This document shows positions 1 through 64,000 of a stretch of DNA of 64,000 nt, piece after piece (position 1 is the first letter of the stretch; every line of letters begins with the position of its first letter). Where the stretch lies: assembly GCF_030643905.1 (NCBI RefSeq), contig NZ_CP121446.1, positions 1,984,001 to 2,048,000 on the forward strand. Direction: 5' to 3'. The position numbers were made by a program, and so were the translations under genes. Origin of the DNA: Flavobacterium sp. IMCC34852 (lineage in GTDB: Bacteria > Bacteroidota > Bacteroidia > Flavobacteriales > Flavobacteriaceae). The notes under the pieces were generated by a model. The model did no database searches, was not told the origin of the DNA, and worked only from the letters and a program-made list of their open reading frames with translations.

Positions 1-158
1 TTGATAAAATCAAAATGTCTTTGGCTGTAATGATGGTCATTGACTAAAGATGGTTCAAGAATATAAAGCAACAGCACTTTTCCCGAAGCTTCTAAAGCAC
101 GATGTAAGGCTTCGTGGTCGTGTAATCGCAAATCTCTTTTAAACCAGACGATGTTCAT
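1..158 (-). CDS. Photolyase/cryptochrome family protein, N-terminal part (runs off window)
   Basis: Only the first 52 or so codons are present. The start reads MNIVWFKRDLRLHDHEAL, the typical opening of the DNA photolyase N-terminal (antenna-binding) domain, and closely parallels the start of the next gene upstream. The ATG overlaps the TGA of that photolyase by one base (TGATG), so the two are probably translationally coupled in one operon. It is a distinct second paralog, because the sequences diverge after the opening motif. Whether it is a CPD photolyase, a (6-4) enzyme or a cryptochrome cannot be decided because the FAD-binding half lies outside the window. Confidence 0.88.
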   Translation of the reverse strand, partial: MNIVWFKRDLRLHDHEALHRALEASGKVLLLYILEPSLVNDHHYSQRHFDFI

Positions 159-1444
159 CAGCCGACGGCTTTTTTATAAACAGTTAGACATTTCTCACGC
201 GCTTCTTTATGATCCACAATGGGTTGCGGATATTCTAATGAATTCAACTCTGGAATCCATTTTTTGATATAAGTTAAGTCTTTGTCAAACTTTTTGATTT
301 GTTCCGTTGGATTAAATATTCTGAAGTATGGTGCGGCATCGACACCACTTCCGGCTGCCCATTGCCAATTCCCTACATTACTGGCTTGCTCATAATCTAA
401 TAGTTTTTGGGCAAAATAAGTTTCACCCCAGCGCCAATCAATTAATAAATGTTTGCACAAAAAACTCGCCACTATCATTCGCACCCGATTGTGCATATGT
501 CCGGTTGTATTGAGTTCTCGCATTCCGGCATCCACAAAAGGATAACCGGTTTTCCCTTCACACCATTTTTGAAACAAGATTTCCTTATTCTCCCATTGGA
601 TTTCATCGTATTTGGGTTTGAAACTTTTATTGACTGTGTGCGGGAAATGCCATAAGATTTGCATGAAAAACTCACGCCAAATCAATTCCTTCAGAAATGT
701 TTCATTCTTGCTTTCCAAAGCCTTGGCAACCATTTTTCTGATGGAAACAGCTCCAAAACGAAGATATATTCCCAGATAAGAAGTCTTGTTAAGCGCCGGG
801 AAATTTCTAGTAGCTTCGTAATTGTCAATTAGTGTATGCGAAATATCATAAGGCGTTACTTCGATGTCAGACGCTACAAAACCAATATCTTTTAAACTTA
901 AAAAAGGATAGGAGTGAAGAGCTATTTTTTCCAGAGAATCTTCTGAATTGTAATTGACTAATTGTATTTTCTTAAAGTGTTCTTTCCATTTATTCGAATA
1001 CGGAGTATAGACCACATAAGGCGAGCCGTCGTCTTTAACAACTTCGCTTTTTTCAAAGATGACTTGGTCTTTACTGGTTTTAAATTCGATGTTGTACTCT
1101 TTGAACAAACCGTACAATTCTAAATCACGTTTGCGCGCATAGGGTTCGTAATCGTGATTGGTAAAAACTATTTTGATTTTATTTTCGGCTAATATTTTAT
1201 GGTAAACTTCAAAAGGATCACCGTAAAAAACGGCCAATGATTTACCGATTTTTTTTAACTGATCTTGTATTTTATTCAGTTGGTTGTGTATAAAAGTTAC
1301 CCTTGCATCATCTTTTGGTAATTGGGATAGTATATTTTCATCAAAAATAAAAATCGGCAAAACCTCATCACCACTTTGCAGAGCATGATAAAGTCCGGCA
1401 TTATCGTCCAATCGCAAATCGCGTCTAAACCAAAATATGTTCAT
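158..1444 (-). CDS. phrB: Deoxyribodipyrimidine photolyase (class I CPD type)
   Basis: A 428-residue flavoprotein that uses light to split cyclobutane pyrimidine dimers in DNA. Residues 1 to about 160 form the antenna-chromophore domain (start MNIFWFRRDLRLDDNAGL) and about 195-425 the FAD-binding domain. The C-terminal signature NWQWAAGSGVDAAPYFRIF at about 359-377 carries the conserved FAD-contacting Asn, Asp and Arg of class I photolyases, and TGYPFVDAGMREL and the WRW tract before it also fit. Length is usual for the family. It starts 9 bp after the SDR gene and overlaps the second photolyase gene by one base. The operon head is the SRPBCC gene. Family assignment is firm; repair specificity is inferred from the motif. 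Confidence 0.95.
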   Translation of the reverse strand: MNIFWFRRDLRLDDNAGLYHALQSGDEVLPIFIFDENILSQLPKDDARVTFIHNQLNKIQDQLKKIGKSLAVFYGDPFEVYHKILAENKIKIVFTNHDYEPYARKRDLELYGLFKEYNIEFKTSKDQVIFEKSEVVKDDGSPYVVYTPYSNKWKEHFKKIQLVNYNSEDSLEKIALHSYPFLSLKDIGFVASDIEVTPYDISHTLIDNYEATRNFPALNKTSYLGIYLRFGAVSIRKMVAKALESKNETFLKELIWREFFMQILWHFPHTVNKSFKPKYDEIQWENKEILFQKWCEGKTGYPFVDAGMRELNTTGHMHNRVRMIVASFLCKHLLIDWRWGETYFAQKLLDYEQASNVGNWQWAAGSGVDAAPYFRIFNPTEQIKKFDKDLTYIKKWIPELNSLEYPQPIVDHKEAREKCLTVYKKAVG

Positions 1445-1453
1445 TTTAAACTT

Positions 1454-2152
1454 TTAATTATTCACCAATAAACTTGACATTCCGCCATCAACATGAAAAA
1501 TTTGTCCTGAAATCCATGAACTGTCATCACTGAGTAAAAATCTGGCTGTTTTAGCCATATCGTCGGCAGTTCCGACTCTTTTTAGCGGATGACGTTGAGC
1601 AGATTTTTCTTTTTTCTCCTCGTTGCTTAAAAATTTTTCTGCCAATGGTGTATCGGTCAGTGACGGAGCGATGACATTGACTCTGATTTTTGGAGCGTAT
1701 TCTGCGGCTAAGGCTTTGGCAAATCCCTCGATAGCACCTTTGGCAGCAGAAACACTGGTGTGAAAAGGCATTCCCATACCGGCCGCTACCGAACTGAATA
1801 AAACAATACTTGATTGATTTGAAGCCGATAAATTAGGTAATATGCTTTGCAAAACCTTAATCATGCTGATAAAATTGATTTGCAAATCACTTTCAAAAGT
1901 TTCAGGTTTTAACCCGCGAAACGGACGCAAATTGATACTACCCGGGCAATATACAAATCCGTCTAAAACGCTTGGCAATAAAGATACATTTAAAGTATCT
2001 GTTGTGGCATCAAACGGAATGTGCGTTACATTCATGTCAACTATCCCTTCATTAGTTCGAGAAGCAATGTAGACTTTATTTTCGTATTGCAGTTCTTTAG
2101 CAATGGCTAATCCAATACCATAGGAACCGCCAATTAATAATATGTTTTTCAT
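1454..2152 (-). CDS. SDR-family protein lacking the catalytic tyrosine
   Basis: A 232-residue Rossmann-fold protein of the short-chain dehydrogenase/reductase family. The cofactor loop GGSYGIG lies at residues 8-14. The active-site Ser is S121 and the Lys is K138, but the position 13 after the Ser and 4 before the Lys, normally Tyr, is V134 (FHTSVSAAKGA). The usual NNAG motif is also replaced by CPGS at 69-72. It may therefore bind NAD(P) without normal reductase chemistry. I chose the ATG at 2152 rather than one eight codons upstream because the upstream gene stops at 2154. It lies between the SRPBCC and photolyase genes of the same operon; the substrate is unknown. Confidence 0.88.
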   Translation of the reverse strand: MKNILLIGGSYGIGLAIAKELQYENKVYIASRTNEGIVDMNVTHIPFDATTDTLNVSLLPSVLDGFVYCPGSINLRPFRGLKPETFESDLQINFISMIKVLQSILPNLSASNQSSIVLFSSVAAGMGMPFHTSVSAAKGAIEGFAKALAAEYAPKIRVNVIAPSLTDTPLAEKFLSNEEKKEKSAQRHPLKRVGTADDMAKTARFLLSDDSSWISGQIFHVDGGMSSLLVNN

Positions 2153-2153
2153 G

Positions 2154-2624
2154 TTATTGTGCTTTGTATTCCCCAAATAGTTCTATTAATTTTTTATGAC
2201 GATAATCAAATATTTCTTTGAGTTTTGGTTTTACCAAAAAAGGATGTACCAATTGTCCGATAAAACCCATAGGGACTTTGTAGTCAACAATATCTTCCAT
2301 TTCAACACCTCCGGGAATTTCTTTGAGAAAATGTTTGTGATGCCAAAGCGCATAAGGTCCGAATCGCTGTTCGTCAACAAAATAGTGCTTGTCTACGACG
2401 TGGGTGATTTCTGTAACCCATTTCATTGGAATTCCCAATACCGGAGTTACAATATATTGGATAATTTGTCCGGGAAACATTGGTCGGTCGTCACCTGAAA
2501 GCGTTTTGAAACCCATATAGTCCGGAGTAATCGTTTTCAGATTTTTAGGGTCGGATAAAAAAGCCCAAGCTTGTTCTAAGGTGATGGGCAGATTTTGTTT
2601 GGTATGGAGCGTATAAATTTTCAT
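2154..2624 (-). CDS. SRPBCC (START-like) family protein
   Basis: A 156-residue protein with the SRPBCC/polyketide-cyclase-like pattern: an opening beta strand (IYTLHTKQNLPITLEQAWAF), FLSDPKNLKTITPDYMGF, a middle WVTEITHVV strand and a closing helix (FDYRHKKLIELF). The fold holds hydrophobic ligands, but no ligand can be read from this sequence. It is the first gene of the minus-strand photolyase operon and is preceded by a promoter region carrying two GTTWAACAAA direct repeats. Its partner SDR starts 2 bp after its stop codon. Family placement is good; biochemical role unknown. Confidence 0.85.
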   Translation of the reverse strand: MKIYTLHTKQNLPITLEQAWAFLSDPKNLKTITPDYMGFKTLSGDDRPMFPGQIIQYIVTPVLGIPMKWVTEITHVVDKHYFVDEQRFGPYALWHHKHFLKEIPGGVEMEDIVDYKVPMGFIGQLVHPFLVKPKLKEIFDYRHKKLIELFGEYKAQ

Positions 2625-2656
2625 TTATTTTTAAGATTTTGATAAAGATACTAAAT

Positions 2657-2687
2657 GTTTAACAAAGTACCGAATAAGTTAAACAAA
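2657..2687. promoter_or_regulatory. Two direct GTTWAACAAA repeats before the photolyase operon
   Basis: GTTTAACAAA at 2657-2666 and GTTAAACAAA at 2678-2687 are repeated in the same orientation exactly 21 bp apart, two helical turns. They lie 33-63 bp upstream of the SRPBCC start, where a regulator of the photolyase operon would bind. The spacing suits a dimeric or cooperative DNA-binding protein. A light- or MerR-type regulator is a guess; none is encoded in the window. Confidence 0.4.
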
Positions 2688-2764
2688 CTTGTACTTCATT
2701 TAAGTTTATATTAACATTTACAAGCAGAACAATTTGTAATTTTGGACAAACTAAAACAAACATT

Positions 2765-3619
2765 ATGAGAAAAATTATTTTTGTATTGGCTATGATTATT
2801 GCCAATTTTACGATTGAAGCTCAAGTTAAAACACCTGCACCTAGTCCGAAATCAACTCTAAACCAAGTAGTTGGATTGACAGATGTAACTATTGAATATT
2901 CACGCCCAAGTGCCAAAGGCAGACCGGTTTTTGGTGATTTAGTTCCGTTTGGTAAATTATGGAGAACCGGAGCCAATCAAAATTCTATGATTACTTTTAG
3001 TGAAGATGTTGTCATCAAAGGCGCTACTTTGAAAAAAGGAAAATATGCCATTTTTACAACACCTAAAGCTGACATGTGGGAAATCATCTTTTACACAGAC
3101 ACAGACAATTGGGGAACACCTGAAAATTGGGATGAAAACAAAGTAGCTTACAAAACTAATGTTGATCCGATAGCTCTGGGAAATAACGTTGAAACTTTTA
3201 CCATTGCCATCAATAATTTAACTAATGACAGTGCAACACTTGATATTTCATGGGAAAAAACAATGGCTTCTATTAAATTTGAAGTACCAACTCAAAAGGC
3301 AGCCATGGCCAGTATCAATAAGGTTTTAGCCGGACCAACAGCCGGAGATTATTTTTCTTCTGCGCAATACTTATACCAATCTGAAGGCGATTTAAATAAA
3401 GCTTTGGAGTATGTTAACAAAGCGGTTTCTATGGCAAAATCACCAGAGGAAGTACCTTTTTGGCACTTGAGATTGAAGTCTTTGATCCAAGCTAAAATGG
3501 GTAATAAATCGGGAGCAATTGAAACGGCAAGATTATCATTAGCCGGAGCGGAAAAAGCAAACAACGGTGACTACGTTAAAATGAATAACGACAGCATCAA
3601 AGAATGGAGTAAAAAATAA
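2765..3619 (+). CDS. Secreted DUF2911 protein with C-terminal TPR-like helices
   Basis: A 284-residue exported protein. Residues 1-19 are a signal peptide ending before Gln (TIEA/QV). Residues about 28-165 match the DUF2911 pattern of Bacteroidota (EYSRPSAKGRPVFGDLVPFG, then RTGANQNSMITFSEDV and KKGKYAIFTTP). The last hundred residues are helical and TPR-like (SAQYLYQSEGDLNKALEYVN, then LRLKSLIQAKMGNKSGAIET). It is monocistronic, transcribed away from the photolyase operon and closed by a hairpin terminator shared with the convergent symporter gene. DUF2911 has no established function. TAATTTTG at 2737-2744 could be its -7 element, but I see no matching -33 TTG. Confidence 0.85.
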   Translation: MRKIIFVLAMIIANFTIEAQVKTPAPSPKSTLNQVVGLTDVTIEYSRPSAKGRPVFGDLVPFGKLWRTGANQNSMITFSEDVVIKGATLKKGKYAIFTTPKADMWEIIFYTDTDNWGTPENWDENKVAYKTNVDPIALGNNVETFTIAINNLTNDSATLDISWEKTMASIKFEVPTQKAAMASINKVLAGPTAGDYFSSAQYLYQSEGDLNKALEYVNKAVSMAKSPEEVPFWHLRLKSLIQAKMGNKSGAIETARLSLAGAEKANNGDYVKMNNDSIKEWSKK

Positions 3620-3640
3620 TTTTTGCCTGTTACAATAACA

Positions 3641-3677
3641 AGCCACAAGTTCCTGATTGGAGTTTGTGGCTTTTTTT
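3641..3677. terminator. Bidirectional rho-independent terminator
   Basis: AGCCACAA (3641-3648) pairs with TTGTGGCT (3664-3671) and a run of T follows on the plus strand. It sits between convergent genes, and the T run contains the TAA stop of the minus-strand symporter gene. Confidence 0.8.
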
Positions 3678-5397
3678 AGGCTAACACTTTTTGTTTTCCT
3701 TTGAAGCCCAATTGCATTAGAATTGACAGTACAATGGTCAATGAAGCCCCAATGAAATTAAGCCATAAATACCCTAATTTTTCTTGTCCGTTAGGGTAAA
3801 TGTGAATCGCATAGTAATAGATAAAGAAAATGGTAGTTTGGCTGATAACAGCACTATAGAAAATAGCATTGGCTTTTACAAATTTTAGGTAAAACCCAAC
3901 CAAGAAAACACCCAGAACTGTTCCGTAGAATATTGACCCAACAATATTTACCAACTGAATGAGGTTTTCAAAAAGCGTTCCGACACAAGCAAATAAAATA
4001 GCAATCACACCCCAAAGCAAAGTAAAATACTTGGTAGCATTTACAAAATGCTTTTCAGATTTTTCGCCTTTGACATTGCGTTTGTAAATATCAATAGCCG
4101 TTGTTGAGGCCAAAGCAGTCAAACCCGATGCGGAAGACGACATGGCAGCAGATAAAATCACCGCCAACAAAAGCCCAATCAATCCCGAAGGCAAATAGTT
4201 TAGAATAAAATAGATGAAGACATAGTCTTTGTCGTTGGTTTCGGCTTTGCTGTCTACTTTAGCAATGATTTCCTTGGCTTGGTCATGCAAATCTTTTTCT
4301 TTGCCCGATAATGAAATTAGTTTTTGACGCAATATAGGGTTGTCATAATTTTGATTCAAGTGATCAATATATAATAAATTGAATTCCTTCTTTTCTTCGG
4401 AGAGTTGGGTTAACTGTTTCTCGAGTGAATTATATTCCTGAGCATAAACCGATTTTTCAACGGCAGTTTTGTTTACCGGATTAAAATGTAATGGTACCGG
4501 ATTGAATTGAAAAAAAACAAAAACCATCACACCGGTTAACAAAATAAAAAACTGCATCGGGACTTTGAGAAAACCGTTCATAATTAATCCCATCTGACTT
4601 TCTCTATCTGATTTTCCGGATAAATAGCGTCCAACTTGTGATTGGTCGGTTCCAAAATAAGAAAGCATCAGGAAAAAACCTCCGGTGATTCCGCTCCAAA
4701 AAGTATATCGGTTTTCAGGGTCGAAAGAAAAATCAAGGATATTCATTTTGTCATTGGCTCCCGCAATATGCATGGCATTAGAGAAAGTCATATCATTGGG
4801 TAACAAATGCAATATCAAAAAGAACGTGATAAACATACCGCTCATGATGATAAACATTTGTTGTTTTTGGGTGACGTTTACGGCTTTGGTTCCTCCGGCG
4901 AAAGTGTAGATGATTACCAGAATTCCGATGATAATGTTAAGTAAGGTAAGGTTCCAACCCAAAATAGAAGACAAAATAATAGCCGGTGCGTAAATGGTCA
5001 AACCGGTTCCCAATCCGCGTTGGATTAAAAATAAAATCGCCGTAAAAGAGCGTGTTTTTAAATCGAAACGCTGTTCTAAATATTCATAGGCGGTAAAGAC
5101 TTTCAGTTTATGATAAATGGGAATGAATGTCATTGATATGACTACCATGGCAATAGGTAAACCAAAGTAAAACTGCACAAATCCCATTCCGTCATGATAG
5201 GCTTGTCCGGGTGTGGAAAGAAAAGTTATGGCACTAGCTTGGGTTGCCATAACTGATAAACCTACTGTCCACCACGGGGTTTCTTTGTTGCCCAAAATGT
5301 ATTCTTCTACATTGGCACTTCCTTTGGTTTTATAAACGCCGTAAAAAACAATAAAAAGCAAAGTAACCGATAAAACGATCCAGTCGAGTTGTTGCAT
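3676..5397 (-). CDS. Sodium:solute symporter (SSS family)
   Basis: A 573-residue polytopic membrane protein of the sodium:solute symporter family, with about 13-14 hydrophobic segments. Typical landmarks are the N-terminal GNKETPWWTVGLSVMATQAS, the Gly-rich IYTFAGGTKAVNVTQ and the later AVILSAAMSSSASGLTALAS. An unusual hydrophilic, Glu/Lys/Gln-rich insert of about 75 residues (roughly 315-390) separates two membrane segments and looks coiled-coil-like. The gene follows a 35-residue membrane protein and a PIG-L hydrolase on the same strand with 1 bp gaps, so the three should be co-expressed. The substrate may be a deacetylated sugar or similar product of the PIG-L enzyme, but that is only context. 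Confidence 0.92.
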   Translation of the reverse strand: MQQLDWIVLSVTLLFIVFYGVYKTKGSANVEEYILGNKETPWWTVGLSVMATQASAITFLSTPGQAYHDGMGFVQFYFGLPIAMVVISMTFIPIYHKLKVFTAYEYLEQRFDLKTRSFTAILFLIQRGLGTGLTIYAPAIILSSILGWNLTLLNIIIGILVIIYTFAGGTKAVNVTQKQQMFIIMSGMFITFFLILHLLPNDMTFSNAMHIAGANDKMNILDFSFDPENRYTFWSGITGGFFLMLSYFGTDQSQVGRYLSGKSDRESQMGLIMNGFLKVPMQFFILLTGVMVFVFFQFNPVPLHFNPVNKTAVEKSVYAQEYNSLEKQLTQLSEEKKEFNLLYIDHLNQNYDNPILRQKLISLSGKEKDLHDQAKEIIAKVDSKAETNDKDYVFIYFILNYLPSGLIGLLLAVILSAAMSSSASGLTALASTTAIDIYKRNVKGEKSEKHFVNATKYFTLLWGVIAILFACVGTLFENLIQLVNIVGSIFYGTVLGVFLVGFYLKFVKANAIFYSAVISQTTIFFIYYYAIHIYPNGQEKLGYLWLNFIGASLTIVLSILMQLGFKGKQKVLA

Positions 5398-5398
5398 A

Positions 5399-5506
5399 TC
5401 AGAAGAATAATTGCATTAATATAAAGAAGATGATAATATAAATGGCATTGGCTATCAAAACCCAAGTATAGCTATTCTTCCAAACTGTTTTTTTTTCCTG
5501 TTCCAT
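5399..5506 (-). CDS. Small single-span membrane protein (35 aa)
   Basis: An open frame of 35 codons begins at ATG 5506 and stops at TGA 5401-5399. It fills the gap exactly between the PIG-L stop (TAA at 5508-5510) and the symporter start (5397). The product opens with a charged, Lys-rich cytoplasmic-type head (MEQEKKTVWKNSYTWVL) followed by one hydrophobic helix ending in MQLFF. One-base gaps on both sides argue strongly for real translation. By position it may be an accessory subunit of the symporter. I do not recognise a named family. Confidence 0.7.
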   Translation of the reverse strand: MEQEKKTVWKNSYTWVLIANAIYIIIFFILMQLFF

Positions 5507-5507
5507 T

Positions 5508-8009
5508 TTATTTTCCAATTGCTAACATGTTGGCCATTAACCTAAACGCTCCCGGAACGCCTTCGGGTAATTCTCTGAAGAAACTAAGACCGGTATAAAT
5601 ATAATTCCCTTTGCCGTATTTGGCTACCAATAAAGCGCCATTTTTAGGTTTTTCGCCTTTGTCATTGGCCGAAAGGATAGGTGTGAAGTTGGCATCCCAT
5701 TCACTCGGATAATACAAGCCTTGCTCTTGTTTCCAGCCTTTGAAATCTTCGGCAGTAATTTTATTCGGATAATTTAAAACCGGATGGTTTGGTGCTAAAA
5801 ATCGGACTTCGGCATCTTCTTCAGTTACTCGGTCTCGCGATAGTTTCAAGGAAAAAGGAGCCATTTCTTTGGTAACTAAATCATCCAAAGTATTGTATTG
5901 CACAATCATTGTTTTGCCATTCTGTACAAAATCTAATAATATTTTTTGTTTGTAAGCCAAAGCATTTACCACATTATAAGCTCGGATTCCGGTCATAACC
6001 ACGTCAAAATTGGCCAAAAGTTCAACGGTAATTTCTTCCGGTTTTAAAATAGACACTTCGTAACCCATTTGCGTCAGGCTTTGCGGAACTTCATCGCCTG
6101 CCCCCATAATATAGGCGATTTTTTCGTTTTTGGTTTTGATTTTTAAGCGAATTGCTTTGGCTTCAGCCGGTTTCAAAACCATTTGCTTGTAGATATGCGA
6201 ATAGTTGATATCGATTTTTTCTTTGTCGAAAGTTTGGCCATCAACGGTCACTATGCTTTTAATCTCAATTTCACTGGCATCTTCTGAAGGTGAAACGGAA
6301 AACACAGCCGAAAAGTCTTGACCTTTTTTGTCAATGGTAAAAGGAATTTCGGTCGGATTGGCTTTCCATTCTTGGGGCAAATCTAATTTCACTTTTCCGG
6401 TTATATTGTCTTTTCCGGCTTTGACTTTTACCGTAATTGTTTTGCTTCGGTCGTTATTGAAAATGTATACTTTTTCAGCAATAGAAGAAGTTGCCACAGG
6501 AACGATATCTAAAGGCTGATAGACTTCGCCCTTAACATCGTCATTGTATTTGTAAATTACATTGCGATCGAAAGGAATTGTAACATTGTTAATTCCAATC
6601 CAAAAACCAACTTTCACCCGGCGCAATACATCAGGAAAGCCTATGTTTTCCTGACTGTCAACGCGATACATGCCATTAGTTCCTTTTTGATTTAGCCAAT
6701 AAGCATTGGTGTAATCAAAGTCATTTGGAAGCTGTAAAGTGTTAGTGGTTGTGTAAGGAATGTTGTTTTTTAAAGGAATAGTATTTTTTTGGTCAGCTAC
6801 ATAAACCGGCACAGCTCCAATACCTTCTAGGTTGATAGCAATATTGCTTCGGTTAATGGCTTCAATTTTAATTTTTAGCGGACTTCCCGGAGTAACTTCT
6901 TGAACATCGGCTACAGCTTCTAAATACAATCCGGCGCAAGCGGCTATGATTTCTTTAATTTCTTCTGATTTGATGGTTTTCCAATGCTTGTCTTCCAGAT
7001 TTTCAATTAGGGTAAAAGCCTTTACCAATTCAGGAATGCTGGCCGAAGGATTTTTAAAATCGAAGTTTTTCTCTACAGCATATAAAATATCACCAATTTC
7101 CTTTCCGCCTTTTACTCGATTCCAAGTGGTATCGATGCCTTCAAACAAATTAGTTTTGTCTTTAGGCATATCGCCTTTTAAAAATTCTAAATATTCGTCT
7201 TCTTCACCGCGACTTCCGGTAGCACCAAAGCCTTGGGATTGGTGGCGACTGCGACTCAAAGCTGCAATTTCCTGATTGGATTTTCCGACGGATTGGTAAT
7301 ACGTTCCGATTTTTAGATTGATTAAGTTGGTTTTATCGGCGGCTTCAAATTTTTCTCGGCTACCATAAAACCACCAAGAAGTGTTGAAAAACAATCTTTT
7401 AGGTTGCCAAGTTGAAACATATTGCAATTGTTCAGGATATTGATTGGCATCATTAACCAAATCAAATGCTTCTATACTGAGCATGGCTGAAGAGGTATGA
7501 TGACCATGAGTTGTTCCCGGAGAACGATGGTCAAATCGGTTGATGATGACATCGGGTTGGAATTTGCGAATGGCCCAAATGACATCGCTTAAAACTTGGT
7601 CTTTGTCCCATATTTTCAAAGTTTCATCCGGATTTTTAGAAAACCCAAAGTCGTTCGCACGAGTAAAGAATTGTTTGCCACCATCAATTTTTCGGGCTTC
7701 AATTAATTCTTGTGTTCTGATAACACCTAATAATTCTCTAAGTTCGGGACCAATAAGATTTTGTCCGCCATCGCCACGGGTTAGAGATAAATAACCGGTT
7801 CTTGCTTTCTTGTCATTAGACAAATAAGAAATTAAACGGGTATTTTCATCATCGGGATGTGCCGCTATGTACAATACTGAACCCAGAAAATTAAGTTTTT
7901 GGATTTGGTTGTAAATTTCTACTGCATTAGGTTTGGCCGGCTGTTGTGCCCAAATGGATGGTGTGAAAAGAAATAAAAAAACAATAGATAATGAGTAAAG
8001 CTTTTGCAT
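5508..8009 (-). CDS. Secreted PIG-L (LmbE-type) deacetylase-like protein
   Basis: An 833-residue exported hydrolase. Residues 1-21 are a signal peptide ending in AQQ. The PIG-L domain has the zinc motif AHPDDE at 50-55 and the second metal site THGHH at about 167-171, so N-deacetylation of an acetylated sugar or similar amide is expected. The middle contains beta-sandwich regions with NEW3-like character, and the last 200 residues (KNEKIAYIMGAGDEVPQSL onward) resemble a class I glutamine-amidotransferase/ThuA-like fold. The ATG at 8009 is preferred to one 13 codons upstream because only it leaves the signal peptide at the N terminus and because TATATTTG (8043-8036, minus) fits a promoter between the two. 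Cotranscribed with the 35-aa protein and the symporter. Confidence 0.9.
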   Translation of the reverse strand: MQKLYSLSIVFLFLFTPSIWAQQPAKPNAVEIYNQIQKLNFLGSVLYIAAHPDDENTRLISYLSNDKKARTGYLSLTRGDGGQNLIGPELRELLGVIRTQELIEARKIDGGKQFFTRANDFGFSKNPDETLKIWDKDQVLSDVIWAIRKFQPDVIINRFDHRSPGTTHGHHTSSAMLSIEAFDLVNDANQYPEQLQYVSTWQPKRLFFNTSWWFYGSREKFEAADKTNLINLKIGTYYQSVGKSNQEIAALSRSRHQSQGFGATGSRGEEDEYLEFLKGDMPKDKTNLFEGIDTTWNRVKGGKEIGDILYAVEKNFDFKNPSASIPELVKAFTLIENLEDKHWKTIKSEEIKEIIAACAGLYLEAVADVQEVTPGSPLKIKIEAINRSNIAINLEGIGAVPVYVADQKNTIPLKNNIPYTTTNTLQLPNDFDYTNAYWLNQKGTNGMYRVDSQENIGFPDVLRRVKVGFWIGINNVTIPFDRNVIYKYNDDVKGEVYQPLDIVPVATSSIAEKVYIFNNDRSKTITVKVKAGKDNITGKVKLDLPQEWKANPTEIPFTIDKKGQDFSAVFSVSPSEDASEIEIKSIVTVDGQTFDKEKIDINYSHIYKQMVLKPAEAKAIRLKIKTKNEKIAYIMGAGDEVPQSLTQMGYEVSILKPEEITVELLANFDVVMTGIRAYNVVNALAYKQKILLDFVQNGKTMIVQYNTLDDLVTKEMAPFSLKLSRDRVTEEDAEVRFLAPNHPVLNYPNKITAEDFKGWKQEQGLYYPSEWDANFTPILSANDKGEKPKNGALLVAKYGKGNYIYTGLSFFRELPEGVPGAFRLMANMLAIGK

Positions 8010-8035
8010 TGGGATGACTTTAATTGCAATAGCTT

Positions 8036-8043
8036 CAAATATA
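8036..8043 (-). promoter_or_regulatory. Putative -7 element for the PIG-L operon
   Basis: Read on the minus strand this is TATATTTG, a match to the Bacteroidota -7 consensus TAnnTTTG, 27 bp upstream of the chosen PIG-L start. The -33 TTG is not clear, so confidence is limited. Confidence 0.35.
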
Positions 8044-8106
8044 AACATTAAATAAAAAGCAGCGTTTTATTTAATTAGTTTTTAACAAATATGAAGAAAA
8101 TGAGTT

Positions 8107-8487
8107 TTACTCGGAAGAAGCAGTTTGATTGATAAATCGACCTTTAGAATTGTAGGGATACATTTTTTTGTGAACTTGTAATAAGTTGTAAGGTTCATCA
8201 TCATCATAATCGGTTATGGTAACTCGGGCTTTGTTGTATAAAGAATAGCCACCGTAATTTTTTGGCAGTTCAGAGGCTGTTTTCCATTCGCCGTTTTCTT
8301 TGAAATAATAAACCATTCTCAGGTTGTCAAAATACGCTTGAATATTAGGAAAATAAAAATAGCGGATATAGCAATTGGTTTTTTTGTCTATGGGTAAGTT
8401 CTCTTTTTTGGCTGTTGTATGTTGGGCGTAAGTGCTATTTAAAGCCAAAACAAAAACCAAAGCAAGCATTACTTTTAGTGTTTTCAT
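8107..8487 (-). CDS. Small secreted protein, paralog of the neighbouring gene
   Basis: A 126-residue protein with a signal peptide (MKTLKVMLALVFVLALNSTYA before Gln). The mature part is Tyr-rich. It lines up with the protein encoded at 8726-9175: YFYFPNIQAYFD against YYYLPDIEVYYD, YYFKENGEWKTASELPKNY against YIYLRNGRWHRSAALPAHY, and VTITDYDDDEPY against VYLTDYRGNRPY. The two are tandem paralogs that diverged strongly in charge: this one is near neutral or acidic, the neighbour very basic. Function unknown; periplasmic or extracellular by its signal. Confidence 0.8.
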   Translation of the reverse strand: MKTLKVMLALVFVLALNSTYAQHTTAKKENLPIDKKTNCYIRYFYFPNIQAYFDNLRMVYYFKENGEWKTASELPKNYGGYSLYNKARVTITDYDDDEPYNLLQVHKKMYPYNSKGRFINQTASSE

Positions 8488-8670
8488 GATTTTGTAAATT
8501 TGGGGTTAACAAAAAATATCAATCAACTGATTTAAATCAAGTCAAAGATATTCATAATTTATCTTCAAAATGTACTTTTTAACGCTGAATTGCAATATTT
8601 TGTGTAAAAATTAAGAAATATATTATATTATAATATTGATAATTAGCTATTTAAATAAAAATAAAATGGT

Positions 8671-8711
8671 TTAAAAAAGAAAGAGCAAGGAGAAATCCCT
8701 ACTCTTTTTAC
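8671..8711 (-). terminator. Probable terminator of the basic secreted protein gene
   Basis: Read on the minus strand, AAAGAG and then AGG pair imperfectly with CCT and CTCTTT around a short loop, followed by a T run (plus-strand A run at about 8672-8679). It lies just after the stop codon at 8726. The stem is interrupted. Confidence 0.5.
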
Positions 8712-8725
8712 TGTAAATGTTTTGA

Positions 8726-9175
8726 TTAGTGTTTTCCTTTTCCATGGCCTTTTCCCGGATGTCCTTTGTGTTTTCCATTACCATTCCCCGGCGAGCTTTT
8801 GTAATAGGCTTTATTCTTCCAGTTGCCGTTTCCTTTGTATTTTACTTTGTGGGTTTTATAGTAGGCGTAAGGTCTGTTGCCTCTGTAATCGGTTAAATAA
8901 ACAGTTCGGCCTCTATACAAGTCGTAACCTCTGTAATGTGCCGGTAATGCAGCAGAACGATGCCATCTGCCATTTCTTAAATAGATATATCTTCTGGCCG
9001 GAACATCATAATATACTTCAATATCGGGAAGATAATAATAATGAACTTCTACCGGTGCTGCCGGTGCCCAAACCGGAGGTGTACCAACATTTACATTAAC
9101 TGAAACTTGAGCTCTACTGCTTACCGTGAACGCCAACAGCGTTACCAGTAAATAAAATAACTTTCTTGTTTTCAT
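8726..9175 (-). CDS. Secreted basic protein with Gly/His/Lys-rich tail
   Basis: A 149-residue exported protein with a signal peptide ending SSRA/QV. It has a short VNVNVG and proline-rich segment, a Tyr/Arg-rich core (PDIEVYYDVPARRYIYLRNG, then DYRGNRPYAYYKTHKVKYKG), and a C-terminal tail of repeated Gly-Asn-Gly-Lys-His-Lys-Gly units. The core matches the neighbouring 126-residue protein. The tail could bind polyanions or metal, but that is inference. A 20-bp perfect palindrome lies in its upstream region. Confidence 0.82.
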   Translation of the reverse strand: MKTRKLFYLLVTLLAFTVSSRAQVSVNVNVGTPPVWAPAAPVEVHYYYLPDIEVYYDVPARRYIYLRNGRWHRSAALPAHYRGYDLYRGRTVYLTDYRGNRPYAYYKTHKVKYKGNGNWKNKAYYKSSPGNGNGKHKGHPGKGHGKGKH

Positions 9176-9201
9176 AATACTTAGTTTTAAATGAAATTTA
9201 T

Positions 9202-9221
9202 TTTTCTATTTAAATAGAAAA
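9202..9221. repeat. Perfect 20-bp palindrome upstream of the basic secreted protein
   Basis: TTTTCTATTTAAATAGAAAA reads the same on both strands with no loop, 27-46 bp upstream of the start at 9175. It could be a dimeric operator or an mRNA 5' hairpin. A possible -7 element (TAATTTTG on the minus strand) lies further upstream. Confidence 0.55.
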
Positions 9222-9318
9222 GCAAATTCCCCAGTTCTTTGAATTTATATTTCAAAATTAGGGTGAATGTAAACTAAGTATGTTATATGATTTTGAGTAA
9301 GATTTACAGAATTAAAAT

Positions 9319-9849
9319 CTAATCGGTGAATTCTTTGTCTTCGAACTTAGGCTTAACAATGGAAATTCCTTTTTGCAGTAAGAGGTTATTGGGATAAACC
9401 ATGAGTTCACCGTCTTTGGTGATTAGGTCCGTATGAAAAGCATTAATATCAATAATTTCGCCTTCGAAAGGAAAATCTTTGTCATGTACTTTAATGATGT
9501 CGCCAATTTTAAAAGGAAAAGAAAAAAATAAAATAATACCGGAAGTAATGTTACTTAGGATGGACCATTGGGCAAACATGGCTACACCAACCACTGTTGC
9601 AATGGAAGATAATGTAATTAGGATGTCATTCTTTTGTACGCCCCAAATTACAATCAACGAAATGACGGCTAAAATGCTAATGAGTAAGTGAATGTATTTG
9701 ATGACTAAATTGGTTCTTTTTTCTATACCCGTATGTGATCTTGAATATCTTTTCACCGCTTTGGTTACCATTATTCGTAAAAGAACCACAATAAGAATTA
9801 CCAATCCGGTAGCGATTTCTTCTTTTAAGTAGTATTCAAAAAAGTTCAT
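9319..9849 (-). CDS. Small mechanosensitive channel (MscS family)
   Basis: A 176-residue membrane protein, close to the minimal MscS core. It has N-terminal membrane helices at about 13-30 and 50-72, then the pore helix and beta domain TVVGVAMFAQWSILSNITSG, followed by FPFKIGDIIKVHD. MscS channels release solutes on hypo-osmotic shock. It lies 6 bp downstream of the maf gene on the same strand and is probably the last gene of that operon. The large C-terminal vestibule of E. coli MscS is mostly missing, as in many short homologs. Confidence 0.88.
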   Translation of the reverse strand: MNFFEYYLKEEIATGLVILIVVLLRIMVTKAVKRYSRSHTGIEKRTNLVIKYIHLLISILAVISLIVIWGVQKNDILITLSSIATVVGVAMFAQWSILSNITSGIILFFSFPFKIGDIIKVHDKDFPFEGEIIDINAFHTDLITKDGELMVYPNNLLLQKGISIVKPKFEDKEFTD

Positions 9850-9855
9850 GACATT

Positions 9856-10437
9856 TTATAAATTAGTTAGATATGCATAGACTTTATCCGTTGGTAATCC
9901 AACAACATTAGTATAAGAACCTTCTATTTTAGCTATACCTACAAGCCCAATCCATTCTTGGATGCCATAAGCGCCGGCTTTGTCAAAGGGTTTGTAATGG
10001 TCTAAATAATACTGAATAGCTTCGTCTGAAAGCTTATTAAAAGTCACTTTGGTCACTTCAAAAACAGTTTCTGTTTTGTGAATGGTCTTAAAGCAAACCG
10101 AAGTAATGACTTCATGTGTTTTGCCTGACATGGATTTCAACATTTGAAAGGCATCATCATAATCTTTGGGTTTGCCCAAGGCTTTGTTTTCAAACCAAAC
10201 AATGGTATCGCTGGTGATTAAAATTTCATTCTCGGCTATTTCTCCTTCAAAAGCATTGGCTTTTAGGATAGCCAGAAAATTGGTAATTTCTACGCCCTGA
10301 AGGTTTTCGGGATAAATTTCATCTATTTCTTTTAGTCTGATTTCAAAATCGACCGCTAACTCTTTTAAAAACTGCTGTCTTCTCGGCGAACCGGAAGCTA
10401 AGATGATTTTGTAGTTTTTATCAAAAGAACTAAGCAT
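9856..10437 (-). CDS. maf: Maf family nucleotide pyrophosphatase
   Basis: A 193-residue Maf/HAM1-like protein. Motifs seen are the N-terminal LASGSPRRQQFLKEL, TSDTIVWFENKALGKPKD and DKAGAYGIQEWIG, which together make up the nucleotide-binding site of the family. Members hydrolyse nucleoside triphosphates such as dTTP/UTP, including modified bases, to monophosphates. It overlaps the UbiA gene by 8 bp and precedes the MscS gene by 6 bp, so it sits mid-operon. Confidence 0.93.
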   Translation of the reverse strand: MLSSFDKNYKIILASGSPRRQQFLKELAVDFEIRLKEIDEIYPENLQGVEITNFLAILKANAFEGEIAENEILITSDTIVWFENKALGKPKDYDDAFQMLKSMSGKTHEVITSVCFKTIHKTETVFEVTKVTFNKLSDEAIQYYLDHYKPFDKAGAYGIQEWIGLVGIAKIEGSYTNVVGLPTDKVYAYLTNL

Positions 10438-11356
10438 TGTTTTTAATGTTCAAATTGATGACTAAAATAGACAATATTCCGAACAAGATAACCCACTTTA
10501 ACACCGAACTTAACAAATGAAAATTCTTTTTAGACTTGGCGTTCCAAATTTTAATTACAAAGAAGATCATTGGACCAACCACAAAAAGTAAGGCATAAAC
10601 CACAGCATAATAGAGATGGTTTTCCATCAAATAAGTATTGATGTACCAAAGTAAAATCAGTGTTGCTATAATTCCGAGTCCGAAAACCACTTTGGCTGTT
10701 CGGCTAACACCTATGGCAATTGGTAAAGTATTCATTCCTTGATTGTAATCACCATTTACATCTTCCATGTCTTTAACAATTTCTCTAATAAAATTAATGA
10801 TAAAAGCAAACAAAGCATAATCTAAAAGCAATGAAAAATACACGCCCATTTCCTTCTGATTGTTTTCAAAAGTAAGTGGTAATAAATCGTATACGCCAAT
10901 AATTAAAATACTAATGGCTAAGAGAAACGCCACGATGATATTGCCAATCAACAACATTCTTTTAAAGGTCGTAGCGTACAAATACAACAAAGTAACGATG
11001 ATGATAAAAATCCCGGCGAATGTGGGTTTTTGAATAGTATTCGACAGATAAAAACCAATCCCGACACCGGTGACATTTAAAGCAAAATAAATATTATAAG
11101 CCATAGCTTCCGAGATACCTTTGCCAATGACCATTTTGAAAGGTTTGTTTTCGCTATCGGTTTCTTGGTCCATTACATCATTAATGATATAACCGGCTCC
11201 GGCAATCATCAGAGTCGATAAAACTAATAAACCGTATTGAAAATCATTTAAAAACAAATAAATAGCTTCATGCTTCAGAAATCCGTATCGGAAAATCAAT
11301 TGCATAAAAGCGAGTAGAAGTAGGTTTTGGTATCTAATTAATCTTAAAAAGTTCAT
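10430..11356 (-). CDS. UbiA-type prenyltransferase (geranylgeranylglycerol-phosphate type)
   Basis: A 308-residue integral membrane prenyltransferase with about eight or nine hydrophobic helices. The two Asp-rich motifs that bind Mg and prenyl diphosphate are both visible: INDVMDQETDSENKP at about 59-73 and KDMEDVNGDYNQGMNTLP in the second half. Orthologs in Flavobacteriia are annotated as geranylgeranylglycerol-phosphate geranylgeranyltransferase; that substrate is taken from family knowledge, not visible here. It is in a minus-strand operon with the KdsC-like phosphatase upstream and maf downstream (8 bp overlap). Confidence 0.88.
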   Translation of the reverse strand: MNFLRLIRYQNLLLLAFMQLIFRYGFLKHEAIYLFLNDFQYGLLVLSTLMIAGAGYIINDVMDQETDSENKPFKMVIGKGISEAMAYNIYFALNVTGVGIGFYLSNTIQKPTFAGIFIIIVTLLYLYATTFKRMLLIGNIIVAFLLAISILIIGVYDLLPLTFENNQKEMGVYFSLLLDYALFAFIINFIREIVKDMEDVNGDYNQGMNTLPIAIGVSRTAKVVFGLGIIATLILLWYINTYLMENHLYYAVVYALLFVVGPMIFFVIKIWNAKSKKNFHLLSSVLKWVILFGILSILVINLNIKNNA

Positions 11357-11386
11357 TTCCTTAAGTTGATTTGGTTATCTGTATTA

Positions 11387-11914
11387 TCAATCGTGTTTCC
11401 CGTTATAGTACATATGCCATTTGCCTTGGGCTTTCATAACCTGTTCAATCACTTCTCGAACCGCGCCTTTGCCGCCGTTTTTATGCGAAATGTATTTGGA
11501 AATCGCTTTGATTTCCGGGCTGGCATCTTGCGGACAGGTTGGTAAACCTACCAATTGCATCACATGAAAATCGGGGATGTCATCACCCATATATAAAACC
11601 TGTTCGGGTTTGATGTTGTACAATTCGATGTATTCTTTAAAAGTAGCTACTTTATCTGGCGAAGCCAAATGAATGTCGGTGATGCCTAGATTTTTCAGTC
11701 GAATGCGAACGCCTTCATTGTTTCCACCCGAAATGATGCATACATTATAACCACTTTCTACAGCCGCTTTCATGGCAAAACCATCTCTGATATTCATAAT
11801 TCTCAACATTTCACCCGTTGGTGTCACATGAACCGAACTGTCGGTTAAAACGCCGTCTACATCCAAAATAAATGTAGTTATATCATTCATGATTTCCTTA
11901 TAACTTTTTCCCAT
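11387..11914 (-). CDS. HAD-IIIA phosphatase, KdsC-like
   Basis: A 175-residue HAD-superfamily hydrolase without a cap domain. Motif I is FILDVDGVLTDSSV with the nucleophile Asp and general-acid Asp, motif II is in CIISGGNNEG, and motif IV is YMGDDIPDFHVM. The pattern and length match 3-deoxy-D-manno-octulosonate 8-phosphate phosphatase, needed for Kdo in LPS. KdsC-like HADs also act on other substrates, so the name is tentative. It overlaps the DUF2520 gene by 17 bp if the first ATG is used; a second ATG at 11890 would remove the overlap. Confidence 0.85.
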   Translation of the reverse strand: MGKSYKEIMNDITTFILDVDGVLTDSSVHVTPTGEMLRIMNIRDGFAMKAAVESGYNVCIISGGNNEGVRIRLKNLGITDIHLASPDKVATFKEYIELYNIKPEQVLYMGDDIPDFHVMQLVGLPTCPQDASPEIKAISKYISHKNGGKGAVREVIEQVMKAQGKWHMYYNGKHD

Positions 11915-12659
11915 GGTCGATTATAGATTTGGTTAGCAATTTATAGATTTCTTTTTGGTTTTCATCGGTTAAAAAGGACAGATGACTATTGATGGTTTGG
12001 GTATCGTTTCTTTTGGCCGGACCGGTTTGGGCTTCTTTGGGTGAAAGCGTCAAAATTTTATTCGCCGTTTCTTGAATCAAAGGTTTCAAAATATCAAAAG
12101 ATAATTGGTTCTCGGTACAAATTTCGTTCCCCATTTGGTACATATGATTGACAAAATTTGAGACAAAAACGGCCGCTACGTGCAAAGCTTTTCTTTGTTC
12201 GGAATTGACTTGGTAAATAACCTCAGAGATTGATTTTGCAACGGTTTCAAGAGTTTGGTGATCACTTTCACTTTGGGCTTCCAAACAAATCGGAACACTT
12301 TTAAAATCGACTGCTTTTGACTTAGAAAAGGTTTGTAACGGATAAAAAACACCTTTTCTATTTTTATCATTTAAAGCCTCAATATTCACACTTCCTGAAG
12401 TATGCACTACCAATTGATTTTGAAAAGGAATTTGATTAGAAACGTTAGCAATAGCATCATCACTAACTGCAATGATAAGCAAATCAACGGTTTGAAGAGA
12501 ATCGAAATCGGTGATAATGATTTCGGAATCGAGTAGGTGAGTGAGACTACTTTTTTGACGAGTAAGTACCTGAACTAGCTTGATTTCCGATGCTGCTTTA
12601 AAAGCAGTAATCAAGTGATGGGCTACATTTCCGGAACCGATTATACTGACTGATATCAT
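11898..12659 (-). CDS. Rossmann-fold and DUF2520 domain protein
   Basis: A 253-residue protein with an N-terminal NAD(P)-binding Rossmann motif (MISVSIIGSGNVAHHLITAF) and a C-terminal all-helical DUF2520 domain (HVAAVFVSNFVNHMYQMGNE). The architecture resembles 6-phosphogluconate or F420-dependent dehydrogenases, but no substrate is known to me. The start at ATG 12659 is chosen because the Rossmann strand begins there; the 12 codons in frame upstream encode an unlikely Phe/Tyr-rich leader. It leads the operon with the KdsC-like, UbiA, Maf and MscS genes. Confidence 0.87.
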   Translation of the reverse strand: MISVSIIGSGNVAHHLITAFKAASEIKLVQVLTRQKSSLTHLLDSEIIITDFDSLQTVDLLIIAVSDDAIANVSNQIPFQNQLVVHTSGSVNIEALNDKNRKGVFYPLQTFSKSKAVDFKSVPICLEAQSESDHQTLETVAKSISEVIYQVNSEQRKALHVAAVFVSNFVNHMYQMGNEICTENQLSFDILKPLIQETANKILTLSPKEAQTGPAKRNDTQTINSHLSFLTDENQKEIYKLLTKSIIDHGKKL

Positions 12660-12715
12660 TCCGTAAAAGTAGTAAAAAAGGAAGTTATCAGGCAAGCCAA
12701 ACCATTTTCTGGGCG

Positions 12716-15700
12716 CTATTTGTTTATTTTTTCTTCTAATGCTTTCAATCTATCTTCCAAAGATTGGATTTTAGCTTCCTGAGATTCAATGATTTTTTGC
12801 TGTTCTTGTATGGCTTTGGTCATTGGTGCAATCAAATCGTTATAACGTAAACTGTAATAACCGTCATCGTCTTTGGTCAAGATTCCGGAATAAGTTATGC
12901 CTGATGACACTAAGGCTTCTTCTACCTCTTGTGCAATAAAACCGTATTCTAATCTTCTGAGTTTGTCATTGGAACGGAAATAGGAAACGGGATTGAGTTT
13001 TTTAATAAAGTCCAATCCTAAGTTAGAAGATATGATATCCGATTTCCATCGTTTGTCTGAAGTAATGGAAAGCCCAACTTGACAACCTAAATAACCAATA
13101 AAAATGTTTCCTAAACGAATTTGGTCATTACCGGTTGCATTGGGAACTTGAGCGGTATCGCCTAAGCCAAGATTATTGGAGCCTGTAGTTACATTCGTCA
13201 AAGCGCCTTTACCCAAAGCGGTATTGTAACTTCCGGTACTATTATTTAAAGCATAAAAACCAACGGCAGTATTATCCCAACCGGAAACATTACTGTACAT
13301 GCTGTTGTAACCAATGGCAGTATTATTGACACCACTTTGATTAGAGTACATGGCGTTATAACCTAAACTTGAATTATAAGTTCCGGTTGTATTGGAAAGA
13401 TTGGCATTGATACCAAAAGCAATATTGGTAGTGCTTATTCGTCCGGCTGTGGTATTCCATCTTTTAAAAACCAAATCAACATTGTCGGTAGTGCCTATGA
13501 AATTGGTTCCCGCTGTGGTACCGCTGTTTCCGGTAGTAGTCCAGCCCGAATTTCCGGTTAAAAATCTCGTCCAAGCCGTAGAGGCCGAACCGTTTGTTTT
13601 TCGGAACCAAATCTCTTGATCAAAGAAACTACCGGCAATTTGCATGGCATAATTGTTTGTTGAATTGCTGTGTCTAACATCAATCAAATGCCACCATGAA
13701 CTCGCGCCTGAAGGGTAATTTGTTGGCGATACTGTTTCAAAAAAACCGGATTGTGCTCCTGCATTTCCTTGTAATCCTGCATTGTCTCGGGTTTCTGTTC
13801 TTACATTACCATTTCCGAATCCAAAAGTACCGGTACCTAAATCCAATCGATAGGCAGGTGTTGCTGTACCAATGCCGACGTTAACATTACTGGTTGCTCC
13901 ATTCACACCATTTATACTACCCAACACTAAAGAGTTACTCTGGCCAACATAGGCCTTGGATCCTATGGCAGTGGCGTTGGTTAAATTAGAATTAGCTAAA
14001 TTACAATTATAACCCAAAGCCGTATTTTCATTTCCTGCCTGGTTTGCATTTAAAGAATTATAACCTAAAGAGGTATTTTTTGAACCCATAGTATTCTGGT
14101 ATAAAGAATTTACTCCAACCGCAGTGTTTTCATCTCCTCCTGTATTAGAAATAAGAGATGAAGATCCAATAGAGGTATTGCTCGAACCCGAACTAAAAAC
14201 TAAAGCTTTAAATCCAACAGCTGTATTATCATTTGCATGAAAATTATTTTGCATAGTTCCATATCCAATAGCAGTATTATTATTTCCTGTGAAATTAGCC
14301 ACTAAACTATAAGCTCCATGACTCGTATTGTAATTTGCTGTTGTTGCATTTACCATGGAATTAAAACCAGTTGCGGTGTTACCTGTTCCGCTAGTGTTTA
14401 ATCTAAGAGATTTATTTCCTATAGCAGTATTTTCATTCCCGTTAGTGTTTGTTGTTAAGGATTCAAATCCGATGGCTAAATTATCTGTTCCGGAAACATT
14501 CATTTTCATAGCCCTAAATCCAATACTTGTATTTCGGATTCCGCTTGTATTGATATTTTGGGCTTCTTGTCCTATAGCTATATTGTAAGCATTGGCTAAG
14601 TTGCTATTTTCAAGAGCGAAACTTCCTATAGCTATATTTGAACTTCCCGTGGTGTTTGTAAATAAAGTTCGATGTCCAATAGCAATATTGTCTGTACCTG
14701 ATGTATTATTAGTCATTGACTCATATCCAAAAGCTAAATTACGTAATCCAGTATTGTTAAACTTTAAGGAACGATATCCCACTGCAGTATTAAATGACCC
14801 AGCATTGTTTGAACTCATAGACTCATGACCTATAGCGATTAAACCACTGCTTGTGGTATTTTCTAGTGCGTTACTTCCGATTGCAATATTACTGTTTCCT
14901 GTTACATTTGAGTTTAATGTCATATAGCCTATGCCTATATTATCGGATCCTAAAAAGTTATAATCTAGGGAAGCATAGCCAAAAGCCAAATTACGGTTGC
15001 CAGCAGTATTAAAACGCAAAGAATTGTGACCAAAAGCATTATTATAATTCCCTGTAGTATTATTTGTTAAAGAAGTATTACCTATACTAGTATTGGACAC
15101 TCCAGTAGAGTTCTGCCTAAGTGAAAAGGCACCAAAAGCGCTGTTGCTATTTCCATTAGAGACTTGAAGTGTTTGATATCCAAAGGAAGTTTCTGAAGGC
15201 GAAATTCGTCCGGAACGATAGCTAAATCTCTTGAAAACTACATCAACATCATCAATAGTTCCTATGAAGTTCATAAATGCATTCGTCCCCGAATTACCGG
15301 TTAATCCCCAACCTTTTTCACCTACAGGTTTCCAACTTACAGTTGCATTATCCCAATAATAAAATCCGGGTTGTGAAGATCCCGATGTGGTAGTCAAATA
15401 CAACATCATTCCGTTTTGGGCAGCTGTTGGATTACTGAACGGCAAAGTATTTACTCTTGGAATAATTATTCCGTCAGTAATGTCAGGTGAGTTGGCATCT
15501 GAAGGTGCAATTTGGAGTTTAGCATACGGGGTCGTTAGTCCGATACCAATTTTACCAGAAGTAATATTACTCATATCTTTACCATAAATAACATTGGCAA
15601 TAGATAATTGATCATTTCCCGTATTAATAGGAACTTGTGCAGCAGCGCCAATGGCAGTGTTGTTGTAGCCGGAAGTTAAATTACTCATTGAATCCGCTCC

Positions 15701-16840
15701 AACTGCGGTATTGCTGTTTCCAATAGTTAAGCTGCCTAATGAATATGATCCAAGTCCAGTATTTCCTGAGCCGGTAGTTGAATTTAGAGTGCTAGATCCA
15801 ATAGCTACATTGTTTATTCCAATGGTATTATTCACAAGCGTTTGACTTCCAAGAGCTGTATTACCATGCCCACCGGTATTGTTATAACCGGCATTAAATC
15901 CGATCATTGTATTAAAATTCCCGGTTGCGTTAGAAGTGAGTGATTGTGCCCCAAAAGCGGTATTTCTGTTTCCGATGGTATTAGCAAAAAGGGAATAAGC
16001 TCCAAAAGCACTATTAAAATCACTAATGCTATTGTATAAGGTCTTGCTTCCAACCGCAGTATTAAATGAACCTGAGACATTGTTTTTCATACTTTCATTT
16101 CCTACCGATGTGTTGAAGGAACCATTATCATTATTAAACAAAGATTCTGTCCCAACCGCACTATTGTCGATACCTGTAAGATTAGAGCCTAATGAACCCA
16201 TTCCTACTGCAGTATTATTATTGAATACCGAACCTGAATTCAAAGCACCAAAGCCTACTCCCGTATTTCCTGAACCTGAAGTAATGTTGGTTAATGAATT
16301 ACTACCAACTGCGGTGTTATAATTTCCTGAGGTTAGCGCTGAAAGCGAATTGTTTCCAAAAACAGAATTTTGAAATCCCGTTGTAGTTACATTCAAGCTG
16401 TTGTTCCCGAAAGAAGTGTTGTACAATGTTACTTGTCCGGCCAAAACATTATTTCTTTTGAATCTGAAATCAGTATCATCTGTGGTTCCAATGAAGTTTG
16501 ATGCGTTGTTCGTTCCCGAATTTCCGGTTAATCCCCAACCTTTATCACCACCTACGCTTTTCCAGGTGCTTGTTGGTCCGTCCCAATAGTAAAATCCGGA
16601 TTCTAATGAACCAAAAGCAGTAGTCAAGAAAATCAGCATCCCGTGTTGCGCTGCCGTAGGGATAACGGCCGGAAAAGTATTTACTCTCGGAATTAACAGT
16701 CCATCCGTATTGCTGGGATTGGCAGCATTACTCGATTTAATGTCTAAGGCAGCATTGGGAGTGGTGGTGCCGATGCCGACTTGGGAATAGACTCCATTTA
16801 AACAAATGAAGTACAAAATAATTGTGAATAGGTTTTTCAT
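12716..16840 (-). CDS. Giant beta-repeat surface protein with S74 intramolecular chaperone
   Basis: A 1374-residue exported protein (signal peptide MKNLFTIILYFICLNGVYS before Gln). Three blocks begin with a VGIGTTTP-like motif. Blocks 1 and 2 share DGLLIPRVNTFP, GFYYWDGPTSTWK and GWGLTGNSGTN; block 3 has a pyocin-knob-like segment (SSWWHLIDVRHSN, IWFRKTNGSASTAWTRF). Each ends in a run of about 16, 24 and 6 repeats of some 17 residues around GNxNTAIGxxSL, like YadA/trimeric-adhesin head coils. The C terminus is a Peptidase_S74 domain (SDKRWK, S1261 and K1266 being the likely dyad, and YGFIAQEVEEAL) followed by a coiled coil. It is probably trimeric and self-cleaving as in phage tail spikes. 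No phage genes lie nearby, and I see no T9SS tail. Confidence 0.88.
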   Translation of the reverse strand: MKNLFTIILYFICLNGVYSQVGIGTTTPNAALDIKSSNAANPSNTDGLLIPRVNTFPAVIPTAAQHGMLIFLTTAFGSLESGFYYWDGPTSTWKSVGGDKGWGLTGNSGTNNASNFIGTTDDTDFRFKRNNVLAGQVTLYNTSFGNNSLNVTTTGFQNSVFGNNSLSALTSGNYNTAVGSNSLTNITSGSGNTGVGFGALNSGSVFNNNTAVGMGSLGSNLTGIDNSAVGTESLFNNDNGSFNTSVGNESMKNNVSGSFNTAVGSKTLYNSISDFNSAFGAYSLFANTIGNRNTAFGAQSLTSNATGNFNTMIGFNAGYNNTGGHGNTALGSQTLVNNTIGINNVAIGSSTLNSTTGSGNTGLGSYSLGSLTIGNSNTAVGADSMSNLTSGYNNTAIGAAAQVPINTGNDQLSIANVIYGKDMSNITSGKIGIGLTTPYAKLQIAPSDANSPDITDGIIIPRVNTLPFSNPTAAQNGMMLYLTTTSGSSQPGFYYWDNATVSWKPVGEKGWGLTGNSGTNAFMNFIGTIDDVDVVFKRFSYRSGRISPSETSFGYQTLQVSNGNSNSAFGAFSLRQNSTGVSNTSIGNTSLTNNTTGNYNNAFGHNSLRFNTAGNRNLAFGYASLDYNFLGSDNIGIGYMTLNSNVTGNSNIAIGSNALENTTSSGLIAIGHESMSSNNAGSFNTAVGYRSLKFNNTGLRNLAFGYESMTNNTSGTDNIAIGHRTLFTNTTGSSNIAIGSFALENSNLANAYNIAIGQEAQNINTSGIRNTSIGFRAMKMNVSGTDNLAIGFESLTTNTNGNENTAIGNKSLRLNTSGTGNTATGFNSMVNATTANYNTSHGAYSLVANFTGNNNTAIGYGTMQNNFHANDNTAVGFKALVFSSGSSNTSIGSSSLISNTGGDENTAVGVNSLYQNTMGSKNTSLGYNSLNANQAGNENTALGYNCNLANSNLTNATAIGSKAYVGQSNSLVLGSINGVNGATSNVNVGIGTATPAYRLDLGTGTFGFGNGNVRTETRDNAGLQGNAGAQSGFFETVSPTNYPSGASSWWHLIDVRHSNSTNNYAMQIAGSFFDQEIWFRKTNGSASTAWTRFLTGNSGWTTTGNSGTTAGTNFIGTTDNVDLVFKRWNTTAGRISTTNIAFGINANLSNTTGTYNSSLGYNAMYSNQSGVNNTAIGYNSMYSNVSGWDNTAVGFYALNNSTGSYNTALGKGALTNVTTGSNNLGLGDTAQVPNATGNDQIRLGNIFIGYLGCQVGLSITSDKRWKSDIISSNLGLDFIKKLNPVSYFRSNDKLRRLEYGFIAQEVEEALVSSGITYSGILTKDDDGYYSLRYNDLIAPMTKAIQEQQKIIESQEAKIQSLEDRLKALEEKINK

Positions 16841-16849
16841 AACTACCGT

Positions 16850-16871
16850 GTAAAGTATCGTGATACTTTAC
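16850..16871. repeat. Perfect 10-bp inverted repeat at the start of the repeat-protein transcript
   Basis: GTAAAGTATC (16850-16859) and GATACTTTAC (16862-16871) are perfect inverted repeats with a 2-bp centre. It lies immediately next to the predicted promoter (16871-16901, minus) and 10 bp upstream of the ATG. It could be an operator overlapping the start site or a 5' stabilising hairpin that also holds the translation start region. Confidence 0.6.
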
Positions 16872-16901
16872 GAAGGTAATTTTTACTTAAATGGGGTTCA
16901 A
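16871..16901 (-). promoter_or_regulatory. Putative promoter of the giant repeat protein
   Basis: Read on the minus strand: TTG (16901-16899), 20 bp spacer, then TACCTTCG (16878-16871), one base away from the Bacteroidota TAnnTTTG element. The spacing is normal. The -33 TTG overlaps a hairpin (AATCAACC/GGTTGATT, 16900-16919) that follows the upstream kinase gene. Confidence 0.4.
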
Positions 16902-16919
16902 TCAACCTTTTGGTTGATT

Positions 16920-19886
16920 TTAATAGGGAATTTTAAACAAAACGGTAGTTCCGTGGTTATTTTGGATATCAAACTGTGCCTTGATTTTTTCCATTCTTTG
17001 CCGAATGTTTTTTAAGCCATTACCACCCAAAACTTTTCCTTGTTCTGAGTTTATTCCTTTGCCGTCATCGTGAATTGTGATAATGATGAAGTTGTTTTTT
17101 TGAATAGTTATCGTTACTTTTTTTGCTTCGGAATGTTTTACAATATTGTGCAAACATTCCTTGACTGACAAGAAGATATGCCGTCTTACTTCACCTATAA
17201 TTTTGAAATTCATTTGGTCATCAGGGTAATCAAAAGTTACTGTAAGTTGGTTGTTTTCGCAGTATTCTTGCGCATAGAGTTTGATGTAAGAAAGCAATTC
17301 TTCCCAGCTGTTGTTTTCCTCTTTCATAGCCCAAATAATTTCACTCATGCTTTCCACAAGTTCGGTAGAAGTATTTTTGATATTAGTCAAAAGCGATTTA
17401 TTGTCTTCTTTTTGTAACGCCATCTGACTCAAATAAGTAATTTTGGTTAAACCGCTGCCCAAGTCATCGTGCATATCAGCCGCGATTCGATTGCGCTCTT
17501 CTTCCACGGCTTTTTGTTTTTCTAATCTCTTTTTGAAGTTAAAGGCAATGACATACCAAACCAACATCGCAAACAGTATCGATGACAACAAAATAAACCA
17601 CCAAGTTTGATACCAGTATTCCGCTATGGTAAAGGAATACGGTTTTGAAAGGTAAATCCACTCTTGACTGCCTTTACTTCGCACTCGAGCATTGAAGGTG
17701 TAAGTTCCGGCTTTGAGTTTTTGGAAAAAGATGGTACGATTTGATTTGATATCATGCCATTGATGGCTCAAGCCTTTGAGCTGGTAACTGTATTCGAGAT
17801 TTTTTCCGGTTTCAATGTCTACAGCAACCAACCTGAATTCCAGATTGTTCTCATTAGGGTTAAAATCAAATGAATGCTTACTTATATCAGCATTGATTTT
17901 ATTGTTTCTTAAGTACTCAAGATATATTTTGGTTGATATTCTTTTCTCTTTCAAAACAATATCAGGGTCAAAACAATACAGTTTATTTTTTGCTCCAATC
18001 CACATTTTGTTAGTGGTAGAATTCATTTTGAGCATACTGTAGTTAGTAGGATTGTCTGTAAAACCATTCCAGATATCCATAGGGTAGAAGATGTTGGTTT
18101 TCGTATCTAAACAACCCACGCCTTTACTGGTCAAAACCCACAATCTATCTTGGTTGTCAAATTCAATATCGCCAATGTAATTGCTGTTCAAACCGTTTGA
18201 CAAATTATAGTTTTTAATAGTATGATTGCGAGGATTATATTTGACAATGCCGCCACCTTCAAAAGAAACCCAAATAAAATTAGAGCGATCTTTTTTTAAC
18301 CCGGTGATTCCGCCGATGAAATAATTTTTGTCTTCTTTGTAATCATTAAAGTTAATTTCTTTAAAAGTATTTGTTTTATAATTCCATTGCAGAAGTAAAT
18401 TGGAACGATTCACTCCAAACCATAAATTTTTATCTGCATCTTCAAAAACATTTGAATAATAAGAAGAAGCAAACAAAGGATTGCCTTTGTCATCTTTATA
18501 GTAAGTAATCAATTTGTTATTTTGAGCCAACTTCCTTACAAAACCGCCGCCGGCATTACCACTATACCAAAAATCACCATTGGAATGTTGGAAAACCAGG
18601 GTAATTATATCGGTGATGGGAAACTGTTTTTTTAAGGTTTCTGCTTTTGAAAATAGTCGTGTTTTAAGATCGTAATACCAAACTTCATTATTCTTGTGAG
18701 CACCGGAAATGTAGAGTTTTTCATTGTAGGGATAAATGCCCCAATTTTGTATTTCTGTATTTAAGACATTAATTTTCTTGGTTTCGGGATTGATTTTGTA
18801 AATTTTACCCAAATAGCTCCCGGCAAACAATTCATTTCCAGCAAAAGCGATTGTATTGATCTCTAATTCTGAAGGATTGGTTATGGTTATTTTTTTTACA
18901 TTAGAATTTGATTTGCTTTTGTAAACACTCAATCCTTGATTGGTGCCAACCCAAATATTGTTGTTTCTATCCAATAAAAAGCTCGTCGTTAAATCACTCT
19001 TGAGTGACAGATCATTTTCATCAAAGTGCCTGATGACCTCTATTTTACCGTTTTTTAATCGATTGATTCCTTTGTAAGTTCCTATCCATAAGGCTTTTTG
19101 GCGGTCTTTCAGAAAAGTGATGAAGTTGGGCGATGATACTTCGGGATATTTAAACTGCCGAAGTAATTTTCCTTTATAATCAAAAACATAAAGTCCGGAA
19201 AAATAATCCCCTATGTAAATTTTTTGGTCCTCGACATCGACAAACTTTAATTCAAAAAGACCAAAATTTCCTCTTTGATACTGTTTCATGTTGATGGTCA
19301 TCGTACTGAGTTTCTGTGTAGATAAATCGTACTGATAATAATCAAAACAATTTCCTATTATGAGACGATTGTCACTTAAACTCTCGATAAAAATATGATT
19401 GTAAATCTTACCTTTTAGTTTAATTACCCCAACTTTTTTAAGTTGATTGTTTATTAAAATAAAATGATCGGAAAGATTCAAAGCAAAGAGGTTTGCATTG
19501 AGCTTTTTAATTCCAATGATTTTTTGGTCCTTAAAATGCTGTACCGTTGAAAGAGTTTGATTTGTGGTGTTTAGAACAGATAATTTGTAATTGACCAACA
19601 ACAGTATCCTATTGTAATCCAAATTGTGCAACCAGGAATAACTTTCAGAGTTGGCTTGGTTTTGTGCGAAATAAAAGTTGTGAAATTCTGCTCCGTCAAA
19701 CCTACTAAGTCCTTCTCGGGTGCCAATCCAGATAAAGCCTTTTTGGTCTTCGAGTATAGAGTTGATGTTGTTGTCACACAAACCGTCTTGGGTGTCGTAA
19801 TTTTTAAAAATATAATCGGCATTTTGACTTTGTAACGATATAGTAAAGCCTAATAGAAATGCTATGAAAGTAATTTTTTGCAACAT
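16920..19886 (-). CDS. Propeller-sensor histidine kinase (Reg_prop, Y_Y_Y, HisKA_3)
   Basis: A 988-residue sensor kinase starting at ATG 19886, 1 bp after the regulator stop; an earlier in-frame Met would overlap that gene. A signal peptide (ending LQSQ) leads into a periplasmic two-component propeller sensor (for example DGLCDNNINSILEDQKGFIW, WIGTREGLSRFDG, NIWVGTNQGLSVY) and a Y_Y_Y domain (YSYQLKGLSHQWHDI). A transmembrane helix (WWFILLSSILFAMLVWYVIA) precedes a HisKA_3 dimerisation domain with the phosphoacceptor His at about 806 (RNRIAADMHDDLGSG) and a HATPase_c domain (HDDGKG). It should phosphorylate the LuxR-type regulator encoded just upstream. An 8-bp hairpin follows the stop without a clear T run on this strand. 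Confidence 0.92.
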   Translation of the reverse strand: MLQKITFIAFLLGFTISLQSQNADYIFKNYDTQDGLCDNNINSILEDQKGFIWIGTREGLSRFDGAEFHNFYFAQNQANSESYSWLHNLDYNRILLLVNYKLSVLNTTNQTLSTVQHFKDQKIIGIKKLNANLFALNLSDHFILINNQLKKVGVIKLKGKIYNHIFIESLSDNRLIIGNCFDYYQYDLSTQKLSTMTINMKQYQRGNFGLFELKFVDVEDQKIYIGDYFSGLYVFDYKGKLLRQFKYPEVSSPNFITFLKDRQKALWIGTYKGINRLKNGKIEVIRHFDENDLSLKSDLTTSFLLDRNNNIWVGTNQGLSVYKSKSNSNVKKITITNPSELEINTIAFAGNELFAGSYLGKIYKINPETKKINVLNTEIQNWGIYPYNEKLYISGAHKNNEVWYYDLKTRLFSKAETLKKQFPITDIITLVFQHSNGDFWYSGNAGGGFVRKLAQNNKLITYYKDDKGNPLFASSYYSNVFEDADKNLWFGVNRSNLLLQWNYKTNTFKEINFNDYKEDKNYFIGGITGLKKDRSNFIWVSFEGGGIVKYNPRNHTIKNYNLSNGLNSNYIGDIEFDNQDRLWVLTSKGVGCLDTKTNIFYPMDIWNGFTDNPTNYSMLKMNSTTNKMWIGAKNKLYCFDPDIVLKEKRISTKIYLEYLRNNKINADISKHSFDFNPNENNLEFRLVAVDIETGKNLEYSYQLKGLSHQWHDIKSNRTIFFQKLKAGTYTFNARVRSKGSQEWIYLSKPYSFTIAEYWYQTWWFILLSSILFAMLVWYVIAFNFKKRLEKQKAVEEERNRIAADMHDDLGSGLTKITYLSQMALQKEDNKSLLTNIKNTSTELVESMSEIIWAMKEENNSWEELLSYIKLYAQEYCENNQLTVTFDYPDDQMNFKIIGEVRRHIFLSVKECLHNIVKHSEAKKVTITIQKNNFIIITIHDDGKGINSEQGKVLGGNGLKNIRQRMEKIKAQFDIQNNHGTTVLFKIPY

Positions 19887-19887
19887 A

Positions 19888-20505
19888 TTAACGACCAAAC
19901 ATTTTATTGATAGCTTCGGTTTTGTTTTGTACTTGCAATTTTTGATAAATGTGATTCAGATGTCTTTTTACCGTACTGAAAGATATATTGAGTTTGTCTG
20001 CAATTTCTTTGTATAAAAAACCTTTGCTCAATAATTCCAAAACTTCTTTTTCTCGTTTGGAAATTAATTCGTCAACAGAAGTCTTGGTTTGGGAAAACGT
20101 GTTCAACACTTTGCGGGCAATTTTAGGAGACATTGGGCTGCCGCCTTCATATAGTTCGATTACCGATTCTATGATTTTGTCGGGAGCCGTGTTTTTCAAA
20201 ATATAACCCGAAGCTCCGGCTTTTAACGCTTCAAATACCTGATCGTTATCTTCATAAATGGTAAACATAATGAACTGTATTTTGGTGTTTATTCTTTTAA
20301 TTTCTTGTACACAATCGATCCCACTTTTCCCCGGTAGGTTGATATCGGCAATTACAATATCTGGAGTTAATAAAGGCAATTCCGCAATAGCGCTTTCTGC
20401 TGTAGTAAAACACCCAAGCAGTTTAAAACGAAAATCAGCTTCAATAATAGATTTAAGCCCTTTTTGAATTTCTTCAATATCCTCTATGATGCAAATAGTT
20501 ATCAT
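19888..20505 (-). CDS. LuxR/NarL-family response regulator
   Basis: A 205-residue two-component regulator. The receiver domain spans about 1-120 with acidic residues near E9/D10, the phospho-acceptor D54 (VIADINLPGKSG) and a conserved Lys in the ILKNTAP loop. A linker leads to a LuxR-type HTH at about 143-202 (SKREKEVLELLSKGFLYKEI, then FSTVKRHLNHIYQKL). It is the first gene of a two-gene operon with the propeller kinase, whose start lies 1 bp after its stop. Targets are not evident; the convergently oriented surface protein downstream is one candidate by position only. Confidence 0.95.
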   Translation of the reverse strand: MITICIIEDIEEIQKGLKSIIEADFRFKLLGCFTTAESAIAELPLLTPDIVIADINLPGKSGIDCVQEIKRINTKIQFIMFTIYEDNDQVFEALKAGASGYILKNTAPDKIIESVIELYEGGSPMSPKIARKVLNTFSQTKTSVDELISKREKEVLELLSKGFLYKEIADKLNISFSTVKRHLNHIYQKLQVQNKTEAINKMFGR

Positions 20506-20644
20506 ACTAAAAGTTTGAATAACAAAGTAAAGCTACATTTTTTGATTTAGCAATGATACTTAAGGGTGATTTATTTGTAAAAATAATTAACCGCTGCCAT
20601 AAAAACAACTCATAAAAAAGTCTTAAAACCCAAAATAAATACTG

Positions 20645-20673
20645 TTGAAATCTATTTATTTACGCTATTTTTG
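20645..20673 (+). promoter_or_regulatory. Putative promoter of ccsBA
   Basis: TTG (20645-20647), 18 bp spacer, TATTTTTG (20666-20673), a full match to the Bacteroidota TTG/TAnnTTTG promoter. It sits 31 bp upstream of the chosen ATG at 20704, supporting that start over an in-frame ATG at 20671 that lies inside the element. Confidence 0.6.
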
Positions 20674-20703
20674 TATCGCTTTTTTAAAACAGAATTCCAA
20701 CTC

Positions 20704-23700
20704 ATGGAAAAAAAAATATACTCCTTATTATCTTCTACTCGTTTAATGGCTTTTTTGTTTCTTGGCTTTGCTGTCGCGATGGCAGCCGGAACATTCATCG
20801 AAAGTAAGTACAATACCGATACAGCCCGAATTTTAGTTTACAATGCTTGGTGGTTTGAAGGTATTATGTTGTTTTTCATGATTAATTTCATCGGAAATAT
20901 CAAACGTTACCAATTGTATAAAAAAGAAAAATGGGCTACACTATTGTTGCATTTGTCTTTTATTTTCATCATTGCCGGTGCTTTTATCACTCGTTATATC
21001 AGTTACGAAGGGATGATGCCTATACGTGAAGGAGCCAGTTCTAATCAGATTTATTCGGATAAATGTTTTTTGACCGTTTATGTTGACGGTATGTATGATG
21101 GGAAAATGATGCGCAGAACCTTTGAAAAGCCAATGTTACTTTCGCCGGTAACAAACAATCATTTTTCTATCGATGAAAAATTTGCCGAAATACCGTTTGA
21201 AATAGAGTATAAAAATTTTGCTCTTGATGCCAAAGAAGTAGTTAAAGCCGATGCGAAAGGCGATTTGTATCTTAAATTAGTTGAATCCGGCGACGGAACA
21301 CGTCATGAACACATGCTCAAAGCCGGAGAAGTGCAAAACATACACAATGTTTTATTTGCTCTAGACAAACCAACCAAAGGTGCAATCAACATTGATACCA
21401 AAACCAACACCATCACTTCACCGTTTGATGGACAGTTTATGCGAATGGCCGATAAAATGCAAGGCAAAGTAACCAAAGATGTAGTTGAGCCATTAATGTA
21501 TCGTTCGTTATACAATATGGGTGGAACCCAATTTGTAATTCCTGAATTGCCTAAAAGAGGTATCAAAATCTATGAACCAAGTGGCGATTTTAGAGCCAAA
21601 AACGGAGAAGATGCCCTTACAGTAGTCATAAAAACAGCAGGAAAAGAAGAAGAAGTAACCTTGTTGGGCTCTAAAGGAAAACAAGGCGAACCTAAATCAT
21701 TTAAATTAGGACAATTAGAATTTACCCTGATTTACGGCAGTAAAGTATATGAATTGCCGTTTAGTTTAAAACTCAACGATTTTATCGCAGCAAAATATCC
21801 CGGAACTGAAAAGAGTTATTCTTCATTTGAAAGTAAAGTCACTGTTTTAGATGGATCAAAAAAGGAAGATGCTCATATATATATGAACCACATATTAGAT
21901 TATCGAGGATATCGTTTTTTTCAGGCCAATTTTGATCCGGATGAAAAGGGAACAGTACTGTCGGTTAACCACGATTTTTGGGGAACAACCATTACTTATA
22001 TCGGTTACTTTTTATTGTTTTTCTGTATGATGGCCATCCTTTTTGTTAAAAACACTCGTTTTGCAGATTTGAAAAGAAAATTAGACAACGTAAAAAGAAA
22101 GAAAGCCAAATTAATGACCATTTTGGTGTTGTTGTTTTCTTTCAATGGCTTTGCCCAAAATCATGCACATCAAGCACCGACCGGTAAAATCAACTTCTTA
22201 GATTCTATTTTATATTATAAAGTTCCCGAGAAACAAGCTTCACAGTTCGGTAAATTAATTATTCAAGATGCCGGCGGTAGAATGAAACCAATCAACACTT
22301 TTGCTTCAGAATTGTTGCGAAAAGTAAGCCACAGCGATAATTTCAACGGTATGAATTCTGACCAAGTATTTTTATCGATGAAACAATTTCCTTTTGCTTG
22401 GATTGAAGTTCCACTAGTGTATGTAAAAACCGGAAACGACAGCATTCGAAAAATTTTAGGAGTTGATTCAGGCGAAAAACTAATTCCTTTTAAGAAATTT
22501 TTTGACGGCAAAGGCAACTATAAATTGGGTCCTTATTTGGAAGAAGCATACAAAACAGCCAATCCTAACCAATTTGAAAAGGATTTTGTAGAAACGGATA
22601 AGAAAATCAATCTGATGAATAGTGCTTTATTTGGCAGCATTCTAAAGATTTATCCGATACCCAATGACAAAAACAACAAATGGGTTTCCAACTTAGAAAT
22701 CAGTCACAATACCGGAACTGTTTTAGATACCGTTAAAAACGCCTTTCCATATTATTTAGAGTCACTCACTTTGGCCGCCAAATCAAAAGATTATACCATG
22801 GCCAATACCATGTTGACCGGTATAGAAACCTATCAAAAAAAATACGGAAAAGCAGTAATGCCTTCTGAAAAGAAAGTAGAATACGAGATTTTATACAATA
22901 AGTTCAATATTTTTAAAAGGTTGCCTTATTGGTATATCAGTGTGGCTGCTTTGATGTTTTTGTTTGTTATTATTCAAATTTTCAAAGACAGAAAATGGTT
23001 GAGAATAGCCATAAATATTAGTCACATAGCCATAGCATTGTTGTTTCTTTTGCATACTTTAGGATTAATTGCCCGATGGTATATTTCGGGACACGCACCT
23101 TGGAGCAATGCTTATGAATCGATTATATATGTGGCTTGGGCCGCCATGTTCTTTGGTTTGGCTTTTGATTTGAAAATTGGAAAGCGTTCTTCAATTTCCG
23201 ATGCGGCAGTTATGGACACTTTTTTCAGATTGTTTTATATCAAAAGCAGTTCTAAACTGACGGTAGCTTCATCCGCTTTTGTAACCGCTATGATTTTAAC
23301 AGCAGCTTATGCCAATTGGATTGATCCTGAAATTGCCAATTTGCAGCCGGTGTTAAATTCTTATTGGTTAATGATACACGTTGCCGTTATTGTTGCGAGT
23401 TACGGACCATTTGCTTTGGGTGCCATATTAGGATTTGTTACTTTGTTATTAATGTGTCTCACCAATAAAAATAACAAAACTAAAATGGAACTCAACATCA
23501 AGGAACTAACTTACATCAACGAAATGGCATTGACAGTCGGATTGGTCATGTTAACCATTGGTAACTTCCTTGGCGGACAATGGGCTAATGAGAGTTGGGG
23601 AAGATATTGGGGTTGGGATCCTAAAGAGACATGGGCTTTAATCAGCATTATGGTTTATGCTTTTGTAATTCATGCCCGCTTTGTTCCGGCCTTGAGAAAC

Positions 23701-23907
23701 AAATGGTTCTATAACTTAATGGCGATGTATGCTTTTGTATCGATATTGTTTACCTATTATGGTGTGAATTTCCACTTGGTTGGTTTGCATTCCTACGCTA
23801 GTGGCGAAGCCAAATCTTTAAGTTGGATTTGGATGACTTTAGGCGGAATGTCCCTAATTGGTGCTTTGGCTTATCCGAGTTATCGAAAATATTACAGTAA
23901 GAAATAA
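20704..23907 (+). CDS. ccsBA: Cytochrome c biogenesis fusion protein CcsBA (ResB-CcsA)
   Basis: A 1067-residue membrane protein of system II cytochrome c maturation, joining ResB/CcsB and CcsA. The N-terminal part has membrane helices (LMAFLFLGFAVAMAAGTFIE, LLLHLSFIFIIAGAFITRYI) and a large periplasmic ResB domain. A hydrophobic segment FLLFFCMMAILFV precedes a second periplasmic region. The C-terminal half holds the CcsA helices, with the haem-handling WWD motif in WGRYWGWDPKETWA at about 965-978 and nearby His residues. It exports haem and attaches it to CXXCH apocytochromes, such as the di-haem peroxidase encoded at 37799-38983. The start at 20704 follows a well-placed promoter, and a strong terminator follows. 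Confidence 0.95.
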   Translation: MEKKIYSLLSSTRLMAFLFLGFAVAMAAGTFIESKYNTDTARILVYNAWWFEGIMLFFMINFIGNIKRYQLYKKEKWATLLLHLSFIFIIAGAFITRYISYEGMMPIREGASSNQIYSDKCFLTVYVDGMYDGKMMRRTFEKPMLLSPVTNNHFSIDEKFAEIPFEIEYKNFALDAKEVVKADAKGDLYLKLVESGDGTRHEHMLKAGEVQNIHNVLFALDKPTKGAINIDTKTNTITSPFDGQFMRMADKMQGKVTKDVVEPLMYRSLYNMGGTQFVIPELPKRGIKIYEPSGDFRAKNGEDALTVVIKTAGKEEEVTLLGSKGKQGEPKSFKLGQLEFTLIYGSKVYELPFSLKLNDFIAAKYPGTEKSYSSFESKVTVLDGSKKEDAHIYMNHILDYRGYRFFQANFDPDEKGTVLSVNHDFWGTTITYIGYFLLFFCMMAILFVKNTRFADLKRKLDNVKRKKAKLMTILVLLFSFNGFAQNHAHQAPTGKINFLDSILYYKVPEKQASQFGKLIIQDAGGRMKPINTFASELLRKVSHSDNFNGMNSDQVFLSMKQFPFAWIEVPLVYVKTGNDSIRKILGVDSGEKLIPFKKFFDGKGNYKLGPYLEEAYKTANPNQFEKDFVETDKKINLMNSALFGSILKIYPIPNDKNNKWVSNLEISHNTGTVLDTVKNAFPYYLESLTLAAKSKDYTMANTMLTGIETYQKKYGKAVMPSEKKVEYEILYNKFNIFKRLPYWYISVAALMFLFVIIQIFKDRKWLRIAINISHIAIALLFLLHTLGLIARWYISGHAPWSNAYESIIYVAWAAMFFGLAFDLKIGKRSSISDAAVMDTFFRLFYIKSSSKLTVASSAFVTAMILTAAYANWIDPEIANLQPVLNSYWLMIHVAVIVASYGPFALGAILGFVTLLLMCLTNKNNKTKMELNIKELTYINEMALTVGLVMLTIGNFLGGQWANESWGRYWGWDPKETWALISIMVYAFVIHARFVPALRNKWFYNLMAMYAFVSILFTYYGVNFHLVGLHSYASGEAKSLSWIWMTLGGMSLIGALAYPSYRKYYSKK

Positions 23908-23908
23908 T

Positions 23909-23937
23909 AAAAAGCCCCGAATTACTCGGGGCTTTTT
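23909..23937. terminator. Strong bidirectional terminator after ccsBA
   Basis: AAAAAGCCCCGA (23909-23920) pairs perfectly with TCGGGGCTTTTT (23926-23937) across a 5-base loop. It is placed between convergent ccsBA and the anti-sigma gene and, with A and T runs on both sides, should work in both directions. Confidence 0.9.
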
Positions 23938-23955
23938 ATTTGATATTAATTTGAA

Positions 23956-24738
23956 TTACACTTTTCCTAAAGTATATAACTTCTCAAGTGTTGGCGATTT
24001 GCTTCCGCCTGCAGGTTCCAAGGTGATTCCGAAAGCTTCTGCTCCCGCATTGTTTTCCACTTTAAAGAGGGTATTGTCAGCCGTAAAGTTTTCTAACAAA
24101 CCAACGCTTGTTGGTGTTAAAGGCTCGAGTTTTAAAGCCCAAACTTGGTATACCATGCCTTCAGGCGGTTCCGGCAAACCGGCAGCATCTACATAAACTA
24201 CTTGTTGCTCTTTGTTCCAATATACTTTGGCTGATGCTGTTGGGTCAATGGCTTGTCCGCCCAATGGGATAACCGAAGTTTTGGCATCTCTAATCACATT
24301 CAAAACAGTAGTGGTTTCTTTATTTTTCAATTCTAAACCAACCACCGTTTCTTGCAATTTATTTTTCTCTACTTTAATGGTGTCAATTTGGTTTTGGCTT
24401 TCATTCAATTTTGAATATTGAAATCCGATACCGATTAGCAAAGCTACTGAAGCAGCCCAACCGATATAGGTTGCCGTATTGCTTCTCGATTTGAAGTCGA
24501 TAGTCTTGCCGTGTTTCAATTCGAGTTGGGCTTTGATCTTCTCAAATTGGCTGTGTGAAATAAATGGCGAAAAACTGCTTGAAAGATTGATAATTGCCTT
24601 TTCAATAGAAAGGATTTCGGCTTTAATTTCCGGATTTCTGTTCGCCATAGCGTTTACTTCATCATTTTCCGATTCGGTAAGCAAACCATACACATAAAGT
24701 TCTAATATGCCTGATTCTATATAGTCTTTAGTTTCCAT
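23956..24738 (-). CDS. Anti-sigma factor (RskA-like)
   Basis: A 260-residue membrane-anchored anti-sigma factor. The N-terminal region (ILELYVYGLLTESENDEVN) is the helical sigma-binding part seen in RskA relatives, without the His-x3-Cys-x2-Cys zinc motif. One membrane helix lies at about 91-106, followed by a coiled coil (about 110-145) and an extracytoplasmic RskA domain (VYWNKEQQVVYVDAAGLPEP, GMVYQVWAL, then AFGITLEPAGGS). Its ATG overlaps the TAA of the sigma gene by one base (TAATG), so production is coupled. The signal it senses is unknown. Confidence 0.9.
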   Translation of the reverse strand: METKDYIESGILELYVYGLLTESENDEVNAMANRNPEIKAEILSIEKAIINLSSSFSPFISHSQFEKIKAQLELKHGKTIDFKSRSNTATYIGWAASVALLIGIGFQYSKLNESQNQIDTIKVEKNKLQETVVGLELKNKETTTVLNVIRDAKTSVIPLGGQAIDPTASAKVYWNKEQQVVYVDAAGLPEPPEGMVYQVWALKLEPLTPTSVGLLENFTADNTLFKVENNAGAEAFGITLEPAGGSKSPTLEKLYTLGKV

Positions 24739-25268
24739 TATACATTCAAAAATTTACGTAGGTCGTTCATACACATTCGGTTTTGGGTCTTAACAGTTCC
24801 CAGTGGGATTTCCAATTCTTCAGAAGCTTCTTGTTGGGTATAGCCTTTAAAAAAGAGCAGGTCGATAATTTGGATACATTTTGGTTTTAGTTTTTTGACA
24901 AATTCTAAAATTCCTATAGTATCAATTCTATTGGTTAGTTTGTTACTGTCATCCAACAGATGTACGAAATTATCAGAGGACAGGTTTTTTTGACTGTTGT
25001 TAAAACCCTTAGAGCGTAACTTGTCAATAGAAGTATTTCTCGTTATGTTTAACATCCAAGTGTACAATCGGCCTTTGCTTTGATTATAAGTGTCGATGTT
25101 CTTCCAAATTTTGACAAACACTTCCTGAAGCACATCTTCCGCTTCTTCTCGGTCTTTGATTAAATTGGTGATAATACTGAAAAGACTTTTAGAATACATA
25201 TCATAAAGTATCGTAAAAGCTTTTTCCTCCTTCCTCAGAAGCAAGGGTAATAATTCTTCTTGTGTCAT
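24738..25268 (-). CDS. ECF-type RNA polymerase sigma factor (SigK-like)
   Basis: A 176-residue sigma-70-family factor with regions 2 and 4 only. Region 2 includes FTILYDMYSKSLFSIITNL, DREEAEDVLQEVFVKIW and YTWMLNITRNTSIDKLRS. Region 4 is the HTH FKGYTQQEASEELEIPLGTV. It is followed with a one-base overlap by its membrane anti-sigma factor, the standard pairing. The region upstream (25269-25330) holds no clear house-type promoter, so autoregulation is possible but not shown. Confidence 0.95.
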   Translation of the reverse strand: MTQEELLPLLLRKEEKAFTILYDMYSKSLFSIITNLIKDREEAEDVLQEVFVKIWKNIDTYNQSKGRLYTWMLNITRNTSIDKLRSKGFNNSQKNLSSDNFVHLLDDSNKLTNRIDTIGILEFVKKLKPKCIQIIDLLFFKGYTQQEASEELEIPLGTVKTQNRMCMNDLRKFLNV

Positions 25269-25407
25269 ACCTAATTTTTTTTTGAAAAGTAAAAATAACG
25301 AAACTTTAAGTAAGATATCGCAATAATTTATTATAAAGCTTAATTAATCAATATCCGAAAACCAAAACAAGCTACATTTCGTAATTGCAAATAAGGGAAA
25401 ATCTGCT

Positions 25408-25464
25408 ATGAGATTTTGTTTAGGTTTTTTGTTTGTGGCAGAAATATTTTTTCTGTCATTTTAA
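25408..25464 (+). other. Possible 18-codon peptide or small RNA ending in a terminator
   Basis: The 302-bp gap between the sigma gene and the glutathione peroxidase gene is not empty. An 18-codon frame (MRFCLGFLFVAEIFFLSF) ends with its TAA inside the stem of a strong terminator at 25463-25498. No larger plus-strand gene lies upstream, so that terminator must end a short transcript. A hydrophobic micropeptide, a regulatory RNA or a leader for the downstream gene are all possible. Nothing else is visible in the rest of this gap. Confidence 0.3.
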
Positions 25465-25498
25465 AAAGCTCAATGTTTGAAAATTCATTGGGCTTTTT
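25463..25498. terminator. Orphan rho-independent terminator
   Basis: AAAAAGCTCAATG (25463-25475) pairs over 13 positions (one G-U) with CATTGGGCTTTTT (25486-25498). No annotated gene runs into it from either side. Confidence 0.75.
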
Positions 25499-25570
25499 AT
25501 TTAACAAAAACTTTAGCAATTGTATAACAACTAACTATTGAATAATAACTAATTTTATAAAAAAATTAAA

Positions 25571-26176
25571 ATGAGAAAACTAATAGGATTGAGTTGCGGC
25601 ATATTATTATTTTGGAGCTGCCAAAACCAGGCACAATCAAAACCGAGTACCACTACTACAGAAAATCAAAAGACAATGAGCACAGTAAATAAAACAGCAA
25701 CCATTCACCAATTTAAGGTAAAGGATTTATACGGACAAGAGTTTGACTTTGCTTCGCTAAAAGGTAAAAAAGTTCTAATTGTCAATACGGCTTCGGAATG
25801 CGGATTAACACCACAGTATAAAGATTTAGAAGCCATTTATAAAAAATATAAAGACCAAAATTTTGTAATCGTCGGATTTCCGGCCAATAATTTCGGCGCA
25901 CAAGAACCGGGCAGCAACGAACAAATTGCTAAGTTTTGTGAAATGAATTACGGCGTTACTTTTCCGATGATGAGTAAAGTTTCCGTAAAAGGATCTGACA
26001 TGACTGAAGTTTATCAATTCTTAACCCAAAAAATTAAAAACGGATTACAAGACAGCGAAGTGGAATGGAACTTCCAAAAATACCTAATCAACGAACAAGG
26101 CGAACTGGTCAAAGTATTATCACCAAGAGTATTGCCAACCGATGCCGCTATCGTGAGTTGGATCAACGAAAAGTAA
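25571..26176 (+). CDS. Lipoprotein glutathione peroxidase
   Basis: A 201-residue thiol peroxidase of the glutathione peroxidase family. The leader ends in the lipobox LLFWSC with C17, so the protein is a lipoprotein of the envelope. The active site is cysteine-based: C77 in NTASECGLTPQYK, Q111 in GFPANNFGAQEPG and W166 in EWNFQKYL form the peroxidase tetrad with a conserved Asn. Like most bacterial members it probably uses thioredoxin rather than glutathione. It is monocistronic and closed by a hairpin terminator. Confidence 0.94.
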   Translation: MRKLIGLSCGILLFWSCQNQAQSKPSTTTTENQKTMSTVNKTATIHQFKVKDLYGQEFDFASLKGKKVLIVNTASECGLTPQYKDLEAIYKKYKDQNFVIVGFPANNFGAQEPGSNEQIAKFCEMNYGVTFPMMSKVSVKGSDMTEVYQFLTQKIKNGLQDSEVEWNFQKYLINEQGELVKVLSPRVLPTDAAIVSWINEK

Positions 26177-26198
26177 GATAATTGTAATATCAATGTTA

Positions 26199-26228
26199 AA
26201 CCTGATGAAGTCATTCGTCAGGTTTTTT
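26199..26228 (+). terminator. Terminator after the glutathione peroxidase gene
   Basis: AACCTGATGA (26199-26208) pairs with TCGTCAGGTT (26215-26224), one G-U pair, followed by TTTT. Confidence 0.85.
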
Positions 26229-26362
26229 GCTTTAAAATAATCGACAAACATCACTAACCACGTGGTTTAAAGAGTTTTTTATCCGTTCAACGATTTTTAA
26301 TTCATTGTAAAGCTATAGTTATTAGCTTTGATTTAAATATCAATTACCACAATGATTATTAT

Positions 26363-26737
26363 ATGAAGAATATTTTCAACCCCGTATACAGAGAGGATTA
26401 TTTGGAGGGTTATTCCAACGGCCAAAATCCTTACATGAAAATGTCTGCCAATAAAAACGAGGCCTATAATTTTGGATTCGAACAAGGAAGATTAGACTAT
26501 GAACGATTGAACGGAAAAGTAGCTTACGGCATTCCTCAGTTAATAGTTACCAACAAAGTCTTAGAAGATTTTCTGTTGGCCGGAATGTTGGGAATGGATA
26601 TAGATTCAGATGGCTATAGTGGTTTCCAAATTGATGTCATCCAAAAATGGTATCAAAGCGGCGTAGAGAAATACAACGCCAACCAGAGTAATTATTTACT
26701 CTCTATATTAGAAGAAAACGGCATCGAAATTGCCTGA
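26363..26737 (+). CDS. Conserved-looking protein of unknown function (124 aa)
   Basis: A 124-residue soluble protein with no signal peptide and no family I can name. The N-terminal half (FNPVYREDYLEGYSNGQNPY, then NKNEAYNFGFEQGRLDYERL) has repeated aromatic-Gly patterns like those of proteins that count as short helical repeats with a G-(F/Y)-x(2)-G motif. The second half is acidic and helical (LLAGMLGMDIDSDGYSGFQI). It stands alone between terminators. Codon use resembles the neighbours. I see no hint of its function. Confidence 0.7.
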   Translation: MKNIFNPVYREDYLEGYSNGQNPYMKMSANKNEAYNFGFEQGRLDYERLNGKVAYGIPQLIVTNKVLEDFLLAGMLGMDIDSDGYSGFQIDVIQKWYQSGVEKYNANQSNYLLSILEENGIEIA

Positions 26738-26756
26738 CAAATACCCCTGACTTTTT

Positions 26757-26788
26757 AAAAAACTGATGAAACCCTCATCAGTTTTTTT
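26757..26788. terminator. Bidirectional terminator that contains the RidA stop codon
   Basis: AAAAAACTGATGA (26757-26769) pairs with TCATCAGTTTTTT (26775-26787) over a 5-base loop. The TGA stop of the minus-strand RidA gene (26780-26778) is part of the stem, so the convergent genes share a very compact end. Confidence 0.88.
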
Positions 26789-27164
26789 GTTTTAAAGCGG
26801 TTACTTCAATCTCAATTTTCATTCGACCATCGGCCAAGCCTGCTGAAATCATAGTCGCGGCCGGTCGGCTTTCGCCAAAATACTTTCTGAGAATTGGCCA
26901 ACAGAGCTTAAATTCTTCCGCATTTGGCACGATATAAAGCACCCGAACTACATCAGTTATTTGGGCGTCGGCTTTGGCTAAGGCAGCTATTATATTTTTA
27001 AAACATTGCTCAGTTTGTTCTTCAATGGTTTCCGAAATGGTCATTGTTTCATAATCATATCCTGTTGTACCGGACATAAAAACCCAATCGCCTTGAACTA
27101 CTGCGCGCGAATATCCGATTTCTGTTTCAAAAGTAGAGCCCGAACTGATGAGTTGTCTTTTCAT
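26778..27164 (-). CDS. RidA family (YjgF/YER057c) protein
   Basis: A 128-residue RidA-family protein, normally a trimer that hydrolyses reactive enamine/imine intermediates of pyridoxal-phosphate enzymes or binds small metabolites. Features are WVFMSGTTGYDYETM near the N terminus, QCFKNIIAALAKADAQITDV, and a C-terminal RPAATMISAGLADGRMKIEI that contains the conserved Arg of the active site. It lies 17 bp after the GNAT gene on the same strand, so the two may be one operon. Confidence 0.9.
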   Translation of the reverse strand: MKRQLISSGSTFETEIGYSRAVVQGDWVFMSGTTGYDYETMTISETIEEQTEQCFKNIIAALAKADAQITDVVRVLYIVPNAEEFKLCWPILRKYFGESRPAATMISAGLADGRMKIEIEVTALKQKN

Positions 27165-27181
27165 AAATTAGTTTTTAAAAG

Positions 27182-27679
27182 TTATTCTAACATCAATTGC
27201 ATGATTTGAGAATGCAACCAGCGGTCGAATTTAAATCCGGTTTCTTTGAGTACTGCCACTGTTTTAAAACCAAATTGCTCATGAAAAGTCACACTGCTTT
27301 GGTTCTCCGAATCAATCACCGCTATCATAGTGTGAAGATTTTGCTTTTTGGCCAAATGAATCAAATTTTCCATAATCATTTTTCCGATGCCTTTGCCGTG
27401 AAAATCATTGGCCACATAAACCGAATGTTCAACAGTAAAGCGGTAAGCTTCTCGAAAACGAAACTCGCTGTAGTAACCAAAACCCACTACCTTTTCATCA
27501 ATAGTGGCAACAATCACCGGAAAACCTTTCTTTAGTTTATCCTCAAAAATTGCCTCTTGCTGCTTTAATGTTCGTGGATGATAATCGTATAAAGCGGTTG
27601 AGTGTAGAATGTTATAATTGATGATGTCAACGATGGGTTGTGCATCTTCTGCTTGATAAGGTCTGATACTGATTTCCAT
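27182..27679 (-). CDS. GNAT family N-acetyltransferase
   Basis: A 165-residue GNAT acetyltransferase. The acetyl-CoA pyrophosphate loop is in YVANDFHGKGIGKMIMENLI (Q/RxxGxG/A type), and the fold's closing part is SVTFHEQFGFKTVAVLKETGF. The order and the DYHPRTLKQQEAIFEDKLKK region resemble phosphinothricin/methionine-sulfone acetyltransferases (Pat/MddA-type), but substrate specificity cannot be fixed from sequence alone. It is divergent from menD, with about 90 bp between the two starts. Confidence 0.88.
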   Translation of the reverse strand: MEISIRPYQAEDAQPIVDIINYNILHSTALYDYHPRTLKQQEAIFEDKLKKGFPVIVATIDEKVVGFGYYSEFRFREAYRFTVEHSVYVANDFHGKGIGKMIMENLIHLAKKQNLHTMIAVIDSENQSSVTFHEQFGFKTVAVLKETGFKFDRWLHSQIMQLMLE

Positions 27680-27722
27680 GTGGTAAAAGTGTATTCAAAA
27701 GTAATAAAACTATTCAATAGTA

Positions 27723-27752
27723 TTGAAAAACCTACACAACTTTGTACCTTTG
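27723..27752 (+). promoter_or_regulatory. Promoter of menD
   Basis: TTG (27723-27725), 19 bp spacer, TACCTTTG (27745-27752): a full consensus Bacteroidota promoter 20 bp upstream of the menD ATG. Confidence 0.7.
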
Positions 27753-27771
27753 TAATCCATAAAAAGCAACA

Positions 27772-29433
27772 ATGATTTATCCCAAAATACCGTTGGCACA
27801 AAGCATTATTGAAATTTGCAATGCCAAAGGAGTTCACGATATTATTATTTCACCCGGTTCCAGAAATGCACCGTTGACTATTGGGTTTACCAATAATCCT
27901 AATTTTCGTTGCTATAGTATAGCCGACGAGCGTTGTGCCGCTTTTTTTGCTTTGGGTATTGCCCAACAAACACAAAAACCGGTAGCCGTGGTTTGTACAT
28001 CCGGTTCCGCTTTACTCAATTATTATCCGGCATTGGCGGAAGCTTTTTACAGCCAGATTCCTTTTGTTGTGATTTCTGCCGACAGACCTTTTGACAAAAT
28101 TGATATTGGCGACGGGCAAACCATTCGCCAAGAAAATGTTTTTTTGAATCACTCTTTGTACAATGCCAATTTACTAGAAGAAGCTTCTGAAGAAAACGAT
28201 GTGTTTATCAATGAAGCCATAAACGTAGCCGTTGCGCACAAAGGTCCGGTGCATATCAATGTGCCGTTTGAAGAACCTTTATACCAAACCACAAATAAGC
28301 TAACGGTTGATGTGAATTTAACGAGCTTGTTTAAAATCCATCGCCAAGTTAGGGTAGAAGACATTATCGCGTTTTCGACTTTATGGAACCACAGCCAAAA
28401 GATTTTGGTATTAGTAGGCGAATGCGCTCCCAATTCTGTAGAACAAAAATGGATTGATAAGCTTGCCGAATTTCCTTCGGTTGTTGTGCTGACAGAAACG
28501 ACATCAAACCTGCATCATCCCTCATTTATCAATAACATTGATACACTGATTACGCCTTTTGGTCCAAAAGAATTTACCGAATTACAACCTAGAATACTAA
28601 TCACTTTTGGTGGCATGATTGTTTCCAAAAGGGTAAAAGCATTCTTGAGAAAATACAAACCAAGACACCATTGGCACATAGACGAACTAAGAGCTTACAA
28701 CACCTTTGGTATCTTAACCAAGCATTTTGTGGTGAGTCCGAATCAGTTTTTTACGCAGTTTATGCCGCATCTAAAAGAAGTCAAAAGCCATTATAAATCA
28801 ACTTTTGAAACGATTCATCAGGATAGAAAAGTAAAGCACAACGAGTATTTGGCCAAAGTGAAATTCTCAGATTTAAAAGCTTTTGAAGGCATCTTATCGG
28901 CTTTGCCAAAAAACACTCAGTTGCAAATCAGCAACAGTGCCGCGATTCGTTACGCTCAGTTATTTGACATTGATAATTCTATTCAAGTGTTTTGCAACCG
29001 AGGAACGAGTGGCATTGACGGCAGTACTTCAACAGCCATCGGAGCAGCGGTAGGCAGTGGAAAGCCAACGGTTTTAATCACCGGAGATGTTGGTTTTTTA
29101 TACGACAGTAATGCGCTTTGGAACAATTATATCCCCAAGAATTTCAAAATTATATTGATGAATAATGGTGGCGGTGGGATTTTCAGAATTCTTCCCGGTC
29201 ATCAGGAAAATGAAACTTTTAACACCTATTTTGAGACTTCGCATTGTTTGACGGCAGAGCATTTGGCCAAAATGTATCAGTTAGATTATAGTACGGCAAG
29301 CAATGAAGAAACTTTAACCAAAGGATTGAAACAATTGTTCGAAAACAACGACAAACCTGCGATATTAGAAATTTTCACACCCACCAGAGAGAACAACAAA
29401 CTGTTGTTGAACTACTTTAAAGCCTTGGTCTAA
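27772..29433 (+). CDS. menD: MenD: SEPHCHC synthase of menaquinone biosynthesis
   Basis: A 553-residue thiamine-diphosphate enzyme that joins isochorismate and 2-oxoglutarate (2-succinyl-5-enolpyruvyl-6-hydroxy-3-cyclohexene-1-carboxylate synthase). The PYR domain begins at residue 7 with VHDIIISPGSRNAPLTIGF and contains the TSGSALLNYYPALAEA loop. The C-terminal PP domain has the ThDP/Mg motif ITGDVGFLYDSNALWNN and NNGGGGIFRILPG. Length matches the family. It is the first gene of a plus-strand run, with a consensus promoter just upstream. Menaquinone is the usual quinone of Flavobacteriaceae. Confidence 0.96.
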   Translation: MIYPKIPLAQSIIEICNAKGVHDIIISPGSRNAPLTIGFTNNPNFRCYSIADERCAAFFALGIAQQTQKPVAVVCTSGSALLNYYPALAEAFYSQIPFVVISADRPFDKIDIGDGQTIRQENVFLNHSLYNANLLEEASEENDVFINEAINVAVAHKGPVHINVPFEEPLYQTTNKLTVDVNLTSLFKIHRQVRVEDIIAFSTLWNHSQKILVLVGECAPNSVEQKWIDKLAEFPSVVVLTETTSNLHHPSFINNIDTLITPFGPKEFTELQPRILITFGGMIVSKRVKAFLRKYKPRHHWHIDELRAYNTFGILTKHFVVSPNQFFTQFMPHLKEVKSHYKSTFETIHQDRKVKHNEYLAKVKFSDLKAFEGILSALPKNTQLQISNSAAIRYAQLFDIDNSIQVFCNRGTSGIDGSTSTAIGAAVGSGKPTVLITGDVGFLYDSNALWNNYIPKNFKIILMNNGGGGIFRILPGHQENETFNTYFETSHCLTAEHLAKMYQLDYSTASNEETLTKGLKQLFENNDKPAILEIFTPTRENNKLLLNYFKALV

Positions 29434-29463
29434 ATTTATATCTTTACAAAAACTTACGACGCT

Positions 29464-30699
29464 GTGAGCCAAACCAATAAACTAAAAATATTCAATGACC
29501 CGATTTACGGGTTTATTACTATTCCCAATTCGTTGGTGTATGATTTAATTCAGCATCCTTATTTTCAACGTTTGAGACGTATTTCTCAAATGGGTTTGTC
29601 TTATTTGGTTTATCCGGGCGCACATCATACACGTTTTCACCATGCTCTTGGCGCGATGCACATGATGCAACAAGCCGTTGAAGTACTTCGTTTTAAGGAA
29701 GTTGCTATTTCAAAAGAAGAGGAAAACGCCTTGTTAATCGCGATTCTTTTGCACGATATCGGGCACGGACCATTTTCGCATGCGATGGAGCACAGTATTG
29801 TGGAAGAAGTCAACCACGAAGCTATTTCGTTGTTGTTTATGAATAAATTAAACGAACAGTTTGGTGGGCAATTGAGTTTGGCCATTCAAGTATTCAAAGG
29901 CGAATACCATAGAAAGTTCATGCTGCAATTAATATCCAGTCAGTTAGACATGGACAGAATGGACTATTTGAAACGCGATAGTTTTTATTCGGGTGTGGCT
30001 GAAGGAAATATCAATTCCGACCGTTTAATCCAAATGATGAATGTGGTTGATGATGTTTTGGTGATGGAAGAAAAAGGAATTTATTCAATAGAAAAATTCT
30101 TAATGGCACGCCGATTAATGTACTGGCAAGCTTATTTGCACAAGACTAGTTTGGTCGCCGAATTGACTTTAACCAAAACCTTGCAAAGAGCCAAAGAATT
30201 GTTGCAAAAAGGTATAGAAATAGAATGCAGCAAGCCATTGAAGTACTTCATGGAGCATAAAGTTACGCTTGATAATTTTTCAACACATGATTTAGATACT
30301 TTTTCCCAACTTGATGATTTTGATATCATTAGTGCTTTAAAAGTTTGGCAGTTTCACGAGGATTTTATTTTGAGTAGTTTAAGCAAAATGATCATCAACA
30401 GAGATTTGTCAAAAATCAAACTCAACAGCGAAAAATTTCCGGCAGAAGTACTGCAAGAAATGTCAAATCGATTTGCCAAAGACCACAATATCTCGATGCA
30501 GGAAGCCAAGTATTTTATCTTCAAAGGAAAAATAAAAAATCAGGCCTACAGCAAAGAAGCCGAACCCATTCGCATATTGAAAAAGGACCGAAGTATTGAA
30601 GATGTAGTAGAAGCTTCTGACCAATTGAACTTGAAAGCATTATCCAAACCGGTTACCAAGTACTTTATCTGTTATCCTAAACAGCTGGCAGAGATTTAA
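29464..30699 (+). CDS. HD-domain phosphohydrolase
   Basis: A 411-residue HD-superfamily protein, related to dGTPase/SAMHD1-like hydrolases. It begins with a GTG codon; the opening KIFNDPIYGFITIPNSLVYDL is the standard start of this family. Metal ligands are seen in HHTRFHHALGAMHM at about 54-66, LLHDIGHGPFSH at about 96-107 and DMDRMDYLKRDSFYSG. The C-terminal half is helical. It is probably a nucleotide hydrolase, but the substrate is not determined. It lies 30 bp downstream of menD and precedes lpxD. Confidence 0.9.
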   Translation: MSQTNKLKIFNDPIYGFITIPNSLVYDLIQHPYFQRLRRISQMGLSYLVYPGAHHTRFHHALGAMHMMQQAVEVLRFKEVAISKEEENALLIAILLHDIGHGPFSHAMEHSIVEEVNHEAISLLFMNKLNEQFGGQLSLAIQVFKGEYHRKFMLQLISSQLDMDRMDYLKRDSFYSGVAEGNINSDRLIQMMNVVDDVLVMEEKGIYSIEKFLMARRLMYWQAYLHKTSLVAELTLTKTLQRAKELLQKGIEIECSKPLKYFMEHKVTLDNFSTHDLDTFSQLDDFDIISALKVWQFHEDFILSSLSKMIINRDLSKIKLNSEKFPAEVLQEMSNRFAKDHNISMQEAKYFIFKGKIKNQAYSKEAEPIRILKKDRSIEDVVEASDQLNLKALSKPVTKYFICYPKQLAEI

Positions 30700-30729
30700 C
30701 ATTAATTTTTTTTTTATACTTTTGTGTCG

Positions 30730-30819
30730 ATGAAACGAACTACCCATATTTTGATACATTCCATGAGAATTACTCCAAATGAGTTCCATCTTATACTTAT
30801 ACCAAACAAAATAGCATAA
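30730..30819 (+). other. Possible 29-codon leader frame before lpxD
   Basis: An ATG at 30730 opens a frame (MKRTTHILIHSMRITPNEFH and so on) whose TAA at 30817-30819 ends one base before the lpxD ATG. TACTTTTG at 30717-30724 just upstream could be a -7 element, though I see no -33 TTG. The tight stop-start arrangement fits a translated leader coupling, but a 29-codon open frame can arise by chance. Confidence 0.3.
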
Positions 30820-30820
30820 G

Positions 30821-31834
30821 ATGAAATTTACAGCAGCTCAAATAGCGGGAATTCTGGAAGGCGAGGTCGTTGGAAACCCTGATGCCGAAGTCTTCAAATT
30901 GTCAAAAATAGAAGAAGGCACTGAAGGTTCGCTAACTTTTTTAGCCAACCCAAAATACCTCAATTATATCTACTCAACCGAAGCTACGATTACCATAGTC
31001 AATAATACCTTTGAACCGGAAAACGAAATTAAAACTACCTTAATCAAGGTAGAAGATGCTTACCAATCTTTTTCAAAATTATTAGAATATTACAACCAAG
31101 TAAAACTAATGAAATCAGGGATTGAGCAGCCTACAGTAATTTCAGAAAACGTTACTTATGGTGAGAACTTGTATTTGGGCAGTTTTAGTTATATCGGAAA
31201 GAATACCGTAATTGGAAACAATGTAAAAATTTATCCCAATACATTCATTGGAGACAATGTAACCATAGGTGATAATACCATTCTTTTTGCCGGTGTCAGA
31301 GTATATTCCGAATCGGTTATTGGTGCTCATTGTACTATACATTCCGGTGCTATCATTGGGTCAGACGGATTTGGTTTTGCTCCTAAGGAAGATGGTTCTT
31401 ACAGTAAAATACCCCAAATAGGAAATGCTATCTTAGAAGATTTTGTAGACATTGGAGCTTGTACAACGATAGACAGAGCAACATTAGGCTCAACCATCAT
31501 CAGAAAAGGCGTTAAACTCGACAATCACATCCAAATTGCCCATAATGTTGAAATAGGAGAGAACACGGTTATCGCGGCGCAAACCGGTGTAGCAGGTTCG
31601 ACCAAAATAGGTAGTAATTGTATGATAGGCGGACAAGTTGGGATTGCCGGTCATTTGACTATTGGTAACAATGTGCGTGTTCAAGCCCAATCCGGTATTG
31701 GAAAAAATATAACAGACGGGGAAACCATTCAAGGTTCTCCGGCTTTCAATTATGGTGACTATAGCAAATCGTATGTGCATTTCAGAAACTTGCCTAAGAT
31801 AGTAGCCGACTTGGAAGAATTAAAGAAAAAATAA
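30821..31834 (+). CDS. lpxD: LpxD: UDP-3-O-acylglucosamine N-acyltransferase
   Basis: A 337-residue trimeric left-handed beta-helix acyltransferase that makes UDP-2,3-diacylglucosamine in lipid A synthesis. The N-terminal uridine-binding domain (about 1-100, SLTFLANPKYLNYIYSTEAT) precedes many hexapeptide repeats, such as VIGNNVKIYPNTFIGDNVTI. The catalytic His is in the HNVEIGENTVIAAQTG stretch, with the typical QIGNAILEDFVDIGACTTID before it. It heads the lpx cluster, 23 bp before the lpxC-fabZ fusion. Confidence 0.95.
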   Translation: MKFTAAQIAGILEGEVVGNPDAEVFKLSKIEEGTEGSLTFLANPKYLNYIYSTEATITIVNNTFEPENEIKTTLIKVEDAYQSFSKLLEYYNQVKLMKSGIEQPTVISENVTYGENLYLGSFSYIGKNTVIGNNVKIYPNTFIGDNVTIGDNTILFAGVRVYSESVIGAHCTIHSGAIIGSDGFGFAPKEDGSYSKIPQIGNAILEDFVDIGACTTIDRATLGSTIIRKGVKLDNHIQIAHNVEIGENTVIAAQTGVAGSTKIGSNCMIGGQVGIAGHLTIGNNVRVQAQSGIGKNITDGETIQGSPAFNYGDYSKSYVHFRNLPKIVADLEELKKK

Positions 31835-31857
31835 TAAACTAATAAATAAGCATACCA

Positions 31858-33246
31858 ATGGTTAAACAAAAAACCATCCAAAACGAAGTTTCCTTGACCG
31901 GTGTTGGTCTACACACAGGAAAAGAAGTTAAGATGACCTTTAAACCCGCTCCGGTTAATAATGGCTATACCTTTGTCAGAGTTGATTTAGAAGGAAGCCC
32001 GGTTATTGAAGCCGATGCCAATTATGTTGTCAATACCCAAAGAGGAACTAATTTGGAGAAACTTGGCGTAAAAATCCAAACCTCTGAACACGTGCTTGCG
32101 GCATTTGTAGGTTGTGATGTGGACAATGTTATTATTGAATTAAACGAATCAGAGCCGCCCATTATGGATGGTTCCTCAAAATTTTTCGTAGAAGCCATAG
32201 AAAAAGCCGGCATAGTTGAGCAAGAGGCGGAAAGATGTTATTATGTGGTAAAAGAAGTAATTTCTTTTGCTGATGAAGCGACCGGAAGTGAAATCTTAGT
32301 AATGCCTGCCGATGACTACCAAGTAACTACTATGGTCGATTTTGGTACCAAAGTTTTAGGAACCCAGAATGCGACTTTGAAAAACATAGCCGATTTCAAA
32401 ACCGAAATCTCCGATGCCAGAACATTTAGCTTCTTGCATGAATTGGAAACTTTATTGGATAACGGTTTAATCAAAGGCGGCGATTTAAACAATGCCATCG
32501 TTTACGTTGACAAAGAGATTTCCGAAAAAACAATGAACAACTTGAAAGTGGCTTTCGGAAAAGAAAAAATTTCGGTAAAGCCGAACGGTATACTTGACAA
32601 CCTTACTTTACATTATCCTAACGAAGCTGCGCGTCACAAATTATTAGATGTTATTGGTGATTTGGCCCTAATAGGAACCCGAATTAAAGGAAAGGTAATT
32701 GCCAATAAACCCGGTCACTTTGTAAACACCCAGTTTGCCAAAAAGTTGTCTAAAATTATCAAAATCGAACAAAAGAATCAAGTTCCGGTTTATGATTTGA
32801 ATGCTGAGCCTTTAATGGACATTCATCAAATCATGAATACTTTGCCTCACCGTCCGCCGTTTTTATTCGTTGACCGAATCATTGAAATGTCAGACAGTCA
32901 TGTGGTTGGTTTGAAAAATGTAACGATGAACGAAAGTTTCTTCGTAGGCCATTTCCCTGAAGCACCGGTTATGCCGGGTGTAATCATCGTAGAAGCCATG
33001 GCACAAACCGGAGGAATCTTAGTTTTAAGCACCGTTCCTGATCCGGAAAATTACTTGACCTTCTTTATGAAAATAGACAATGTGAAGTTCAAACACAAAG
33101 TACTTCCCGGAGATACTTTGATATTCAAATGCGATTTGATTACCCCAATAAGAAGAGGAATTTGTCACATGCAAGCCAAAGCTTATGCTAACGGAAAGTT
33201 GGTGGCCGAAGCCGAATTAATGGCACAAATAGCCAAGAAAAGTTAG
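31858..33246 (+). CDS. lpxC-fabZ: Bifunctional LpxC/FabZ
   Basis: A 462-residue fusion found across Bacteroidota. Residues 1 to about 300 are LpxC, the zinc deacetylase that commits to lipid A synthesis (SLTGVGLHTGKEVKMTF, EHVLAAFVGCDVDNVIIEL, PPIMDGSS, then HKLLDVIGDLALIG with zinc and catalytic residues). Residues about 320-460 are FabZ, the 3-hydroxyacyl-ACP dehydratase (PHRPPFLFVDRII with its His, GHFPEAPVMPGVIIVEAMAQ with its Glu). Fusion places the two competing uses of 3-hydroxyacyl-ACP in one chain. It lies between lpxD and lpxA. Confidence 0.97.
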   Translation: MVKQKTIQNEVSLTGVGLHTGKEVKMTFKPAPVNNGYTFVRVDLEGSPVIEADANYVVNTQRGTNLEKLGVKIQTSEHVLAAFVGCDVDNVIIELNESEPPIMDGSSKFFVEAIEKAGIVEQEAERCYYVVKEVISFADEATGSEILVMPADDYQVTTMVDFGTKVLGTQNATLKNIADFKTEISDARTFSFLHELETLLDNGLIKGGDLNNAIVYVDKEISEKTMNNLKVAFGKEKISVKPNGILDNLTLHYPNEAARHKLLDVIGDLALIGTRIKGKVIANKPGHFVNTQFAKKLSKIIKIEQKNQVPVYDLNAEPLMDIHQIMNTLPHRPPFLFVDRIIEMSDSHVVGLKNVTMNESFFVGHFPEAPVMPGVIIVEAMAQTGGILVLSTVPDPENYLTFFMKIDNVKFKHKVLPGDTLIFKCDLITPIRRGICHMQAKAYANGKLVAEAELMAQIAKKS

Positions 33247-33258
33247 TTATGTAACATC

Positions 33259-33331
33259 AGCTTTTAGCATTTAGCTATTAGCAAAAAAAAAATAAAAAAA
33301 AGCTAACAGCTAAACGCTGTCAGCTAAAAGC
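33259..33331. repeat. Imperfect inverted repeat between lpxC-fabZ and lpxA
   Basis: A left arm of about 23 bp (33259-33282, AGCTTTTAGCATTTAGC type) and a right arm (33302-33331) match in inverse with a 7-bp insertion in the right arm, and a pure A/T spacer lies between them. The motif TTTAGCT or its complement recurs several times. A hairpin RNA inside the lpx operon could tune downstream expression. Confidence 0.55.
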
Positions 33332-33344
33332 AAAAAATACAAAT

Positions 33345-34130
33345 ATGAATCAACCGTTAGCTTATGTACATCCTGGTGCCAAAATCGCTAAGAATGTTGT
33401 TATCGAACCGTTTACTACTATTCACAACAATGTAGTTATTGGTGAAGGAACATGGATAGGTTCCAATGTGACTATTATGGAAGGCGCACGTATTGGGAAA
33501 AACTGTAATATCTTTCCCGGTGCTGTAATTGCTGCTGTACCACAGGATTTAAAATTTGGCGGAGAAGATTCGCTGGCCATTATTGGCGATAATTCAACCA
33601 TCAGAGAATGTGTAACCATCAACCGTGGTACAATTGCTTCCGGGCAAACCGTAATCGGGAAAAACTGTTTGGTTATGGCTACCGCACACATTGCTCACGA
33701 TTGTCACATAGGTGATAACGCTATCATTGTAAATGGTGTAGCTTTAGCCGGACACGTAATTGTGGGGAATTATGCCATCATTGGTGGTTTGGCTGCGATT
33801 CATCAGTTTATCCATATTGGTGATCACGCCATGATTTCGGGAGGTTCATTGGTGCGTAAAGATGTTCCGCCTTACACCAAAGCGGCGAAAGAACCACTAT
33901 CTTATGTCGGAATCAACTCGGTAGGTTTAAGAAGAAGAGGATTTACTTCTGAAAAAATCAGAGAGATACAAGATATTTACAGAATATTGTACCAAAAAAA
34001 TTATAACACTTCTCAAGCCATGGCCATCATTGAAGGGGAAATGGAAGCCACACCGGAACGTGACGAGATTCTGGATTTCATCAGAAACTCTTCAAGAGGA
34101 ATCATGAAAGGCTACTCAGGTTCATATTAA
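33345..34130 (+). CDS. lpxA: LpxA: UDP-N-acetylglucosamine acyltransferase
   Basis: A 261-residue hexapeptide-repeat acyltransferase that adds the 3-hydroxyacyl group to UDP-GlcNAc, the first step of lipid A synthesis. The beta-helix runs from AYVHPGAKIAKNVVIEPFTT to about residue 190 with the His active site in VMATAHIAHDCHIGDN, followed by a helical C-terminal domain (SEKIREIQDIYRILYQ). The family also has the SYVGINSVGLRRRGF turn seen here. It follows the fusion after about 100 bp with an inverted repeat between them. Confidence 0.96.
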   Translation: MNQPLAYVHPGAKIAKNVVIEPFTTIHNNVVIGEGTWIGSNVTIMEGARIGKNCNIFPGAVIAAVPQDLKFGGEDSLAIIGDNSTIRECVTINRGTIASGQTVIGKNCLVMATAHIAHDCHIGDNAIIVNGVALAGHVIVGNYAIIGGLAAIHQFIHIGDHAMISGGSLVRKDVPPYTKAAKEPLSYVGINSVGLRRRGFTSEKIREIQDIYRILYQKNYNTSQAMAIIEGEMEATPERDEILDFIRNSSRGIMKGYSGSY

Positions 34131-34186
34131 ATCCAGAATTATTTTAAACAAACAAACAAATTCCAAATTAACAAATACACATTAAA

Positions 34187-34747
34187 ATGGCATCTACAGC
34201 AGATATTAGAAACGGATTATGCATCAAGTTCAATCACGATATTTATAAAATTATCGAATTCCTACACGTTAAACCGGGGAAAGGACCGGCTTTCGTTAGA
34301 ACCAAATTGAAATCGTTAACCAACGGTAAAGTGTTAGACAATACTTTTTCGGCCGGACATAAAATAGATGTGGTTCGCGTTGAAACACACACTTTCCAGT
34401 TTTTGTATTCAGAAGGAAATGATTTTCACTTCATGAATGTAGAATCTTATGAACAAATCACTTTAAACAAAGATGTATTAGACGCACCGGATTTATTAAA
34501 AGAAGGAACCAACGTTATGGTACAAATCAATACAGAAACCGATTTGCCGTTATCTGTTGATATGCCGGCTTCTATCGTATTAGAAGTAACTTATACTGAG
34601 CCCGGCGTTAAAGGAAATACCGCCACCAACGCCACTAAACCGGCCAAAGTAGAAACCGGGGCAGCTGTAAATGTTCCTTTGTTTATCAATGAAGGAGATA
34701 AAATCAAAATCGATACAGCTACGGGTAAATACATGGAAAGAGTGTAA
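34187..34747 (+). CDS. efp: Elongation factor P
   Basis: A 186-residue translation factor that relieves ribosome stalling at polyproline. The domain I tip has the modified-Lys loop HVKPGKGPAFVRTKLKSL (Lys in GKG at about 34). Domains II/III follow (MVQINTETDLPLSVDMPASI, then the C-terminal GDKIKIDTATGKYMERV, the EF-P signature). Length is usual. It lies 56 bp after lpxA and before the lpxD paralog, an arrangement common in Flavobacteriia. Confidence 0.96.
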   Translation: MASTADIRNGLCIKFNHDIYKIIEFLHVKPGKGPAFVRTKLKSLTNGKVLDNTFSAGHKIDVVRVETHTFQFLYSEGNDFHFMNVESYEQITLNKDVLDAPDLLKEGTNVMVQINTETDLPLSVDMPASIVLEVTYTEPGVKGNTATNATKPAKVETGAAVNVPLFINEGDKIKIDTATGKYMERV

Positions 34748-34823
34748 TTAATTTGAAGATTAAATGATTTGAAGATTACTGTCTTCATTTTCAGATTACC
34801 AAATTTTCAAATTTTCAAATTAA
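34748..34823. repeat. Imperfect inverted repeat of AATTTGAA units after efp
   Basis: TTAATTTGAAGATTA at 34748-34762 and the following GATTTGAAGATTA face CAAATTTTCAAATTTTCAAA (34800-34819) in inverse orientation across a short centre. It begins at the base after the efp stop codon and ends 5 bp before the next start, so the whole gap is made of it. Confidence 0.5.
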
Positions 34824-34828
34824 AACAA

Positions 34829-35758
34829 ATGAAGTTTCCAAGAATACATACACTCAAAGAAATTGCTGAAATCATCAATTGCCAATACGTTGGTGCTGAT
34901 GATTTTGCGGTTCATGGCATGAATGAGATACACGTGGTTGAACCGGGTGATATTGTTTTTGTAGACCATCCGAAATATTACGACAAAGCTTTACAATCGG
35001 CAGCGACTATTGTTTTAATCAACAAAGAAGTCGATTGTCCGGAAGGCAAAGCCTTGTTGATTTCTGATGATCCTTTTAGAGATTTCAATAAATTGACTAA
35101 GCATTTCAGACCTTTTGTAGCGGCCAATACAAGCGTATCGGCTTCTGCTCAAATAGGAGAAGGAACAGTCATTCAACCGAATTGTTTTATCGGTCACCAC
35201 GTAACTATTGGTAAAAACTGTTTGTTGCATGCTAATGTAATTGTGTATGACAACACGGTTATTGGTGACAATGTGATCATTCACTCGGGAACCATTTTGG
35301 GTGCTGATGCTTTTTATTACAAAAAGCGTCCGGAAGGTTTTGACCAATTGCTTTCCGGTGGAAGAGTGATTATTGAGGATAATGTAGGCATAGGAGCGTT
35401 ATGTACCATCGATAAAGGCGTTACAGGCGATACCACAATTGGTGCGGGAACTAAAATTGATAACCAAGTCCACGTAGGACACGATACGATTATCGGTAAA
35501 AAATGTCTGATTGCGGCTCAAACCGGAATTGCCGGCTGTGTAGTCATTGAAGATGAAGTGACACTTTGGGGGCAAGTGGGCACTACCAGCGGCATTACCA
35601 TAGGTGCCAAAGCAGTAGTGCTGGGCCAAACCGGTGTAAGTAAATCTATTGAAGGCGGAAAAACCTATTCGGGAACTCCGATAGATGAAGCTCGTGAGAA
35701 GATGAAGCAGTTTGCCTACATCAAAAAAATACCTGAAATTTTAAATAAACTTAAATAA
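34829..35758 (+). CDS. Second LpxD-like N-acyltransferase
   Basis: A 309-residue left-handed beta-helix protein with the same two-domain plan as LpxD (uridine-binding domain, GDIVFVDHPKYYDKALQSAA, then hexapeptides such as IGKNCLLHANVIVYDNTVIG). It keeps the active-site-type HVGHDTIIGKKCLIAAQTG region but is clearly diverged from the lpxD gene 4 kb upstream and contains a small insert (FYYKKRPEGFDQLLSGG). I placed the start at ATG 34829, which removes 20 Phe-rich codons reading out of the intergenic repeat. It could add a second acyl specificity or act on another UDP-sugar. It precedes the NTF2-like gene by 3 bp. Confidence 0.85.
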   Translation: MKFPRIHTLKEIAEIINCQYVGADDFAVHGMNEIHVVEPGDIVFVDHPKYYDKALQSAATIVLINKEVDCPEGKALLISDDPFRDFNKLTKHFRPFVAANTSVSASAQIGEGTVIQPNCFIGHHVTIGKNCLLHANVIVYDNTVIGDNVIIHSGTILGADAFYYKKRPEGFDQLLSGGRVIIEDNVGIGALCTIDKGVTGDTTIGAGTKIDNQVHVGHDTIIGKKCLIAAQTGIAGCVVIEDEVTLWGQVGTTSGITIGAKAVVLGQTGVSKSIEGGKTYSGTPIDEAREKMKQFAYIKKIPEILNKLK

Positions 35759-35761
35759 AGT

Positions 35762-36121
35762 ATGGGCGCTAAAGCTATCGTTCAAGAATTTTACAAATCG
35801 GATGTAATATTAGACGCGGATAAAGTGAAAGCTTTACTGCATCCTGATGTTGTTTTGGAATGGCACAGTACCAAAGGTTTTTTGAAACTTCACCAAAGTC
35901 AAATCGTTGAATTGAGTACAGAGTTGAGCAAAGCCTATCTTCGTTCCAAATCAAGAATCTCACATATCGTTGCCAACGGTAATACGGTTGCTGTTCGTTA
36001 TGCACACTATGTAAAAACCATTGAAAATCCCAGAGAGGAAATGATGTTGGCGCACTTCATGGTCGTTTGGGAAGTCAAAGATGATAAATTATACCGTGGC
36101 TATCAGATGAGTCAACTATAG
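35762..36121 (+). CDS. NTF2-like (SnoaL) family protein
   Basis: A 119-residue small alpha+beta barrel protein of the NTF2/SnoaL superfamily: an N-terminal helix (AIVQEFYKSDVILDADKVKA), the LLHPDVVLEWHSTKGFLKL strand region and a C-terminal AHFMVVWEVKDDKLYRGYQM sheet. Such proteins bind or process small molecules or act as subunits, and nothing here fixes the ligand. It lies 3 bp downstream of the LpxD-like gene, so co-transcription is likely. Confidence 0.82.
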   Translation: MGAKAIVQEFYKSDVILDADKVKALLHPDVVLEWHSTKGFLKLHQSQIVELSTELSKAYLRSKSRISHIVANGNTVAVRYAHYVKTIENPREEMMLAHFMVVWEVKDDKLYRGYQMSQL

Positions 36122-36150
36122 TAATTTTGCAAAAATCTGAATACTGCATA

Positions 36151-36180
36151 TTGAACACTGAATACTATTTCATACTTTTG
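36151..36180 (+). promoter_or_regulatory. Promoter of sucD
   Basis: TTG (36151-36153), 19 bp spacer, TACTTTTG (36173-36180): a consensus Bacteroidota promoter 37 bp upstream of the sucD ATG. The spacer and flanks contain the CTGAATACTG-type repeats described elsewhere in the window. Confidence 0.65.
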
Positions 36181-36217
36181 CATCACAAAAAATAAACACA
36201 AATAAACAAACACAAAC

Positions 36218-37090
<873 letters not shown>

Positions 37091-37117
37091 TTGATTCCTC
37101 AACTTTATATATAAATG

Positions 37118-37145
37118 AAAAGCCTCGAGAAATCGGGGCTTTTTT
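37118..37145 (+). terminator. Terminator after sucD
   Basis: AAAAGCCTCGA (37118-37128) pairs with TCGGGGCTTTT (37133-37143) over a GAAA loop, one G-U pair, followed by T residues. Confidence 0.88.
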
Positions 37146-37172
37146 GCTTTGGCACCTTATTTGTTCTCTACA

Positions 37173-37223
37173 TGTAACAAAAAAAATGTAACAATTATGA
37201 TTGTTACACATAAACTTGTTACA
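37173..37223. promoter_or_regulatory. Four TGTAACA/TGTTACA boxes before the HTH gene
   Basis: TGTAACA occurs at 37173-37179 and 37187-37193, and its complement TGTTACA at 37202-37208 and 37217-37223. The inner pair forms a 9-bp-arm inverted repeat (37187-37208), and the last box ends 1 bp before the ATG. The regular 14-15 bp spacing and symmetry suit a dimer bound twice, most simply autorepression by the downstream HTH protein. Confidence 0.6.
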
Positions 37224-37224
37224 A

Positions 37225-37761
37225 ATGGAAAAAAAAAGAGCCTACCTCAGAAATGAATTAAATCTGACTCAAGAAGAAATGGCAATGATATTAAAGACTA
37301 AACGTTTGCAATTGGCACTATATGAGTTGGAATCAAGAGAATTACCAAGCATCGCTTCAAAAAGATTAACAGCAATAGAATTTTTCATGGCTACTGCCAA
37401 AGCACCTGAAGCAAAGGATTTTCCAAAGCTAGAGGAAGAAAAAGAAAAATTTCTCGCGAAAGCCTTAGACGATTGTAAATATTATCAGTTGGGTATCATT
37501 AGAAAGCTACCCAATATGGAAGAAGCTTGTCAAACAGCATTAAAACTACTCCAACTGATTGATTATTTAAAAGAACAGGTTAATGAAGAAGCACTGCATC
37601 CCGGAGCCATAGTAATCTTAAAAGAAAAAGTCCAAAAGAGCCTTGATAAAAACGGTCCAAAAGAATTGATGAAACTTAATTTACAACTGCAAGTATTACA
37701 AGCAGAAGAAGCCTTGCTAAAAAGTTTAATTGAGGGTAGTGGGGTAGAAAAACAATTGTAG
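37225..37761 (+). CDS. XRE-like HTH transcriptional regulator
   Basis: A 178-residue protein starting at ATG 37225 (an earlier in-frame ATG would read through the operator boxes). The N terminus looks like a helix-turn-helix of the XRE/Cro type (YLRNELNLTQEEMAMILKTK, then LQLALYELESRELPSIA). The remaining 110 residues are helical and Lys/Glu/Leu-rich, probably for dimerisation or ligand sensing. The four palindromic boxes just before it suggest autoregulation. The TAG stop lies inside a near-perfect palindromic repeat. No neighbour gives away its target. Confidence 0.72.
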   Translation: MEKKRAYLRNELNLTQEEMAMILKTKRLQLALYELESRELPSIASKRLTAIEFFMATAKAPEAKDFPKLEEEKEKFLAKALDDCKYYQLGIIRKLPNMEEACQTALKLLQLIDYLKEQVNEEALHPGAIVILKEKVQKSLDKNGPKELMKLNLQLQVLQAEEALLKSLIEGSGVEKQL

Positions 37762-37787
37762 AGACGCGATGCATCGCATCTCTACAA
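37756..37787. repeat. 32-bp near-perfect palindrome (REP-like)
   Basis: TTGTAGAGACGCGATG (37756-37771) and CATCGCATCTCTACAA (37772-37787) form inverted 16-bp arms with one mismatch and no loop. It contains the TAG stop of the HTH gene and lies 12 bp from the convergent peroxidase stop. It probably acts as a terminator or REP-type element for both genes. Its GC content is far above the flanks. Confidence 0.7.
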
Positions 37788-37798
37788 TAAATGTTATA

Positions 37799-38983
37799 TT
37801 AATTCGGAAACGGATTGGCCCATTTCGGATCAGTGTAAACATTAGTTCCAGATAAAGTCCTCAAGAAAGCAATCACTGCATTGACTTCGGGTGCGGTTAA
37901 ATGCAATTGTTGTCCAAAACCATTCGGCCTTAATTTGACATCCAAATTGGTATTGCCCGGTGCTAAATTAATAGTGCCGTAATGACCGACAGCAGCCTGT
38001 AAAGTGGTTATCACTCCTGTATGCATCATCGGACCGTTTGTGGTTCCGTCAACTTTAACCAAATCACGTAATGATGGTGCTCGAGTATTGGTAATGTCAA
38101 TTCCCGGCGCATTAATACGACCAATGATTCCGTTATTACCTGATATCGGATTAATGTCGAATTCCGGCGCAGCGTGACAACCGGCGCAACCCAAACCACC
38201 TCCGGTTCTGTTACCGGTAGCATCAAAAACAGGTGGTGCTAAAAACAACTGCTTCCCTTGGTTTTCTTGCGGGGTAAAATTAACAAACGGTTGTCCTTCA
38301 TTAGCCGCTTGCGCTCTGCCAACATCATATTTGCTGTCAAATGATTGTATGCTTCTGATGAATTGCGCCAAAGCCAATTGTATTTTACCTTCAGTAATTT
38401 CCTCACTACCATAAACAAATTGGAACAACTCTTTATAGTAACCAATGTTGCTAAGTTTAGTAATTAAACCGCTAAAAGGTTCGTCGCCATTAGTACCGCT
38501 AAATCCCATTTCTCCGTGATCCTTGATAGGCATCGTAGTTTGGGTTTCCAAATTTACAGCACGTTCATCCCAAAAGAATCTTACTTCATTGGCAAAACGG
38601 GTATTGATTAAACGCATTGAATGTCGGCCTGTCGTACCGTTTACACCGGTACTGGCAATACTGGTATCTCCAAAAGCATTGGCCTGTTGGTGACAACTCG
38701 AACAAGAAATAGTATTGTTAGAAGACAAATTTTTGTCATAAAACAACACCCGACCCAAAGTAGCGCCTTTATCCGTAATAAAATTTCCGGCAGTATTGTC
38801 TTTAGTGATGTAATTGGGAATGGTTTGATTGGCGTAATTGGCCAAGTTATTAGGATTGATATTGCTTCCAAATGTTGCGGTTATATTGGCATAAGGGTCA
38901 ATTTCTACATATTCGGAAGAATCGTCACTGCCACAAGAATAGGAGAGGGCAACGACTACAACGGCGGCGATTTTTTTAAGCAT
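37799..38983 (-). CDS. Di-haem cytochrome c peroxidase (CcpA/MauG family)
   Basis: A 394-residue lipoprotein: leader MLKKIAAVVVVALSYSC with a Cys followed by Gly-Ser-Asp-Asp, giving an envelope anchor. Two c-type haem sites are visible, CSSCH at the NTISCSSCHQQANAFGD stretch and CAGCH in GLGCAGCHAAPEFDI, plus the family signature with RHSMRLINTRFANEVRFFWD. These enzymes reduce hydrogen peroxide or, in MauG-type relatives, oxidise protein side chains. Haem attachment would use the CcsBA encoded at 20704-23907. It is a single minus-strand gene. Confidence 0.92.
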   Translation of the reverse strand: MLKKIAAVVVVALSYSCGSDDSSEYVEIDPYANITATFGSNINPNNLANYANQTIPNYITKDNTAGNFITDKGATLGRVLFYDKNLSSNNTISCSSCHQQANAFGDTSIASTGVNGTTGRHSMRLINTRFANEVRFFWDERAVNLETQTTMPIKDHGEMGFSGTNGDEPFSGLITKLSNIGYYKELFQFVYGSEEITEGKIQLALAQFIRSIQSFDSKYDVGRAQAANEGQPFVNFTPQENQGKQLFLAPPVFDATGNRTGGGLGCAGCHAAPEFDINPISGNNGIIGRINAPGIDITNTRAPSLRDLVKVDGTTNGPMMHTGVITTLQAAVGHYGTINLAPGNTNLDVKLRPNGFGQQLHLTAPEVNAVIAFLRTLSGTNVYTDPKWANPFPN

Positions 38984-39103
38984 AAAATTGGTTTTGGTTG
39001 GTTAGTTGATTGCTATGACTTAATAAAAAGGAAAAGGTTTAAAAAAGGAAACATTTTTTTATATTAATGAAATTGCTTACATTTATTATCAAATTCCATA
39101 CAA

Positions 39104-40846
39104 ATGAAAAAAATTACTTTCACTTTCGTTTTTTTTATGGTTGCATGTTTCTGCAAGGCACAGATAATTAACTTCCCAGATGCTAATTTTAAAGCAAGAT
39201 TATTAGCAGCTGCACCGGGTTTGCAAATTGCCAGTGGTACTGCATCTATACCGGGCAACCTTTTTGTGAAAATAGATACTAATAATGATGGTGAGATTCA
39301 GGTTTCAGAAGCCCTGATGGTGACCAAATTATGGCTATATAATGCCAACATCACCAGCCTTGTTGGTATTGAGAATTTTGCTAACCTAAGTGAACTCCAA
39401 ATCTACGGAAACAATATCCCTAATCTTGATTTAACTTCATTGACACAACTTACAAATTTAGCACTGGCTTACAATCATATTACTTCATTGAATGTTGCTG
39501 GTCTTTCTCAAGTGCAATCGTTTAGCTGCCGGGGAAATCAATTAACAAGTTTAGACGTAACTGGAATGACTGCAATGTCTCTTTTGCAATGTTTTGATAA
39601 TCAGTTAACCCAATTGACACTTGGCAATGCGAACAATATTCACTCCCTTTATTGTCAAAATAATTTATTAACAAACCTGGATGCTAGTAATGTTACCAAT
39701 CTTTACAATTTAAATTGTTCCAACAATAATTTAATCCAATTAGGGCTTAGGAATAATTTTGTGGAATCATCGGTTGATTTTTCGGTGAATCCAAATCTGC
39801 AGTATGTTTGTGCCGATGAAATGCAAATGTCGGATATACAAAATAAAATTACCCAATACGGTTACACTAATTGTTTTGCAAACACCTTTTGTTCTTTTGT
39901 TCCCGGAAATCCTGTTTATGGTATTCAGGGAACATCACGTTATGATGAATTAAATGACGGATGTGATTCTAATGACGTAATCTATCCTGAATTACAGTTT
40001 GCTTTTTCAGATGGTACTAACACCGCAAATATTTATTCTAATAACAGCGGAGTATTCAATACAGCTTCTCAGTCTACGACAATAACCATCACGCCGCAAT
40101 TGGCCAATCCGGCTTATTTTTTGGTGTCACCAAGTACCCAAACACTATCGCTTACGAGCACAACAACACCATTAGTCCAAAACTTTTGTGTCACTCCAAA
40201 TGGTTCACATCCAGATTTGGAAGTTACATTGATAAGAACAAATGTAGCATCAAATGCCTATCAGTATTATTATTTATTAACCTATAAAAACGTTGGTACA
40301 AATACACAATCAGGAAATGTTAGTTTGACTTTTAATGATAACCAACAAGATTATCTGTCTTCTGTTCCAACAGCAGCAGCATCGACAAACCTATTGAACT
40401 GGGATTTTTCAGATTTGAAACCTTTTGAGTCAAGAACCATTGAAATAATTTTTTATATGAATTTCGGTACCACTTTAAATGAAGGCGATATGCTTCATTA
40501 TGAAGCTACAGTTTCATCTTCATTAATTGATGAAACGCCAAATAACAATTCATTTATCTTAGACGAATTCTATTCTACCGTAGTTTTAGATACTCCTAGT
40601 TTATCTTTTTCAGATTATTATGCTTTGTACCCTAATCCGGTTCACGATGTTTTAAACCTTAAAGTTAAAAACGATATTTTGGTAAAAGAGGTCACAGTTT
40701 ATAATTTATTAGGACAATCGGTTCAACAGATTAAAGCGGTATCAAATGATTCAGCTATAGATATTTCCCGACTTTCAAAAGGAACTTATATCATAAAAAT
40801 TGTCTCTGACAAAGGAATCTTCAATAGTAAGTTTGTCAAGAATTAA
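39104..40846 (+). CDS. Leucine-rich-repeat protein with T9SS sorting tail
   Basis: A 580-residue secreted surface protein. A signal peptide (MKKITFTFVFFMVACFCKA before Gln) is followed by an EF-hand-like DTNNDGEIQVSEALMVTKLW and about seven leucine-rich repeats of the bacterial type (LSELQIYGNNIPNLDLTSLT, VQSFSCRGNQLTSLDVTGMT). A conserved-repeat/DUF11-like beta domain follows (LTYKNVGTNTQSGNVSLTF). The C terminus is a type A T9SS signal: YALYPNPVHDVLNLKV, EVTVYNLLGQSVQQI and GTYIIKIVSDKGIFNSKFVK. It is expected to be exported by the type IX system and attached to the surface. Confidence 0.92.
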   Translation: MKKITFTFVFFMVACFCKAQIINFPDANFKARLLAAAPGLQIASGTASIPGNLFVKIDTNNDGEIQVSEALMVTKLWLYNANITSLVGIENFANLSELQIYGNNIPNLDLTSLTQLTNLALAYNHITSLNVAGLSQVQSFSCRGNQLTSLDVTGMTAMSLLQCFDNQLTQLTLGNANNIHSLYCQNNLLTNLDASNVTNLYNLNCSNNNLIQLGLRNNFVESSVDFSVNPNLQYVCADEMQMSDIQNKITQYGYTNCFANTFCSFVPGNPVYGIQGTSRYDELNDGCDSNDVIYPELQFAFSDGTNTANIYSNNSGVFNTASQSTTITITPQLANPAYFLVSPSTQTLSLTSTTTPLVQNFCVTPNGSHPDLEVTLIRTNVASNAYQYYYLLTYKNVGTNTQSGNVSLTFNDNQQDYLSSVPTAAASTNLLNWDFSDLKPFESRTIEIIFYMNFGTTLNEGDMLHYEATVSSSLIDETPNNNSFILDEFYSTVVLDTPSLSFSDYYALYPNPVHDVLNLKVKNDILVKEVTVYNLLGQSVQQIKAVSNDSAIDISRLSKGTYIIKIVSDKGIFNSKFVKN

Positions 40847-40868
40847 TACATAGGATTTTGAAATATAC

Positions 40869-40902
40869 AAACCCGAATATCAAAAACTATTCGGGTTTTT
40901 TT
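40869..40902 (+). terminator. Terminator after the LRR protein gene
   Basis: AAACCCGAATA (40869-40879) pairs with TATTCGGGTTT (40888-40898) over an 8-base loop and runs into T residues. Confidence 0.88.
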
Positions 40903-40907
40903 ACAAC

Positions 40908-40941
40908 TTGTTTTTTAAAGATTTTTATTAGTTTATATTTG
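40908..40941 (+). promoter_or_regulatory. Putative promoter of fabG
   Basis: TTG (40908-40910), a 23 bp spacer and TATATTTG (40934-40941), 33 bp before the fabG ATG. The -7 element is perfect; the spacer is at the long end. Confidence 0.45.
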
Positions 40942-40973
40942 TAACAGAATTTTTAAACGAAATAATTAAGCAT

Positions 40974-41720
40974 ATGAAATTACTAGAAGGAAAAGTAGCC
41001 ATCATCACCGGCGCAAGTAGAGGAATCGGAAGCGGTATCGCTAAAGTTTTTGCCCAACACGGAGCCAATGTGGCTTTTACTTATAGTTCTTCTGCCGAAA
41101 GTGCTTTGGCATTGGAAAACGAATTAACTGCTTTAGGCATCAAAGCCAAAGGATACAAATCAAACGCAGCCGATTTCAACGAAGCGCAAAAATTAGTAGA
41201 CGATGTTATGGCCGATTTCGGAAACGTTGACGTATTAATCAACAACGCCGGAATCACCAAAGACAACCTTTTAATGCGTATGAGTGAAGAGGATTTTGAT
41301 AAAGTAATCGAAATCAATTTGAAATCAGTTTTCAATATGACCAAAGCCGTTCAGAAAATCATGTTAAAAAACCGCAAAGGTTCTATTGTAAACATGAGTT
41401 CTGTCGTTGGTGTTAAAGGTAATGCAGGTCAGGCCAACTATGCCGCATCAAAAGCCGGTATGATTGGATTTACCAAATCGGTAGCCTTAGAATTAGGGTC
41501 GAGAAATATCCGTTGCAACGCGATTGCGCCGGGATTCATCGAAACCGAAATGACCGCCAAATTAAACGATGATGTAGTACAAGGCTGGAGAGATTCTATT
41601 CCGTTAAAACGAGGCGGAACTCCGGAAGATGTTGCGAATGCTTGTTTGTTCTTCGCTTCGGATATGAGTGCTTACGTTAGCGGACAAGTATTGAATGTTT
41701 GCGGAGGAATGCTGACTTAG
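40974..41720 (+). CDS. fabG: 3-oxoacyl-ACP reductase FabG
   Basis: A 248-residue SDR that reduces 3-oxoacyl-ACP with NADPH in fatty-acid synthesis. It has the full SDR signature: GASRGIGSGIAKVFA cofactor loop at 12-26, NNAGI at about 89, an SSV Ser and YAASKAG with the Tyr-Lys pair, and the C-terminal SGQVLNVCGGM. It stands alone with its own promoter. An IVP-type gene cassette with inverted repeats begins 12 bp after its stop. Confidence 0.96.
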   Translation: MKLLEGKVAIITGASRGIGSGIAKVFAQHGANVAFTYSSSAESALALENELTALGIKAKGYKSNAADFNEAQKLVDDVMADFGNVDVLINNAGITKDNLLMRMSEEDFDKVIEINLKSVFNMTKAVQKIMLKNRKGSIVNMSSVVGVKGNAGQANYAASKAGMIGFTKSVALELGSRNIRCNAIAPGFIETEMTAKLNDDVVQGWRDSIPLKRGGTPEDVANACLFFASDMSAYVSGQVLNVCGGMLT

Positions 41721-41732
41721 TAGGCAGTGGTA

Positions 41733-41749
41733 AGTATTCAGTGATCAGT
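41733..41749. repeat. Left inverted repeat of the four-helix-bundle cassette
   Basis: AGTATTCAGTGATCAGT; its reverse complement recurs at 42156-42172 with 16 of 17 positions identical. The pair frames the four-helix-bundle gene. Confidence 0.65.
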
Positions 41750-41772
41750 TTTTGTAAAATATATTTTTAACT

Positions 41773-42153
41773 ATGACATTTCAAGACTTATTGGCTTATC
41801 AAAAATCATTTGAATTAGCTATGCGTATTTTTGAAATTTCTAAGTCTTTTCCAAAAGAAGAAACCTATTCATTAACGGATCAAATCAGACGGTCATCAAG
41901 AAGCGTTCCGTCCAATATAGCCGAAGCTTACAGAAAAAGAATTTATCCCAAAAGTTTTCATAGCAAACTAACCGATAGTGATGCTGAGAATTCGGAAACT
42001 CAAGTTTGGTTAGAATTTGCTTTTAAATGCAATTACATTAATCAAATAGCTTACGACGAACTCATTAATTATAGTATTGAAGTCGGAAAGCTTATTAATT
42101 TTATGATATTAAATCCCAATAAGTTTGGCGTTAATCTGAATACTGACCACTGA
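41773..42153 (+). CDS. Four-helix-bundle protein (IVP/S23 family)
   Basis: A 126-residue all-helical protein. Signature features are the opening FQDLLAYQKSFELAMRIFEI, PKEETYSLTDQIRRSSRSVP, SNIAEAYRK, and the C-terminal helix LINYSIEVGKLINFMI. This family (TIGR02436/S23) is known from intervening sequences in 23S rRNA genes and as the Avd accessory protein of diversity-generating retroelements; its role elsewhere is unknown. Here neither rRNA nor reverse transcriptase is nearby. It is framed by inverted repeats (41733-41749 and 42156-42172), and its TGA stop abuts the right repeat, so it looks like a small movable unit. Confidence 0.88.
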   Translation: MTFQDLLAYQKSFELAMRIFEISKSFPKEETYSLTDQIRRSSRSVPSNIAEAYRKRIYPKSFHSKLTDSDAENSETQVWLEFAFKCNYINQIAYDELINYSIEVGKLINFMILNPNKFGVNLNTDH

Positions 42154-42155
42154 CC

Positions 42156-42172
42156 ACTGATCACTGAACACT
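42156..42172. repeat. Right inverted repeat of the four-helix-bundle cassette
   Basis: ACTGATCACTGAACACT, inverse complement of 41733-41749 with one mismatch. It begins in the tandem CTGACCA units that surround the stop codon (42139-42172). Confidence 0.65.
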
Positions 42173-42178
42173 AAAAAT

Positions 42179-44206
42179 ATGACGACAAACACTGTTTTAT
42201 TGATATTGCTTTCTTTAGGAATAGCGTTTGCTGTGTCATTTTACCAATATTTATACAAGGCCAAAAGCAAGTCGAAAGTGACGTTGCTTTTGGCTTTTTT
42301 GCGTTTCTTTTCAGTCTTTGGCTTGTTGCTATTGTTGATAAATCCAATCATTACGCGCAAAACGGTGGAAACGGTTAAAACGCCTTTGCCTATAGTGATT
42401 GACAATTCGGCTTCGATGGCCGATTTGAAGTCGGATAAGCAAGCGCTGGAATTGTTTGAGAAACTAAAAGATAATGATGCTTTAAACGATAAGTTTGAAG
42501 TGCAGGCGTATCAGTTTGATGCAGACTTCCTGCCATCGGATACGATAGATTTTAAAGGCACACAATCGAATATTGATGTTGTGGCCAAAAACCTGAAGAA
42601 CATCTATAAAAACCAAACGTTTCCCACGATTCTAATCTCTGACGGAAACCAAACATCGGGTGAAGATTATGTTTTCGGGTTTAATTCCAATAATAAAGTG
42701 TATCCATTGGTAGTAGGCGATACGACTACTTATTTGGATTTGAGAGTAACTCAGCTCAACGTTAACAAATACGCTTTCCACAAAAACAAATATCCGGTGG
42801 AAGTATTCTTGAATTATTCGGGAACCAAGAGCATTAATGCTTCATTTAAGATTACCCAAGGCAATTCGGTTTTAAATGAACAAACGGTGGCTTTTTCACC
42901 TTCAAAGAAATCAGCCACATTAAATGTTTTACTACCGGCGAACAGCGTTGGATTGCAAATTTTGAAAGCCACTGTTTCGTCTAAAGAGCAAGAGAAAAAC
43001 ACTTATAACAATACCAAGAATTTTGCGGTAGAAGTTATTGATCAAAAGACCGAAGTTGCTTTAATTTCAGACATGGCGCATCCTGATTTGGGTGCCATAA
43101 AACGCAGTATTGAGACTAATGCCCAACGAAAAGTAACCATTCTTAAGCCTAACCAAGTCAGTAGTTTAGAGAACTATAATATTTTAATTCTGTACCAACC
43201 AACCGTTGCTTTTAAATCGATTTTTGAGAAGAATACTAATGCCAAAATTAACTCGTGGATTATCACCGGGAATGACACTGATTTCAACTTCTTAAACCAA
43301 AATCAAAGCCAGTTTAGCTTTAAAATGAGTTCGCAAAAAGAAGATTATTTGGCTTCGTTTGATAGCCAATTTAATTTGTTTGCTTTGGATAATATCGGTT
43401 TCGAGCAATTTCCGCCGTTGGAAAATCCATTCGGAACCATTACTGCTAAAGGAAATACAAACACCTTATTATCATCCACCATTCGCAATATCGCCACCAA
43501 TCAGCCTTTGTTGACTTTCAATGAAGAGCAAGGCAAACGCTCGGCTTATTTATTCGGAGAAAACATTTGGAAATGGCGTGCGGATTACTTTTTGGTCAAA
43601 AAAGACTTTGTTGATTTTGATATCTTCTTAGACAAAACCATACAGTATTTAGCTTCCAACAACGCCCGAAAGTCTCTACTTGTCAACCACGAGCGTTTCT
43701 ACAACTCAGGTGAAGGCATTGAAATTACCGCGCAATATTTCAATAAAAACTACGAATTAGACGAAAAGGCAAGATTGACGATTTCGGTGACCAATACTAA
43801 AACCAAGCAAGTCAAAAACTATGATTTACTTAGAACGACCAACGCTTTCCAAGTGAATTTAGACGGTTTAGCCGCTGGGAATTATAAGTTTACGGTGAAG
43901 GAATTGAATTCGAATGCTTCTTATAGCAGTGGGTTTGAAGTCTTGGATTTTGATATCGAAAAACAATTCGTCAATCCGGATTGGAACAAGTTGAACCAAT
44001 TGGCTACCCAAACCCAGGGGAAAGCTTTTTTGGCGAATCAAGTGGATAGTTTGATTAAGCAATTGTCGGAAGATGAAAGTTACCAAGCCATTCAAAAAAC
44101 CATCACCAAGAAATCGCCTTTGGTAGATTGGATTTGGTTGTTGGTTTTAATTGCCTTATCGCTGTCAGCCGAATGGTTTATCCGCAAATACAATGGTTTA
44201 TTGTAG
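42179..44206 (+). CDS. VWA-domain membrane protein
   Basis: A 675-residue membrane-anchored protein. Two N-terminal helices (about 5-22 and 35-60, LLLAFLRFFSVFGLLLLLIN) precede a von Willebrand A-type domain with a MIDAS-like DNSASMADLKSD near residue 77 and LISDGNQTSGEDYVF around 165-180. Long beta-rich extracytoplasmic parts with an Ig-like region follow, and one C-terminal helix (WIWLLVLIALSLSAEWFI). The layout resembles the BatA/aerotolerance and glutamine-amidotransferase-like VWA proteins of Bacteroidota. Function unknown. It converges on, and overlaps by 9 bp, the DUF2809 gene. Confidence 0.85.
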   Translation: MTTNTVLLILLSLGIAFAVSFYQYLYKAKSKSKVTLLLAFLRFFSVFGLLLLLINPIITRKTVETVKTPLPIVIDNSASMADLKSDKQALELFEKLKDNDALNDKFEVQAYQFDADFLPSDTIDFKGTQSNIDVVAKNLKNIYKNQTFPTILISDGNQTSGEDYVFGFNSNNKVYPLVVGDTTTYLDLRVTQLNVNKYAFHKNKYPVEVFLNYSGTKSINASFKITQGNSVLNEQTVAFSPSKKSATLNVLLPANSVGLQILKATVSSKEQEKNTYNNTKNFAVEVIDQKTEVALISDMAHPDLGAIKRSIETNAQRKVTILKPNQVSSLENYNILILYQPTVAFKSIFEKNTNAKINSWIITGNDTDFNFLNQNQSQFSFKMSSQKEDYLASFDSQFNLFALDNIGFEQFPPLENPFGTITAKGNTNTLLSSTIRNIATNQPLLTFNEEQGKRSAYLFGENIWKWRADYFLVKKDFVDFDIFLDKTIQYLASNNARKSLLVNHERFYNSGEGIEITAQYFNKNYELDEKARLTISVTNTKTKQVKNYDLLRTTNAFQVNLDGLAAGNYKFTVKELNSNASYSSGFEVLDFDIEKQFVNPDWNKLNQLATQTQGKAFLANQVDSLIKQLSEDESYQAIQKTITKKSPLVDWIWLLVLIALSLSAEWFIRKYNGLL

Positions 44207-44581
44207 TGTTTGTTTTTTCGAAAAAAACTTTTCCGAAACGATTACAATAACAATTCCGGCGATATAAGCCAAAATATCTTCCCAAGCAAAAGAAGTCCCA
44301 ATTACGGTTCGCGCCAATCTGTTATCTTGTAAATTGAGCTTTTCAACGATCAAAAAATATTGCATTATTTCAACACCAAAAGCAAACAGCAAAACACCGA
44401 TACAAGCTTTGGTTACCGCTACTTTCAGAAACGATTTTACAAAACAGTAAATCAGGATTACGACTAAAACATCGCCAAGATAAGGCCTAACAAAGTTGTC
44501 ATGGACAAATAAAGCAATACAAACTTCCGTAGCAAACAACAACACTGTCAGCAGAAAATAGGTTCGATTAAATTGCCACAT
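44198..44581 (-). CDS. DUF2809 membrane protein
   Basis: A 127-residue protein with four hydrophobic helices and the DUF2809 pattern: FVHDNFVRPYLGDVLVVILI near the N terminus, FGVEIMQYF in the middle, and AWEDILAYIAGIVIVI at the end. Function unknown. Its last 9 bp overlap the end of the VWA gene on the other strand, with no terminator between. It starts 2 bp after the DUF1275 gene, so the two form an operon. Confidence 0.88.
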   Translation of the reverse strand: MWQFNRTYFLLTVLLFATEVCIALFVHDNFVRPYLGDVLVVILIYCFVKSFLKVAVTKACIGVLLFAFGVEIMQYFLIVEKLNLQDNRLARTVIGTSFAWEDILAYIAGIVIVIVSEKFFSKKQTLQ

Positions 44582-44583
44582 AA

Positions 44584-45309
44584 TTAGTGAGTCATTCGGG
44601 TTATGGTAAAAAATTTCAATCGAAGATAATCGTAAAACAAGGCAATTATCAATACAAATGAAGCGATCAGTAAGGTTTTAATTTGGAGATAACCATAAGT
44701 AAATCCACCCAAAACACAACCGATAAAAAAGAAAGAGATAATGGATAATCTCAGGTAAATATTGGTTTTTAGCTTGGTCTGTTGCTCGGGTTTTTTGTAA
44801 AAGAACAATTGGGAAAGTTCAATTCCTAAATCGGTAAACAAACCGGTTAGGTGCGTTGTTCTCACTGTAGATTGGGATACTTTGGTTACTAATGAATTTT
44901 GAATTCCCATTGCAAACAACAATAGAAAAGCTTCGATTTTTCCATGAATCTCATAAATACTTGAAGTGCCAAAGAACAAAGCCACACCCGTTAGTATGAC
45001 AATCTCTAAAGCAATGGGAACCACATGAGCCAATCGGGGTTTCCGTTGCAAAACAATTTCTACGATAGTATTTGCGGTAAACGAACCCAATAAAAAGCAT
45101 AAGGTAAATACCAAAAAAGTAATCGCAATTGAATAATCCTTGCGCATGATCTCTTCGGCAAAGTAGGCAAAATGTCCGGTGACGTTCGTAGTAAGCGTTT
45201 TTAAAGCCAAAACACCAGTGATATTTACGATGCCGGCCACCAATGATAATAAAGCTGCCAGTCGCAGGTTGTGCAAAAAAGTCCGTGCTTTGCCTTGGTG
45301 TCTAAACAT
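44584..45309 (-). CDS. DUF1275 (YoaK) family membrane protein
   Basis: A 241-residue protein with six or seven hydrophobic helices. The family signature is visible in LLSLVAGIVNITGVLALKTL, NVTGHFAYFAEEIM, AMGIQNSLVTKVSQSTVRTT and the following HLTGLFTDLGIEL. Members are conserved transport-like proteins of unknown substrate. It is cotranscribed with DUF2809 downstream. Confidence 0.9.
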   Translation of the reverse strand: MFRHQGKARTFLHNLRLAALLSLVAGIVNITGVLALKTLTTNVTGHFAYFAEEIMRKDYSIAITFLVFTLCFLLGSFTANTIVEIVLQRKPRLAHVVPIALEIVILTGVALFFGTSSIYEIHGKIEAFLLLFAMGIQNSLVTKVSQSTVRTTHLTGLFTDLGIELSQLFFYKKPEQQTKLKTNIYLRLSIISFFFIGCVLGGFTYGYLQIKTLLIASFVLIIALFYDYLRLKFFTITRMTH

Positions 45310-45354
45310 AGATTAAATGTAATTATAATTCCGGTTCAGACTATTGTTGCCAAC

Positions 45355-46671
45355 TTAAATTTTCCTAAAAAGATAACTTTTACCACCTTGGAGTAAGGTC
45401 ATTTGTTTGTCGGCTAAAGCAAATTTTATTTTGATTCCGGCGGCTAAAAACTCAAAAGTATCTGCCTTAGTAGCGTCTAAAGGAAATTCATCTTGACCGG
45501 TGGCTTGAGCGAAGAGCTTATCTGCTTTTCGGGTTACTTTAATGGTCATTGCCAATTCCTCACTGGCATAATTGCCCAGGTATTTATCTAATTCTTCTTC
45601 TGTTAAGGCAACTGTTTTGAACGATGGCATTTCAAAAGGTATGGCATAATAGGTACTCAACAAGGCAATCATAATTTGATTGTTGTCAAAATTATTGCCG
45701 TTTGAAGTTAAAGCGACCGATACATTACTATCGGGAAAGTAGCCCAATGATGAACTAAAACCATCGATTCCGCCGGTATGACCAAATCCTTTTCTTTTAT
45801 CAAACGGAAGTTGAAAAATACCCATTCCATAATTGTCTTTGATAGTGGTCATTTGGTCTAAACTCTTTTTGGAAATAATCTTTCCGGCAAATAAATTTTC
45901 GATAAAAATGGCTAAATCAGTCGGGTTGGAAACTATAGCGCCGGCACCAATCGGAATTGAAGGATCGGTTTCTTTCTCGGTTACCCATTCTTCTTTATAC
46001 GAAAACGAATAACATTCATTTTTTCCTAAACTAATTCGGTTACCCAAATAAGTGTTTTTTAAATTCAACGGTTTGGTGATTTTTTCGGTCAAGATTTCAC
46101 CATATGTTTTTTTGTAAACCTTTTCTAAAATATAACTTAATAAAATATAATTAGAATTGCTGTAATCCGCTTTGCTGTCGGGTTCAAAATCGCTTTTGTT
46201 TTTGGCGATAATGGCTACCATTTCTGCTTCGGTTTTGGGTTGGGTGTAATACGTCCAATAATCACCACTATTGGTTATGTTATAAATACCACTTCGGTGG
46301 TTCAACAAGTTAGAAATGGTTATTTTCTTAGCATTGGGCACCGAAGGAAAATAAGCTTCTATAGTTTGGTCCAGCGTTATTTTTTTTTCTTCTACCGCTT
46401 TAAAAATCATTGCGGAAGTAAACATTTTGGAGATAGAGCCTATTCTGTATTTGGTTGCGACTGTAGCTCTTTTTCTGGTGTACATATCGGTTACTCCGAC
46501 AGATTTACTGTAAAGTATTTTTCCGCCTTCACTGATGGCCACACTTCCCATGAACTTGTTATTGCTTTCCAAGAGCGCAAACAAACTGTCTAATTTGGCG
46601 TAATTGTTTTGGGCGAAAGAAGTAGTGGTTAAAAATAAAAAAAGAAGGGCAACGGAAATTCGCTTAGTCAT
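45355..46671 (-). CDS. Secreted serine hydrolase (class C beta-lactamase fold)
   Basis: A 438-residue protein with a signal peptide (MTKRISVALLFLFLTTTSFA before Gln); the ATG at 46671 is chosen because an upstream in-frame Met would bury it. Catalytic motifs of the penicillin-recognising serine-hydrolase fold are all present: SISK (SxxK) in RIGSISKMFTSAMIF, YSN (YxN) in ADYSNSNYILL and HTGG in GFGHTGGIDGF. A C-terminal lipocalin-like or beta-barrel extension follows. Such proteins are carboxypeptidases, esterases or D-amino-acid peptidases; resistance is not implied. Confidence 0.9.
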   Translation of the reverse strand: MTKRISVALLFLFLTTTSFAQNNYAKLDSLFALLESNNKFMGSVAISEGGKILYSKSVGVTDMYTRKRATVATKYRIGSISKMFTSAMIFKAVEEKKITLDQTIEAYFPSVPNAKKITISNLLNHRSGIYNITNSGDYWTYYTQPKTEAEMVAIIAKNKSDFEPDSKADYSNSNYILLSYILEKVYKKTYGEILTEKITKPLNLKNTYLGNRISLGKNECYSFSYKEEWVTEKETDPSIPIGAGAIVSNPTDLAIFIENLFAGKIISKKSLDQMTTIKDNYGMGIFQLPFDKRKGFGHTGGIDGFSSSLGYFPDSNVSVALTSNGNNFDNNQIMIALLSTYYAIPFEMPSFKTVALTEEELDKYLGNYASEELAMTIKVTRKADKLFAQATGQDEFPLDATKADTFEFLAAGIKIKFALADKQMTLLQGGKSYLFRKI

Positions 46672-46741
46672 GGTGATAAAGTTTTTTTGAATGGTAAAAG
46701 TATAGCAAAAACAATTTATACAAAAGAACATTTAAAGTTTG

Positions 46742-46903
46742 TTACAGTAAAACGAAATAAAGCAAGGCCCAAACAACTATAAAAAACAACCCCGGATAAA
46801 CTACTTTGCTTAAATTTTGCTTGAGTTCCTTTTTGATTACAGCCAAATACAAAACATATAATACAAAAAGTACTATAAAAACAATAGGCATAAAAATTCT
46901 CAT
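46742..46903 (-). CDS. Small two-span membrane protein (53 aa)
   Basis: The 389-bp gap between the hydrolase and the next plus-strand gene contains a minus-strand frame from ATG 46903 to TAA 46744-46742. It encodes 53 residues: helix 1 (MRIFMPIVFIVLFVLYVLYL), a basic loop (AVIKKELKQNLSKVV) and helix 2 (PGLFFIVVWALLYFVLL). The strong membrane pattern with positive residues in the loop is not expected by chance. It lies 70 bp upstream of the hydrolase on the same strand. Function unknown. Confidence 0.62.
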   Translation of the reverse strand: MRIFMPIVFIVLFVLYVLYLAVIKKELKQNLSKVVYPGLFFIVVWALLYFVLL

Positions 46904-47036
46904 ATTCGATGGGTTTTAATTTTGGATTAGAATCAATACAGTAAATGTATTGAAAAAGTAAGGAAGTAAATAAATTGGCTTAAAAGATCATACCAAATTC
47001 CGTTAAACAAACAGGTTCAGTAAATTAAAATTCGCC

Positions 47037-47044
47037 TATATTTG
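47037..47044 (+). promoter_or_regulatory. Putative -7 element of the 539-residue secreted protein gene
   Basis: TATATTTG, a match to TAnnTTTG, 16 bp before the ATG. The -33 position holds TTC rather than TTG. Confidence 0.4.
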
Positions 47045-47060
47045 GCAAAATTTTAAAAAC

Positions 47061-48680
47061 ATGAAGAAATCACTTTTAGCCATTTTTATGCTATTCGGTT
47101 TAACTGTTGTTGCGCAATCCACAGATTTAGACCCATTTGACATTAATTATTCTTATGTGGCTTTACCGGCTAAACCCATTCTAGAAAAAAAGAACAGGAC
47201 CTATTCTTTTGTAACTAATGTTGATCGCAATTTGCAATACAGTAAATCGAAATTTTTTATCGAAAACCAAGTAACCATCTCGGGCTTTGAAAAGAAAGAA
47301 AAAAACGGCTACTTAAGTGTAGAAGTCATGTTGCAAAACCCGGCCATTACCAAAAAAGACATTACCAGCAGAACCAGTTCTTCTAAAGACAAGAACGGTA
47401 GAGTAACCAACAAATACTATTACACGGTAGAGTATTCTTATACCCAAGACGGTAATGCCAAAGTAGTCAGCAATGACGGAAAAGTAAATAAAGTAATCAA
47501 TTTTTCAGGCCAAAAAACGGCGAAGAGTCAAGAATATGAGAGCTATTCGCAAGCCGAAAGTTTTCAGTACGGTATTTATAATTTAATCAGAAACAATTTT
47601 ACTAATGAAGTAGTCAATACTTTGAATAACGAATTAAACGATGAATTTGGTTATCCGGTGAAATCGGGTATGGATAAATTGTGGATATTGGCCAACAAAA
47701 AACACCCGGAACAATTGGCCGAGTACAATGCGTATTTAACGGTAAAAAATGCTTTCGACCGAATGAATTTTGCCGAACCAACCGCTGATATTGAAGCCGA
47801 GGTTAAAGACGCAATCGCTTATTTCGAATCATTACCAACCAAATACAACCAAGACGAAAAAGCACACCGTAAAATAAGATACAGTGCTTATTTTAACTTG
47901 GCTAAGATTTACAGTTTGCTAGACAAACCGGCAAAGTCTAATGAATATTGCCAAAAGTTAATTGCCAATGATTATGACAAATTTGACGGTGAATCGATGT
48001 TGAAAGCCAACAACGAATTGCTTACGCTTTTCAAAGCCAATCAAATTACCAACCGACACTTTACAGTAGATACTAAAAACTTTGTTTTTGAAGAAAAACA
48101 ACCGGTGTATTCTAACAATACGTCGAGTGCGCCGGTAACCAATGCGCCTTATAGTATTGAAACCGATCAAAACTATATCTTGGCTTATATGCTTACTATT
48201 AAAAAAGATACTATTGCCGGCTATATGCACAAAAGCAGAACTATGAATTTAAGTGAAGCAGTTACGGTAACTGTTAAAGACTTTCAAGGCAAATTTTCAG
48301 AAAGAAATTTCAAAGCCAATGAGGTTTCTCGTTTGATTTTGAGCAATGGAGAAGAATATGCTACTGTAGCCTTCCGTGTATCAGTAGACAATGGCGGTAT
48401 GACTATGGCATCGGCTTCTAAAAAGTTTGCCAAAGAAATGTATGTAGGTAATAAAATCAGTGTTTACCAATATTTTAACGGTGAGGTAATTCTTAAAATG
48501 GCCAATGAATCCGAAGGTAAATCCAATGCCTCAGCCGGCTGGATGCTCGGACCCAAAAAGCGCTTTGAAGAAATGGCCAAAGGCTGCCCAACACTTTTAG
48601 AAAGGGTTGAAAAAAAGGAATTCAAAAACAATCTCGAGAGCATTTTGTCTTTCGCAGAAGCACTCGAAGCTTGTAAATAA
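47061..48680 (+). CDS. Secreted protein of unknown function (539 aa)
   Basis: A 539-residue exported protein (signal MKKSLLAIFMLFGLTVVA before Gln). An N-terminal beta-rich part (SYVALPAKPILEKKNRTYSF, EVMLQNPAITKKDITSR) is followed by a TPR-like helical middle (YSAYFNLAKIYSLLDKPAKS) and a C-terminal region (KMANESEGKSNASAGWMLGP) with conserved-looking Gly-Trp-Met. I do not recognise a family. It is closed by a terminator and has no tight neighbours. Confidence 0.78.
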   Translation: MKKSLLAIFMLFGLTVVAQSTDLDPFDINYSYVALPAKPILEKKNRTYSFVTNVDRNLQYSKSKFFIENQVTISGFEKKEKNGYLSVEVMLQNPAITKKDITSRTSSSKDKNGRVTNKYYYTVEYSYTQDGNAKVVSNDGKVNKVINFSGQKTAKSQEYESYSQAESFQYGIYNLIRNNFTNEVVNTLNNELNDEFGYPVKSGMDKLWILANKKHPEQLAEYNAYLTVKNAFDRMNFAEPTADIEAEVKDAIAYFESLPTKYNQDEKAHRKIRYSAYFNLAKIYSLLDKPAKSNEYCQKLIANDYDKFDGESMLKANNELLTLFKANQITNRHFTVDTKNFVFEEKQPVYSNNTSSAPVTNAPYSIETDQNYILAYMLTIKKDTIAGYMHKSRTMNLSEAVTVTVKDFQGKFSERNFKANEVSRLILSNGEEYATVAFRVSVDNGGMTMASASKKFAKEMYVGNKISVYQYFNGEVILKMANESEGKSNASAGWMLGPKKRFEEMAKGCPTLLERVEKKEFKNNLESILSFAEALEACK

Positions 48681-48686
48681 TAAATT

Positions 48687-48717
48687 AAAAGTCTCTCATT
48701 TGAGGGACTTTTTTTTT
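48687..48717. terminator. Terminator between convergent genes
   Basis: AAAAGTCTCTCA (48687-48698) pairs with TGAGGGACTTTT (48701-48712), one G-U pair; the loop is very tight, so the outer pairs do the work. T residues follow on the plus strand. Confidence 0.75.
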
Positions 48718-48721
48718 GAGT

Positions 48722-50815
48722 TTAGCGATTTAATTTTTTATGCTTTAACAAATAAGCCGAAGTTTGGTAATAGCTTATAGTTTCGTTTACTAAATCTTGT
48801 TTTAAAACGGTCATTGGTTTTTCTTCAAAATGGGTTTGGAATTCCGACTTAATCTTAGGCTTCATTTGGGGTATTAGTTGAAATTGCTTGACTTTCTTAA
48901 CCGGTGAAATAACTGTAAGTATATTGTCTTTAATCAGTCCTAAATCTTGATAAGTAGCTACAAAAGCTCTCGGTTGATAGTTTGAATTAAATACATCTTG
49001 TCCGTAAAATTTACTGTCGTAACTAAAGTTTAGTAAACCAAATAGCGTTGGCATGACATCAATCTGCGACATCAAAGTAGTAACATGTTTAGGCTGAATA
49101 AATCCGGGTGCATAAACCATCGCGGGAATACGGTATTTCTCTAACGGCAATTCGGTTTTACCGGAACTTGAAGCACAATGATCAGCTAAGATGACAAATA
49201 CGGTATTCTTGAACCAAGGTTGCTCTTCGGCCATTTTAAAGAATTGCTTCAAAGCATAATCAGTATACTTTACGCCACCGTTTCTCGACTTAGCGCTTCC
49301 TGAAATATCAATCTTCCCTTCAGGATAAGTAAATGGGCGATGGTTACTCACCGTCATAATGTGGTTAAAGAAAGGTTTGTTTTGTTGGGCTTCGCGGTTC
49401 ATTTCCCGGATGGCTTTTTTATACATGTCTTCATCGCAAACTCCCCAAATATTGGCAAACGTAATCTCTTCGGGCAAAAAACTGTTTTTGTCTATAATCT
49501 CATAGCCGTTTCCTCCGAAAAAGTCACCCATATTGTCAAAGAAAGCATCGCCGCCATACAAGTATTTTACCGCATAACCTTTTTGTTTAAAAACATGTCC
49601 GGTAGAATATTTGTTTTTGTTGTCTACTCGTTTGACTACGCTTTCTGCGGCACTTGGTGGCAAACATAACGTTACGGCTTCTAATCCGCGAACGGTTCTG
49701 TTTCCTACCGCATAAAGATTGGTGAATTGCAAACTCTTGTCTGCTAAAGAATCTAAGAAAGGCGTAATGTGCCTTTCATTGCCATATTCTGTCATGAAAT
49801 CTTCGCTCAGACTTTCAACCGTAATCAAAACCACATTCTTGTGCAGTTCTGTTGAATCACCGGGAACGGCTCGCAAGGTACTTTCGCCTTTAATTGCTCC
49901 TAATTGTTTTTGCAATAGGGCAAAGGCTTCTGATTTAGGGATGGTTTTATAGAATTTATCAAAGGCCAATTCATTGTTGAAAAAGGCAGTGTAAAACTTA
50001 TACAGACCGTTAGCTTCAAGCTCATTGACATAAACATTCGCATTGTTTTCTTGTTCGGCCATTATCGGAACAATAAATAATGAACCCAATAATAGTATAG
50101 TATAAACACCTAAACCTAAGACTTTTGCTCTAAGGTTGGGCAAGTGATTTAAAAAAGGTTGGGAGCGTTTTACAACGAAATAAGTAATTACAGCCGTAAT
50201 TAGTCCGACACCGGCAAATAAAGGAACGACCGGATAGGATTCCATAATATTGCCAATCACGGTGTTGGTATAAACCAAATAATCTACGGCTATAAAGTTG
50301 TAACGCACTCCAAATTCATTCCAAAAGAAAAACTCACTAACGGCATTCTGAATGATAATTAGAACAAAGAGGAAAACCGCAATAGAAAACAATACCAATC
50401 GCAATGGCTTTCGGTACTTTGGCAAAAACAATAATAATCCGAAGAAAACCGTTTTTAATGCCATAAAACCAATGCCTATTTCGGGCAGTGAACCACCGTA
50501 TTCATTGAGTATAGTGTTGAAAAAAGAAACATAGCACAACAGTAAAGCCAATCCGCCAAAAATCAAATAACCCCAAGGTTTATCATACTTGGTGTTAGAT
50601 AAAAACAACAAGTAAAACCATAAAAAGACACTACCGATGACAAACACCAATAAGTCCGAAATCAAACCGAAACCAAAAATGCTAATGACTTCCAAGAGGC
50701 TGAAACCGGATTGGGTAATAGGATGAAAAAGCAACACCAATCTGAGGATAATATTGGTAATGATAAATAAGAGTAGCAAACTAATAATGGGAGAGTGTTT
50801 TTTGAAATAATCCAT
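48722..50815 (-). CDS. LTA-synthase-like membrane sulfatase-fold phosphotransferase
   Basis: A 697-residue protein with about five N-terminal membrane helices and a large extracytoplasmic sulfatase-fold domain. The catalytic Thr is likely in YAVGNRTVRGLEAVTLCLPP and metal ligands in NVVLITVESLSEDFM and FVILADHCASSSGK. The family includes lipoteichoic-acid synthases, OpgB-type phosphoglycerol transferases and LPS phosphoethanolamine transferases. Gram-negative Flavobacteriia lack LTA, so a polar head-group transfer to glycan or lipid is more likely. Stands alone, divergent from the thioredoxin operon. Confidence 0.88.
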   Translation of the reverse strand: MDYFKKHSPIISLLLLFIITNIILRLVLLFHPITQSGFSLLEVISIFGFGLISDLLVFVIGSVFLWFYLLFLSNTKYDKPWGYLIFGGLALLLCYVSFFNTILNEYGGSLPEIGIGFMALKTVFFGLLLFLPKYRKPLRLVLFSIAVFLFVLIIIQNAVSEFFFWNEFGVRYNFIAVDYLVYTNTVIGNIMESYPVVPLFAGVGLITAVITYFVVKRSQPFLNHLPNLRAKVLGLGVYTILLLGSLFIVPIMAEQENNANVYVNELEANGLYKFYTAFFNNELAFDKFYKTIPKSEAFALLQKQLGAIKGESTLRAVPGDSTELHKNVVLITVESLSEDFMTEYGNERHITPFLDSLADKSLQFTNLYAVGNRTVRGLEAVTLCLPPSAAESVVKRVDNKNKYSTGHVFKQKGYAVKYLYGGDAFFDNMGDFFGGNGYEIIDKNSFLPEEITFANIWGVCDEDMYKKAIREMNREAQQNKPFFNHIMTVSNHRPFTYPEGKIDISGSAKSRNGGVKYTDYALKQFFKMAEEQPWFKNTVFVILADHCASSSGKTELPLEKYRIPAMVYAPGFIQPKHVTTLMSQIDVMPTLFGLLNFSYDSKFYGQDVFNSNYQPRAFVATYQDLGLIKDNILTVISPVKKVKQFQLIPQMKPKIKSEFQTHFEEKPMTVLKQDLVNETISYYQTSAYLLKHKKLNR

Positions 50816-50988
50816 AAAGAATGGTGTGGTTAATTACATTTGGTATTGTAACATTTTATAGCAGAAATACCCTAAATTAATATTCGCTTAAGAAAAAAGT
50901 TCTTGTTAAAATGAACCGAATAAAATATAATTTTACTGCATCGGGTAGGGTAAATGAAGCCCAACTTTCTATAGATAAAAAGTCAATC

Positions 50989-51423
50989 ATGAAACGTATA
51001 TTTTTAATCGCCTTTGTATTGTTTACCGCTAACAGTTTTGCTCAAAACTGGACTACTAATTTTGAAGAAGCCAAAGCTACCGCCGAAAAAGAAAACAAAA
51101 ACATCCTATTGGTATTTTCCGGTTCCGATTGGTGTGCGCCTTGTATCAAGTTAGATAGAAATGTATGGCAATCACCTGATTTTAAAACCTATGCCGAAGG
51201 TAAATTTGTATTGTTGCGCGCAGATTTTCCCAAAAAGAAAGCCAATGTCTTACCGGAGGAACTCAGAGCGGCTAATTTGGCTTTGGCCGAAAAATACAAC
51301 AAAGAAGGTTTCTTTCCTTTTGTAGTGATTTTAGACAAAACAGGAAAAGTAATCGCCCGAAAAGGATACGAAAACCAAACCGCCGAAAAATACATAGCCG
51401 AATTACAAGCGCTTATCAAATAA
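50989..51423 (+). CDS. Exported thioredoxin-like protein
   Basis: A 144-residue protein with signal peptide MKRIFLIAFVLFTANSFA before Gln; the ATG at 50989 gives this, while the longer frame has an unlikely 26-codon leader. The thioredoxin site WCAPC is at 48-52 in GSDWCAPCIKLD, with the conserved cis-Pro in GFFPFVVILD. It is the first gene of an operon with apbE (2 bp gap), a DUF4266 lipoprotein and a DUF3570 protein, suggesting it keeps a periplasmic partner reduced. Confidence 0.92.
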   Translation: MKRIFLIAFVLFTANSFAQNWTTNFEEAKATAEKENKNILLVFSGSDWCAPCIKLDRNVWQSPDFKTYAEGKFVLLRADFPKKKANVLPEELRAANLALAEKYNKEGFFPFVVILDKTGKVIARKGYENQTAEKYIAELQALIK

Positions 51424-51425
51424 AC

Positions 51426-52415
51426 ATGAACCGATTACTTTTAATAGTATTTCTTACTGTTGGTTTTAGTGCCAATGCCCAACTGATTCACAAACGAAAA
51501 GTGAGTTTGCTGGGCAGTCCGTTTGAAATTACGGTCGTAGCCAATGATACGGTGCAAGCCAATTTGTATGAAGATATGGCCATAGCCGAAGTCAAACGCA
51601 TTGAAAATTTGATTTCAGATTGGATACCAACTACGCCTTTATCCCAGATCAATCAAAATGCCGGAAAACAACCGGTGAAAGTGCCTTTAGAATTAATCGA
51701 ATTGATTGAACGTTCCATCAAAATCTCTAAACTGACGGATGGCGCTTTTGATATCAGTTATGCCTCTATGGATAGAATTTGGAAGTTTGACGGCAGCATG
51801 AAAGAAATGCCTTCACCGGAAGCCATCAAGAAATCGGTGGAGAAAGTAGGGTATGAGAATATTGTAATCGACAAAGAAAAACAAACTGTTTTCCTAAAAC
51901 TCGAAGGCATGAAACTGGGCATGGGTGGCATTGGTCAAGGTTATATAGCCGATAAAATCAAAGCTTTATTGCTTTCTAAAGGTTGTGTCGCCGGATTGGT
52001 TAATGTTTCAGGCGATATCAGTACTTGGGGCAAACAACCCAATGGGGAACAATGGAAAGTTGGGATTAAAAACCCCATAAACAAAAACAAAATATTCGCC
52101 ACTTTTCCGCTAGAAGATACTGCCGTAGAAACCTCAGGCAGTTATGAGAAATACGTCACCTTCAACGGCAAACGCTATTCTCACATTATTGACACGCGTA
52201 CCGGTTATCCGGCTACCGGATTAATCAGTGTGAGTGTTTTTGCTAAAACTACCGAACTGGCCGATGCTTTGGCGACCGGCGTATTCGTAATGGGAAAAGA
52301 TGCCGGGATGAACTTGGTAAACCAATTACCGGGCGTAGGCTGTATTATGGTAGATGAAGAAGGCAAAATTTCAACGTCAAACAATATAGATTTAAAAAAA
52401 TACCAACATGACTAA
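51426..52415 (+). CDS. apbE: ApbE: FAD:protein FMN transferase
   Basis: A 329-residue periplasmic flavin transferase (signal MNRLLLIVFLTVGFSANA before Gln) that attaches FMN to Ser/Thr of target proteins, taken from FAD. Motifs visible are KLGMGGIGQGYIADKIKALL, GLVNVSGDISTWGK, HIIDTRTGYPATG and ELADALATGVFVMGKDAG, all of the family. It lies between the thioredoxin-like gene and the DUF4266 gene, overlapping the latter by 8 bp. The usual RNF/NQR/PepSY targets are not encoded here, so an operon partner may be its substrate. Confidence 0.93.
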   Translation: MNRLLLIVFLTVGFSANAQLIHKRKVSLLGSPFEITVVANDTVQANLYEDMAIAEVKRIENLISDWIPTTPLSQINQNAGKQPVKVPLELIELIERSIKISKLTDGAFDISYASMDRIWKFDGSMKEMPSPEAIKKSVEKVGYENIVIDKEKQTVFLKLEGMKLGMGGIGQGYIADKIKALLLSKGCVAGLVNVSGDISTWGKQPNGEQWKVGIKNPINKNKIFATFPLEDTAVETSGSYEKYVTFNGKRYSHIIDTRTGYPATGLISVSVFAKTTELADALATGVFVMGKDAGMNLVNQLPGVGCIMVDEEGKISTSNNIDLKKYQHD

Positions 52416-52617
52416 AATACTTGGATTACTAACACTGATTGTTTTCATGTCTTCTTGCACTGTGGTGAAAGAATATGAAAAAGAATATATCAACGACACC
52501 GAAATGAAATTATCAGCCAAAACTGCCGAACGCTATGAAGTAACCTTTCAGGTTTACCGTGAAGCGGCTGCCGGTGCTAACGGTGGTAAAACAGGCGGAG
52601 GTTGTGGTTGTAATTAA
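52408..52617 (+). CDS. DUF4266 lipoprotein with C-terminal Gly-Cys-Gly-Cys
   Basis: A 69-residue lipoprotein: leader MTKILGLLTLIVFMSSC with Cys17 as the lipid site. The short mature part runs TVVKEYEKEYINDTEMKLSA, then a Gly/Ala-rich linker and a C-terminal GGGCGCN with Cys66 and Cys68. The tail resembles a metal or disulfide handle and would be a plausible thioredoxin partner. DUF4266 proteins are known only as companions of DUF3570 and ApbE. Translation is coupled to apbE by the 8-bp overlap; DUF3570 begins 8 bp later. Confidence 0.85.
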   Translation: MTKILGLLTLIVFMSSCTVVKEYEKEYINDTEMKLSAKTAERYEVTFQVYREAAAGANGGKTGGGCGCN

Positions 52618-52625
52618 AATTTAAA

Positions 52626-54062
52626 ATGAAAAAATATATCTTTCTATTAGCCTTACTCGGTGGTTACCGTTCTTTTGCTCAGGAAAAAGACAGTACAACC
52701 GTATTCAAAAAAAGAGTTCTTGATGCCACCGAAGTCGATTTCTTAATCAGTTACTATAAACAAGACGGAGTTCATTCTTCGGTTTCCGGTGGAATGGGTT
52801 CTGAAAAACTAACCGATTTGGCTTCCAATATCGTGATTACCATGCCAATGAATGCCGATGACGTACTGACCGTTGATGCCGGTTTATCGGCTTATACATC
52901 GGCTTCTTCCAGTAATATTAATCCGTTTAACAGCAGTGGTGCTTCGGGCGGAGATGACGACGATGATGACGATGATGACAAAGCCGGTTCTCCTTATGGT
53001 ACGCCTTGGTTGGCTTCTTCCGGTGCTTCGGCCCAAGATGCTTTGGCGAGTGTGACCATCAATTACAGTCACAGTTCAGATGACCGAAACTTTATATGGA
53101 ATGCCGATGTGTCTTTTTCTAATGAGTACGATTACACTTCCATTGGTTTTGGTGGCGGCTTGGCTAAATTGTTTAACGAAAAAAATACAGAGCTGAGTTT
53201 GAAAGCCAATGTTTATCTGGACCAATGGCGACCAATATTGCCAACAGAATTACACGAATACAATCAGTACGGCAACAACTTTTTGAACAATGGTTACTTC
53301 AGCGGTGTTACCGTTTATAATCAAAACGGCGTAGCTTCTAACGGGTATTTGCCTTCTCAGTTTGAAGAAATCAAATCGGTGAACCGTAACTCTTATTCGG
53401 TGTCGTTTTCTTTTTCTCAAATAGTAACCAAAAAATTACAGGGCTCTATATTCTTTGATATTTTAAAACAACAAGGATTATTGTCAACACCGTACCATCG
53501 TATTTATTTTGCCGATAAAGAAAATTATTATATAGGTCAACCACAATACATTTCGGTTTATGAAACACCACAGAACGTTGGAGTGTATCGTTTGGCTGAT
53601 GACATAGAACGTTTACCTAACACTCGTTTTAAATTGCCTATTGGTGCCCGATTAAATTATTACATCAATGAGCATTTTAAATTGCGTACTTACTATCGTT
53701 TTTATACTGATGATTGGGGAATTCAAGCCCATACGGCAAATATAGAAGTGCCGATTAAGTTAAATGATCACTTCACCGTTTACCCAATGTATCGTTATTA
53801 TACTCAAACCGAATCTAAATATTTTGCGCCTTTTGAAACCCATGTTTCCACCGAAAAGTATTATACGTCAGATTATGATTTGTCCACTTTTAACGCCAAT
53901 CAGTACGGAGTAGGAGCAACTTACTTAGACATCTTTACCAAAACCCATATTTGGAAATTTGGCTTGAAAAATGTAGACTTCAGATACAACCATTACGAAC
54001 GCAGTGATACTTTGAGTGCCGACATTGTTTCGGTAGCGTTTAAGTTTGTGATGGATAAATAG
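52626..54062 (+). CDS. DUF3570 outer-envelope protein
   Basis: A 478-residue exported protein (signal ends before Gln19) of the DUF3570 family, expected to be a beta-barrel or beta-rich envelope protein with many aromatic/polar alternating strands to the C terminus (KNVDFRYNHYERSDTLSADI). Residues 110-118 are nine Asp in a row, flanked by SGAS at 104-107 and again at 132-135. SGAS resembles the Ser/Thr-Gly-Ala-Ser/Thr core that ApbE modifies, although the full flavinylation motif is not present. Last gene of the thioredoxin-apbE-DUF4266 operon. Function not established. Confidence 0.85.
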   Translation: MKKYIFLLALLGGYRSFAQEKDSTTVFKKRVLDATEVDFLISYYKQDGVHSSVSGGMGSEKLTDLASNIVITMPMNADDVLTVDAGLSAYTSASSSNINPFNSSGASGGDDDDDDDDDKAGSPYGTPWLASSGASAQDALASVTINYSHSSDDRNFIWNADVSFSNEYDYTSIGFGGGLAKLFNEKNTELSLKANVYLDQWRPILPTELHEYNQYGNNFLNNGYFSGVTVYNQNGVASNGYLPSQFEEIKSVNRNSYSVSFSFSQIVTKKLQGSIFFDILKQQGLLSTPYHRIYFADKENYYIGQPQYISVYETPQNVGVYRLADDIERLPNTRFKLPIGARLNYYINEHFKLRTYYRFYTDDWGIQAHTANIEVPIKLNDHFTVYPMYRYYTQTESKYFAPFETHVSTEKYYTSDYDLSTFNANQYGVGATYLDIFTKTHIWKFGLKNVDFRYNHYERSDTLSADIVSVAFKFVMDK

Positions 54063-54138
54063 GATGTTGACAGTTTTGTTGGGATAGAGTAGCACAGATT
54101 CCTCAGGCAGTCGCTTCACTCGTTTGCAAATCGGCTAT

Positions 54139-54160
54139 TACGCCAAACGGCTGTTATGGT
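54139..54160. other. Possible diverged attC-like right end before the Hsp20 gene
   Basis: The stretch CGCCAAACGGCTGTTATGG is similar to the right end of the array at 54944-54962 (CGCAAAACCGCAGTTATAG), with about 15 of 19 positions alike around GTTAT. It stands in a 258-bp gap (54063-54320) where I see no gene or convincing promoter. Confidence 0.25.
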
Positions 54161-54320
54161 TAGTTTTACAAATTTACAAGGTGAAAATTTTTCAGCTAAA
54201 TCATTTCGATTCTGTCAAGATGACATTTTTCAGAGTGTAAAACAGGCATTTTTGTCCTCGAGAAACCATTGGCATTTATTTTGTAAAATTTGAATCGTTT
54301 AACTTTAAATTTTATGTATC

Positions 54321-54749
54321 ATGGATCTAGTGAAAAGAAAAAACAATTTAGCTTTTCCATCTCTTTTAGATGAAATTTTTAGAACTGATTGGAATGGAGG
54401 CAGCCAAGATTTTAACAGTGCATTGCCTGCCGTAAACATCAAAGAAAATGATGTAAACTTTACATTAGAAGTTTGTGCTCCCGGGTTTAAAAAGGAGGAT
54501 TTTAAAGTGGAAATTAGTCAAAAGACTTTGAACATTTCTTGTGAAAAACAATTTGAAAACGAGGTCAATAATGAGCACTACTCTCGAAAAGAGTTTTCGT
54601 CAACCTCATTCAAAAGAACATTTAATCTTCCTGAGACGGTTAATTATGATGCAATCAAGGCCAGCTATGAAAGCGGTGTGTTAACCCTATCGTTGCCTAA
54701 ACGTGAGGAAGCATTACCGAAACCAAAAAGATTGATAGAAATTAATTAA
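54321..54749 (+). CDS. Hsp20/alpha-crystallin family small heat-shock protein
   Basis: A 142-residue holdase chaperone. An N-terminal arm (MDLVKRKNNLAFPSLLDEIF) leads to the alpha-crystallin domain at about 35-130: PAVNIKENDVNFTLEVCAPG, FKKEDFKVEISQKTLNISCE, and SYESGVLTLSLPKREEA with the conserved GVL motif, and a C-terminal IxI-like RLIEIN. It forms large oligomers that hold unfolded proteins. A hairpin terminator follows; the cassette-like region begins just after. Confidence 0.95.
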   Translation: MDLVKRKNNLAFPSLLDEIFRTDWNGGSQDFNSALPAVNIKENDVNFTLEVCAPGFKKEDFKVEISQKTLNISCEKQFENEVNNEHYSRKEFSSTSFKRTFNLPETVNYDAIKASYESGVLTLSLPKREEALPKPKRLIEIN

Positions 54750-54771
54750 CCGGTTAATTTTTCAAAACGAT

Positions 54772-54800
54772 AAGCTTTCAGATTTTTGAAAGCTTTTTTT
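54772..54800 (+). terminator. Terminator after the Hsp20 gene
   Basis: AAGCTTTCA (54772-54780) pairs perfectly with TGAAAGCTT (54787-54795) over a 6-base loop, followed by TTTTT. Confidence 0.9.
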
Positions 54801-54835
54801 ATTTCTGCCGGATAAACAAAAGTGGTGAAAATTGG

Positions 54836-54966
54836 CTGTCACATTTTGCAGCGATTAGTCTGTTACGATGTTAGCGAACTGCGTACTGTCTGCTTAGATA
54901 AAGTTTTTAAGTTGTATTCAACAAAAACCAGCAATAGCGCAAAACCGCAGTTATAGGGCGTTTTTT
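54836..54966. repeat. Cassette-junction repeat A (most diverged)
   Basis: The right end AAACCGCAGTTATAGGGCG (54943-54961) aligns with the right ends of repeats B-D around GTTA, but the left end is unclear (somewhere near 54836-54880). It lies 3' of the minus-strand gene at 55009-55359 and marks the edge of the array towards the Hsp20 gene. Confidence 0.4.
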
Positions 54967-55008
54967 ATTTACTGCTTATTTCAATTTTTCCACTTTTTAT
55001 AAACACCT

Positions 55009-55359
55009 CTAAGTTCCAATTTGTCCGTGAAAAATATGTACAATTACGAGTAAAATAGTTAGACCATAAAACCAAAAAATATTTTTTCTATTGCCTTTGA
55101 TTGTTCTCCATGAGACAAGTATAAGCATTGTAAAGAAAAGTAAACCCCAAACGAGATTTACTATTGAGTAAAGTCTTGATGACTTGTAATAATATGGAGT
55201 TGAACCTTCTCCACCAAATGGATAACCATCTGTTTGGTTGAGAATACCAATCAAATAAAAGTCGTACAAATTCAACACTGAAAATATTCCACAAAGAAAT
55301 ATTATCAAAATTGAAAATGTCCAAAATGTCTGTCTGTTGATATTGGTCTCTGTCGTCAT
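55009..55359 (-). CDS. Three-span membrane protein of unknown function (cassette gene 4)
   Basis: A 116-residue protein starting MTTETNINRQTFWTFSILII. Helices lie at about 12-35, 63-85 and 94-114, with a polar loop TDGYPFGGEGSTPYYYKSSR between the first two. I chose the ATG at 55359, because the longer frame would read into the flanking repeat. I do not recognise a family. It is bounded by repeat B (5') and repeat A (3') and oriented like the three other genes of the array. Low GC content, as in its neighbours. Confidence 0.68.
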   Translation of the reverse strand: MTTETNINRQTFWTFSILIIFLCGIFSVLNLYDFYLIGILNQTDGYPFGGEGSTPYYYKSSRLYSIVNLVWGLLFFTMLILVSWRTIKGNRKNIFWFYGLTILLVIVHIFHGQIGT

Positions 55360-55369
55360 TCTAAAATAC

Positions 55370-55508
55370 CCTATAATGTGTTGCCGCTTGCAAAAGCTGC
55401 GACGATTTATTACTAATAATTCCAAGTATGAAACTTGGCTTTTAATTTTCAGAGAAAATTCGGAGCAAGCCCAAGCTCGCAGTAGTTACAAACTGCTGTT
55501 AGCAGTAG
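55370..55508. repeat. Cassette-junction repeat B, attC-like
   Basis: It runs from CTATAATGTGTTGCCGCTTG at 55370 to CTGCTGTTAGCA near 55494-55505. An internal hairpin (CCAAGT/ACTTGG, 55422-55438) separates the two halves. Its left and middle parts align with repeat D (GATTTATTA, then TTCCAAGT and AAACTTGGCTTT). The right end GTTAGCA is the conserved core. The left core is degraded to TATAA. Confidence 0.65.
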
Positions 55509-55512
55509 TGCT

Positions 55513-56070
55513 TTATTTTTCTCGTATGATTTTCTTCAATTTGTTTAATTCACTGTATAATCCGAAACCATCTGTGTCAACTTCCGAACCCAAAAATCTT
55601 GAAACACCACAACCAAAGCAAACTTTAGCAATTCCAATAATTGAATCGTTCTTTTTAAAAATAAAAATGTCACGATAATAAGGCAGGCAAGAAGAAAATT
55701 CGGTTTGAATCGAATCCTTTTTACTAAAGATATTTTCCACTTCCTTTTTCTTTGTTTCGTTTAGTTCAGTCTTTTTAAATTTATATTTATGTAATTTAAT
55801 TTCAAAGTTTGGTTCAGTAATCGAATCTGGATAATGACTAACTAGTAAACTTATAAAGTCCTCTTGTTCTTCATTTTTATTTTTTACTCGAGCTAGTTTC
55901 ATTACTTTTTCTTCTGAAATGTCTAAATAATAATGATCAATTTCATCAGAATCGTAAAACTTTTTCGAATCCTTTTTAACTGATAAACTTTCTTTTAAAG
56001 CTACCATGTTTTCTTCTTTCGGTTTATTACAGCCCGCAATTATTAAAAGTAAGAATATAAATTTTTTCAT
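55513..56070 (-). CDS. Lipoprotein of unknown function (cassette gene 3)
   Basis: A 185-residue lipoprotein: MKKFIFLLLIIAGC, lipobox Cys14. The rest is hydrophilic and Lys/Glu/Ser-rich (NKPKEENMVALKESLSVKKD), with two Cys late in VCFGCGVSRFLGSEVDTDGF. I chose ATG 56070; the longer frame starts inside the repeat boundary. No family is recognised. It lies between repeats C and B. Confidence 0.68.
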   Translation of the reverse strand: MKKFIFLLLIIAGCNKPKEENMVALKESLSVKKDSKKFYDSDEIDHYYLDISEEKVMKLARVKNKNEEQEDFISLLVSHYPDSITEPNFEIKLHKYKFKKTELNETKKKEVENIFSKKDSIQTEFSSCLPYYRDIFIFKKNDSIIGIAKVCFGCGVSRFLGSEVDTDGFGLYSELNKLKKIIREK

Positions 56071-56103
56071 ATATTTTATGTTTGCAATTTCTATTGGCAT
56101 TAC

Positions 56104-56249
56104 TGCTAACGTGCCACCGCTTGTAACTGTTGGGATAATTTATCACTGTTGATTCAAAATAAAAAACTACTTTTTGCCCCGAAACTTCGGGGTCGGAGAA
56201 AACTCTAAATAATCCCAAGCCACGCAATTATCACAAGCTGCTGTTAGCA
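56104..56249. repeat. Cassette-junction repeat C, attC-like with both ends intact
   Basis: It starts TGCTAACGTGCCACCGCTTGT (56104 on) and ends ACAAGCTGCTGTTAGCA (about 56233-56249). The ends are inverted: TGCTAAC against GTTAGCA and GCTTGT against ACAAGC, with unequal spacers of 8 and 4 bp between the two boxes, as in attC sites. An internal CCCCGAA/TTCGGGG hairpin (56177-56192) fills the centre. Confidence 0.7.
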
Positions 56250-56259
56250 CCGGTAGTTT

Positions 56260-57153
56260 TTATTCATTCGGTTTCGCGTTTACTAATTTGTCAATTTGAA
56301 CTCTCTCTGCAAAGTCAGCAAGTTTATACTCAATTTTTGTTGTGTTGAAAATGTCTTTAACTTTTTCCGCTTTGTCAGGATGAATAATTCTACAGTTTTT
56401 GAAATCAAAATTTTCGAGAAAATTTCCAAATCTTTCTTTAAATGTGTCTGAACTTATAAGCCCAACTTCTTCAATTGTCCGAAACAATTTCTTGTATTTT
56501 TTTGTCAGTAGGAAATAGTCAACAGGTGGAAAAACATTTGGAATATGTTCTGTCCAAGTGCAAAGTGTAATTATTTGTCCGTCAGTTTTTCTTTTAAAAA
56601 GATAAAGTTTTGGAACGTAATAATTGTCGCCTAACTTTTCTTGTAATGCTAACTTGTTGTGATTATAGTTATAAAAGTCATTTGATTTCTCTATTGGATA
56701 AAATTCAAGTTCATATTCTTTAAAAAAAATCGCTGAATTTCTTGAATTCGTTTCTGACCAATTTTCATAAAGTTCATTGTCTTTTGGCTTTATTGGATTG
56801 TCTGGGTCAATAGTTGATTGTGGATTGAGAACAAATAAATCAAGGTCTTTAATGAATTTGTCCACAAATTCAAATGCAAACTGTCCGAAAAAGTCAGGTC
56901 TCAAATAATTAAGATTGAAAGTGAAATGAGTATTTTCAAATTCAGCAAAGTTTTCAAACAACTCAATACTTTCTTCATCAGTTTCAGGTTCATTTTGGCT
57001 AAGCGAAAAATATGCCTCCGTATCTTCGTCTTCAACAAACCATTGTGTGTCACTTTCATTTGTTGAAGTCAAGTTTTTAGTTAAATATTCAGCGATTTGA
57101 CTTTCTGTCAAATCAGAAGTTTTTCTCTTATAAAAGTATAAATCGTAACTCAT
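56260..57153 (-). CDS. Unknown acidic protein (cassette gene 2)
   Basis: A 297-residue soluble, acidic protein with no signal peptide: MSYDLYFYKRKTSDLTESQI at the start and many Asp/Glu runs (EDEDTEAYFSLSQNEPETDE). The opening 'SYDLYFYKRK' phrase recurs in hypothetical proteins, but I cannot attach a function. It might be an immunity or accessory protein, but there is no toxin in sight. Between repeats D and C. Codon use is typical of its neighbours. Confidence 0.72.
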   Translation of the reverse strand: MSYDLYFYKRKTSDLTESQIAEYLTKNLTSTNESDTQWFVEDEDTEAYFSLSQNEPETDEESIELFENFAEFENTHFTFNLNYLRPDFFGQFAFEFVDKFIKDLDLFVLNPQSTIDPDNPIKPKDNELYENWSETNSRNSAIFFKEYELEFYPIEKSNDFYNYNHNKLALQEKLGDNYYVPKLYLFKRKTDGQIITLCTWTEHIPNVFPPVDYFLLTKKYKKLFRTIEEVGLISSDTFKERFGNFLENFDFKNCRIIHPDKAEKVKDIFNTTKIEYKLADFAERVQIDKLVNAKPNE

Positions 57154-57184
57154 TATTTGTTCCTTTGTGTCGTTTTACTATTGT

Positions 57185-57319
57185 CTCTAATGTGCCGCAG
57201 ATTGCAATAGCTGCGAAGATTTATTATTAATGATTCCAAGTACAAAACTTGGCTTTGAATTTTCGGAGAAAACTCTAAATAATCCCAAGCCACGCAATTA
57301 TCACAAACTGCTGTTAGCA
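57185..57319. repeat. Cassette-junction repeat D, attC-like
   Basis: Left part TCTAATGTGCCGCAGATTGC (57185 on), an internal hairpin CCAAGT/ACTTGG (57236-57252), and the right end CACAAACTGCTGTTAGCAG near 57302-57320. Its last 60 bp are almost identical to those of repeat C (TCGGAGAAAACTCTAAATAA, then CCCAAGCCACGCAATTATCA). It follows gene 57333-57794 on the minus strand. Confidence 0.68.
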
Positions 57320-57332
57320 GCCGTATTTTAGA

Positions 57333-57794
57333 TTAATAGTTAACAAATTCTACCCATTTCTTTTCAAAGTAAACAATTGCTATTTGCTTTTGATCTTTTA
57401 TTAGTGCTGCTTTTACAAAAGAATTTTCTTTTCCAAGATACTTTAATTCCATATCCATGGAACTTGTTTCGTAATATGAGCCAAATGGACAATTACTTGG
57501 ATTATCTTCTACGTCAAAAGTCCAAATTGATAGTAATATCATTTTCTTGGAATTTTTGTTTGGTTTTTGGTAGCCAAAAATTCTGCATTCCTTTTGCATT
57601 GACGCATAAAGATTCATGCTATTGTCACTTTTTGATACTTCAAGCTTATTTACAAATTCTGGCTCAGAAAATATATTTTTTTCCCAGTTGACATTTTCTT
57701 TTTCCCAATTTATACTGTCGAGATTTACAATGCTGTTTTGAGAATAACTTAAGCAACAAAACAATAATAATATTTTTATGAGTGCCAATTTCAT
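57333..57794 (-). CDS. Secreted protein of unknown function (cassette gene 1)
   Basis: A 153-residue exported protein: signal peptide MKLALIKILLLFCCLSYS before Gln. The mature part is hydrophilic with two Cys (KECRIFGYQ and NPSNCPFGSYYE), which may form a disulfide, and ends EKKWVEFVNY. No family recognised. Bounded by repeat E (5') and repeat D (3'). Confidence 0.7.
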   Translation of the reverse strand: MKLALIKILLLFCCLSYSQNSIVNLDSINWEKENVNWEKNIFSEPEFVNKLEVSKSDNSMNLYASMQKECRIFGYQKPNKNSKKMILLSIWTFDVEDNPSNCPFGSYYETSSMDMELKYLGKENSFVKAALIKDQKQIAIVYFEKKWVEFVNY

Positions 57795-57819
57795 TTTTTA
57801 AGATAAACGAGTGAATGTT

Positions 57820-57858
57820 GCTGCTAACGTGCCGATATGTATCATTATTTTCAGCAGT
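57820..57858. repeat. Cassette-junction repeat E, truncated left end
   Basis: GCTGCTAACGTGCCG (57820-57833) carries the same TGCTAACGTGCC as repeat C, then stops matching; AGCAG at 57853-57857 could pair with CTGCT. It looks like the edge of the array, where the other half has been lost. Beyond it to 58263 the only clear structure is the 11-bp tandem repeat. Confidence 0.5.
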
Positions 57859-57981
57859 ATTCCAAATTTACAAAATTCCCCACCATCAACCCATCCCCAT
57901 CAGTAGGGAATTATAGTGAAGTTATTAACATAATTTTCTTATAAATGTAGTTTTAAACTCTAATATTCATATAACTACTGC

Positions 57982-58073
57982 GTCATAGTAACGTCATATA
58001 TACGTCATATATACGTCATATAAACGTCATGGATAAGCCATAGATAAGTCATAGATAAGTTATGTTAAGCCAT
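57982..58073. repeat. 11-bp tandem repeat array (about nine GTCAT units)
   Basis: GTCAT or a near variant starts at 57982, 57993, 58004, 58015, 58026, 58037, 58048 and 58059 (exact 11-bp steps) and at 58069. Units are A/T-rich and drift from ACGTCATATAT to GATAAGTCATA across the array. The 470-bp gap it lies in (57795-58263) has no gene. The 11-bp period puts every unit on the same helical face, about 190-280 bp before the response-regulator gene. Confidence 0.75.
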
Positions 58074-58263
58074 GTCAAAGCTTTTTAAAAAACTACTACT
58101 CCCTATCAAAGTGCAGGGAGAGTGCAACAACACAGCAATAGAAATTATGGGCTACACTTTGTAATCAATCAAACGGTTTCCAAATTAATTTTCCCTTAAA
58201 AACAAAACCTTCACTATCGCCAAAACATAAAAAGCAGTACATTAGCACTACAAACCCAATGAT

Positions 58264-58935
58264 ATGAAACACATTCTGATAGTAGAGGACGAAGACGGCA
58301 TAGTACAGTTTCTCAAACAAGGCTTAGAAGAAGAAGGCTACCAAGTGTCGGCGGCCAATAACGGAAAAGCAGGTTTAGAGCTTTTTCAAAGCACCAAGTT
58401 TGATTTGGTTTTGTTAGATTGGATGTTGCCCAAAATGACCGGTTTGGAAGTTTGTAAAGCCATCAGAACTCAAAATACCAAGACACCTATCATCTTTCTA
58501 ACCGCGAAAGATACCGTGCAAGAAACCGTTGAAGGTCTCAAAGCCGGAGCCAATGACTACATCAAAAAACCTTTCAGCTTTGACGAACTCGTAGAACGCA
58601 TCAAAGTACAGTTGCGCGACCAACCCGAGAATGAAATCTTAACTTTAGGTCCGGTGGAAATTAACCTCCAAAAACACCAAGTAACGGTTAACAAAAAAGA
58701 AGTTTCCCTAACCCAAAAAGAGTTTGATTTGTTGCACTATCTGGTTAAAAACAAAGGTACTGTCTGTTCCAGAACCCAAATCATTCAAGACGTGTGGGAC
58801 ATTCATTTTGAATACGACACCGGCGTAATTGATGTATTCATGAACGCTATCCGAAAAAAACTCAACCTAAAAGTCGACGAAGACTATATCAAAACCATTC
58901 GCGGCGTAGGGTATATTGCTAATGACGAATTATAA
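58264..58935 (+). CDS. OmpR-family response regulator
   Basis: A 223-residue regulator. The receiver domain has E8/D9 (IVEDEDG), the phospho-Asp at about 51 in LVLLDWMLPKMTG and Lys at the KKPFSF loop. The winged-helix DNA-binding domain spans about 130-220 (TLGPVEINLQKHQVTVNKKE, then RTQIIQDVWDIHFEYDTGVI). It pairs with the sensor kinase that begins 1 bp after its stop. Signal unknown. Confidence 0.96.
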   Translation: MKHILIVEDEDGIVQFLKQGLEEEGYQVSAANNGKAGLELFQSTKFDLVLLDWMLPKMTGLEVCKAIRTQNTKTPIIFLTAKDTVQETVEGLKAGANDYIKKPFSFDELVERIKVQLRDQPENEILTLGPVEINLQKHQVTVNKKEVSLTQKEFDLLHYLVKNKGTVCSRTQIIQDVWDIHFEYDTGVIDVFMNAIRKKLNLKVDEDYIKTIRGVGYIANDEL

Positions 58936-58936
58936 A

Positions 58937-60322
58937 ATGCAACAGTTTTCTTTTAAAAACAGAATCGCTTCTAATTATATCATCACCACTGCCTTGTTGA
59001 TTTTGGTGGTGTTCTTTGTGATTTACTCCATCGTTAGGTTCAGTGTCTATGTCAGGGTAAACAACGAAATCAAAACCGAAGTTGCCAAGCATTTAAAAGA
59101 AATTGAAGTCATAGAAAACTGTGTACTCCTAATCGAAGAAGAAGAGTGGAAAACGAGTCAGTTTAACAAAGTAGAAGTCAGTCCGGCTTTTATACAGTTT
59201 GTAGACGAATTGGGTGCCATGGTAGAGAAATCGCCTAATCTGAAGCAAAAACAATTGACCTACAAAGCCACTGCACCGGTAAACGAATTGTTTGACACCA
59301 AACTCGAGAATATTGCCGTTCGTCAAATTCAAGTACCGCTTTACCAAGGCACCAAAATTATTGGTTATCTTATCGTGGCGATGTCTTTAGAAGATTCGGC
59401 TATGGTATTGCATAACTTATTTATCATCTTGTTAGTGGCTTATCCGATTATCTTAATTATTTTGTTTCTCATTGCCCGATTCATAGCCGGTAGAAGTATT
59501 AAGCCGATAAGTTCTATCATAGAAACTTCAAATGTAATCACTAAAGACAATTTAAAATCGAGAATACCGCTGCCTCAAAACCGTGATGAATTATTTATCT
59601 TATCCCAAACCATCAACAACCTGCTCGATAGGGTAGAAAACGCCATTGAACGCGAAAAACAATTTACTTCTGATGCTTCTCACGAACTCAGAACTCCGCT
59701 GGCCGTTATTAAAGGAACATTAGAAGTATTGGTGCGCAAACCTCGTAATCCTGAAGAATATAAAGAGAAAATAGACTTTTGCATCAGCGAGGTAAATCGC
59801 TTGAATCACTTGGTAGATGAACTGCTTTTATTGGCACGTTTTGAAAACCAAAAACAAACGCTCAAAATTGAAAAAGTATCACTCAACGCCGTTTTCTTAG
59901 AAGTAATCTCAAGGAATAGCACCATAATAGGGGAAAAGAAGCTAAAATGTATCGCCAATTTCTCCAAAGATTTCTACGTCAACACCGATTCTTATTTGCT
60001 TTGCATCATCGTAAATAATATTCTGACCAATGCCGTGAAATATTCCAAACCCAATGGCTCCATTAATTTTGAGATCATAGAAACCGAAGACAAATTGCTT
60101 TGCTCTGTTTCCGATAATGGTATTGGTATAGCCGAAGAAGATTTACAAAAAATATTCGATCAGTTTTACCGTTCTAAATCTAACGAACATCCCGATATTA
60201 AAGGAACCGGTTTGGGATTGTCAATCGTAAAAAGACTATCGCTCTTATTGCAAATAGAGTTGCAAATCGAAAGTAAAGAAAACAAAGGAACCAAAGTAAT
60301 TTTGGGCTTCAATAAAGAATAG
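58937..60322 (+). CDS. Sensor histidine kinase (HAMP, HisKA, HATPase_c)
   Basis: A 461-residue kinase from ATG 58937 (upstream in-frame ATGs overlap the regulator gene). Membrane helices lie at about 11-35 and 155-180, with a short extracytoplasmic sensor between; a HAMP domain (ARFIAGRSIKPISSIIETSN) follows. HisKA with the phospho-His is in FTSDASHELRTPLAVIKGTL. The ATPase domain has N-box NNILTNAVKYSKP, G1 SDNGIG and G2 GTGLGLSIVKRLS. Partner of the OmpR-type regulator. Confidence 0.95.
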   Translation: MQQFSFKNRIASNYIITTALLILVVFFVIYSIVRFSVYVRVNNEIKTEVAKHLKEIEVIENCVLLIEEEEWKTSQFNKVEVSPAFIQFVDELGAMVEKSPNLKQKQLTYKATAPVNELFDTKLENIAVRQIQVPLYQGTKIIGYLIVAMSLEDSAMVLHNLFIILLVAYPIILIILFLIARFIAGRSIKPISSIIETSNVITKDNLKSRIPLPQNRDELFILSQTINNLLDRVENAIEREKQFTSDASHELRTPLAVIKGTLEVLVRKPRNPEEYKEKIDFCISEVNRLNHLVDELLLLARFENQKQTLKIEKVSLNAVFLEVISRNSTIIGEKKLKCIANFSKDFYVNTDSYLLCIIVNNILTNAVKYSKPNGSINFEIIETEDKLLCSVSDNGIGIAEEDLQKIFDQFYRSKSNEHPDIKGTGLGLSIVKRLSLLLQIELQIESKENKGTKVILGFNKE

Positions 60323-60396
60323 TCAAGTTGATAAATGTCATATTCTAAATAAATAATTAAGTTTACTTTTAACACTAAATTAAAACCATATAAACT

Positions 60397-60894
60397 ATGA
60401 ACGACGCTCATTTACACCTGTTAGTCAACCATTTTCCCATCATCGGGACGATTTTTGGATTGGGAATTTTAATTGCCGGGATTGTCTTAAAAAACAATGC
60501 CGTAAAGAACACCGCTTTTGTACTACTGATTGTCTCCGCCGTCTTTGGATTTGCCGCCATGTCAACCGGTGAAGGCGCAGAAGAATTGGTAGAAGATATG
60601 CCAAGTGTAGGCAAAGAAATTATCCATGAACACGAAGAATTAGCTGAGAAGTTTATATTGGTGCTTTATGTAACCGGAGCATTTGCTTTATTATCATTGA
60701 TAGCTAATCTTAAAAAACATTCTAAAGCCACACTATTTACCTGGATTACTTTATTGTTAACTATTGTTACAACTGTATTGGTAAAAGAAGTTGGTACTTC
60801 AGGCGGAGAAGTTCGTCATACCGAAATCAGAGCCAATGCTGCATCTCCGGAAATTGCTGCTCCTGAAACCGGTGGTGAGCATGAAGAAGATTAA
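60397..60894 (+). CDS. Membrane protein, DUF2231-like
   Basis: A 165-residue protein with four hydrophobic helices (about 12-28, 37-54, 85-102, 110-128) and an N-terminal HLHLLVNHFPIIGTIFGLGI that resembles DUF2231 integral-membrane proteins, including His residues that might bind haem or metal. The tail is hydrophilic and acidic (ASPEIAAPETGGEHEED). It stands alone after the two-component system with a good terminator behind it; its role is not known. Confidence 0.75.
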   Translation: MNDAHLHLLVNHFPIIGTIFGLGILIAGIVLKNNAVKNTAFVLLIVSAVFGFAAMSTGEGAEELVEDMPSVGKEIIHEHEELAEKFILVLYVTGAFALLSLIANLKKHSKATLFTWITLLLTIVTTVLVKEVGTSGGEVRHTEIRANAASPEIAAPETGGEHEED

Positions 60895-60917
60895 ACATAT
60901 TCATTGCCGTTGTACTC

Positions 60918-60949
60918 AAACCTAACAGTCAATTCTGTTAGGTTTTTTT
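60918..60949 (+). terminator. Terminator after the DUF2231-like gene
   Basis: AAACCTAACAG (60918-60928) pairs perfectly with CTGTTAGGTTT (60935-60945) over a 6-base loop, followed by T residues. Confidence 0.9.
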
Positions 60950-61027
60950 ATTTTTAATCGATATTAATTAAGATATTTCAAAAAAAAATACGCATTATCG
61001 ATTATCTGCTAATTTTTGAAAAAGGCT

Positions 61028-61057
61028 TTGTCAACAAGCGACAATAAAGTATATTTA
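61028..61057 (+). promoter_or_regulatory. Putative promoter of the esterase operon
   Basis: TTG (61028-61030), 19 bp spacer, TATATTTA (61050-61057), one base from the TAnnTTTG consensus, 14 bp before the ATG. Confidence 0.5.
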
Positions 61058-61070
61058 CGTTTTATGTAAA

Positions 61071-62225
61071 ATGAAATTTAGCATGCGCAGAGCCGAAGAC
61101 CATGTAGCGGAAGATTTAACCCTTAAGAAAATTATTGAACCCCAACTCAATATTATTTTAACCACCGACGAAGACGACGAAAGACCGGTGTATATTTCCG
61201 GAAACTTCAACAATTGGGAAACCCAAGACAAAAAATTTGAAATGGAACGCGTGGGTCAAGGTTTGTACCATTACAAGTTTGCCCACGATTTCACGTATCC
61301 CGATGAACTGTTATACAAATTCACCAGAGGCGATTGGAGCGAAGTAGAGATAGACAAATTTGGGAACAGAACCGAAAACAGAAGTTGCAAACAACACAAT
61401 GGCGTTCGCAAAGAGCACGTAGCCAAATGGCGTCACAATTGGTTGCCCTTTAAATCCAAGTTTTTACCTAAAGTCCATTTAATTTCCGAAGAGTTTGAAA
61501 TTCCGCAATTGAATAAAACGCGTCGAGTATGGGCACTATTGCCTCATGACTACGAAAAAACAACCGAAACTTATCCTGTTTTATATTTACAAGATGCTCA
61601 GAATTTATTTAACGAAAAAGCCAAATACGGCAACTGGGAAATCGATAAAAAGCTCGCCGTAATGGCCGAATATAAGATTGGAAAAATCATTATCATCGCT
61701 GTCGAACACGCCGAAAAAGAGCGCATCAAAGAATACAATGTCGGCAACACGGTTTTGGGCACAGGCGAAGGCAAAAAGTACATTCGCTTTATGACCGAAA
61801 CTTTAAAACCTTTTGTAGATGCCAATTTCAGAACCAAACCCGAGCGCGAACACACCGGAATAGGAGGTAGTTCTATGGGCGGATTGGTCAGTATTTTTTC
61901 GGGGATTATGTATCCGGAAATCTTTGGTAAACTCATGATTTTCTCGCCATCGCTATGGGTTGTGCCCAAAATAAAACTGTCGTTCTTGGACATGGATGAA
62001 CCGCAAGACACCCGAATTTATCTTTACGCCGGAGGCGATGAAAGTGCCACCATGATTGATCACGTCAAGAACTTTAAAAAACGATTATTAAAAAAAGAAG
62101 GGTTCGCCGATAAGATGAAAGTACGCCTAAGCATCAATATGGAAGGCAAGCACAACGAAAGATATTGGAGTGACGAATTCCCTAAAGCGATTGAATGGCT
62201 TTATTTCAGTACTAAAGAAGAATAA
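61071..62225 (+). CDS. Esterase D-like alpha/beta hydrolase with N-terminal E-set domain
   Basis: A 384-residue protein. An N-terminal early-set/CBM48-like domain (about 25-115) has VYISGNFNNWETQDKKFEME and LYHYKFAHDFTYPDELLYKF, as in glycogen-binding modules. The C-terminal half is an esterase-D type alpha/beta hydrolase: GIGGSSMGGLVSIFSGIMYP with the nucleophile Ser in GSSMG, and a late His near KHNERYW. No signal peptide, so cytoplasmic. It is followed after 7 bp by an M17 aminopeptidase and then an ATP-grasp enzyme. Confidence 0.88.
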   Translation: MKFSMRRAEDHVAEDLTLKKIIEPQLNIILTTDEDDERPVYISGNFNNWETQDKKFEMERVGQGLYHYKFAHDFTYPDELLYKFTRGDWSEVEIDKFGNRTENRSCKQHNGVRKEHVAKWRHNWLPFKSKFLPKVHLISEEFEIPQLNKTRRVWALLPHDYEKTTETYPVLYLQDAQNLFNEKAKYGNWEIDKKLAVMAEYKIGKIIIIAVEHAEKERIKEYNVGNTVLGTGEGKKYIRFMTETLKPFVDANFRTKPEREHTGIGGSSMGGLVSIFSGIMYPEIFGKLMIFSPSLWVVPKIKLSFLDMDEPQDTRIYLYAGGDESATMIDHVKNFKKRLLKKEGFADKMKVRLSINMEGKHNERYWSDEFPKAIEWLYFSTKEE

Positions 62226-62232
62226 ATTAATT

Positions 62233-63654
62233 ATGAAGACAAAACAAATAAAAACCCTTGACGCATTTATCGGAACCATCTTAATTCCGGTATACGAAAC
62301 GAATGCTAAAAGTATTGTTCCGATTGAATACCATGGCGTCACTGTTTCGTCCAAAGTGTTTTACGGCAAAAAAGACACCCATTATTTGGTAGACAAATAC
62401 GATTGTACTCATATTTTTATCGGCTTGGGAAAAGAGATTGATTACAAATCGATTAAAACAATTTTCCGAAGAATCGCTTCCAAGCAAAAGGAAGTTTTTG
62501 GTCAAACTGTAGCTCTGGTATTTCCGGATCAATTTAAGGCTGACGAAGTTGAAGCGGCTGTTTCAGGGCTGATTTTAGGTACTTATGATTTAGGTCATTA
62601 CAAGAAAAACGAAGCGCATCCTTTTGCCAACGAAAATTTTGAATTGAAATACATTGCAAAAGGCGAGATTGAAGAAGCAATCAATAAAGGAATCAAGATA
62701 GCCAATGCTCAATTGGAAACCTTCAACTTAGTTGATTTACCGCCTAACAAAGTCAACCCGAAATACTTAGCCGATTGGGCAACCCAAGCCGGTAAAAAAT
62801 ACGGTTTCGATGTAACTGTTTTCGGGAAAGAAAAATCGACAGAAATAGGTTTACATTCTTTTCTTTCTGTTGGGAAAGGCAGTGCCAATGAACCGCAATT
62901 CATCATTATGGATTACAAACCCGAGAAAGCCAAAAAGCACATCGGTTTGGTAGGCAAAGGAATTACATTCGACACCGGAGGATTAAATATCAAAACAGCC
63001 GGAATGGTACAAATGAAATGTGATATGGCCGGAGCTGCAGCGGTTTTGGGTGCCATGCAATTGGTTTCCGATTTGCAATTGCCTTATCGCGTTACTGCGA
63101 TTGTACCTGCGTGTGAGAATTCAGTCGATGCGCACTCTTTTATGCCTAGTGATGTTATTCAAAGTTATGCCGGACATTCTATAGAAATCATTGATACCGA
63201 TGCCGAAGGTCGATTGATACTGGTGGATGGCTTATCGTATTTAATTAAAAATTACCAACCCGAAACCGTAATCGATTTGGCCACCTTAACCGGAAGTGTC
63301 GTAGGAACTCTGGGCTACGAATGCGCCGGATTGTTTACCAACAATCAAGAGTTGTCCCAAAAACTACAACAATCAGGCGATGCAATAGGGGAACGTTTGT
63401 GGCAGTTACCGCTTTGGGATGCTTACAAGTCAGATATCGACAGTGAAATTGCCGATGTAAAAAACTATTCCGGAAAACCGGTAGCCGGTGCAATCTCTGC
63501 AGCTAAGTTTTTAGAATATTTTACCGAAGACCATAAATCGTGGGCACATTTGGATATTGCAGGCGTAGCTTTTGGCGATAGCGAGTTTGCCAAAACCAAG
63601 CATGCAACGGCATATGGCGTGCATTTAATCACTAAATTTATTGAAAATCTATAG
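62233..63654 (+). CDS. Leucyl aminopeptidase family (M17) metallopeptidase
   Basis: A 473-residue M17-type peptidase from ATG 62233 (an in-frame Met 21 codons upstream lies in the esterase gene). Catalytic-domain motifs: LVGKGITFDTGGLNIKTAGM with Lys/Asp ligands, MKCDMAGAAAVLGAM and the signature DTDAEGRLILVDGL. Such enzymes remove N-terminal residues from peptides using two metal ions; some members also act on Cys-Gly. It lies between the esterase and the ATP-grasp gene (3 bp gap), so a small-peptide pathway is plausible. Confidence 0.92.
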   Translation: MKTKQIKTLDAFIGTILIPVYETNAKSIVPIEYHGVTVSSKVFYGKKDTHYLVDKYDCTHIFIGLGKEIDYKSIKTIFRRIASKQKEVFGQTVALVFPDQFKADEVEAAVSGLILGTYDLGHYKKNEAHPFANENFELKYIAKGEIEEAINKGIKIANAQLETFNLVDLPPNKVNPKYLADWATQAGKKYGFDVTVFGKEKSTEIGLHSFLSVGKGSANEPQFIIMDYKPEKAKKHIGLVGKGITFDTGGLNIKTAGMVQMKCDMAGAAAVLGAMQLVSDLQLPYRVTAIVPACENSVDAHSFMPSDVIQSYAGHSIEIIDTDAEGRLILVDGLSYLIKNYQPETVIDLATLTGSVVGTLGYECAGLFTNNQELSQKLQQSGDAIGERLWQLPLWDAYKSDIDSEIADVKNYSGKPVAGAISAAKFLEYFTEDHKSWAHLDIAGVAFGDSEFAKTKHATAYGVHLITKFIENL

Positions 63655-63657
63655 CGT

Positions 63658-64000
63658 ATGGAAAATCCAATCAAGAATTTCATCTGTATTTCTAATTATT
63701 TCAAAGGAAATGATTTCTTAATCAATTTAAAGAAACAAGGCAATAAAGTTTATTTAGTGACTTCGGAAAAGTTACGCGACAAACCTTGGGCGTTTGATTA
63801 TATAGACGAAATCTATTTTATGCCCGGACAAGATGTAGATTGGAATTTAGAAGAGTTGTTAGCCGGTGTAGCGAGTTTAATGCGAGAGAGAAAAATTGAC
63901 AGCATCGTTGCCCTGGATGATTTTGATGTTGAAAAAGCGGCTTACTTAAGAGAAAATCTAAGGATTTCAGGAATGGGACAAACCACCGGCAGGTATTTCC
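63658..64000 (+). CDS. ATP-grasp enzyme, N-terminal part (runs off window)
   Basis: An incomplete gene from ATG 63658. The 114 visible residues (MENPIKNFICISNYFKGNDF, then LVTSEKLRDKPWAFDYIDEI and VALDDFDVEKAAYLRENLRI) match the biotin-carboxylase-like N-terminal lobe of ATP-grasp ligases. It starts 3 bp after the aminopeptidase stop, so it belongs to that operon. The nucleotide-binding and acceptor lobes lie beyond the window, so the substrate is open: an amino-acid or peptide ligase is the usual role. Confidence 0.85.
   Translation, partial: MENPIKNFICISNYFKGNDFLINLKKQGNKVYLVTSEKLRDKPWAFDYIDEIYFMPGQDVDWNLEELLAGVASLMRERKIDSIVALDDFDVEKAAYLRENLRISGMGQTTGRYF

Follow-up and report, generated by a model that had tools for sequence, protein, structure and literature searches.

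Four reading frames on the minus strand of the Flavobacterium sp. IMCC34852 chromosome, each followed by a related palindromic repeat, raise the question of whether they are integron-like gene cassettes and, if so, which recombinase could have assembled them. The window discussed here is the whole stretch of DNA that was analysed, 64,000 nucleotides in length. The four reading frames and the related repeats between them are present as an earlier note on this DNA described, and the window holds four minus-strand cassettes, each with an attC-like site at its end (Table 1). A covariance model built from the main array of this genome detects four sites of 115-140 bases in the window, with E values of 7.6e-8 to 3.6e-17. 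Repeats A to D of the earlier note were recovered as sites, A without its right-hand core, and its "repeat E" is the right end of a site only. The first nine bases at the left boundary of the cluster are complementary to positions 57313-57321, where the same cassette ends. None of the four cassette proteins matched a Pfam family above the cut-off, and Rfam at relaxed thresholds gave no match in the window cluster or in the first part of the main array. It had also been stated that the window lacks IntI, which is correct: none of the nine PF00589 tyrosine recombinase matches in the genome (eight of them over the cut-off) falls in the window, and one recombinase adjoins the main array 0.9 Mb away. 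The term CALIN denotes at least two attC sites with no integrase nearby, and the window belongs to this class with four sites by this genome's own covariance model.

Table 1. Features of the cassette cluster in the window and, for the sites, on the chromosome (C1).
Feature	Window position	Chromosome position	Strand	Remarks
attC-like site D	57188..57316	C1:2,041,188-2,041,316	-	100.9 bits; 3' of gene 57333-57794; right core is ATTA
attC-like site C	56107..56246	C1:2,040,107-2,040,246	-	65.9 bits; 3' of gene 56260-57153; TAAC and GTTA cores intact
attC-like site B	55374..55501	C1:2,039,374-2,039,501	-	91.5 bits; 3' of gene 55513-56070; right core is ATTA
attC-like site A	54839..54953	C1:2,038,839-2,038,953	-	56.1 bits; 3' of gene 55009-55359; degraded, without right-hand GTT core (alignment)
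Cluster left boundary	57814..57834		-	Right end of a site (CGGCAC, then GTTAGCAGC); first cassette starts here
Cassette gene 1	57333..57794		-	153 aa; N-terminus secreted-like (by eye)
Cassette gene 2	56260..57153		-	297 aa
Cassette gene 3	55513..56070		-	185 aa from ATG at 56070; N-terminus lipoprotein-like (by eye, LLIIAGC)
Cassette gene 4	55009..55359		-	116 aa from ATG at 55359; membrane-like (by eye)

The genome-wide covariance search returned 71 sites (150 of 4,335 candidates were scored), of which 54 lie in one array at 2.937-2.972 Mb and four in the window; further satellite sites occur at 1.73-1.75 and 1.976 Mb. The 54 array sites are the cassette-strand matches of a repeat profile that was trained also on opposite-strand palindromic matches, and the covariance model built from them (R1) recovers 54 in the array. 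The main array consists of 54 mostly single-gene cassettes in the same direction; the longer reading frames (at least 60 aa) are in the sense orientation in 46 of 47 cassettes, and seven further cassettes have no such frame. A tyrosine recombinase of 347 aa directly precedes the array in the same direction, and a putative attI-like core, recognised from its sequence only, starts 105 nt past the stop codon of the recombinase. The platform spans C1:2,935,777-2,972,208. All 54 cassettes start with GTTR and none with GTTRRRY, the canonical core consensus being GTTRRRY / RYYYAAC. The fixed TGCTAAC/GTTAGCA ends that had been ascribed to the repeats do not hold: GTT(A/G) and the (T/C)AAC paired with it are the sole constant bases in the main array, and those beyond are cassette-specific. 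Sixteen cassette pairs are 97.5-100% identical with differing neighbours, and the minimum common sequence at the borders of these duplicates is AC on the left and GTTA on the right. The Pfam search of the cassette proteins identified eight families, each in one member. A defence island is unsupported since PADLOC gave one weak match among 42 cassette proteins. A distant blastn search of phage and plasmid records with one attC-like site gave no match.

Cassette starts and ends pair within the same cassette. When the cores were placed blind, by motif only, the variable positions 5-9 of the start were complementary to the cassette's own end in 51 of the 54 main-array cassettes; the three misses were misplaced cores, and positions 1-9 match in all 54 after the AAC is chosen by best match (three cores re-placed). 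The two halves of a single site match at positions 5-9 in 2/54, and permutations gave a mean of 2.5-2.7 and a maximum of 10. Since each start is complementary to its own end, the units would formerly have been circles. Additionally, both the arm rule and the duplicate borders place the cassette borders inside the core, as circular intermediates leave them. The arm is 15 nt long with a fixed non-pair at position 11, where the top strand nearly always has A facing C, and pairing stops sharply at position 16. A further 141 cassettes from 24 other loci, chosen for their positions 1-9 and for membership in a chain, have pairs at positions 12-15 in 94, 83, 85, and 84% of cases and at position 11 in 1%. 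The idea of a general G.T excess on the bottom strand was dropped because positions 12-15 in the other genomes lean the opposite way. With the arm rule such arrays can be detected without any sequence model; the first form of this detector reported chance chains of T-rich words, and a word filter was then added and used equally on the controls. In the window, the cassettes pair with their own ends at 9/9, 5/9, 9/9, and 8/9 positions, the second value being in tension with the rule, and ATT replaces GTT in two of the four cores.

The second inverted box and the unequal spacers reported for the repeats are real. There are 14 inner pairs in the family, nine of which show compensatory changes on both sides among 45 distinct main-array sites. 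The sites carry the features of attC, with inverted GTT/AAC triplets, two paired boxes, and a strand predicted to fold when single. In the circular form, the folded bottom strand is stabler than the top strand in 54/54 cassettes and stabler than in the array form in 53/54. The bottom strand is also favoured in the array form (42/54) and with a random cassette start (40/54), so the inner site contributes part of this lean.

The recombinase that adjoins the main array lacks the IntI-specific domain. Only 61-66 aa lie between KDR and HxLRHS in 54 of 54 members of its family, compared with 103 aa, with the domain present, in five of five canonical IntI proteins. The recombinase scores 209.4 bits in two stretches against TIGR02249 (integrase_gron), below the cut-off of 265; its best curated match is NF040815 with 221.9 bits (cut-off 220), and the best structural matches are 5hxy (XerA) and 2a3v (IntI). 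In a quick tree with five IntI rows, from which two intended outgroup rows (L040 and L078) were left out, the IntI rows form their own clade and the fork holding the recombinase family has a support of 83; many forks are open, so the tree shows IntI apart and says nothing on the origin of the family. Five weak relatives, 22-25% identical, were found on viral contigs.

Most family members carry an N-terminal extension or extra domain. The predicted structure of this domain may resemble the HARP domain of SMARCAL1, as the first two Foldseek matches are chains of 4o66, or the damage-recognition domain of XPB, which is among the best VIA-align matches. 4o66 was absent among the 50 VIA-align matches listed, a profile of 40 N-terminal domains searched against PDB sequences gave no HARP chain, and Pfam HARP (PF07443) matched in one of 40 members (E 0.048). 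The arrays are not strictly tied to the N-terminal domain, as chains of 4-5 cassettes are found in 3 of 20 loci chosen for a short reading frame (0/5 in another set), so the long domain is dispensable in some lineages.

The recombinase family was found in 113 of 395 Bacteroidota genomes. Model-free chains of at least three cassettes lie downstream of the recombinase in 24 of the 38 named loci with enough sequence, compared with 0/38 in controls and 0/80 upstream. Such chains occur in only 21 of 51 fetched stretches when every position in the stretch is allowed, and some of them lie kilobases away from the recombinase; many relatives have no detectable array, and some contigs end there. In 48 of 61 named loci a 9-mer pair starts 90-115 nt past the last matched recombinase codon (controls 1/61 and 0/61), the spacing expected of an attI site, and the remaining 13 have no pair at this distance. 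One relative (L065) is arranged differently, with an array that is upstream of the recombinase and points away from it.

These data bear on several other explanations of the cassettes. A canonical IntI, since lost or resident in other hosts, could have made them as ordinary integron cassettes, the recombinase being an unrelated neighbour. Canonical IntI (TIGR02249 over the curated cut-off) is present in 84 of 296 Bacteroidota genomes and could have built some of the arrays in the phylum. Three of 12 canonical-IntI loci (L260, L262, and L267) have cassette chains with arms of ~10 bp, a thin control in which these are the chains at k = 9 and those at k = 7 are mostly no longer than in controls. 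The cassette logic is thus common to both systems, and long paired arms were rejected as a unique trait. Recombination of Polaribacter phage attC sites by IntI1 is reported in a 2023 paper (PMC9892861). However, TIGR02249 at E <= 1e-55, a threshold at which the recombinase studied here with its two stretches is unlisted, matches 85 genomes that are all outside its order (one in the same class, 84 in the same phylum). The 48 named loci also keep a fixed spacing between the non-IntI recombinase and the first cassette, and the absence of GTTRRRY from all 54 cassette starts speaks against IntI, making this explanation improbable.

Single-strand hairpin ends would suit enzymes of the IS91 or IS200/IS605 type. 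A Chryseobacterium plasmid carries IS91-type elements with their own tyrosine recombinase near a cassette, but the tyrosine recombinase has a fixed place ahead of the first cassette with the chains downstream of it, and it is very unlikely that a single-strand transposase moves the unit instead. Least probable is that the sites, which are palindromic and numerous, are MITE- or REP-like hairpin repeats lying between genes by chance without site-specific recombination. Sixty-nine of the 71 sites are clustered, 54 of them in a single co-oriented array, and the single-copy scatter expected of a dispersed repeat or MITE is not seen; the pairing of start and own end holds in other genomes and would have no reason among such repeats. 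The earlier note had named dispersal with a fixed gene order as what would refute its proposal, and this clustering and a differing locus content in Flavobacterium sp. J49 run the other way.

We consider it most likely, with a probability of about 0.85, that the window contains a small, partly decayed, CALIN-like outlier of an integron-like system that has its platform on the same chromosome and a recombinase-driven cassette mechanism. The earlier suggestion that this is a far part or a relic of a chromosomal array, or a different recombinase system in Flavobacteriia, agrees with the 54-site main array and its adjoining non-IntI tyrosine recombinase, with integrase-less satellites that include the window cluster, and with the decay of some window cores. 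The system is read here as a new integron variant, and its recombination is inferred from the arrangement of the DNA. In the proposed mechanism, a cassette would leave as a circle via the GTTR cores of two adjacent attC-like sites. Circularisation would bring together the cassette's two arms of 15 nt, and the bottom strand would form a long hairpin. The recombinase would read this hairpin through its shape, because most arm letters are free but paired. The adjoining recombinase would then join the hairpin either with the attI-like site or with a further attC-like one. Cassettes that were inserted into, or left at, an off-platform site may have given rise to the window cluster, with some cores decaying since.

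The same locus is found between the same flanking genes in the sister species Flavobacterium sp. J49 and in F. buctense. It holds other genes in J49, and 14 kb separate the flanks in F. buctense. One cassette is common to J49 at 97% identity, although the chromosomal flanks are 82-87% identical. Within the cassette explanation, the cluster could still be a piece of the main array that a chromosomal rearrangement displaced, as opposed to cassettes inserted at a secondary site. The left boundary resembles the right end of a full site, so further cassettes may once have stood before it, and the other satellites also fit a moved piece. The state of the locus in J49 and F. buctense favours repeated local gain and loss instead, and rearrangement is regarded as possible but doubtful.

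A broader and more tentative reading, rated at somewhat less than even odds, is that Bacteroidota possess a widespread second integron lineage with an Xer-like recombinase devoid of the IntI-specific domain. The folded attC-like hairpins would instead be read, in most members, by a structure-binding domain at the N-terminus, perhaps HARP/XPB-like on weak evidence. The lineage would have an origin independent of IntI or preserve a form that predates the gain of the IntI domain, and would have been overlooked because integron finders demand that domain. In PMC9668308, integron detection uses a profile of the IntI-specific domain beside PF00589, and the domain is counted among the defining characteristics of integrons. 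A system with cassette logic but without the domain would show that it is inessential to integrons as a kind, and would contribute a large pool of Bacteroidota cassettes. It could also serve to test how the use of folded single strands by tyrosine recombinases came about.

Among known systems, the likeness to archaeal-type XerA and short tyrosine recombinases lies in the NF040815 and 5hxy matches. Xer proteins act on a single dif site, whereas the family described here goes with cassette arrays and is mostly N-terminally extended. By the Foldseek and VIA-align matches, the predicted N-terminal domain may be comparable to HARP of SMARCAL1 and to the damage-recognition domain of XPB. The window resembles a CALIN in having four sites and no integrase, but the sites belong to a non-IntI system. 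Sedentary chromosomal integrons (superintegrons) share the tandem one-gene cassettes in one direction with a site after each gene, the GTT/AAC triplets, the two-box hairpin with unequal spacers, the borders inside the core, the better folding of the bottom strand, and an attachment site beside the recombinase; paired arms of ~10 bp are shared with the three canonical-IntI loci of 12. The present system differs from these in its recombinase, which is without the IntI-specific domain and usually has an extra N-terminal domain, and in cores of GTTR followed by free letters, never GTTRRRY. The array here lies downstream and co-directional, whereas it is upstream in the three canonical loci, and pairing here reaches position 15 with position 11 never paired, whereas position 11 pairs in 25, 40, and 75% of the canonical chains of 4, 5, and 4 cassettes.

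The earlier note described four minus-strand genes separated by repeats at window positions 54836-57858, and both the genes and the repeats proved to be real. The ends that it gave for the 135-150 bp repeats (TGCTAAC/GTTAGCA) stood in part: related repeats exist, but only the GTT(A/G) core and its complement are constant and the next letters vary. When one window repeat was used as the query against the genome (3,170,869 bases, one contig, with the window at C1:1,984,001-2,048,000), 41 matches were obtained, most of them in a single co-oriented block at 2.94-2.97 Mb, hereafter the main array. A covariance model was trained on 45 distinct sites of this block, and the search for further copies that the note had proposed returned 71 sites genome-wide at E <= 0.01 (150 of 4,335 first-look candidates were scored). 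As these fall into groups of 54, 9, 2 and 4 with two singles, 69 of the 71 sites are clustered.

Sites found by the covariance model and a repeated cassette on the chromosome (C1) of Flavobacterium sp. IMCC34852; L031, L034 and L035 are stretches of this chromosome
Feature	Position	Strand	Content
Main array	2.94-2.97 Mb	plus	54 sites
Satellite cluster	1.731-1.747 Mb (C1:1,730,918-1,746,577; L034 in part)	minus	9 sites
Satellite cluster	1.976-1.977 Mb (C1:1,976,491-1,977,376; L035)	minus	2 sites
Window cluster		minus	4 sites
Isolated sites			2 singles
Five-copy cassette without ORF	L031:13667-14113		one of five near-identical main-array copies

In the main array the right core of each site is GTT(A/G) and the left core its complement, with variable adjoining letters. 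Cassettes that were once circles would be expected to begin, at the right end of the preceding site, with a sequence that matches their own end. When the left core was set by motif alone, positions 5-9 were complementary between start and own end in 51/54 cassettes, as against agreement at these positions between the two halves of a single site in 2/54; 2,000 permutations gave a mean of 2.5 and a maximum of 10. The three misses are due to misplaced cores. When the AAC was picked by the best match to the cassette start, positions 1-9 matched in 54/54 cassettes (one-site halves, 2/54; 10,000 permutations, mean 2.65, maximum 10). Since this choice favors a complete score, the 51 of 54 from blind placement is the safer figure. 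The GTTG core of the last cassette is matched by CAAC at the end of that cassette, and the GTTRRRY consensus fits 0/54 cassette starts. Pairing of the arms extends up to 15 bases, except at position 10 (65%) and position 11, and is down to 46% at position 16. Position 11 pairs in no cassette; A is opposite C in 47, G in 6 and A in 1. Among 141 cassettes from 24 other loci, chosen by pairing at positions 1-9 and membership of a chain, the pairing rates are 94, 83, 85 and 84% at positions 12-15, 1% at position 11 and 18% at position 16.

Fourteen inner pairs of the attC-like site are supported, nine of them with changes on both sides. Folding of the cassette-circle form with DNA parameters gave a more stable bottom than top strand in 54/54. 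For the bottom strand, the circle was more stable than the array form in 53/54 (mean difference 7.8 kcal/mol). Of the array forms, 42/54 favor the bottom strand, as do 40/54 when the start is taken from a random cassette.

In sixteen pairs of main-array cassettes the two members share 97.5-100% identity along their length and have different neighbors. The minimum sequence shared at the borders of the duplicates is AC (2 bases) on the left and GTTA (4) on the right; some pairs have up to 17 (left) and 7 (right) border bases in common because adjacent sites resemble each other. An ORF of at least 60 aa is present in 47 of the 54 cassettes, in the sense orientation in 46 of those 47. One of the duplicated cassettes lacks such an ORF (447-448 bases); it occurs as five near-identical copies with different neighbors (numbers k04, k23, k33, k36 and k44 of the array) and could harbor a promoter or a small RNA.

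A tyrosine recombinase, which the note had suggested seeking nearby, is absent from the window, where none of the genome's nine PF00589 matches (eight over the cut-off) is located, but one is found directly beside the main array. This match (2,936,293-2,936,778) lies within a 347-aa ORF (2,935,777-2,936,820) that immediately precedes the array and shares its orientation. The protein scored 209.4 bits against the integron integrase model TIGR02249, in two separate stretches and under the cut-off of 265, and 221.9 bits against the XerA-like model NF040815 (cut-off 220). The spacing between KDR and HxLRHS is 61-66 residues in 54/54 family members, including the 347-aa protein, versus 103 residues in 5/5 canonical IntI (IntI1 and four from Bacteroidota), so the family lacks the IntI-specific domain. 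In a quick tree the five IntI formed a clade with a support of 100 that excluded the family, whose own fork has a support of 83. Four relatives of the recombinase (L073, L074, L146, L147) are ~600 aa long and seemingly have up to three copies of an N-terminal motif. Degenerate repeats around GCTTCGGA were seen by eye ahead of the recombinase gene (L031:10460-10700). In Flavobacterium algicola two stop codons interrupt the recombinase match in the stretch read (L234:10001-11095), so this copy may be broken, although there is a chain of eight cassettes behind it.

At the attI-like site of the main array, the first core starts at 2,936,925, 105 nt past the recombinase stop codon. Of 61 loci that offer 600 or more bases downstream of the recombinase, 48 have a 9-mer pair starting 90-115 nt past the last matched recombinase codon and two have one elsewhere within 20-320 nt; the reversed and complemented controls gave 1/61 and 0/61. 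In 37 loci picked for having the pair at this distance, the letters of a hairpin upstream of the core differ between genomes with the pairing kept (83% of cells), and the 6-mer at -59 recurs at -16 in 86% within the same genome versus 45% between genomes. From the sequences, the pattern appears as if read by a co-evolving protein. In L031:11820-11925 and 36 other loci the palindrome is genome-specific and the 6-mer is repeated 43 bases apart.

In the window cluster, 9/9, 5/9, 9/9 and 8/9 positions pair between cassette start and own end; two cores read ATT and site A has no right core. The flanks of the cluster map in Flavobacterium sp. J49 at 82-87% DNA identity, and the 3.0 kb between them contain other ORFs, a single model site and one 37-base stretch that matches the window. 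J49 has 57 sites and a recombinase 92% identical to that of IMCC34852. The corresponding flanks in F. buctense are separated by 14 kb. The gene part of 11 of the 54 main-array cassettes (8 distinct) is present in the compared stretches of relatives. One cassette is 97% identical in J49, above the flank identity, with the match ending <= 7 bases from the cassette borders; a second matches at 94% over the gene with the site unmatched. The 97% shared cassette and the differing J49 locus support the view that cassettes have moved between genomes and that the window cluster is a probable outlier of a recently active system. An 11-base unit (CGTCATATATA and variants) is repeated several times in tandem at window 57981-58035, between the cluster and a response-regulator gene.

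The recombinase family was found at E <= 1e-50 in 113/395 Bacteroidota genomes and 72/170 genera. A detector using the arm rule alone gave chains of at least three cassettes, not always adjoining the recombinase, in 21 of 51 stretches around recombinases, and no control chain was above two. In the 38 of 80 loci with at least 3 kb downstream, 24 had chains of at least three and 29 of at least two (controls for the same loci, 0 and 5); no upstream chain of at least three was found in the 80 loci. Carriers of the recombinase include F. psychrophilum, F. saccharophilum, F. denitrificans, Kaistella and Paenimyroides as well as MAGs labeled Cyclobacteriaceae, Chitinophagaceae and Saprospiraceae, and a chain is not detectable in all of these loci. 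A Chryseobacterium oryzae plasmid encodes a recombinase 62.5% identical, together with one cassette, identified by eye, that has a VOC-family gene.

Integrons in Bacteroidota as such are already in print: the relevant passages of the IntegronFinder 2.0 paper report complete integrons in the Bacteroidetes/Chlorobi group and name Salinibacter ruber (PMC9024848), and the phylum is in the integron lists of PMC8618304 and PMC2426708. No paper on such a non-IntI cassette system was found among the matches listed from the open-access literature, preprints and most subscription papers being uncovered. Canonical IntI is over the cut-off in 84/296 Bacteroidota genomes, none of which belongs to the order of IMCC34852. 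At one relative's locus (L065) the array (4314-9346) is upstream of the recombinase (9597-10556, plus strand) and runs away from it, as in the classical integron layout. According to passages of PMC9892861 and PMC3053210, canonical integrons use the bottom strand, the strand that folds more stably as a circle throughout the main array. Among 12 canonical-IntI loci, three have k = 9 chains (4, 5 and 4 cassettes); these lie upstream of IntI, and their arms measure ~10 bp. The strictly unpaired position 11 and the pairing to position 15 were not found in this small sample, where position 11 pairs in 25, 40 and 75%. The paired arms of these three chains therefore show that the arm logic is common to canonical integrons and the arrays of the recombinase family.
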